Assembly (NCBI GenBank): GCA_018263585.1
Contig: JAANWZ010000093.1
Location: 1-34,188 of the forward strand
From: Calditrichota bacterium
Lineage (GTDB): Bacteria; Electryoneota; Electryoneia; Electryoneales; Electryoneaceae
DNA length: 34,188 bases
Reading direction: 5' to 3'
The notes under the pieces are model-generated. The model was given only the letters and a program-made list of their open reading frames with translations. It was not told the DNA's origin and ran no database searches. The stretch's first letter is position 1. Every line of letters begins with the position of its first letter. This document shows positions 1 to 34,188 of this stretch, piece by piece. Made by a program: the position numbers and the translations under genes.

Positions 1-2
1 CG

Positions 3-22
3 CGCTGTCACAGGGGCACGAC
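3..22. repeat. 20-bp direct repeat copy 1 (CGCTGTCACAGGGGCACGAC)
   Basis: Identical to 142..161. Confidence 0.85.
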
Positions 23-45
23 CGTGATCTGACATGTCGCGTTAC

Positions 46-71
46 GGGGACGCTTGCAAGCAAGCGTCCCC
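46..71. repeat. Hairpin GGGGACGCTTG-CAAG-CAAGCGTCCCC
   Basis: Perfect 11-bp stem with 4-nt loop; partial copy GGGGACGCTTGC at 8286. Confidence 0.8.
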
Positions 72-141
72 CTTGTACCGGCCGTGCGGGCTTGCCCGCG
101 CGGTTGATTCACCGGTTATTGCACCCTGCGACATCGCTGCC

Positions 142-161
142 CGCTGTCACAGGGGCACGAC
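142..161. repeat. 20-bp direct repeat copy 2
   Basis: Identical to 3..22. Confidence 0.85.
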
Positions 162-358
162 ATCGTTCACGGACAAGGGAGCAATGCTCAGCGCAGGGAG
201 CTCGCCGGCGGGCGACGCGGGTGAAACTTTCGCCGCGGAAGTGTGTATATTCAGGTGCCGGGCGGGAGACGGACACGGGCCGGTTGCAGTGCGGGATCGT
301 GGTTACGTACTGTGTGCCGGCATGTGCCGCGGTGACCGCCGGCCGCTCTTTCACAGAT

Positions 359-726
359 GGGGACGATCTGGTTTCGACGGGACGATGGGATGCATCACTC
401 GCGCGTCGGGGGGGTTCGCAGCCCCGCACCCCTGCGTTCAACTCTACAAATGCCGATGATACCGGCTATGCTCTGGCTGCGTAAACTGTAACCAGCCAGC
501 GTCCACTTCCGGCTCCGACCGTCCGGCCGGTTGCTGGGCGACGAGCAGGACGGTCTGCTCGCCGGCGGTTGCTCGAGCCGCCGTCGTCAAGTTCCATCGA
601 GCTGGACGAATCCGGCCCGCCTGCCGGCGTGACGGGTTCGTCGAGACTGCAATAGGCAGGCTACACGCGTAGACGGTGACGTGGCCCCGTCTCCGGACCC
701 GGGTTCGACTCCCGGCGTCTCCACCC
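359..726 (+). ncRNA. ssrA: Transfer-messenger RNA (tmRNA)
   Basis: 5' end GGGGACGATCTGGTTTCGACGGG; 3' end GGACCCGGGTTCGACTCCCGGCGTCTCCACC; 5' GGGGACG pairs with 3' CGTCTCC as acceptor stem; internal tag reading frame ends ...NADDTGYALAA-stop at 484. Exact 3' nucleotide uncertain. Confidence 0.95.
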
Positions 727-730
727 ATCA

Positions 731-752
731 CCCGCCTTCGGGCGGGTTTTTT
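731..752 (+). terminator. Rho-independent terminator of tmRNA
   Basis: CCCGCC-TTCG-GGCGGG followed by TTTTTT directly after the tmRNA. Confidence 0.9.
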
Positions 753-814
753 GTTCTCGCGGGTATAGGCCAGGGCTGAGGAGCCTGCTGCGCATTCGAG
801 ATAACGGCCAAATC

Positions 815-970
815 TGTCATCCTGAACCGCGCCCGCGTCAGTTTGCGGGCGCGAGTGAAGAACCTGCGAGCGGGAACAACACCCGATTCGATTGGCACTG
901 TCAGCGGGTGGTGTATGCGGTAGATCCTTCACCCCCGCACAGACAGACGTGCGGGGGTTCAGGATGACAC
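815..970. repeat. Inverted-repeat intergenic element (class B: TGTCATCCTGAAC...GTTCAGGATGACAC)
   Basis: Complementary ends; inner right arm AGATCCTTCACCCCCGCAC...GTGCGGGGGTTCAGGATGACAC shared with 12884..13055 and the 33.8-34.0 kb element. Confidence 0.8.
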
Positions 971-990
971 GGAGGGCCGCACCGTTTGTG

Positions 991-1140
991 CAGCCGCGGT
1001 GACGCCCTTCGGGCCGTCCCGGCGGGCATGTGCGCGACGTTCGATCAGCCGCGGTGACGCCCTTGCGGCCGTCCCCGCGGGCATGTGCGCGACGTTCGAT
1101 CAGCCGCGGTGACGCCCTTGCGGCCGTCCCCGCGGGCATT
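991..1140. repeat. 55-bp tandem repeat, about 2.7 copies (starts 991, 1046, 1101)
   Basis: CAGCCGCGGTGACGCCCTTGCGGCCGTCCCCGCGGGCATGTGCGCGACGTTCGAT repeated head-to-tail with exact 55-bp period. Confidence 0.9.
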
Positions 1141-1215
1141 GTCTGGATCCTCGGTGACCGTAGCTCTGCAGCTCCGACTGCGTGAGATGAACCGGCGGCA
1201 GACACAGGCGAGAGG

Positions 1216-2097
1216 ATGAAGAACCGCACAACTACCGCGATTCGGGGAATCGACGCGGGCCATGAGACGGACGAGTCCGGGGCTACGGGGGTGACCGCGT
1301 TTCTGTTCCGGGACGGCGCCGCCGCGGCGCACATGATTTCCGGGCACGCGTCCGGGTCGCGCGAGCTGGACGTGCTCTCGGAAACGCATGTGAGCGGCGT
1401 GATCCACGGGCTTTGCTTCGCGGGCGGGTCGGCGTACGGGCTTGCGGCGGCGGACGGGGTCGTGCGCGCGCTCGCGGAACGTGGAATCGGATACGAAGCG
1501 CCGCACGGGCTCGTGCCGCTCGTACCCGCGGCGATCATCTACGACCTCGACCGCGGGCGGGTGCGGCCGGACGCGGAGATGGGCTACCGCGCCGCGCGCG
1601 CGGCAACGAGCTCACCGCTTCCCGAGGGTCCGGTCGGCGCGGGCGCGGGCGCGAGTGTCGCGAAGGTGACCGGGACGCCGCAGCCGGCGGGCGTCGGCTC
1701 GTGGGCGGAACGACAGGGCGCGTGGACTGTCGCGGCGACCGCAGTGGTCAACGCCTCCGGCGCGATCCGCGACCCGGAGAGCGCGCGCTGGGTCGCGGGT
1801 GAGATCGATCCTCAGCGCGCCTCGTTCGACGCGATCCCGATCGGGAACACGACGCTCGCGCTGATCGCGACCGACGCGGCGCTCGACCGGCGCCAGTTGC
1901 GGATCGCCGCGCGGATGGCGAACGCTGCGATCGCGCGCACCCACTGGCCCGCGTTCACCCCGTTCGACGGCGACATCGTGTTCGCGGTGTCGACGGGCGA
2001 CGGCGAGCCGGGGTCAACGAAAACGCTGCTCGAGGTCGGCGCGCTCGCGTCGTGGTGCCTCGAGCGGGCGATTCTGCGCGCGGTCGGGGCGGGTTGA
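1216..2097 (+). CDS. P1 family peptidase (DmpA-like, S58)
   Basis: 293 aa; DAGHETDESGATGVTAFLF, GLCFAGGSAYGLAAADGV, TAVVNASGAIRDP, GNTTLALIATDA are typical of the L-aminopeptidase/D-esterase family. Confidence 0.85.
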   Translation: MKNRTTTAIRGIDAGHETDESGATGVTAFLFRDGAAAAHMISGHASGSRELDVLSETHVSGVIHGLCFAGGSAYGLAAADGVVRALAERGIGYEAPHGLVPLVPAAIIYDLDRGRVRPDAEMGYRAARAATSSPLPEGPVGAGAGASVAKVTGTPQPAGVGSWAERQGAWTVAATAVVNASGAIRDPESARWVAGEIDPQRASFDAIPIGNTTLALIATDAALDRRQLRIAARMANAAIARTHWPAFTPFDGDIVFAVSTGDGEPGSTKTLLEVGALASWCLERAILRAVGAG

Positions 2098-2118
2098 CGA
2101 GCGCCGCGGCGGCGGGGT

Positions 2119-2808
2119 TCAGAAGTCGAGGATGCGGTCGTCGCGCATCATCTGTCCGGTCGGCCCGTGATCGGGCAGCGTCGCCGCGCGCACGATCCCG
2201 CGCGCGCCCTGCTCCGTGCTCCGGGTCGCGTGATCGCCGCCCATCCGTGTCCGCACCCAGCCCGGCGACACCGAGTTCACCTTCACCGAATCCGGCAGTT
2301 CGGCGGCGAGGCGGACGGTGTACGCGTTCATCGCCGCCTTCGACACGCCGTAGTTGGCCGGGCTCGCGGTCAGTGAGCCGGAGAACGTGCCCATCCCGGA
2401 GCTGACGTTGACAATCCGGCCCCAGCCGCGCTCGACCATCCGCGGCACGAACGCGCGGCAGGTGCGGATCACGCCGAGCACGTTCACGTCGAACGCGCGC
2501 GCCCAGTCCCGCTCGTCCGTGTCGAGCGCGCCGCCGTGACAGAGCACGCCCGCATTGTTGACGAGAATCTCCACCTCGATCCCGCGCTCGGCGAGCGCAC
2601 CGGCGCACGCGCGCACGGATTCCGGGTCGGACACATCGAGCTGGCGCGGGATGATCCCGCGCTCGCCGGCGAGCGACTCCGCCGCCGCGTGCGCGTCCTC
2701 TTCCACCCGGCTTGTGAGCACGACACGGTGGCCGTGCCGCGCGAGCTGACGGCAGACTTCGAGCCCGATTCCACGGTTGCCGCCGGTGACGAGCGCGGTG
2801 CGTGTCAT
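2119..2808 (-). CDS. SDR family NAD(P)-dependent oxidoreductase
   Basis: TALVTGGNRGIG Rossmann motif, NNAGV, and YGVSKAA (YxxxK). Confidence 0.9.
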   Translation of the reverse strand: MTRTALVTGGNRGIGLEVCRQLARHGHRVVLTSRVEEDAHAAAESLAGERGIIPRQLDVSDPESVRACAGALAERGIEVEILVNNAGVLCHGGALDTDERDWARAFDVNVLGVIRTCRAFVPRMVERGWGRIVNVSSGMGTFSGSLTASPANYGVSKAAMNAYTVRLAAELPDSVKVNSVSPGWVRTRMGGDHATRSTEQGARGIVRAATLPDHGPTGQMMRDDRILDF

Positions 2809-2883
2809 CGTGATTCCTCCTTCCGGTCTCAACCCGCGGGGACGGGCAACGGATGGACTACGGGTGATCGATCGATTCCCGCA

Positions 2884-4119
2884 TCAGCCGCGGAGCCCGG
2901 CGAGCAGCTCAACGAGCCGGTCGTTGAGACGATCGATGTTGAACTCCGCCTCGACGAGCTCCCGTCCCCGCCGCGTAATCTCCGCGAGTGACCCGGGGTT
3001 GCCGGTCGCGTGCCGGATCGCGTCACTCAATCCCTCGACGTCACGTTCATCCACGAGGAACCCGGTCTCCCGATCACTAATCAGCTCGGGAATGCCCGAG
3101 TGGCGCGTGCTGATCACCGGCAGGCCGGTCGCGAGCGCCTCCATCAGCACGACCGGGATCCCCTCCGTATTCCCGTCCGCGGCGGTGACGCTGGGAGCGA
3201 TGAGCACGTGTGCCCGTGCGAGCATCGACGCGACCTCATCGTGCTGCATCCACCCGTGAAGCTGAACCCTGTCGCCGAGCCCGAGTTTGTCGATCAGCGT
3301 TTCGAATTGCGGCCGCAGCGGGCCGTCGCCGACGATATCGAGCCGGCAGCCGGGCAGTGAACCTGACACGCGCGCGAGCGCGAGGATCGCATACTTCATC
3401 CCTTTCTTCTCCGCGAGCCGGCCGATCGTGAGGAAACGCCAGCGCCCGTCGCTCGGGAACGCGCGTTCCCGATACGCGAGCCGTTTCACATCCACGCCCA
3501 TGTGGTGCACCGTGATCCGGGCGGGAATCGCGCCGAGCTCGATCAGGCGCCGGCGAAAGAACCTGCTGATCGGCAGCAGGCGCGCCGGCGAACGCAGGAG
3601 CGGGTCGTACGCGCGCCGGCCCTCGATCCGGAGCAGGCGGCTGAGGTCAAACCCGTGAAATACGACGGCCCGCGGACCGCGCAGCGCACCGATTTCTCCG
3701 AGACGGTGCGCGATCAGGCCGGTCGGACCGTACTGGCACAGGATCGCGTCGAATCCCCGCCGCAACTGGCTGAGCCTGAGCGTGTAATACGCCAGTCTGA
3801 GCGAAAACGCATCGCGGCCGTGACGGAACACGTTCAACGAACGAAGTACCTGCAACACCGGCCGGCGGTATGTCGCGAAGAAGAGCCCGGCGACCCGGGA
3901 AACCCGCCCCCACGGATCGGCCGGGAGATACCCGAGGTAGATCGTGTGCGCGCGCAGATTGTACTGCTTGACCACCGCGTGCTCGTCGCGAACCGACACG
4001 CCCTCGCGGTAGGCGAGCACCGTCACCTCGTGCCCCCGGTCGATCAGCCCGGTGACCTGGTTGAGCACGAATGTCTCGCTCATGCTCGGGAACGATGGGA
4101 CGAACACGGCAATTCGCAT
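2884..4119 (-). CDS. Glycosyltransferase family 4 (GT-B), exopolysaccharide type
   Basis: MRIAVFVPSFPSMSETFVLNQV N-terminus; RFLTIGRLAEKKGMKYAI; EGIPVVLMEALATGLPVISTRHSGIPEL donor-binding motif. Confidence 0.9.
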   Translation of the reverse strand: MRIAVFVPSFPSMSETFVLNQVTGLIDRGHEVTVLAYREGVSVRDEHAVVKQYNLRAHTIYLGYLPADPWGRVSRVAGLFFATYRRPVLQVLRSLNVFRHGRDAFSLRLAYYTLRLSQLRRGFDAILCQYGPTGLIAHRLGEIGALRGPRAVVFHGFDLSRLLRIEGRRAYDPLLRSPARLLPISRFFRRRLIELGAIPARITVHHMGVDVKRLAYRERAFPSDGRWRFLTIGRLAEKKGMKYAILALARVSGSLPGCRLDIVGDGPLRPQFETLIDKLGLGDRVQLHGWMQHDEVASMLARAHVLIAPSVTAADGNTEGIPVVLMEALATGLPVISTRHSGIPELISDRETGFLVDERDVEGLSDAIRHATGNPGSLAEITRRGRELVEAEFNIDRLNDRLVELLAGLRG

Positions 4120-4242
4120 GCGACGGTCCGTGACGGATATCGGTTCTCGCTCGCTCTCGACTGAACCCGGGCAAGCTATCGACTGAGGACGGGATGTGAA
4201 AGACCCGCGGGCGGGCGGCGTGCTCCAGCGCAACGGATACGG

Positions 4243-5769
4243 TTACTGCGACTCGGCGAATAGAACACGGAGAACGTAGCGGAGGTCGCGGAGTGTGCGC
4301 CGTCCCGCCGGCAGAATGAGCAGCACCGCCGCCCCGGCGGCGAGCGCAATCCCGGCGGCGATGAGCAGGTCGGCAAGCGGCTGCCCGAGGCGCCCGTAGA
4401 AGCGAAACAGAGCGACCGTCGCCGCGACCGCCGCAGACACCGTCACCGGAAACGGCAACAGCCCCCACAGCTCGCGGATGCCCACCGGTCCTTTCCTTCC
4501 CACGTACCAGAACAGGAGCGGAATGCGCACTGCGACGAGGCCGATCGTCACTCCCCAGGCGACTCCGATCGTCCCCCACGGCAGCCCCGCTACGATCGCG
4601 AGCGCGGCGATTCCCCCGCTGATCAGCCCCCAGCGGAACATCTCCCCGGCCCGGCCCTGGCTCGTGAACAGCCACCCGGTTGCGTTCGCGAACGGAGTCA
4701 TCAGCGCGGAAATGCCGAGAATCGAAAACAGCGGCGCCGTCTGATCCCACTGCGGGCCGAGCAGAACGCGGATCAGTTCGGGCGCCATGATGATGGTCAT
4801 GGTCACGGCGGGCATCGTCACGAGCCCGATGATGCGCAGCGCGCGCAGGTAGTAGTTGCAGTAACGCTCCGGCTCGTTCTGCAAGCGGCTGAGCGCGGGG
4901 ATGACGACGTTGCCGATCGGCTGGTTGATCTGGGACAGCGGAAGGAGCAGCAGCTTGTAGGCGCGCTCGTAGTAACCGAGCGCCGTCGCGCCGACTGTCT
5001 TTCCGAGCAGCACCTGGTCGAGGCGACGACTGAGGTAGTTGATCACCTTGAACCCGGTCATGTGGCCGCCGAAGCTGATCATCGAGCGTACGCCGGCGCC
5101 GCGTCTCGGCAACCCCGGAATCCACCCGCTGGCAATCCAGTACCCCGTGCCCAGCGCCGTATTCAACACCACGAGGTGAAGCACGAGCGCCCAGTACGAT
5201 GCGCCGAGCGCGGCAGCGACAATCGCGCACGTGACCGCGAGCACCATCGATGCCAGCTCGACGGTGACGAGCCGGCCGAACTTCATCTGCCGGGAGAGGA
5301 TCGCCTGGTGTTGGGCGCCAAGACCGAGCGGGAAGAAACTGATTCCGATCGCGACGGTCACCCACTGCACTTCCGGGCGGCCGTACCACATCACAAACAA
5401 CGGGGAGGAGGCAGCCACCAGCAGCACAATCGCCGCGCTGAACGCCGCGTTCACCCAGAACAACGTTGAGACCTGGACGTGATTCACTTCTTTCTTCTGG
5501 ATCGTCGCCGCGGTCAGCCCCAGGTCCTTCGCGGCAACAACCACGCCGGTCACCGAGGTGACCATCGCGACGATCCCGAAATCATCCGGCGTGAGCAGTC
5601 GGGCGAGTACGATGTTCGACACCGTCTGGATGAAGAACTTGACCGCCTGCCCAGCCGTCGTGAACGCGCCGCCGCGCGCGGTCCGGCCGCCGAGACCGGT
5701 ACGTACCTGCTCCGTGTCGAAATACGCCTCACGTTCCGGCCGTCCCGGTCGAGCCACCCGTGCCCTCAT
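4243..5769 (-). CDS. Lipopolysaccharide/oligosaccharide flippase (MOP superfamily, WzxC-like)
   Basis: 508 aa multi-helix protein; IVLARLLTPDDFGIVAMVTSV and ATIQKKEVNHVQVSTLFWVNA resemble WzxC-type flippases; next to a GT4 gene. Confidence 0.85.
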   Translation of the reverse strand: MRARVARPGRPEREAYFDTEQVRTGLGGRTARGGAFTTAGQAVKFFIQTVSNIVLARLLTPDDFGIVAMVTSVTGVVVAAKDLGLTAATIQKKEVNHVQVSTLFWVNAAFSAAIVLLVAASSPLFVMWYGRPEVQWVTVAIGISFFPLGLGAQHQAILSRQMKFGRLVTVELASMVLAVTCAIVAAALGASYWALVLHLVVLNTALGTGYWIASGWIPGLPRRGAGVRSMISFGGHMTGFKVINYLSRRLDQVLLGKTVGATALGYYERAYKLLLLPLSQINQPIGNVVIPALSRLQNEPERYCNYYLRALRIIGLVTMPAVTMTIIMAPELIRVLLGPQWDQTAPLFSILGISALMTPFANATGWLFTSQGRAGEMFRWGLISGGIAALAIVAGLPWGTIGVAWGVTIGLVAVRIPLLFWYVGRKGPVGIRELWGLLPFPVTVSAAVAATVALFRFYGRLGQPLADLLIAAGIALAAGAAVLLILPAGRRTLRDLRYVLRVLFAESQ

Positions 5770-5850
5770 CGTTCCGTCCGCGAACCGCGCCGCCGACGGG
5801 TTCCGTTCAGCGCGCTAATACCGGTCATATCCGGCATGCTCGTTCCACTG

Positions 5851-5968
5851 TGTCATTCTGACGCCCGTAGGGCGGAAGAAGGTCGGAGTATGCTCGGGGT
5901 ACTGTCTGGATTGACCGGTGCCGAAACTGGACCTTCTTCACGCCGCTGACGCGGCGTTCAGAATGACG
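5851..5968. repeat. Inverted-repeat intergenic element (class A: TGTCATTCTGA...TCAGAATGACG)
   Basis: Complementary ends plus inner GAAGAAGGTC / GACCTTCTTC arms. Confidence 0.8.
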
Positions 5969-6147
5969 AAAACTCCAACTGAATCTGAACCCAGCGCTAA
6001 TGTACGCGTTCAGCGGGCCGGTGTGTGAAGCGACGGGCGTGCGACGGGGACCGGCGGCTGATCCCTCCCCGGCGTGTCGTTGTCTCTCGGTCGCCAACGC
6101 CTGCGAGTCTGAAGATGGTCTGCGTCTCTCCCGGAGCCGCCGGGCGC

Positions 6148-6175
6148 TTGCATCGGCGAATATCGTTTTTACATT
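6148..6175 (+). promoter_or_regulatory. Candidate promoter of ars operon (TTGCAT, 16 bp, TACATT)
   Basis: Approximate -35/-10 match; the -10 overlaps the 6171..6186 palindrome. Confidence 0.45.
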
Positions 6176-6186
6176 TCCGGAAATGT
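6171..6186. promoter_or_regulatory. Candidate ArsR operator ACATTTCCGGAAATGT
   Basis: Perfect 16-bp palindrome, 90 bp upstream of the arsR start. Confidence 0.7.
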
Positions 6187-6275
6187 TGAACTGAGGGCCG
6201 GGCGGCCGGGCGGTACTGCTGCGCAGGGACGATGTGTCACGGGCGGGATCGCCTGTGCGCCCGGGAGAGAGCACG

Positions 6276-6671
6276 ATGAACGATGCGGTGAAACGGATCA
6301 AGGCGCTCGCGGACCCGCACAGGCTGCGCGCGCTGCATCTCGTTGCACGGCGCGGCGAGTGCTGCGTGTGCGAGATCCAGCAGGTGCTCGGGCTCACGCC
6401 GCCGACCGCGTCGCGCAACCTGCGCATCCTCGAGGAGGCGGGCTGGGTCGCGAAGCGCCGGCACGGGAAGTGGATGCACTACCGGGCGGCGGAGGTTGAC
6501 GGCCGCTGGTGGAGGGTGCGTGACGCGCTGCTCGCCGTGCTCGACGATGAACCGACTGCGGCAGACGACCTCGCCCGTCACGCGGCCTGGCTCGGCGCCG
6601 ATCCCGCGTGCGCGCCGGAACCGGCGACCGGAGAAGAGCCCCGGTTGGCGACGAGCGGAGGGCGACGGTGA
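6276..6671 (+). CDS. arsR: ArsR-family As(III)-responsive repressor
   Basis: Winged-helix sequence [14 protein letters not shown]...[36 protein letters not shown] matches the ArsR CVC metal-binding region; followed by acr3 and arsC. Confidence 0.9.
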
Positions 6672-7759
6672 CGAACTCTCCGACCTCGCGAAACGCCCGC
6701 CCGCGGCTTCGCCTGCTCGACCGGTTTCTCACCGTGTGGATCGTGCTCGCGATGGCGGCGGGGGTCGCGCTCGGCGCGTGGTTTCCCGCCGTCCCGGAGG
6801 CGATCGACCGGATGAGCGTCGGCACGACCTCGCTGCCGATCGCGGCCGGCCTGATCCTGATGATGTACCCGCCGCTCGCGAAGGTGCGCTACGAGGAGCT
6901 GCCGCGTGTGTTCGCCAACGTGAAGGTGCTCGCGCTCTCGCTCGTGCTCAACTGGATCGTCGGCCCGATCCTGATGTTCGCGCTCGCGGTCCTGTTTCTC
7001 GGCGAGTATCCGCACTACATGACCGGGCTGATCCTGATCGGGCTCGCGCGCTGCATCGCGATGGTGATCGTGTGGAACGACCTCGCCCGCGGCAGCGCCG
7101 AATACGCCGCCGGCCTCGTCGCGTTCAACAGCCTGTTCCAGGTTTTCTTCTACGCGTTCTACGCGTACGTGTTCGTCACCGTGCTCCCGCCGCTGCTCGG
7201 GATGCAGGGGTTCGCCGTCGCAATCACGATCGGTGAGATCGCGCGCAGCGTGTTTATCTACCTCGGGATCCCGTTCATCGCGGGCTTTCTCACCCGGTTC
7301 GTGCTCGTGCGCGTGAAAGGAAAGGCGTGGTATCACGGGCGGTTCGTGCCGGCGATCAGTCCGCTCACGTTGATCGCGCTCCTGTTTACGATCGTCGTCA
7401 TGTTCAGCCTCAAGGGCGAGATGATTCTCACGTTGCCGCTTGATGTGGTGCGTGTCGCGCTGCCGCTGCTCGTCTATTTCGTCGTCATGTTCCTCCTCTC
7501 GTTCGTGTTCGCGCGCGCGCTGCGCACGGACTACCCGAAGTCGGCATCGCTGTCATTCACCGCGGCGTCGAACAACTTCGAACTCGCGATCGCGGTCGCG
7601 GTCGCGGTGTTCGGGATCCACTCGGGCGAGGCGTTCGCGGCGGTGATCGGGCCGCTGGTGGAAGTGCCGGTGCTCGTGGCGCTGGTCACCGTCGCGCGCC
7701 GGATCCAGCGTACGTGGTACGGTGAACGGCCGACAGAAGAGGTGGGGGAGGCGGCGTGA
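6668..7759 (+). CDS. acr3: ACR3-family arsenite efflux transporter
   Basis: [50 protein letters not shown] are ACR3 signatures; GTG start overlaps the arsR stop (GTGA). Confidence 0.93.
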
Positions 7760-8181
7760 ACAACGTGCTCATCCTGTGCACGGGCAATACGGCGCGCTCG
7801 ATCATCGCGGAAGCGCTGGTCAACCATGAGCTCGGCGACCAGTGGCGCGCGTTTTCCGCCGGCGTGCTACCGTCACAGGTCAACCCGTACGCGCGGCGCG
7901 TGCTCGCGGAGATCGGGATTTCCACCGACGATGCGCGCTCGAAGTCGGTCGCCGAGTTCCTTGCACGGGATGATCTCGATCTCGTGATCACCGTCTGCGA
8001 TCACGCACGCGAAACGTGCCCGGCGTCTCTCAACCCGGTCGAACAGGTGCACATCGGGATCGAAGATCCATCCCCGCTCCCGGGCGAGCCGGAACCGGAA
8101 CACGTCACGCTCGCGAAGTTCCGCGCCGCGCGTAGCAGGATTCGGGACGAGCTGGTCGGTTACCTGCGCGGGAGGTCGTGA
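7756..8181 (+). CDS. arsC: Arsenate reductase, LMW-PTP (thioredoxin-coupled) type
   Basis: CTGNTARS (CX5R) P-loop and [10 protein letters not shown] (second and third catalytic Cys seven residues apart); GTG start overlaps the acr3 stop. Confidence 0.93.
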
Positions 8182-8352
8182 CAGAGTGGTGGAGACGGGT
8201 GTTTGCGACCACTGATGGCACAGAAAACGCGGATTCGTTTATGCCCCGTGCCTGCTTGCAGGGCGGGCTCAGTCTGCTCCATGTAGGGGACGCTTGCTTG
8301 CACCCGCTTATCGCTTTGGCTCAGCCGAAGGCAGTATCGGATGTGGCAAGCG

Positions 8353-8520
8353 CGTCATTCTGACCGAAGCCCGAAGTCTGTTTGTCGGCGAAGGGAAGAA
8401 GGTCCGGATTCGATAAGGGTGGGGAAACCCAGCAAACTCAAGAAATAGTCCTCAGATAAGCTGGACCTTCTTCACCCGCCTCCACGCAAACAGACGCGTG
8501 AAGCCGGGTTCAGAATGACG
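8353..8520. repeat. Inverted-repeat intergenic element (class A)
   Basis: CGTCATTCTGA...TCAGAATGACG ends; inner GAAGAAGGTCC / GGACCTTCTTC arms, as at 5851..5968. Confidence 0.8.
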
Positions 8521-8719
8521 CCTCCGCCTTCCGGATACGATAGAGTCCCGGTCCGTGCACGTGGCTGATCGAACGGGACAACCGGATGACAGGAAGCATA
8601 CCCGCTTTCAGGTGATGCGGTCAAGTGTGCGGTGCTGAATACGCACTTTCGAACAAGAGAACGTGCGAAAAGCAATAGAGCATGATTCATTGTGAAATCC
8701 GACGTAACCGGGGGAGACA

Positions 8720-8908
8720 ATGCCCGAAAAAGATGAGATCCACATGCATGTCGCCGACGCCTATCGCAAAGCGGTCACCGGAGACGGCGGCTGCGGCGGC
8801 GGCGGCGAGAAGATCGCGGACGCGGACGAGATCCGGCGCGCTTCGATCGAACTCGCGGGCAAGGTGTCCAGCGCGCTGATCACCGCGCGCAAGCCGGAGC
8901 ACATCTGA
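8720..8908 (+). CDS. Small protein, 62 aa, Gly/Cys-containing (DGGCGGGGE); N-terminus resembles ArsM-type methyltransferases
   Basis: ATG preceded by GGGGGAG Shine-Dalgarno-like sequence; stop followed immediately by a perfect 16-bp stem hairpin; lies 538 bp after arsC. Confidence 0.55.
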   Translation: MPEKDEIHMHVADAYRKAVTGDGGCGGGGEKIADADEIRRASIELAGKVSSALITARKPEHI

Positions 8909-8947
8909 GCGAACGGGCCGCGGCAACCGGTGCCGCGGCCCGTTCGC
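8909..8947. terminator. Hairpin between convergent genes (GCGAACGGGCCGCGGC-AACCGGT-GCCGCGGCCCGTTCGC)
   Basis: Perfect 16-bp stem, 7-nt loop, between convergent ORFs; no T-tract, so intrinsic termination is not certain. Confidence 0.65.
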
Positions 8948-8973
8948 GAGCTGTCAGTGTTCCCGGCTCCCCG

Positions 8974-11859
8974 TCATTTTGCCAGCACGACTTTCTGCGT
9001 CCGTGCCTCGCCCGCGTGCGTGACGCGCAGCAGGTAAACGCCCGCGGCGAGCGTTCCGCCCGACGTTTCCGCGGACAGGGTGACCGTGTGCCGGCCCGCG
9101 CTCATCCGCGCCGTGGACTGCGCGACCCGCTGCCCGAGCACGTTGTAGAGCGCGACCGTGACCTCGCCCGGCGCCGGAAGCGCGAGATCGACCGCGAGCG
9201 ACGGGTTGAACGGGTTCGGGTACGCGTGCCCGACGCTGAACTCGTCCGGGACGCCGACGGGCGCCGCGTCCTCGTCCGCGCCGCTCGCGGGCGCGACCGC
9301 GACGCGTGTGTACGCGCCCGAGCCGAACGTGCCATCCCCGGCGAACAGTTCCGTGATCAGCAGCTCCTCGCCCTCGCCGGTAGATGCGTCGCGGTAGTCG
9401 AATGTGATCGGGTCGCCGCTGGTGAACCCCTCGCCGTTGCCGGGATCGCCCCACGCGGTCACGATCACCGGGAACACGTCGTGAGCTGGCGCGGCCGCGC
9501 CGACCGCGAGCCCGTCGTCGAGCACCGCGACCTCTACGTCGGTCAGCGGTCCCGGCACGCCTTCACTGATCACGACCGGGTACGGCTGGTCGTTCGGCGG
9601 CACGACTTCGTACTGCTGAAACTCCGCCGGCCACGCCTTCACCGCGGTCACATCGAAGAAGCTCCAGCCGTTGTCGAGGTCGCGCGAGCCGAGGAACACG
9701 CCGTCGATCGGCGCGTCCGCGACTTCGAGCAGCTCGTGCGTGACGAGCGCGAACTCGTCGTCGAGCAGGATCACGTGCAGCATTCCGTCGAGGTAGTGCA
9801 CGGCGAGCCGGTACCAGCGGTTGTAGTCGAGGGAGGCGTTGCCGAACGGGGCCGGGTTCGGCATCCCGGGGTGCGCGTACCAGAGCCCGCCGCTGTGTCC
9901 GATGAACACCTCGAACCGATCGTCGCCGGAGTACAGGTGCACCGCCCCGGCCTGCCCGCCCGGGACCGGGAACCCGCTCAGGTAGAACCAGGTATCGACA
10001 CTCGCGCCCTCGGATTCGGCGAAGTAACGCTGGATCCCGTCGTAAACATCGTTCGGGCTCGAGACGCCGGCCGAGTACTCGCCTTCATATTGCCGGCTCG
10101 TGAACCGCCATGTGTTCGCCTCGTTCAGCACCTCCCACTCGTCGAGGCTGTCTTCGAAGTCATCGACGATCGGAATCCCGTACAGCCCGGAGTAGTAGAC
10201 GGATTCATCGAGCGGGAGCGACTCGATTTCGCCGAACACGCCGCGCACCCGGTACGTGTAGTCGCCCGCATCCGGGAGCTGGTCGGTGTACGTCTCGTCC
10301 GTGGTTTCCGCGAGCAGCAGCTCGCCGTTGCGGTAGATGTTGTAGCCGAGGAAGTCGTCGTGGTCGCCGGGGTCGATGTGCCATGCGAGCGCGACTTCGC
10401 CGGTCGCGCGATCGACTTCCGCGTCGAGCTGGTCGGGCACAGGCAGCGTGCCCGCGGGCGCGTATTCGGCCGCCCGGCGGGCGTTGACACGGCCCGCGCC
10501 GAGCAGCCCCGCGTACGAAGCGTTCAGCGAGTCGATGTTGTCCGCGCTCGCCTTGAGCACGAGCTCGAGCTGGTCGTCGTCCAACTCCGGGTGGTAGCCG
10601 AGGATGTACGCCGCGACCGAGGCCGCGTTCGGGCTCGCCATCGACGTGCCCTGCCACGCGACGTAATCCTGCGGCTGGTAATAGCCGCCGACCATCGTGC
10701 TCCAGATGCCGACGCCCGGCGCAGTGATCCCGACCCACTCGCCGTACGTCGAGAACCCGGCCTTGTAGTCGTTCGACGTGCTCGCGACGACCGCGATCGC
10801 GCCGTCGTACCCCGCCGGGTAGTTCATGTTGTCGTCGCCGTTGTTGCCCGCGGAGGCGAACAGGATCACGCCGTTGTCGCGCGCGTAGTCGATCACGTCC
10901 TGGTACGACTGCTGGTAACTCGGTCCGCCGAACGAGATCGAGATCACGCGCGTGCCGTTGTCCACCACGTACTGGATCGCGGCCATGAAGTCGGTGCCGA
11001 ACCCGCTGCCGCCGAGCGAGCCGCCGTCCACCCACGCGAACCCGGCGCGCGCGGGAAATGCGACCGCGTTCCATGACGCCGCGGCGACGCCGATTCCGTT
11101 GTCGGTGGACGCGGCCGCGGTGCCCATCACGTGCGTGCCGTGCCCGTGGATGTCCGGATACACCATGTTGTCGCGCGGGCCGTAGTCCTCGCCCACAGCC
11201 GGGTCGCCCCACAGGTCGCCGACGTCGATCGAGACGAAATCCCAGCCGGTGAGATCATCGACGAACCCGTTGTTGTCGTCGTCGATCCCGTTGTTGTCGG
11301 ACTCGTCCCAGAACCCGTCGCCGTCGAGGTCCTCGCCCGGGTTCACCCACATGTTGTTGAACAGGTCCTCGTGCGTGATCTTGCACCCGGTGTCGATCGT
11401 GGTCACGCGCACTTCGGTGTCGGACTGGAAGATGTCCCACGCCTCCGGGCACTCCATGATCTCGAGGCCCCACATGTTGAAAATGTCGAAGTCGTTCGGC
11501 ATCAGCATCGCGTGATGGAGCTCGTCGAGCTCGCTGTGGAGGATGTCGCCGCCGGTCGGGATCTTGCCGATCAGCGCGCGGCCGTCCGGCGCGTGCTCGA
11601 GACGGAACCAGCGGTTCAGGCCGTGCTCGTACCAGGACGCGTTCAGCGCCGGGTCGTTCGGCTCGTAGAAGAGGGGGACGATCTGCGCATCCGCGCCGGC
11701 GTAGCTGCGCACGACCGCCGGCATTACACCGGATTCGCGCGCCGTGTACGCCGCCTGGTCGGACAGTTCCAGGATGAGACGGGTCGGCATCTCCGCGGAG
11801 AACGCGGAGGAGATGATCAGGAGCGAAAGAGTGATGACAACGGGCAATCTGAGCAGCAT
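8974..11859 (-). CDS. Secreted S8 (subtilisin-like) serine peptidase with FlgD/T9SS-like C-terminal sorting domain
   Basis: Signal peptide MLLRLPVVITLSLLIISSAFSA; triad motifs TTIDTG, HGHGTHVMGT, GTSMASPNAA; C-terminal YPNPFNPS...VALYNVLGQRV...AGVYLLRV; GGAGGG RBS upstream. Confidence 0.93.
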   Translation of the reverse strand: MLLRLPVVITLSLLIISSAFSAEMPTRLILELSDQAAYTARESGVMPAVVRSYAGADAQIVPLFYEPNDPALNASWYEHGLNRWFRLEHAPDGRALIGKIPTGGDILHSELDELHHAMLMPNDFDIFNMWGLEIMECPEAWDIFQSDTEVRVTTIDTGCKITHEDLFNNMWVNPGEDLDGDGFWDESDNNGIDDDNNGFVDDLTGWDFVSIDVGDLWGDPAVGEDYGPRDNMVYPDIHGHGTHVMGTAAASTDNGIGVAAASWNAVAFPARAGFAWVDGGSLGGSGFGTDFMAAIQYVVDNGTRVISISFGGPSYQQSYQDVIDYARDNGVILFASAGNNGDDNMNYPAGYDGAIAVVASTSNDYKAGFSTYGEWVGITAPGVGIWSTMVGGYYQPQDYVAWQGTSMASPNAASVAAYILGYHPELDDDQLELVLKASADNIDSLNASYAGLLGAGRVNARRAAEYAPAGTLPVPDQLDAEVDRATGEVALAWHIDPGDHDDFLGYNIYRNGELLLAETTDETYTDQLPDAGDYTYRVRGVFGEIESLPLDESVYYSGLYGIPIVDDFEDSLDEWEVLNEANTWRFTSRQYEGEYSAGVSSPNDVYDGIQRYFAESEGASVDTWFYLSGFPVPGGQAGAVHLYSGDDRFEVFIGHSGGLWYAHPGMPNPAPFGNASLDYNRWYRLAVHYLDGMLHVILLDDEFALVTHELLEVADAPIDGVFLGSRDLDNGWSFFDVTAVKAWPAEFQQYEVVPPNDQPYPVVISEGVPGPLTDVEVAVLDDGLAVGAAAPAHDVFPVIVTAWGDPGNGEGFTSGDPITFDYRDASTGEGEELLITELFAGDGTFGSGAYTRVAVAPASGADEDAAPVGVPDEFSVGHAYPNPFNPSLAVDLALPAPGEVTVALYNVLGQRVAQSTARMSAGRHTVTLSAETSGGTLAAGVYLLRVTHAGEARTQKVVLAK

Positions 11860-12098
11860 GAGGATGTTCCCTCCACGAAGTAGCCGTGCGGGCAGACGGC
11901 GTTCGGCGCCGTTCGCCGTGTTCACGTTGGAACAGGATGATCCGACCCGCGGTCACGGTGCAAAGATTATGACCGCCGCAGGTGTGTGACCCGTTCGCAC
12001 TGACGAAAGAAACAGGATACGGGCGGCGTGCGTCCCGTGCAACGGATCGCGGGGCGTGGGGAGAGAATGCGCCGTGCTTGTCCAGGATGGCGCAGTTG

Positions 12099-12129
12099 CA
12101 GGCCCGCGGTTGCTCGCAACCGCGGCTGA
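12099..12129 (+). repeat. 31-bp palindromic element CAGGCCCGCGGTTGCTCGCAACCGCGGCTGA
   Basis: Reverse complement of 31943..31973 with one loop substitution. Confidence 0.85.
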
Positions 12130-12145
12130 TCGACCGTTGGATCAA

Positions 12146-12189
12146 CCGCGGTGACCCGGCTTCGCGCCGCTACGCCGCGGTCCCCGCGG
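12146..12189. repeat. Hairpin related to the 55-bp tandem repeat (CCGCGGTGACC...GGTCCCCGCGG)
   Basis: Shares CCGCGGTGAC...GTCCCCGCGGGCATG with 991..1140. Confidence 0.7.
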
Positions 12190-12234
12190 GCATGAACCCG
12201 TCGCCTGCCGCGATCTGTCCCGTCGCGCGCCGGA

Positions 12235-12816
12235 TCAACCTTCGAGCAGCTCGCTCAGCTTCCCGTCGAACGCGAGCAGCGTCTGCCGGTCGAACAGGCA
12301 GAGACGGATTTCGCGAACTGAGCTCTCGTCCTCTTTGTCGAGGTACTTGCGGATCGTGTCGAGGATGATCCCGGCGGCGCGCTCGAGCGGGAACGCGAAG
12401 ATCCCGGTGGACACGGCCGGGAAGCTGATCGACTCGACGCCGTACTCGTCCGCCATCACGAGCGCGCACTTGATCGCGGAGGCGAGCTTCGCGTCCTCGT
12501 CGCCTTCGCCCCAGCGCGGGCCGACGGTGTGGATCACCCAGCGCGCGGGGAGGTCGCCGGCGGAGGTGATCACGCACGTGCCGGCCGCGACCGGCGCGAA
12601 CTTCTTCGACTCTGCGCGGATCACCGGTCCCCCGCGGTTCGCGATCGCCGCCGCGACGCCGCCGCCGTGCTGCATGTGGCTGCCGGCCGCGTTCACGATC
12701 GCGTCCACGCCTTCGACCGTGATGTCGCCGCTCACGAGCACGAGTTTGCGCCCGGTCGCGTGTGTCCACGTGCGGAACTGCTCGTTCGTCGCTGCAGCCA
12801 TCGCATGCCCCCTCAT
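12235..12816 (-). CDS. Macro-domain protein (ADP-ribose binding/hydrolase type)
   Basis: GDITVEGVDAIVNAAGSHMQHGGGVAAAIANRGG and SFPAVSTGIFAFPLERAA. Confidence 0.92.
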   Translation of the reverse strand: MRGHAMAAATNEQFRTWTHATGRKLVLVSGDITVEGVDAIVNAAGSHMQHGGGVAAAIANRGGPVIRAESKKFAPVAAGTCVITSAGDLPARWVIHTVGPRWGEGDEDAKLASAIKCALVMADEYGVESISFPAVSTGIFAFPLERAAGIILDTIRKYLDKEDESSVREIRLCLFDRQTLLAFDGKLSELLEG

Positions 12817-12883
12817 CCTGTTGACTCTCCTGCATCTCGTTAGTTAGACCCGCGTGCGCCCGGCCGGCAAATGCGCGCGATCG

Positions 12884-13055
12884 TGTCATCCTGAACAAGC
12901 GCGGCGTTCGTCTCATGCCTCCGCACCGACGACATACGTATACGAGGATCTACGCGGTACACTACCCGGGGTTATTCGACACGCACCCTGCGCGGTACTT
13001 GCCGGTAGATCCTTCACCCCCGCACACACTGACGTGCGGGGGTTCAGGATGACAC
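12884..13055. repeat. Inverted-repeat intergenic element (class B)
   Basis: TGTCATCCTGAAC at left, GTTCAGGATGACAC at right; right arm nearly identical to those at about 931-970 and 33940-33990. Confidence 0.8.
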
Positions 13056-13101
13056 TCTCGGCGGCCGGCGACGCGTTCCAGCCGAGGGCGCATCCTGATC
13101 G

Positions 13102-14694
13102 CTACTGCGGCAACAGCACCGGCATTCCCATCATCGGCCAGATGAACGCGATGAACACTGCGAGCACGGCCATCAGCAGCACGCTCGCCGGCGCCCCGAC
13201 CTTGAAGAACTCCCCGGATTTGAACTGACCGCTCTCGTAGGCGATCGCGTTCGGCGCGGCGCCGACGAGGAACAGGAACGGCATCCCTGCCACGGCGAGG
13301 CTCGCCCAGAACACGACTTCCGGCGCCACGTGCACGTATTGCGCGATCACGAGCGCGACCGGCAGGCTGATCGCGATCGCGGCCACGTTCATGATCAGGT
13401 TTGTCATCAGCAGCACGAACGCCGCGATCCCGAGCACGAAGATGAACCAGTTCGCGTTTTCGAGCAGCATGATGAACTGGACCGCGAGCCAGCGCGCGGC
13501 GCCGGTCTGCCACAGGCAGAAGCCGATGCTCATCGCCCCGCCGAACAGGAGGATGATGTTCCACGGGATCTCTTCGAGGTCCTTCAGGTTCAGGATCCTG
13601 AACAGGAAGAAGAGGATGGTCGTGGTCAGGATGATCGCGCTCTTGTTGAACGGGGCGAGCGCGGGCACGAACGAGCGCAGGCTGAGGAACACGATCACTC
13701 CGGCGACGAGCACGACCGCGGTCCATTCGCCGCGTTTCATCGGGCCGAGCCGTGAATACAGCGCGTGCGCCCGTTCGCGCAGCCCGGGGATGTGCGCCTT
13801 TTCCGGCCGGTACACGAGCAGCATGTAGCCCCAGAGCAGCACGGTCATCGCCACCCCGACCGGAAACATGTAGTACGAGTACTCGAAGAACGTGATCTCG
13901 CGTCCGACGATGTCCTTGAAGAAGGCGATTCCGACCGCGCCACGGGCCGCGCCGAGCAGGGTGATGATGCTGCCCGCGCCCGCGACGAACGCCATCCCGA
14001 TAAACAATCCCTTGCCGAACCGGGTCGGCGTCGTCGAGTGCGAGTACATCGTGTAGATTGCGCGCAGCAGCGGGTACATCGCGGCCGCGACCGCGGTGTG
14101 CGCCATCACCAGCGTCATCGCGGACGTCATCAGGAACACGCCGAGCAGAATCAGCGCGGTCCGCTCGCCGACGACGACCAGCATCCGGTACGCGAGCCGC
14201 TGGGTCAGGCCCGTCTTCGAGAACACCTTCCCGATGATCAGCGACCCGAAGATGAACCACACCGACGGGTCGAAGAAGTCGGTGAACGCAACGCGCGGGT
14301 CGCGGATGAGGAACATCGCCTGGAACACCGCGATCGCGATCGAGGTGACCCCGATCGGGACGACTTCGAACACCCACCACACCGCCGCGAGCAGGAACAG
14401 CCCGATCGCGGCCTTTCCTTCCCGCGAGAGCGCGAACACATCGCCGACCGGATCGGTCGCGTCCGGCCAGGACGGGGAGAGGAACACGCCGGTGAACAGC
14501 GCGAGCCCGAGCGCGATCAGCGCGATGCGCCTGAGATCGAGCGGCGCCCGCCGTTCCGCGAGCGTGATTTCGCCCGGTTTCTCCGGCAGAGATTCGGGGT
14601 GAGCGCGGGAGTCCGCGCCCGACACCGGCTTCTTCTCTTTCCTGCTCGTGTCGGAGGGCTTTTTGTGAACAAAATCACGAATACCGGCAAACAT
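13102..14694 (-). CDS. SLC13/DASS-family anion permease (divergent)
   Basis: Multi-helix protein; WWVFEVVPIGVTSIAIAVFQAMF, FGSLIIGKVFSKTGL, FLVGAAPNAIAYESGQF; GGAG RBS before MFAGIRDF start. Confidence 0.85.
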   Translation of the reverse strand: MFAGIRDFVHKKPSDTSRKEKKPVSGADSRAHPESLPEKPGEITLAERRAPLDLRRIALIALGLALFTGVFLSPSWPDATDPVGDVFALSREGKAAIGLFLLAAVWWVFEVVPIGVTSIAIAVFQAMFLIRDPRVAFTDFFDPSVWFIFGSLIIGKVFSKTGLTQRLAYRMLVVVGERTALILLGVFLMTSAMTLVMAHTAVAAAMYPLLRAIYTMYSHSTTPTRFGKGLFIGMAFVAGAGSIITLLGAARGAVGIAFFKDIVGREITFFEYSYYMFPVGVAMTVLLWGYMLLVYRPEKAHIPGLRERAHALYSRLGPMKRGEWTAVVLVAGVIVFLSLRSFVPALAPFNKSAIILTTTILFFLFRILNLKDLEEIPWNIILLFGGAMSIGFCLWQTGAARWLAVQFIMLLENANWFIFVLGIAAFVLLMTNLIMNVAAIAISLPVALVIAQYVHVAPEVVFWASLAVAGMPFLFLVGAAPNAIAYESGQFKSGEFFKVGAPASVLLMAVLAVFIAFIWPMMGMPVLLPQ

Positions 14695-14707
14695 AGTCTG
14701 CGCTCCG

Positions 14708-15229
14708 TCACAGAACCATCTTCGCGACCGCGTGCAGCACATCGATCGAACGGACGACGCCGACGATCTTCCCATCGCGGAGCACGGGCAGCATGTACAC
14801 GTTGTTGACCACGATCTCGCGCACCGCGTGCAGCAGCGTGTCCGTGACCTGGATCGTGTGTACGATCGGGTTCATCACTTCGCTCACCGGCCGGTTCGCC
14901 TGCTCCGCGATGTCGCCCTCTTCCGCGGCGAACACGTCGCTCAGATTCGGGTCGACGTGGATGTCGTACGTGCTCCGGATCCCCTCGTCCGCATCTTCGA
15001 GCAGGTAGGAGGGGAGCAGCCCGCGCAGGATGTCCCGCCGGCGAACGAATCCCATCAGGCGGTAGGTTTCGTCGAACACGAGCACGACCCGCGGGATCGA
15101 CCGGCGGCCGTCCGTTTCCACCTCGGCGGTCTCCATCTCGGCTATCGCCTGGCGGACCGTGAACCAGTACGGGATGTGGGGGTAGAGGTCGAGGGGGACC
15201 ATGATGTCCCCGGCGGTCAGGTTCTCCAT
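14708..15229 (-). CDS. CBS-domain pair protein
   Basis: TAGDIMVPLDLYPHIPYWFTVRQAIAEM...MGFVRRRDIL and VSEVMNPIVHTIQVTDTLLHAVREIVVNNVYMLPVLRDGKIVGVVRSIDVL; AGGGAGG RBS. Confidence 0.88.
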   Translation of the reverse strand: MENLTAGDIMVPLDLYPHIPYWFTVRQAIAEMETAEVETDGRRSIPRVVLVFDETYRLMGFVRRRDILRGLLPSYLLEDADEGIRSTYDIHVDPNLSDVFAAEEGDIAEQANRPVSEVMNPIVHTIQVTDTLLHAVREIVVNNVYMLPVLRDGKIVGVVRSIDVLHAVAKMVL

Positions 15230-15264
15230 CGGGCCTCCCTTGCAGCGAAAGTCGTCGCCGCCGC

Positions 15265-15654
15265 TCACTCACTCGCCCGGCGCTCGCGCTGTCGCGCGAG
15301 CGCCCGCTCCACCGTGGTGAGGATCTGTTCCTTGCGGAAAGGCTTGTGAATATAGTCGAAAACACCGAGCTCGCGCGCCTGCTCCGAGCTCTGATAATCC
15401 CCAAAGGCTGTGATCAGAATCACGAGTTCATCGCGCTCCTTCCCGCGAACGAGCCGGAGCACGTCGAGCCCGTCCAGCTTCGGCATGCTCAGATCGGTGA
15501 TGATGAGGTCGAACCGGTGTTGCGCGAGCAACCGCGGGATTTCGAGCGCGTTGTTTGTCGTCACGACCTCGTACGGCGTCTTCTCGCGGATTATCCGTTC
15601 GAGCAACACGAGCATGTCGGGCTCGTCGTCCACGGCAAGGATGCTCTCGCTCAT
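15265..15654 (-). CDS. REC-only response regulator
   Basis: ILAVDDEPDM, DLIITDLSMPKLDG, ITAFGD, IHKPF; ATG overlaps the kinase stop (ATGA). Confidence 0.93.
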   Translation of the reverse strand: MSESILAVDDEPDMLVLLERIIREKTPYEVVTTNNALEIPRLLAQHRFDLIITDLSMPKLDGLDVLRLVRGKERDELVILITAFGDYQSSEQARELGVFDYIHKPFRKEQILTTVERALARQRERRASE

Positions 15655-17783
15655 GAAGCCGCCTCCGGGTTGAATTCAGCGTCGTACACCGGAATCCGAA
15701 TCGTGAACGTCGTCCCCGAGTCGTTTCTCCGGTCCTCGCCGGCGGTTCGAGTTTCGAACTCTATTTCCCCGCCCCATTTCCTCACCAGCCCGTAGCAGAG
15801 CGAAAGCCCGAGCCCGGTCCCCTCGCCGAATTCCTTCGTCGTGAAGAACGGGTCGAACACGCGCGGGCGGATCTCTTCAGGGATGCCGCGGCCGTTGTCC
15901 TTCACGCAGAGCTGGACCCAGCCGTCGCCCGCGCGGTTCGCGACGATCTGCACCACTCCCCGCTTGTGATCGATCGCGGCGGCGGCGTTGTTCACGAGGT
16001 TGAGCAGCACCTGCTGAATCTCGCGCGAGTCGCCGTTCACCGGCGGCAGGTTGTCGTCGATTTCGACCTCGAGCTCGGTCTTCTTCACAAGGTGCGTCTT
16101 GCGCACGAATTCGGCGAGCCGGTGCACGCTCTCCGCGAGGTCGGCGTGTTTGCGCACGGCGTGTTCGGACCGGGAGAACCCGAGCAGGTCGTTGACAATC
16201 GTCTGCGCCTGGTTCGCGTTTGCCTCGATCTTCTCCAGGTCCCGGTAGATGTCGCTGTCCGGCTCGAACCGCTCCTTCAGCAGGTCGGTGAACCCGAGGA
16301 TGATCGCGAGCGGGTTGCTGATCTCGTGCGCGACTCCGGAGGCGAGCAGGCCGATCGAGGCCAGTTTTTCCGCGTTGTACATTTTCTGGTCGAACTCGTG
16401 CTTTTCCGTAACATCCTTGACGACGGCGGTGTGGCCCTCGAACTGGCCGTCCTCGCTGCGGAAGGGAGTGCGCGAGATGTCCACGGTGATTCTGCGGCCG
16501 TCCTTCGTCACGCGCTGCGTGATGAAGTTGCGCACGTACCCGTGTTGCCGCACGAGCTCATCGAGCCGCGCGATCTCCTCGTCGGGATCGATGTCCGGCG
16601 GGATCAACCTGCGGAACGTCTGCCCGAGCATCTCCTCGGGCGTGTAGCCGAAGATGAGCTGCGCGCCCCGGTTCCACATCTGGATGTGATTCTCGTTGTC
16701 GAACACGATGATCGCATCGACGCTGTTCGTGAGGATGCTCGCAATGATCTGGTCCTGTTCGCCGACGAGCAGTTTGAGCCGGCGCGATGTGCGTTGCTGG
16801 TAGCCGGCGACGAGCATCCCCGCGAGCAGCATGATCAGCAGCAGGCCGCCGAGTGTGAAAAACTCGCGGCGGTAGATCGTGTCCACGTCCGCGAGCAGTC
16901 CCTCCGCAGAGGTGACGAGCGCGAGCCGGCCGAGCGGGTGATCGACGAATTGTTCGCCGGACACTGTCGCGTACGATACGAACATCAGCCGGTTGCCGCG
17001 CTCGCCCGGCGCCGCGAGCTCCGCTTCCACGAACCCGCGCGGTTCCGCCGCGAGCCGACTCGCGAGCGGCTCGTTCACATCCTGGAGAAACCGCGCCCCG
17101 GCGAACGGTCCCGTTCCCGCCGACTCCGCGCCCGGCACCGACTTCAGGGAACCGTCCCGCTCGACCAGGTACATGTTCCCGCCGCCCGTTTCGATCTCCC
17201 CGAACATCGCCGCGAGCAGGGCGTGCACGCTTACGCGCGCGTAGAAACGGACTCCCGGTTTGCCCGCGCCGCGCTCCCCGGCGCCGAGCAACAGGTACGT
17301 TTCGCTCGCGCCGGTCGTATCGGTGACTTCGACGAGCAGGCCAATATCCTTCGGCGCGTGCACCGCCGCGTTCTCCGGCGGGTTCGGCAACCCGACTTCA
17401 TAGACGAGAAACGGCGGCGCGCTCGCGTCGAGCCGACCGATCTGCGTCACCCCGAGCCGTCGCGTCCGTTCGACCGCGATCCGCATCGTTCTCTCCAGCT
17501 CCGAACGGCCGGCCGCCCGCGAGTGGCGCTCGAGGCCGGCGACCTCGGCCTGGATCACGTTCAGCGACCAGCGAATCCGGTCGGCGGCCTGATCGACGAT
17601 CCGCAGCTGTTGCCGGCTGAAGTCATCCTTGAGCCGGTTGCGCACCACGCGCGCGTTGTTGTACACGCTCACCGCCGACGCGAGAAACACGAGCGCGAAC
17701 AGGCCCGCGGTCACCGGCAGCAGAAGCGGCGACTGGATCCAGCGCACCCACAGCCTGCTCAGTCTGGCACGCAGCGACCTCAT
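15651..17783 (-). CDS. Membrane sensor histidine kinase (TM - extracytoplasmic sensor - TM - PAS - HisKA - HATPase)
   Basis: LASGVAHEISNPLAIILGFTDLL H-box; KDNGRGIPEEIRPRVFDPFFTTK and GTGLGLSLCYGLV; PAS segment IIVFDNENHIQMWNRGAQLIFGYTPEEMLGQ. Confidence 0.93.
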   Translation of the reverse strand: MRSLRARLSRLWVRWIQSPLLLPVTAGLFALVFLASAVSVYNNARVVRNRLKDDFSRQQLRIVDQAADRIRWSLNVIQAEVAGLERHSRAAGRSELERTMRIAVERTRRLGVTQIGRLDASAPPFLVYEVGLPNPPENAAVHAPKDIGLLVEVTDTTGASETYLLLGAGERGAGKPGVRFYARVSVHALLAAMFGEIETGGGNMYLVERDGSLKSVPGAESAGTGPFAGARFLQDVNEPLASRLAAEPRGFVEAELAAPGERGNRLMFVSYATVSGEQFVDHPLGRLALVTSAEGLLADVDTIYRREFFTLGGLLLIMLLAGMLVAGYQQRTSRRLKLLVGEQDQIIASILTNSVDAIIVFDNENHIQMWNRGAQLIFGYTPEEMLGQTFRRLIPPDIDPDEEIARLDELVRQHGYVRNFITQRVTKDGRRITVDISRTPFRSEDGQFEGHTAVVKDVTEKHEFDQKMYNAEKLASIGLLASGVAHEISNPLAIILGFTDLLKERFEPDSDIYRDLEKIEANANQAQTIVNDLLGFSRSEHAVRKHADLAESVHRLAEFVRKTHLVKKTELEVEIDDNLPPVNGDSREIQQVLLNLVNNAAAAIDHKRGVVQIVANRAGDGWVQLCVKDNGRGIPEEIRPRVFDPFFTTKEFGEGTGLGLSLCYGLVRKWGGEIEFETRTAGEDRRNDSGTTFTIRIPVYDAEFNPEAAS

Positions 17784-20371
17784 AGCGGAAACACCTTCGA
17801 ACGGTCGAGCTCGAGCTTGCGCGCGAAGTCTTCGATGTACCAGCGCGTGATCCGGTCGTTCGAGAGCGCCATGTCGAGCTGCTTCGTGAGCATCACGAGT
17901 CTGCCGACGCGGTTGATGTTCAGCTCCGCCGGCTCGCGCTCCATTCCGGTCGCGCGGCAGTCGATGTAGTCGGATTTCACCGTGTGTTCGAACCCCATCC
18001 GGTCGAGCAGTTCTTCCAGCAGTCCGATTCTTCTCCGCCTCCGTTTGTCAGCGGCGCCGCCACCCTTGTAATGTACGCGGATCAGGTTGCGCGCGGCATC
18101 GTCCGAAAGCACCGCTTCCACGCTCGTGAAATGATACCCGAGGTACAGGTTCGCGAGCATGTACTCGCGGCGGACGACGGCAAAGCTGCTCTCCGTGAAC
18201 TGCGCCTCGCCCGGCAGCCCCTGGTCGCTGCGTCGATCCACCCGCAGCCGCGCCGGTTCCGGGTAGGCGAACGGCCACTTCTCCGCGAGCAAACCGTCCC
18301 AGAACGCGCGCATCGGGGCCGAGGGAATCGATTGATCGTCGTACGGTTTCGTGCGCGCGTGCCCCGTCTCCTCGTCGAGGTTCAGGATCATCACGGGAAA
18401 CGGGAGCGCGGTCTTCAGCCGCACGCCGAGATCCTGCCTCCGCCCGAGCGACCGGGCGTACGCGAACACCTCCTCGATTCCCCGCTGGTGCGCGAAACGC
18501 GTGATGTCGTGCAGTGTGCGGCACCGCTCCGGCCGGAACTCGGGGTCGCGCGGATTCACCAGGTGCAGCGGTGAAATGAGCGCGAGCAGCCGGCGCAACA
18601 GATCGAAGATCGCCGTGTCCTGGAACAGGTCATACTCCGGCCGCCGCGCCTGCATGAGCTCCGTGTTGCAGCCGGCGTACACCCGCGTCCCCGACGCGTC
18701 CACGGTGACCTCTGTCCCCGCCGGCAACCGCTTTCGCGCCTGCACGAGACCAACGATCGTCGGCAGCCTCCGCTCGCGCACGAGCGTCGCCATGTGGCTC
18801 GCGCTGCTGCCGACCTCGGTGACAACCGCCGCCGCGCGATCCAGCACCTGCGCCAGCGCCGGGAACGGGTTCGCGGCGACAACCACGCTGCCGTGCCGCA
18901 CCGGCGCGAGATCCGCCTCGCCGGATACGTGCGCGACCTCCCCGCATCCCGCCCCCGGGCAGATCGTCGTGCCCCCCTCCGCCAGCAGCTCATGATCGCT
19001 CATGTCCGGCAGTTCGAACGACGGCTGCGCGCAGATCGTCCGCAGCGGCCGCGTCTGCAACATGTAGATCGCTCCCGTCCCGTCGATTGCCCATTCGACG
19101 TCCTGCGGGTGTTCGTAGTGATCCTCGATCCGGGTCGCGATCCGCGCCAGTTCAACCAGTTGCCGGTCGTCGAGACACGGCCGCCCGCGCAGCTCTTCCG
19201 GGACGGGCATTTCCCGCGTTCCGTTGCCCGCGTCCAGCTTCAGTTGCACCCCCTTCTCGTGCACCGCGCGTTCGAGGATCTCATTGCTGTCACGGGAGAT
19301 TCGGTACACGTCCGGCGTGAGCACACCGCCGACGAGATACGGCCCGAGCCCGTAGATCGCATGCACCTGGATCACGGCGTCTTCCGGGTCGAGCGGATCG
19401 CGCGTGTAGATGACGCCGCTCACGGCCGCGTCCACCATCCGCGTGCAGCCCACGCTCATCGACAGGTTCGCCTCTTCCAGCGAGTGGCTGAGGAAGTAGT
19501 AGATCGCGCGGGGACTGTACTTGCTCGCGAGGATCTGCCGGTAGCGATCGAGAATCTCACCGGGAGGGACGTTGAGGAAGCTGGAATACTGGCCGGCGAA
19601 GCTGAACAGCGTGTCCTCGCCGACGGCACTCGAACGGAGCGCGACAGGCTCCGGCCCCGCATCCCCCGTGAGCTCGCCGTACGCTTCACGAACCGCGTCC
19701 GCGAGATCCTCCGGGATCGGCGCCGTCAGGATCCGCTCGCGCAGCGTCGCGCTCGCCCGCTCGAGATCCTCCTGGTCGCGGATGTCCAGCTCGGTGAGCG
19801 TCTCGTGGATGCGGTCGGCGAGACGGTTTTCCGCCAACACGTGCTGGAACGCGTGCGTCGTAATCGCGAACCCGTCGGGGATATTCAGCCCGAGCGCGCG
19901 CAGTTCCCCGAGTTGCGCGTTCTTGCCGCCGACGCTCGCGCTGTGCACACGGCCGATCCGTGCAAACTCTAGCACGAACGGCCCCGGGAGCACATCTCGG
20001 CCGCCGGGAAGCAGCCCGTCGATCTGGTTCCAGATCGCTTGTGCGCGCGCGCGCAACGTCTCGTACGGCTCGCCCCCGAGATCGATGATCCGCTCGATGA
20101 TGTCGCCGATCCCGTCCCGCAACGTCTCGATCGACCTGCGCACGTACACGATGTCAAAGAGAAAGTCGCCCTGCGCTTTCTCCTCCATGTCGCCGATCAC
20201 CGAGAGCACGCGGTTGTTGCTCTCGACCAGCGCGCGGAAACCGTCGAACCGCCGGCGCAGATTCTCGAGATCAACCGCCGCCTCGGAACCGGCCGTCTCA
20301 CCGCCCGCGCCGTTCCCGGCGCCGCCCTCCCCGCGCGCACCCTGCCTGCGCTTCCGCAGCCAGCCCATCAT
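17780..20371 (-). CDS. PEP synthase/PPDK-like protein: ATP-grasp plus phosphohistidine domain, no recognisable PEP-binding TIM barrel
   Basis: ARIGRVHSASVGGKNAQLGELRALGLNIPDGFAIT; ALRSSAVGEDTLFSFAGQYSSFLNV; DVEWAIDGTGAIYMLQTRP; TEVGSSASHMATLVRERRLPTIVG. Remaining C-terminus does not read as PEP-utilizers_C. Confidence 0.85.
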   Translation of the reverse strand: MMGWLRKRRQGARGEGGAGNGAGGETAGSEAAVDLENLRRRFDGFRALVESNNRVLSVIGDMEEKAQGDFLFDIVYVRRSIETLRDGIGDIIERIIDLGGEPYETLRARAQAIWNQIDGLLPGGRDVLPGPFVLEFARIGRVHSASVGGKNAQLGELRALGLNIPDGFAITTHAFQHVLAENRLADRIHETLTELDIRDQEDLERASATLRERILTAPIPEDLADAVREAYGELTGDAGPEPVALRSSAVGEDTLFSFAGQYSSFLNVPPGEILDRYRQILASKYSPRAIYYFLSHSLEEANLSMSVGCTRMVDAAVSGVIYTRDPLDPEDAVIQVHAIYGLGPYLVGGVLTPDVYRISRDSNEILERAVHEKGVQLKLDAGNGTREMPVPEELRGRPCLDDRQLVELARIATRIEDHYEHPQDVEWAIDGTGAIYMLQTRPLRTICAQPSFELPDMSDHELLAEGGTTICPGAGCGEVAHVSGEADLAPVRHGSVVVAANPFPALAQVLDRAAAVVTEVGSSASHMATLVRERRLPTIVGLVQARKRLPAGTEVTVDASGTRVYAGCNTELMQARRPEYDLFQDTAIFDLLRRLLALISPLHLVNPRDPEFRPERCRTLHDITRFAHQRGIEEVFAYARSLGRRQDLGVRLKTALPFPVMILNLDEETGHARTKPYDDQSIPSAPMRAFWDGLLAEKWPFAYPEPARLRVDRRSDQGLPGEAQFTESSFAVVRREYMLANLYLGYHFTSVEAVLSDDAARNLIRVHYKGGGAADKRRRRRIGLLEELLDRMGFEHTVKSDYIDCRATGMEREPAELNINRVGRLVMLTKQLDMALSNDRITRWYIEDFARKLELDRSKVFPL

Positions 20372-20569
20372 CCCCCCATCAGCAGATGAACCTCGGAAGC
20401 GTTCACTCGTTGACCCGCTTGTGAAGAAAGTACCGCGTTGCGCGCGCAGGAGCAAAACGGCTCTCGTCCGCCCGCGCTCCTGACTGTCGTCCCGGATCCC
20501 TCAGCCCGGCTGCTTACATTCGCCGGTGAACAAGCTGAATCGCCGGTATCCCGGCGGGGAGGAGTGTTC

Positions 20570-22132
20570 ATGGAACCTGATCTCAGCGCCGAAGATCGGA
20601 GACAACTCCGCGAACGCGGCATCGAGGAGAGCACACTTCGCGCTCAACTTGACCAGATTCGACGCGGGACGGTGCGCACGGAACTGGTGCGCGCCTGTAC
20701 CGCCGGGGATGGCATCCGACAGCTCACACGAAATCAGCGCGAATCCGCCCGCGAGGCGCACCGGAAAGCGGCGGCCCGGGGGAGATTCATCAAGTTCGTG
20801 CCCGCCTCCGGCGCCGCGAGCAGGATGTTCAAACCGCTGCTCACTGTGCTCCGAACCGTCGATCACGAGACCGGTATCGACGAACTCCGGCGCAGTGCGG
20901 GCAGCGGGGATGAGGATGCGCGGTTCGCGGTCACGTTCCTCGAAAACGTGCGCCGGTTTCCGTTTGCCCCCGCACTCGCGGAACTGCTCGCGCGCAGAGG
21001 GACAACGCTTGACGCGGAGCCGGATGCGGGCCGGGTGCGGAACGTGCTTGCGGCCGTGCTCGAGCCCGACGGGCTCGCCTTCGCGTCGCTCCCAAAAGGG
21101 CTGATACCGTTTCATCGTGCCGGGGACGATGTCCGCACGCCCGTGACCGAACACATGTTTGAAGCAAGCGATTATGTGCGTGGTGCGGACGGTCGGGCCC
21201 CCCTCCACTTCACCGTCTCGCCGCAGCATCGAGCCCGGTTCGACGACCGGGTGCGCCGGGACGCGCGCCGATTTCCGCACACCGAGTTCGCCGTCTCGTT
21301 CTCGGAGCAGGCCGCGTCCACGGACACGATTGCGGCGGATCTGGACAATCGGCCGCTCCGGGATCGGGATGGCCGGCTCGTGTTCCGGCCCGGGGGGCAC
21401 GGCGCCCTGCTCCCGAACCTGAACGCGCTCGACGCCGATTTCGTGTACATCAAGAACGTGGACAACGTCGTCCCGCCCGATCGCGCCGAGCTCACGCTCG
21501 TGACGATGCGCGAACTGGCCGGGGTTCTCGCCCAACTCGTTGAGCGTCGTAACGAGGCGCTGGAGGAATTGGCGTCTCCGCCGGCGGATGCGTTCTTAAT
21601 AGAAAGATGGAAGAAATGGGTCTCTGAAACACTGGAGCTGGAGGTCAACCTCCCGCAACCGGGCGGTGCAGAGACGAGGAGGCAGGCACTCTTCGACGAG
21701 CTGAACCGCCCGGTCAGGGTCTGTGGAATGGTGCGAAACGTCGGTCAGCCCGGCGGCGGGCCGTTCTGGGTCAGGCGTTCCAGCGGTCGCATCGACCGGC
21801 AGATCGTGGAAATGTCGCAGATCGAGCTCGGGGACCCGGGCCAGGCGGAAATAGTCGCGGGCGCGACTCATTTCAACCCTGTCGAGATCGTCTGCGCACT
21901 GCGCGATCACCGCGGGAAGCCGTACGATCTCCGGCGGTACGTCGATCCGGAAACCGCGTTCATCGCGCGCAAATCAAAGGACGGCCGGGAGTTGAAGGCG
22001 CTGGAGTTGCCGGGCCTTTGGAACGGGTCGATGGCCGACTGGCTCACCGTGTTCGTGGAAGTCCCGGAGCAGACGTTCAACCCGGTGAAGACGGTGAATG
22101 ACCTGCTCGGCGAGGCGCACCGGCCGTTATGA
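20570..22132 (+). CDS. DUF4301-like protein
   Basis: LSAEDRRQLRERGI and GRFIKFVPASGAASRMFKPLL match my recollection of DUF4301 proteins; GGGGAGGAG RBS 5-6 nt before ATG. Confidence 0.75.
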   Translation: MEPDLSAEDRRQLRERGIEESTLRAQLDQIRRGTVRTELVRACTAGDGIRQLTRNQRESAREAHRKAAARGRFIKFVPASGAASRMFKPLLTVLRTVDHETGIDELRRSAGSGDEDARFAVTFLENVRRFPFAPALAELLARRGTTLDAEPDAGRVRNVLAAVLEPDGLAFASLPKGLIPFHRAGDDVRTPVTEHMFEASDYVRGADGRAPLHFTVSPQHRARFDDRVRRDARRFPHTEFAVSFSEQAASTDTIAADLDNRPLRDRDGRLVFRPGGHGALLPNLNALDADFVYIKNVDNVVPPDRAELTLVTMRELAGVLAQLVERRNEALEELASPPADAFLIERWKKWVSETLELEVNLPQPGGAETRRQALFDELNRPVRVCGMVRNVGQPGGGPFWVRRSSGRIDRQIVEMSQIELGDPGQAEIVAGATHFNPVEIVCALRDHRGKPYDLRRYVDPETAFIARKSKDGRELKALELPGLWNGSMADWLTVFVEVPEQTFNPVKTVNDLLGEAHRPL

Positions 22133-22264
22133 GCGTTGACGCCGGGTGATTGTGGTTGCGACTGCTGAGCGCGCGGGCGAGCCGAGTGAGGTTCGTAGCC
22201 CGGGCTCGCCGAACCCGTCGGTCGGCGTGTGGGGTTGGACGCGCGCGGCTGGCGTAAGACTGTT

Positions 22265-22345
22265 CTGAAGGTCAGTAGTAGCCCGGGTTCGCCGAACCCG
22301 GGACTGAAGGTCAGTTCGTAGTAGTAGTCCCGGGTTCGGGTGAGG
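22265..22345. repeat. Palindromic/direct repeat cluster (CTGAAGGTCAGT x2; CCCGGGTTCGCCGAACCCGGG hairpin)
   Basis: CTGAAGGTCAGT at 22265 and 22304; 9-bp perfect stem at 22282..22302. Confidence 0.8.
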
Positions 22346-22619
22346 CTATTGTGAAAAGTGAGTTTAGAAATAAGCAGCCCACTAAAACCGGATGTTCAAA
22401 TAAAACAGATCTCCGGAAAAAGCGGAGCTGCCCAACAGGATAAGAGTTTGATTACGCTGGTCATAGCATTATCTCGGAATCGCCCGAGTACCCCGCGGCC
22501 GCATCAGCCACCTGCTGCGGTGCGGGCCCGGCTTACACTCACGAGCGCGCGGCAGTGAGAGAGCATGGCGCGGGAAATGAAAAGCGGAGGGAGACGGTCC
22601 GCGGGAACGGCTGCGCCGG

Positions 22620-22829
22620 CTACTTCTTCTCAGTTTCCTCCGACCCGCCTTCGTCGGCGATCGACTTCTTCTCGCCGTCGTCGTCCCGGACACCCTTCTT
22701 GAATTCCTTGATTCCGGTGCCGATCCCTTTCATCATCTCGGGGATCTTGCGACCGCCGAACAGGATGAGCAGGGCGATCACGACGAGCACCAGTTCCCAG
22801 TGACCGGGGATGTAGAGGGGGATGATCAT
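22620..22829 (-). CDS. tatA: Sec-independent translocase TatA/TatE family protein
   Basis: 69 aa: N-terminal TM helix, LILFGGRKIPEMMKGIGTGIKEFKKGV amphipathic helix. Confidence 0.92.
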   Translation of the reverse strand: MIIPLYIPGHWELVLVVIALLILFGGRKIPEMMKGIGTGIKEFKKGVRDDDGEKKSIADEGGSEETEKK

Positions 22830-22888
22830 CAGGCGCTCCCGGGCGCGAATGCGTTCGCTGTCTGATTCGGATTCCGCCGCCGCACGGC

Positions 22889-23284
22889 CTACGAGGAAAT
22901 CAACGAGATCAACTTCACCATCACAGTCGTTTCAAGGTACTCAAGATCGATCGGCTTGGTCACAAAGTCGGCCGCCCCGAGAGCCAGCGCTTCCCGGCCG
23001 ATGTTCACCTCGTGCACGGCCGTGACCATGATCACGCCCACGCTCTCGTCCACGTCTCGAATGCGCCGCAACGTTTCCAGGCCGTCCATTTCAGGCATGC
23101 GCACGTCGAGCAGGATCACATGCGGGTTGAACGGGCGCAGCGCGTCGAGCGCGTCCCGGCCGCTCGTGGCCATCTTCGTCTCGTACCCCTTGAGCTCGAA
23201 AAAAGTCGCGAGGAAATCGCAGATGTCGGGTTCATCATCGACGATCAGGATTCGCCCGCGGGAATGCGTCGGTTCCTGAGTCAT
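22889..23284 (-). CDS. REC-only response regulator
   Basis: ILIVDDEPDICDFL, HVILLDVRMPEMDG, VTAVHEV, VTKPID. Confidence 0.92.
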   Translation of the reverse strand: MTQEPTHSRGRILIVDDEPDICDFLATFFELKGYETKMATSGRDALDALRPFNPHVILLDVRMPEMDGLETLRRIRDVDESVGVIMVTAVHEVNIGREALALGAADFVTKPIDLEYLETTVMVKLISLISS

Positions 23285-23438
23285 CGGCAATTCCGAAGTT
23301 TCGATTCGCCCAGCGGTCAATTCGACCGGCAATATAGGTCGGCGGAACTCAACCGTGCAATCGGGTTCCGCGGCAATCCGGATCACGTGTGCGTCAGGAA
23401 ACGCCGCTCGCACGGCGGAGTTTCTTGTTGCCCTCGTC

Positions 23439-24806
23439 TCAACTTCTTGTTCCCGAGCCGGCGGCGGCCGCGCGTCCCTCGCTCTCATCGACCCGCAGCA
23501 GCAGCACGATCCCGGCAATGAAGAACACGATCACACTGAGGATCGCGGTCCGCAGCGAGCCCGTCACCGTCACGATCAGTCCGTAACTGAGCGGACCGAG
23601 CACTGACGCGAATCGACCGGACACGGCGAAGAACCCGAAAAACTCGGCCTCCCGCGACGGGGGGGTGAACTCGCCCTGCATCGCGCGCGCCAGCGATTGC
23701 GAGGCCCCGAGCACGATCCCGGCGACGACCCCGAGCACGAAATACTCCTCGACCGGATACCCGGTCCAGCCGACGAAAAACGCGCCGGTGACGACTCCGC
23801 ACCAGATCGCCAGCGTTGACAGGAGCGCGGGTTTCAGTCCGACACGAACCGTGAGACGGCCGAACAGGAACGAACCGGCGAACGCGGTGAACTGGATCAC
23901 GAGGAAGAACGTGACGATCTCCCCCTGGCTCATTCCGAGTTCCTGATCTCCATAAATTGCGGCCATCAGAATTACCGTCTCGATCCCGTCGTGGAAAAAC
24001 AGGTTCGCGATCAGGAACCGCCACAGCTGTCTGTACCGGCGAACATCACGAAACGTCTCGCGGAGCCGGCTCACAGAGGCACGTGCCCCGTCGATGAACG
24101 AGTGCGTCGATGCAACCGCCCGTTCGCGAACGTTCGCGAACAGCGGCAGCGAGAACAGGCCCCACCAGATCGCGACGCTGAGGAAGCAGTGTTTCACGGT
24201 GAAGAAGCCGTCCGGCGCGCCGAGCAGGCCCGGCGATTCGAGCATGATCAGGTTGAACGCGAGCAGGAGGCCGCCGCCGAGGTAACCGACGCCCCAGCCG
24301 AATCCTGAAACGCGCCCCACCTCATCGGGATCGGCGAGTTCACGCAGGAAACCGTTGTAGAAGACATTTCCGCCGGCGAAGGCGAAGTTGGCTGCGATGA
24401 AGAACAGCCCGCCGAGCACCCATTCGCCCTCGTCCGCGAGCGACAGCAGCGCGGTCGAGATCACGCCGATAGTCACATACAGCGCGAGAAACCGTTTTTT
24501 CCCGGCGCGCGCGTCGGCCCACGCGCCGAGCAGCGGTGCGGTGAACGCGACCAGCAGCATCGACACGGTGACGATGAAGTTGAACATCGCGGCGCCGTGC
24601 ACGCGGAATGATGCTCCGAGCACGGAGACCGCAACGCCCGTCTCGCCGCCGGCGACGACGCCGGCGTAGTAGCGGTTGAAGACAACGGCGAGGATGCTGG
24701 TCGCGAACGCGGAGTTCGCAAAATCGTAGAGAGCCCAGGAGAGGATCTCGGGCGACCGGGCGCGCCGTGTGCTCAGCACGGTGTGCCGTCCCGGATTGAC
24801 GTGCAC
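23439..24806 (-). CDS. MFS transporter, UMF1/Atg22-like
   Basis: SWALYDFANSAFATSILAVVFNRYYA N-terminus and GASQSLARAMQGEFTPPSREAEFFGFFAVSGRFASVLGPLSYG are typical of the UMF1 family. Confidence 0.88.
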   Translation of the reverse strand: MHVNPGRHTVLSTRRARSPEILSWALYDFANSAFATSILAVVFNRYYAGVVAGGETGVAVSVLGASFRVHGAAMFNFIVTVSMLLVAFTAPLLGAWADARAGKKRFLALYVTIGVISTALLSLADEGEWVLGGLFFIAANFAFAGGNVFYNGFLRELADPDEVGRVSGFGWGVGYLGGGLLLAFNLIMLESPGLLGAPDGFFTVKHCFLSVAIWWGLFSLPLFANVRERAVASTHSFIDGARASVSRLRETFRDVRRYRQLWRFLIANLFFHDGIETVILMAAIYGDQELGMSQGEIVTFFLVIQFTAFAGSFLFGRLTVRVGLKPALLSTLAIWCGVVTGAFFVGWTGYPVEEYFVLGVVAGIVLGASQSLARAMQGEFTPPSREAEFFGFFAVSGRFASVLGPLSYGLIVTVTGSLRTAILSVIVFFIAGIVLLLRVDESEGRAAAAGSGTRS

Positions 24807-24813
24807 AACGTTC

Positions 24814-25830
24814 TCATCCGCCGAGCACGTCGTCTATCATCTCGTTGAGCAGCTCGTAGGATATCTGCCCGCGGCGAAAGTGAATCTCTCCGGTGGGTCC
24901 GACGATGAAGTTGGCCGGCGCCTGCTCGATCCCGAGATCGAACCGTGTCCACTCCGGCCCGTTCGTGTTGAACAGGAGCGGGAATGTGAGCCCGAGCTGC
25001 TCACGGATCGCCTCGAAGTCCTCCTGGTCGTCCTGATACCAGCCGACGTTGACACCGAGCACGCGGAACCCGTCGCCGGCCCGTTCCTGAAAAACCTGTT
25101 CGATGGACGGGAACTCGTCGCGGCACGGCTGGCAGTCGTAGAACCAGAAGGTGAGCAGCACGATGCGCCCGCGAAACTGGCCGAGGCTGTGCTCGCCGCC
25201 CCAGTCGTCGGGCAGCGTGAAATCGGGGAACAGCGAGCCGACCTCGGTGGAGACTGTTCCCTGTTCGAGTTCGAACTGAAACGTGTAGAACTCGCCGGCC
25301 TCGAGGCTCTCGCTCCGCAGCGCCGGGGGGAGCGTTCGGTGACCGGGTTTGTGCAGCGACAGGGTGTAGTCGCCCGGCGGGAGCAGGGAGTACTCGTCCG
25401 GCGGCCGCTCGGATTGTAGTTGCTCGTCGATGATCACAGTCGCGTCGGGGAGATTCGAGACGACCTTCACCGATGCGTTGTTTGCCTGCGAGTTGTCGGG
25501 TCTCGCGTAGAGGAAGTGTACCTGTGTTGTCTCCGGCGGATCGACTGTGACGACTCGGGTGGCGGGCGGGTAGCCCTGGCCCGGTCGCAGCGTGACGGTC
25601 ACCTCTCCGGGCGGCAGCTCACCAAGCACAGCCGGCACGGTTTGCGAACGAGGGACGCTGTTCACGAGTACCTGGGCCTGTTCCAGCGCGAAGCCCTGCG
25701 TGGTGTCCATCGCGGTCACACGAATCGCGCCCACCGGCTCGACCTCCGTCTGCTCGATTGCGCAACCGGCGATCAACCCCGCGGCTACGGTTAGTCCCGC
25801 CAGCCTGACTGCTGCGTTCCGATCCATCAT
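24814..25830 (-). CDS. Lipoprotein with PEGA-like repeats and thioredoxin/redoxin (TlpA-like) domain
   Basis: Lipobox LIAGC; ASVKVVSNLPDATVIIDEQ...LLPPGDYTLSLHKPGH (PEGA-like); VLLTFWFYDCQPCRDEFPSIEQVF (CxxC). Confidence 0.85.
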   Translation of the reverse strand: MMDRNAAVRLAGLTVAAGLIAGCAIEQTEVEPVGAIRVTAMDTTQGFALEQAQVLVNSVPRSQTVPAVLGELPPGEVTVTLRPGQGYPPATRVVTVDPPETTQVHFLYARPDNSQANNASVKVVSNLPDATVIIDEQLQSERPPDEYSLLPPGDYTLSLHKPGHRTLPPALRSESLEAGEFYTFQFELEQGTVSTEVGSLFPDFTLPDDWGGEHSLGQFRGRIVLLTFWFYDCQPCRDEFPSIEQVFQERAGDGFRVLGVNVGWYQDDQEDFEAIREQLGLTFPLLFNTNGPEWTRFDLGIEQAPANFIVGPTGEIHFRRGQISYELLNEMIDDVLGG

Positions 25831-25856
25831 GTTTGCTGCTCCTTCAGCGCACATGG

Positions 25857-26312
25857 TCAGTCTCGCGCCGACTCGTCCCGGCCGGTCTCACCGCCGGGAG
25901 ACTCCAGGCCTGTATCTTCGGCCAGATAACGGAGTTCGTCTCTCAGTTCCTGGATCTTGCGGATCCGTTCGCTGATCCGGTCGAACAGGTCCCTCTTCGC
26001 TTCGATCCCCTCCGCGATCAGGTAGGCGGCGGCCTCGCTCCGGCTGCGGAACAGGCCGGCGTCCTTTAGGTCGTTGATCCGGTTCAGCGACTCATCGTTG
26101 ATGCGCACCATCAGCACATGATCACGTGCTTCAAGCGCCTGTTTGACTACGCTGGACACGCTGCCGGCGACGCGTGTCGCAGTCCGCCGCACCCGTCCGC
26201 TCAAGTCCGCTTCGCGGTTCGAGAACTGAGTCTCGTCGTCAACATCTGAATTGGTGTCCGGCTCGCCGGAATCAGCGCGCGGTGCAGTGGGTTCGCGTTT
26301 GTCTTCCATCAT
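25857..26312 (-). CDS. Ribbon-helix-helix-like protein with C-terminal coiled coil
   Basis: HVLMVRINDESLNRINDLKDAGLFRSRSEAAAYLIAEGI fits a beta-helix-helix (RHH) pattern; helical tail RISERIRKIQELRDELRYLAED. Confidence 0.55.
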   Translation of the reverse strand: MMEDKREPTAPRADSGEPDTNSDVDDETQFSNREADLSGRVRRTATRVAGSVSSVVKQALEARDHVLMVRINDESLNRINDLKDAGLFRSRSEAAAYLIAEGIEAKRDLFDRISERIRKIQELRDELRYLAEDTGLESPGGETGRDESARD

Positions 26313-26619
26313 CCTCGGCCGTGTCAGTGGGGAATCTCCGGGTACTCTCCGCTGCCTGAGCTGCAATATCTCGGTTCTCTCCGTGCGCTCGCAAGCCGGC
26401 AGGCTCGGATATCGTCTCGCGACGGGGGGTCTCCGCTCTGAGCGGGATCTGTGCCGCACACCGTCCGGACAGTCCGGGACAGTCTGCAGCGAGGGCTGCA
26501 GGTGCCGGCTCCCGGTTCAGCTTCCTGCGAACAGAGTGCGGATGAACACGGTTTCCGGACGTCGGGCGGAGATGCCGATCCGTGGAAGCATAAACGGATC
26601 CGCGCCTCTCAGCCGGCCC

Positions 26620-26859
26620 GGCGTGGACGTGTACTTCGCGCATCCGTACCGGTCGTGCGAACGGGCCCGCAACGAGAACCTGAACCGGATCGTTCGGCAG
26701 TGGTTCCCGAAACAGTTGGACTTCCGCTCGCTGCATGGCCAGGACGTCCAGTCCGTTGAACGGAGCCTCAACCGGCGACCGCGAAAACCACTCGGATAGG
26801 GAACACCCGAAGAGGTCCTCTTCAGCCGGAGAAACAAGGGCGTGCGTTTGATTCTATAA
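26620..26859 (+). pseudogene. IS30-family transposase C-terminal remnant with premature TAG
   Basis: GVDVYFAHPYRSCERARNENLNRIVRQWFPKQLDF...LNRRPRKPLG[TAG 26797]GTPEEVLFSRRNKGVRLIL-stop; matches IS30 pattern GV.VYF.DP...RG.NEN.N.L.RQ.FPK...LN.RPRK.LG(W/Y).TP.EV. Confidence 0.82.
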
Positions 26860-26963
26860 TTTGCGCGTCATCGCCGGGTCGTTGCTGTAAAAGAACTCCA
26901 GCCGGGCGTTCGGGCGGCGCACGGCCACCTAGCGGATCCGGACCACGCGGCGGGCGTTCTCGC

Positions 26964-29300
26964 CTACATGCCTGCGCTTTCCGCCGCCCAGCGGGCGATT
27001 CGCGCGAGAACCTGCTCGCACGTCGCAAGCGGCTCACTCTCGCGCCATTCATCGGCGAGCAGCGATTCTACGGCGGGTGCCGCAAACCGGCTGTCGATGA
27101 GCAGGAGCACGCCGTCCTGCTCCTCGCTGCGGAACAGGCGCCCGGCGGCCTGCTGCACACGCCGCAACCCGGGCACGAGGTACGATCCGGACAGCGGGGC
27201 CGTTTCCTCAGAGAACAGATTGATAAGTTCGCTGCGTGCGTTCGGCGGCGGGATCCCGATCGAGACGACAGCCGCGCCGTCGTAAAACCCGACCGGCGGG
27301 TCGAACCCTTCCGCGTACTTCCCGCCGAGCACGGCGAGGTGCAGGCGCGCGCCCTCTCCCTGGTCGAGGAACCGCAGCATCTGCTGGGTCAGGCCCGTGG
27401 CGAGCACGGTGTGCGGGACGTGCCGCCGTTCGAGCCCGGCCGCGGCCAGCTCGAGGTACGATCTCGACGGGAAAAACACGAGCCATGCGCCCCCGGTCGC
27501 AGCCGCCGCCCCGGAGAGCAGACTGCACAGCTCGCCGAGCGAATTGTCGCGCCTGCGCCAGGTTGTCTCGATCCCCGTCGCGCGGAGCACGAGCCGGCGG
27601 CCGGCGGGCTCCGGCGCGCTCAGTTGCAGCAGGTCACAGCGTTCGCCGGACAGCCCGAGTTCCTCCGCCGTCAGACGCAGCGGGCTCAGCGTGCCGGAGA
27701 ACCCGATCGCCGCTTCGCACCGTTGCCAGAAGTGTCTGAGCAACGAAGCCGTGTCGATCGACTCCCAGTGCGCGGCGCGGGCGGAGCAGTCGAAATAGGC
27801 GGCGCACCCTGACGGCTCGGCCGAGGAACGGGCCGCGTTCGCGAGCCTGCGCGCGAGGTTCGCGGTCTCATCCGCGCCGGTCGTGTCGATCAGGGGCGGG
27901 AGCACGTGCGCCGTACGCGCGAGCGTCTCCGCGAAGTCGGGATCGTCCGGATCGAACAGCGCGAACGCCGTGCCCTCGTCCGCCAGCGTTTCGAGACGCG
28001 CCTCGAGCCGCTCAGCCAGCTCGCCGAGCGCGGACAGCGCCTCTCCGGCGATCGGGTGGTTCGCCCGATTCGCCGTCTCCGCGAGCCGGACGAGCCCGGG
28101 CAGCGATATCCGCCCGGCCAGTCGGTCGCGGAGGCGGTCCGCGAGACTGTGCACCTCGTCGATGAGCAGAATCGTCGGGCGCGCGTGACGGGCCGGGTCG
28201 AACCAGCCGGGCAACGGCCGCAGCGGGTTCACGACGAGGTTCATGTCGCCGATCACGACGTCGCACGCGCCGATCGCGGCGCGCTGGAGAACGTGCGCGC
28301 CGATCCCGCGTTCGCCGGCGGCCTCGGCCGTGTCCTCCGGTGTGATCGCGCCGGCCGTGTCGAGCCAGCGGATGAACCAGTCCGGCGGGTCGTGCGCGTC
28401 GATCCCGGCAATTTCAAGACCGGCCGGTCCATCCTCCTCATCCAGACGCGCGCGCGAGCCGAGCAGGAGCACACGCACGCGCGCGTCCACCGGCAGCGCC
28501 CGCGCGAGCAGCTCGAGACGGTCCTCCTGCTGCGCTGTGCGGGAGGTGGCGAACGCGAGCCGCGCGCCCGAACGCAACGCCTCCGCGAGCGCCGCGAGCA
28601 GGATCGGAGCCGTCTTCCCCGAGCCGGTCGGCGCCTCGAGCAGAAGCGTCCGCCGTCCGCGCAACGTCTCGCGCACCGCCGACCGCATCCGCTCCTGCAG
28701 CGGGCGCACGCTGTCGAATGGCCACCGGAGCTGATCAGTTGTTTCAGACAGCCGTTTGATACGCCTGCTTTCGGCGCGCGTTTGACGGAGGATGCCGGTC
28801 AGGCGCTCGCGCAGGTCGGATTCCGCGGCCTCGCCGTCCGCTGGATCAGGATCGTGCGGGAACGCCTCGACCGTGCCCGCGAGCGGGTCGAGGTACGTGA
28901 GCACGCCGGCGGCAGGTTTCCGGGAACCGTGCACGTTGCGCCACAGCCACAGGTACCAGGTGAGCTGTTCGAGGTCGCCGGGCAGCGGCAGTTCCGGGGC
29001 CTCCAGCGGGCGCAGCTTCACCTCTTCGAGCACGACCGTCTCGTCTTCCTCCCAGACGCCGTCGATCCTGCCGCTCACGGCGACTGTCGCTCCGCCGAGC
29101 GGGAACTCGTGCCGGATTCGTACTTCCGGCCGGTAGCTCTGCTCGCGTGCGGCGCGGCGTTCGCCGTGGAGCACGTGCGCGCGCCGGCCGAGCTCGCTGC
29201 GCCGTCCGCCGGCGAGTGGGGAGGCGGCGCGGCGCGTGCGCACGAGATCGGTGACCGCGAGCGAAAGGCGATCAGCGCGGGAGTCGTAACGGACCGCCAT
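26964..29300 (-). CDS. PD-(D/E)XK nuclease fused to XPD/DinG-like SF2 helicase
   Basis: N-terminus GRIDGVWEEDETVVLEEVKLR...EQLTWYLWLW (RecB/Cas4-type nuclease); helicase FDSVRPLQERMR, LLEAPTGSGKT, LLIDEVHSL (DEVH box), FSGTLSPL. Confidence 0.85.
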   Translation of the reverse strand: MAVRYDSRADRLSLAVTDLVRTRRAASPLAGGRRSELGRRAHVLHGERRAAREQSYRPEVRIRHEFPLGGATVAVSGRIDGVWEEDETVVLEEVKLRPLEAPELPLPGDLEQLTWYLWLWRNVHGSRKPAAGVLTYLDPLAGTVEAFPHDPDPADGEAAESDLRERLTGILRQTRAESRRIKRLSETTDQLRWPFDSVRPLQERMRSAVRETLRGRRTLLLEAPTGSGKTAPILLAALAEALRSGARLAFATSRTAQQEDRLELLARALPVDARVRVLLLGSRARLDEEDGPAGLEIAGIDAHDPPDWFIRWLDTAGAITPEDTAEAAGERGIGAHVLQRAAIGACDVVIGDMNLVVNPLRPLPGWFDPARHARPTILLIDEVHSLADRLRDRLAGRISLPGLVRLAETANRANHPIAGEALSALGELAERLEARLETLADEGTAFALFDPDDPDFAETLARTAHVLPPLIDTTGADETANLARRLANAARSSAEPSGCAAYFDCSARAAHWESIDTASLLRHFWQRCEAAIGFSGTLSPLRLTAEELGLSGERCDLLQLSAPEPAGRRLVLRATGIETTWRRRDNSLGELCSLLSGAAAATGGAWLVFFPSRSYLELAAAGLERRHVPHTVLATGLTQQMLRFLDQGEGARLHLAVLGGKYAEGFDPPVGFYDGAAVVSIGIPPPNARSELINLFSEETAPLSGSYLVPGLRRVQQAAGRLFRSEEQDGVLLLIDSRFAAPAVESLLADEWRESEPLATCEQVLARIARWAAESAGM

Positions 29301-29321
29301 CAGCAACCCCCCGTTTTCCGG

Positions 29322-31061
29322 CTACTTCACCCCCGCCGCGTTGCCGATGAAGCGCGGGTCGGCGGCGCCGAAGTAGAGCCCGCGCGCGGCGTCGTAGAGC
29401 ACCGCCTGCACCACGCTGCCCGGCGTGTAATGGATCGCGGTGTGTCCCATCTGACGCAGGTTGATCAGGCAGTCCGGCGAAATCTCCTTTGATACGAACA
29501 GGTAATCCGGCGACCACTGGTGATGGATGCGCGGTTCGCTCACCGCCTCCTGCACGTCCATTTCGAAGTCGATCACGTTCACGATCGTCTGCAGCGTGCC
29601 GGTGATGATCTTCGGCCCTCCCGCGGCGCCGACCGCCATGAACGGCTGCCCGTCCTTCAGGATCAGCGTTGGGCTCATGCTCGACAGCGGCCGCTTCCCC
29701 GGCGCGATCGCGTTCGCCTCGCTGCCGACGAGCCCGAAGTAGTTCGGCACGCCCGGGCTGATCGAGAAGTCGTCCATCTCGTTGTTGAGGAAGATGCCGG
29801 TGTTGCCGAGCACGACCTTGCTCCCGAAGTGCGTGTTGATCGTCGCCGTGATCGCGACCATGTTCCCCCAGCGGTCGATCACACTCAGGTGGGAGGTGTG
29901 ACGGTCCTTGAGCAGCGAGTCGGGCGGGTTTTCCATGTAGTTCATCGGGTCGCCCGCGCCCTTCGGATGGCGGTCGTAGAGGAACGTGACCCGCCCGCGC
30001 AGCGAATCCGCGTAGTCTTTCGAGATCAGCCCTTCGACGGGTACATTCACGAAAGCCGGGTCGCCGAGGAACACCGCCCGGTCGGCGAACGCGAGCTCCA
30101 TCACTTCGCCGAGATGGTGGTAGTACCGTGATGATCGCTGCCCGAACTGGGGCAGGTTCCAGCCCTCGAGCGTGTTCAGCATCTGCACGAGATGAACTCC
30201 CCCGGAGCTCGGCGGCGGCATCGAATAGACGTCGTACCCGCGGTACGTGCCATGTATCGGCGCGCGCACCTTCGCCTCGTAGCCGGCGAGATCCTGTCCG
30301 GTGATCAGGCCGCCGTTCTCGCGCATGAACCGTGTGATCTCGGCGGCGATCGACCCGCGGTAGAACTCGTCGGCACCGCCCTCTGCGATTCTACGCAGGG
30401 ATTCGGCGAGTAGAGGTTGCCGGTGACGTTCGCCGATCCCGGCGGATGCCGAATCTTCTGTCAGCATCTTCTTTGCGGAGCTCGGAAACTTGCGGAACTC
30501 CGGAACCGCGTCCGCGTAGATCCCCGCCTCGCGAGGGCTGAGCACGAAACCCTCTGACGCGTAGCCGATCGCCGGACGGATCAGGCGCGCCCATTCGAGG
30601 CTCCCGTACAGCTTCCAACCCCGCTCCCGAGCCGCGACCGAACCGGGCACGCCGCCCGCGAGAATCCCGGTCGTGGACAGCCCCTCGATCACCTCGCCGT
30701 TCTCATCGAGGTACATGTCACGGCTCGCGGCGGCGGGGGCGACTTCACGGCCGTCGATGCAGGCGACATCCCCGCTCTCCGCGTGATGGATCACCCAGAA
30801 CTCGCCGCCGCCGAGGCCTTCCGAGTAGCCGGTGACGACATCGAGCGCGAAGATCGCGGCGAGCGCGGCATCCACCGCATTGCCGCCTTCCTCCAGCACC
30901 TCGTAGCCGGCTTTCGTCGCGAGCGGGTGTGCGGTCGCGATCATCCCCTGCCGGCCCCATTCCGGCGGCGGAGCGGCGGAATGCGCCGGCGCCGTGGCGG
31001 CGAGCAAACCGAACAGAAGTAACAGGGTAGTCCCGGGGATCCTCCGTCTCAGCGGGCTCAT
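29322..31061 (-). CDS. ggt: Gamma-glutamyltransferase
   Basis: GMIATAHPLATKAGYEVLEEGGNAVDAALAA; MPPPSSGGVHLVQMLN; RHTSHLSVIDRWGNMVAIT (nucleophile Thr region); NNEMDDFS; GKRPLSSMSPTLIL; signal peptide. Confidence 0.95.
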   Translation of the reverse strand: MSPLRRRIPGTTLLLLFGLLAATAPAHSAAPPPEWGRQGMIATAHPLATKAGYEVLEEGGNAVDAALAAIFALDVVTGYSEGLGGGEFWVIHHAESGDVACIDGREVAPAAASRDMYLDENGEVIEGLSTTGILAGGVPGSVAARERGWKLYGSLEWARLIRPAIGYASEGFVLSPREAGIYADAVPEFRKFPSSAKKMLTEDSASAGIGERHRQPLLAESLRRIAEGGADEFYRGSIAAEITRFMRENGGLITGQDLAGYEAKVRAPIHGTYRGYDVYSMPPPSSGGVHLVQMLNTLEGWNLPQFGQRSSRYYHHLGEVMELAFADRAVFLGDPAFVNVPVEGLISKDYADSLRGRVTFLYDRHPKGAGDPMNYMENPPDSLLKDRHTSHLSVIDRWGNMVAITATINTHFGSKVVLGNTGIFLNNEMDDFSISPGVPNYFGLVGSEANAIAPGKRPLSSMSPTLILKDGQPFMAVGAAGGPKIITGTLQTIVNVIDFEMDVQEAVSEPRIHHQWSPDYLFVSKEISPDCLINLRQMGHTAIHYTPGSVVQAVLYDAARGLYFGAADPRFIGNAAGVK

Positions 31062-31258
31062 CGAACGCCTCCGTGAATCAGTGTCGCGCGTCGAGGCGAA
31101 AGTAGCACCCCCTCCCGAGTGCCGCAAGCGGGCCGCGGGCCGGATCCGGTCGCCGCGAACCGTTCGCCCCGGCTGTGTGCGCCGCGCTCCGTTCGCCGCC
31201 GCCCGCACGCCCGACCCGCTTCGAAACCGCCTGGCTCAGCGCTTATATTCACCGGACC

Positions 31259-31891
31259 ATGGGCAGAGCGGATATGAACCACTTCATCGCAGTCGCCGGC
31301 AACATCGGGGTGGGGAAGACCACGGTCACCCGGAAGATCGCCGACTCGCTCGGCTGGCGGCCCTATTTCGAACCGGTGATCGACAACCCCTACCTCGACG
31401 ATTTCTACGCCGACATGAAGCGCTGGAGCTTCCACCTCCAGATCTACTTCCTGTCAAGACGGTTCGAGTCGCAGAAGGAGATTTCCGAGTCGCCGGTCTC
31501 CTGCGTGCAGGACCGCTCGATATACGAGGATGTCGAGATTTTCGCGCGCACGTTGAACCTGCAGGGGTTTCTCAACGCGCGCGACTACGAGAACTACCGC
31601 GCCCTGTTCGCGCAGATGGTCTCGTACCTGCGCAAGCCGGACGTGATCCTCTACCTGAGGGCGGATGTCGATACACTGCTGCGCCGGATCCGCGAGCGCG
31701 GCCGCGGCAGCGAGAAGAAGATCCGGAAGAAGTACCTCGCGGAGCTCAACCGGGCGTACGAGGGGTGGGCGAGCCGGGCGCGGAAGCGGATGCATGTGCT
31801 CACAATCGACGCCGGCGAGCCCAATTCACCCGAGAAGGTGGCCGAGGAGGCGGTCGAGGAGATGCGCTCGCTGTTCGGCCTCTTCTTCTGA
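31259..31891 (+). CDS. Deoxynucleoside kinase family protein (dAdo/dGuo kinase-like)
   Basis: FIAVAGNIGVGKTTVTRKIADSLGWRPYFEPVIDNPYLDDFY and QDRSIYEDVEIFA (DRS motif). Alternative start 31274. Confidence 0.88.
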   Translation: MGRADMNHFIAVAGNIGVGKTTVTRKIADSLGWRPYFEPVIDNPYLDDFYADMKRWSFHLQIYFLSRRFESQKEISESPVSCVQDRSIYEDVEIFARTLNLQGFLNARDYENYRALFAQMVSYLRKPDVILYLRADVDTLLRRIRERGRGSEKKIRKKYLAELNRAYEGWASRARKRMHVLTIDAGEPNSPEKVAEEAVEEMRSLFGLFF

Positions 31892-31942
31892 CCGGCGGCG
31901 GGTGGCCCGGGGCTTCAGCCTCGGGTCTCACATCCCGACTGG

Positions 31943-31973
31943 TCAGCCGCGGTTGCAAGCAACCGCGGGCCTG
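31943..31973 (-). repeat. 31-bp palindromic element, inverted copy of 12099..12129
   Basis: TCAGCCGCGGTTGCAAGCAACCGCGGGCCTG; 10-bp perfect stem around AA. Confidence 0.85.
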
Positions 31974-31977
31974 TGCG

Positions 31978-32010
31978 TGTCATCCTGAACAAGCGCGGCG
32001 TTTGTCTGCC
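31978..32010. repeat. Left half of class B inverted-repeat element
   Basis: TGTCATCCTGAACAAGCGCGGCGTTTGTCT shared (one mismatch) with 12884..12913; no right end present. Confidence 0.7.
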
Positions 32011-32038
32011 GCGCGCGCGGACTCGAGGGGAGTGCCCG

Positions 32039-32440
32039 ATGATCGAGAGAATCAGTCACATCGGCATCGCCGTCCACGACCTTGAGCGGGGCATCGGTCT
32101 CTACCGTGACGTGTTCGGGATGCAGTTGCTCGGGATCGAGGATGTCGCGGAGCAGGGGGTGCGTGTCGCGATGTTCCGCGCCGGCGAGTCGCGGATCGAA
32201 CTGCTCGAGCCGACGTCGGCCGAGTCCCCGGTCGCGAAGTTCCTCGCCTCCCGCGGCCCGGGTCTGCACCACATCTGCTACGAGGTGGACGATGTCGACC
32301 GCGCGCTCAAACGTATCGGTGAAAGCGGTGTGCGGTTGATCGACCATGAGAGCCGGCGCGGCGCCGGCGACACGAAAGTCGGCTTCCTCCACCCGAACAG
32401 CACCGGCGGCGTGCTCATCGAGCTCAACTCGCACGTGTGA
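32039..32440 (+). CDS. mce: Methylmalonyl-CoA epimerase
   Basis: ERISHIGIAVHDLERGIGLYRDVFGM, GPGLHHICYEVDDVDRAL, KVGFLHPNSTGGVLIEL. Confidence 0.93.
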   Translation: MIERISHIGIAVHDLERGIGLYRDVFGMQLLGIEDVAEQGVRVAMFRAGESRIELLEPTSAESPVAKFLASRGPGLHHICYEVDDVDRALKRIGESGVRLIDHESRRGAGDTKVGFLHPNSTGGVLIELNSHV

Positions 32441-32499
32441 CAATCCACCGGCAGTCCCCGCCCGACAGCGGACGGGACTCGAACCGCAGGGAGTGTATC

Positions 32500-33696
32500 G
32501 TGAGTGAAATCAATCCCGACTGGCGCATCGCGACGAAGGCGATCCACGGGTTCGGCCCATCCGACCCCGCGACCGGCGCGGTGAGCGTGCCCATCTACCA
32601 GAGTTCCACGTTCCGGTTCAGGGACGCGCAACACGGCGCCGACCTGTTCAGCGGAGAGGCGGAAGGGTACATCTATTCGCGGATGAACAACCCGACCGTG
32701 AACGCGTTCGAACGCGAGATCGCCTGCCTCGAAGGCGGGGACGCCGCGCAGGGGACCGCCTCCGGAATGGCCGCCTGCGCGAACGCGATCCTCGCCGAAT
32801 GCCGCTCCGGCGACAGCTACATCTCCTGCGACACCGTCTACGGCGGCACGCACACGCTGAACTCGAAAGTGATGCCCCGGTTCGGCGTCACCGCAATCGA
32901 AGTCGACGCCACCGACTTCGACCGCGTCGAGGACGCGATCAAACAGGCGAAGAACTGCAGGGTGCTGTTCTTCGAGACGCCCGCGAATCCGACGCTCACT
33001 GTGCTTGACATCCGCGCGCTCACCGAGCTCGGCCACAAGCACGGGCTCACCGTGATCGTGGACAACACGTTCGCAACGCCGATCCTGCAGCGGCCGATGG
33101 AACACGGGGTGGACGTCGTCGTCCATTCAGCGACGAAATACATCGGCGGGCACGGTGATGTTGTCGCCGGCTGCGTGATCGCGAGCGCGGAGTTCATCGA
33201 GAAGATGCGCAAGGGGGTGTTCGTGGAAACCGGCGCGTCGATGACTCCGCTGTCGGCGTGGCTGCTGCTGCGCGGGCTGAAAACGCTGCCGCTGCGGATG
33301 CAGGCGCACTGCCACAACGCGATGCGTGTCGCCAAGTTCCTCGCCTTCCACCCGAAAGTTGTGGACGTCTCTTATCCCGGCCTCACCCACCATCCGGGCC
33401 ACGAAATCGCGAAACGGCAGATGAGCGGGTTCGGCGGGATGGTCGCGTTTGCGGTCAATGGCGGCTACGATGAAGGGCTGAAGCTGATCGACGCCGTCCG
33501 GCTTGCGACCGTCGCGGTCAGCCTCGGCGACTGCGACACGCTCATCTGCCATCCGGCCTCGACGACCCACGCCGCGTACGATCCGGAGGAACGCCGCGCG
33601 GCGGGGATCGAGGATAACCAGATCCGGCTCTCGGTCGGCGTCGAACACTCCGCGGACATCCTCGACGACCTCAACCAGGCGCTGCGGCAGTTGTGA
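32500..33696 (+). CDS. Cys/Met-metabolism PLP-dependent enzyme (methionine gamma-lyase / cystathionine gamma-synthase-lyase family)
   Basis: YIYSRMNNPTVNAFE, SGMAACANAIL, DTVYGGTHTL, VDNTFATP, VHSATKYIGGHGDVVAG (PLP Lys), CDTLICHPASTTHAAY; GTG start with GGGAG RBS. Confidence 0.92.
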   Translation: MSEINPDWRIATKAIHGFGPSDPATGAVSVPIYQSSTFRFRDAQHGADLFSGEAEGYIYSRMNNPTVNAFEREIACLEGGDAAQGTASGMAACANAILAECRSGDSYISCDTVYGGTHTLNSKVMPRFGVTAIEVDATDFDRVEDAIKQAKNCRVLFFETPANPTLTVLDIRALTELGHKHGLTVIVDNTFATPILQRPMEHGVDVVVHSATKYIGGHGDVVAGCVIASAEFIEKMRKGVFVETGASMTPLSAWLLLRGLKTLPLRMQAHCHNAMRVAKFLAFHPKVVDVSYPGLTHHPGHEIAKRQMSGFGGMVAFAVNGGYDEGLKLIDAVRLATVAVSLGDCDTLICHPASTTHAAYDPEERRAAGIEDNQIRLSVGVEHSADILDDLNQALRQL

Positions 33697-33772
33697 CCCC
33701 CGGGTGGCGGGGGCGCTCTCTTGCCTCGTGCCCGCGCTTGCTTGTCAAGCGCGGCCGGCCGCGGGGGAACAG

Positions 33773-34032
33773 TGTCATCCTGAACCGCGCCGCCGTTTGT
33801 ATTGGTTGAGGCAGGGCCAACTGTGTCATCCTGAACAAGCCGGCCGAGCTGTTTTCAGTTTCAGGCCGGCGCCGTGAAGGATCTGCGAGCGGAAACCGCA
33901 CCCGGTTTGTTTGACGCAACCAGCGGATTGTGCTTCGAGTAGATCCTTCACCCCCCGCACACACTGACGTGCGGGGGTTCAGGATGACACGGAGGGGGCA
34001 CAAGCAGACGTGCGGGGCGTTCAGGATGACAC
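33773..34032. repeat. Nested class B inverted-repeat elements (left ends 33773 and 33824; right ends 33990 and 34032)
   Basis: Two TGTCATCCTGAAC left ends and two GTTCAGGATGACAC right ends. Confidence 0.8.
33824..33950 (+). repeat. 127-bp exact direct repeat, copy 1
   Basis: Identical over its whole length to 34062..34188. Confidence 0.95.
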
Positions 34033-34061
34033 TCATGCGCCCGACGGCTGGCCGCCCAATC

Positions 34062-34188
34062 TGTCATCCTGAACAAGCCGGCCGAGCTGTTTTCAGTTTC
34101 AGGCCGGCGCCGTGAAGGATCTGCGAGCGGAAACCGCACCCGGTTTGTTTGACGCAACCAGCGGATTGTGCTTCGAGTAGATCCTTCA
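34062..34188 (+). repeat. 127-bp exact direct repeat, copy 2 (ends at window end)
   Basis: Identical to 33824..33950; flanking base differs (G vs C). Confidence 0.95.

Follow-up and report, generated by a model that had tools for sequence, protein, structure and literature searches.

What joins a PEP-synthase-like protein to a two-component pair, a CBS protein and an anion permease? The question is raised by five consecutive minus-strand genes in the window, i.e. the whole stretch of DNA that was analysed (34,188 nucleotides), which is an entire contig from the genome (2.85 Mb, 92% complete) of an uncultivated Calditrichota bacterium. In reading order, these genes encode a PEP-synthase-like protein (17780..20371, 863 aa), a membrane PAS sensor histidine kinase (15651..17783, 710 aa), a single-domain response regulator (REC; 15265..15654, 129 aa), a CBS-pair protein (14708..15229, 173 aa) and an SLC13/DASS permease (13102..14694, 530 aa). 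Next to the open reading frames and the translation of the first gene, the assignments are based on Pfam, which identifies PPDK_N and PEP-utilizers in the first protein, PAS, HisKA and HATPase_c in the kinase, and Response_reg, two CBS domains and Na_sulph_symp in the remaining three. The first gene and the kinase gene overlap by ATGA at 17783-17780, as do the kinase and REC genes at 15654-15651; 35 bp then separate REC from CBS, and 13 bp separate CBS from SLC13. This is exactly the tightly packed layout described in the first-pass annotation. Promoter and terminator scans of the locus gave a signal no greater than in shuffled sequence. Our reading, to which we give a probability of roughly 0.7, is that the operon is a sulfate-uptake and uptake-control module in a host that carries a dissimilatory sulfur pathway.

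The annotation had suspected that this linkage recurs in other genomes, and a neighbourhood search bears this out. A contig scan with the first protein provided the best 80 loci, of which 34 were informative (at least 40% identity and at least 5.5 kb downstream). All five genes occur in unchanged order in 13 of these 34, and the linkage is therefore beyond chance. Counted separately downstream of the first gene in the same 34 loci, the kinase is found in 21, REC in 26, CBS in 26 and SLC13 in 17. The 13 complete loci, named by their record labels as given, come from Phycisphaerae, Poribacteria, Acidobacteria, Zixiibacteriota, Deltaproteobacteria and Ignavibacterium, the others being unnamed bacteria. 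In two deltaproteobacterial loci (L117 and L120), the CBS-SLC13 pair precedes the first gene, HK and REC, and in two others (L129 and L132) it is divergent. That the association is kept despite rearrangement argues for function. Among the best 80 loci, linkage is looser below 40% identity, and the first gene also occurs without SLC13. Within the phylum, many CBS-SLC13 pairs lack the first gene. The parts of the module are thus separable, and both kinds of separation indicate that the first protein is dispensable for transport. Overall, this is a real and recurrent module. Literature searches found no paper on the five-gene linkage itself.

The first protein consists of an N-terminal helical region, an ATP-grasp domain, a swivelling phosphohistidine domain and a C-terminal domain. 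An AlphaFold2 model of the whole protein has a mean pLDDT of 85.5. The ATP-grasp (PPDK_N) domain covers residues 145-448 (19028..19939, minus strand; Pfam, 7e-91), and the PEP-utilizers mobile domain covers residues 492-560 (18692..18898, minus strand; Pfam, 1.6e-14, and alignment), as the annotation had recognized. In a 69-sequence alignment, the ATP-grasp residues K150, R246, D424, E426, Q439 and R441 are invariant and also align with solved PEP synthases. H526 (codon 18796-18794, minus strand) is likewise invariant and stands opposite the phosphohistidine of the solved PEP synthases. The protein thus shares both domains and their conserved catalytic residues with PEP synthase and pyruvate phosphate dikinase (PPDK). 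In contrast to these enzymes, it has an extra N-terminal helical region and an undescribed domain instead of the PEP/pyruvate TIM barrel: a Pfam search found no PEP-utilizers_C, and the NCBIfam PEP synthase models cover residues 132-571 and then stop, with nothing matched past 571. The suspicion that the barrel is missing was thus correct.

This bears directly on whether the first gene is simply that of an ordinary PEP synthase or PPDK in an incidental neighbourhood. The match to residues 132-571 is what could be expected to point that way, but the scores of the PEP synthase/PPDK equivalog models fall far under the curated cut-offs (338.6 vs 598 and 324.4 vs 739.75 bits), the linkage recurs, and another frame of the same genome (C87) carries both PPDK_N and PEP-utilizers_C. 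Given this frame, another protein of the genome probably handles PEP/pyruvate dikinase chemistry. Judged from its sequence, the first protein is no PEP synthase, since the barrel is missing and the scores lie under the cut-offs, and the ordinary-enzyme explanation is extremely improbable. For the same lack of a PEP-binding barrel, PEP is unlikely as the phosphoryl donor, contrary to the PEP-type phosphotransfer first suggested for this protein; ATP is the predicted donor.

The C-terminal domain (residues 570-863; 17783..18664, minus strand; delimited by alignment) comprises about 290 residues and occupies the place of the PEP barrel. Its residues H621, D622, R625, H628, H747, N762, R781, D801, Q831 and D833 are invariant in the 69-sequence alignment. 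Searches agree with the annotation, which had left this end of the protein unassigned: none of the 69 members gave a convincing Pfam match for the domain, no sequence relatives were found in the PDB, and Foldseek against PDB and BFVD with the AlphaFold2 model (mean pLDDT 81.8 for this domain) returned nothing below E 0.001. A YbjN/type III chaperone-like fold was considered and set aside, as the best PDB matches (4h5b and 2plg) reach only E about 0.1 and are not significant. A lead towards DR1245 as a kinase partner was also dropped, the reference naming DR1245 as a partner of DdrB.

What this domain accepts is where a second explanation arises, namely that the first protein is a metabolic dikinase phosphorylating a small molecule at its C-terminal domain, with a link to the permease by pathway and not by control. 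Intact ATP-grasp and phosphohistidine residues and the many invariant polar residues of the C-terminal domain are consistent with this, as is the presence of rifampin phosphotransferase, which serves another acceptor, among the top structural matches. By analogy, the first protein may similarly be a PEP-synthase engine for another acceptor. Unlike in rifampin phosphotransferase, its C-terminal domain comes after the phosphohistidine domain, and the NCBIfam model of that enzyme matches the ATP-grasp part only (residues 132-448), missing its cut-off (253.1 vs 999 bits). Moreover, up to eight paralogues per genome and the repeated association with kinase and regulator fit signalling better, and the neighbourhood offers no substrate candidate. 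We therefore regard a metabolic dikinase as unlikely, though to be taken seriously. An open frame of 1838 aa in one genome (G060), at first suspected to be a fusion, was put down to a long overlapping frame.

The kinase of the window combines PAS, HisKA and HATPase_c, with H486 in the H-box. Three relatives' kinases match dCache_1 below the curated cut-off and the window kinase has no match; kinases are short, at 456 residues, in the closest relatives among the best 80 loci (L058 and L059). The window REC carries the phosphoacceptor D54 and is without a Fis-type helix-turn-helix tail. The regulators of most relatives carry a tail of about 65 residues with a weak match to Fis-type DNA-binding domains (NtrX, 5m7n, E 0.0017), and HTH_8 was found in 5 of 18. 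What looked in relatives like an additional small gene in the interval from REC to CBS is this C-terminal extension with its Fis-type helix-turn-helix. The window thus holds an untypical version, as most relatives' regulators have a DNA-binding tail and its own has none. Given the missing tail and the short kinases of its closest relatives, the window clade looks like a reduced form of the module.

The permease belongs to the same SLC13/DASS family, with the same fold, as VcINDY, NaS1 and NaCT (Na_sulph_symp, 1.5e-48; TIGR00785, 200 bits vs a cut-off of 198.6). Where VcINDY has SNT motifs in both repeats, the window protein (MAHTAVAA / TNLIMNVAA) has AHT in one and MNV in the other. Relatives complete in this region have MAH[TA]AVAA and TNxxMNVAA at these sites, AHT standing in the first repeat of nearly all subfamily members, and most permeases of the phylum that are unlinked to the first gene bear the same signature. 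From these motifs, the subfamily appears distinct at the presumed substrate site.

The distribution of this subfamily suggests what it transports. Among 39 examined genomes of the phylum of the window, Candidatus Electryoneota, it occurs in 20, all 20 with aprA and/or dsrA/dsrB, and in 0 of the 18 without aprA and dsr. The sole exception in the phylum is a 79% complete genome (G010) with dsrA and without the permease subfamily. Fisher's exact test gives 3e-10 for this association; here and below, the values take no account of shared ancestry and make significance look greater than it is, because the genomes are related. The C-terminal domain of the first protein was found in 18 of 291 genomes, and dsrA in 16 of these 18 vs 24 of the 273 without the domain (Fisher 1e-13, ancestry ignored). 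Outside the phylum, dsrA is present in 5 of 7 domain carriers vs 16 of 245 others (5e-5, ancestry ignored). Related loci were traced to 50 genomes, and 43 of these carry dsrA. At the loci themselves, sat and aprA adjoin the module in L086, a bifunctional sat-apsK lies near SLC13 in L058 and L059, and L071 and L122 have neighbours with HdrA-like NCBIfam matches, which we take to be Qmo-like. Neighbouring permeases in 22 loci presumably resemble the TSUP family, the name being our own assignment; the one such protein tested gave no NCBIfam match. The genome of the window (G000) itself has sat, aprA, HdrA/Qmo-like genes, dsrA, a dsrB-like frame, dsrC and dsrK. The module thus tracks dissimilatory sulfur metabolism and is common to many lineages with sulfate-respiration genes.

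Because the module follows apr/dsr/sat/qmo genes, the permease substrate is probably sulfate and not a dicarboxylate. The annotation had proposed that the first protein phosphorylates the kinase or REC and that the module controls a dicarboxylate-like permease. Tight gene coupling, REC in 26 of the 34 informative loci among the best 80 and the membership of dicarboxylate carriers in SLC13 speak for this model, and a two-component pair and a CBS protein do stand beside an anion permease. A dicarboxylate carrier is disfavoured by the apr/dsr association of the subfamily and by the sat, aprA and Qmo-like genes adjoining the permease in relatives, so that the complete model seems quite improbable.

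It could also be argued that the Dsr pathway is oxidative here and that the permease either carries sulfate out of the cell or has a different sulfur oxyanion as its substrate. DsrD was found in 0 of the 39 phylum genomes vs 3 of 12 other carriers searched, the latter indicating that the search can detect it. In addition, the dsr region of G000 contains a DsrL-like reading frame. Against this, Tariuqbacter has a reported complete sulfate-reduction pathway (PMC10439189), Candidatus Tariuqbacter arcticus (locus L061) being placed by taxonomy in Candidatus Electryoneota, and carriers in other phyla, among the best 80 loci, include records named Thermodesulfovibrio and Desulfobacca. With no DsrD found in the phylum, the case for a reductive direction depends on the Tariuqbacter pathway; an oxidative one we hold to be improbable.

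Under the sulfate-uptake reading, the SLC13/DASS permease would import sulfate for respiration. Its gene directly follows that of the CBS protein, which probably adjusts the permease in response to an adenylate (such as AMP, ATP or APS). The membrane kinase and response regulator would detect a signal from outside, probably sulfate, and change expression accordingly. Where the regulator has a DNA-binding tail, as in most relatives, this step is probably transcriptional. In the first protein, the ATP-grasp domain is predicted to charge H526 from ATP. The conserved residues and the domain order suggest that the swivelling domain may then hand the phosphoryl group to the C-terminal domain, at the position of the pyruvate barrel. 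The first protein might couple the ATP state of the cell to sulfate uptake in this way, if the group passes on to a ligand or a partner protein that the C-terminal domain binds. Such an ATP-driven phosphotransfer role is tentative and has less than even odds in our view. Doubtful, though conceivable, is the wider proposal that it is the first of a class of phosphotransfer regulators that depend on ATP and not on PEP. In these, a PEP-synthase engine joined to a novel acceptor domain would read the ATP state and, with the two-component pair and the CBS protein, set how much sulfate enters the cell in many phyla that have dissimilatory sulfur metabolism.

A related arrangement has been published. 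In its main text, PMC11887813 describes a DASS/two-component/CBS cluster in 26 species of Desulfobacteraceae and other sulfate reducers and proposes that sulfate uptake is controlled by outside sulfate and energy state. DASS genes have also been described near sat and aprAB (PMC5840216). As in the cluster described there (PMC11887813), the window operon brings together a DASS permease, CBS, kinase and regulator, in a genome with the sulfur genes listed above. The kinases of the published cluster are described as dCache-type. The main text of that paper makes no mention of a PEP-synthase-like protein. Compared by that main-text description, the published cluster is found in sulfate reducers, whereas the set found here reaches many uncultivated phyla. 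What is new is thus the PEP-synthase-like partner and the wide spread, the novelty of the partner being provisional because the comparison rests on the main text of the earlier paper.

Sulfate respiration begins with the uptake of sulfate, and what is known of how that uptake is controlled comes mostly from gene-context and proteomic studies in Desulfobacteraceae. The module is a specific candidate for this control, common to many uncultivated lineages. It points to one conserved permease subfamily, which could double as a genomic marker, and holds an unexplained domain tied to sulfur metabolism.

In the window, the operon is flanked by a divergent DUF4301 gene (20570-22132), an arrangement that recurs in its two closest relatives (loci L058 and L059). 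Downstream of the SLC13 permease lies a gene for a macro-domain protein (12235-12816), and the window also encodes a subtilase (8974-11925) whose C-terminal sorting domain is of the Por secretion-system type.

Among the best 80 related loci, 22 have a gene for a TSUP/TauE-SafE-like permease near the PEP-synthase-like gene, for example at L086 (1576-2619), L093 (8286-9389) and L104 (8911-9933). At four related loci, genes resembling cysteine synthase and serine acetyltransferase in sequence are located immediately upstream of the PEP-synthase-like gene (L068, 3319-5028; L082, 8322-9866; L095, 5962-7500; L107, 5627-7171).

Additional PPDK_N (ATP-grasp) frames are found on contigs C38 and C51 of the window genome, with zero matches to the barrel domain PEP-utilizers_C on these two contigs. 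The family defined by the C-terminal domain of the PEP-synthase-like protein is present in eight copies in genome G060 (3.5 Mb), distributed over contigs C3, C6, C8, C11 and C13, and this genome also harbours dsrA and DsrD.
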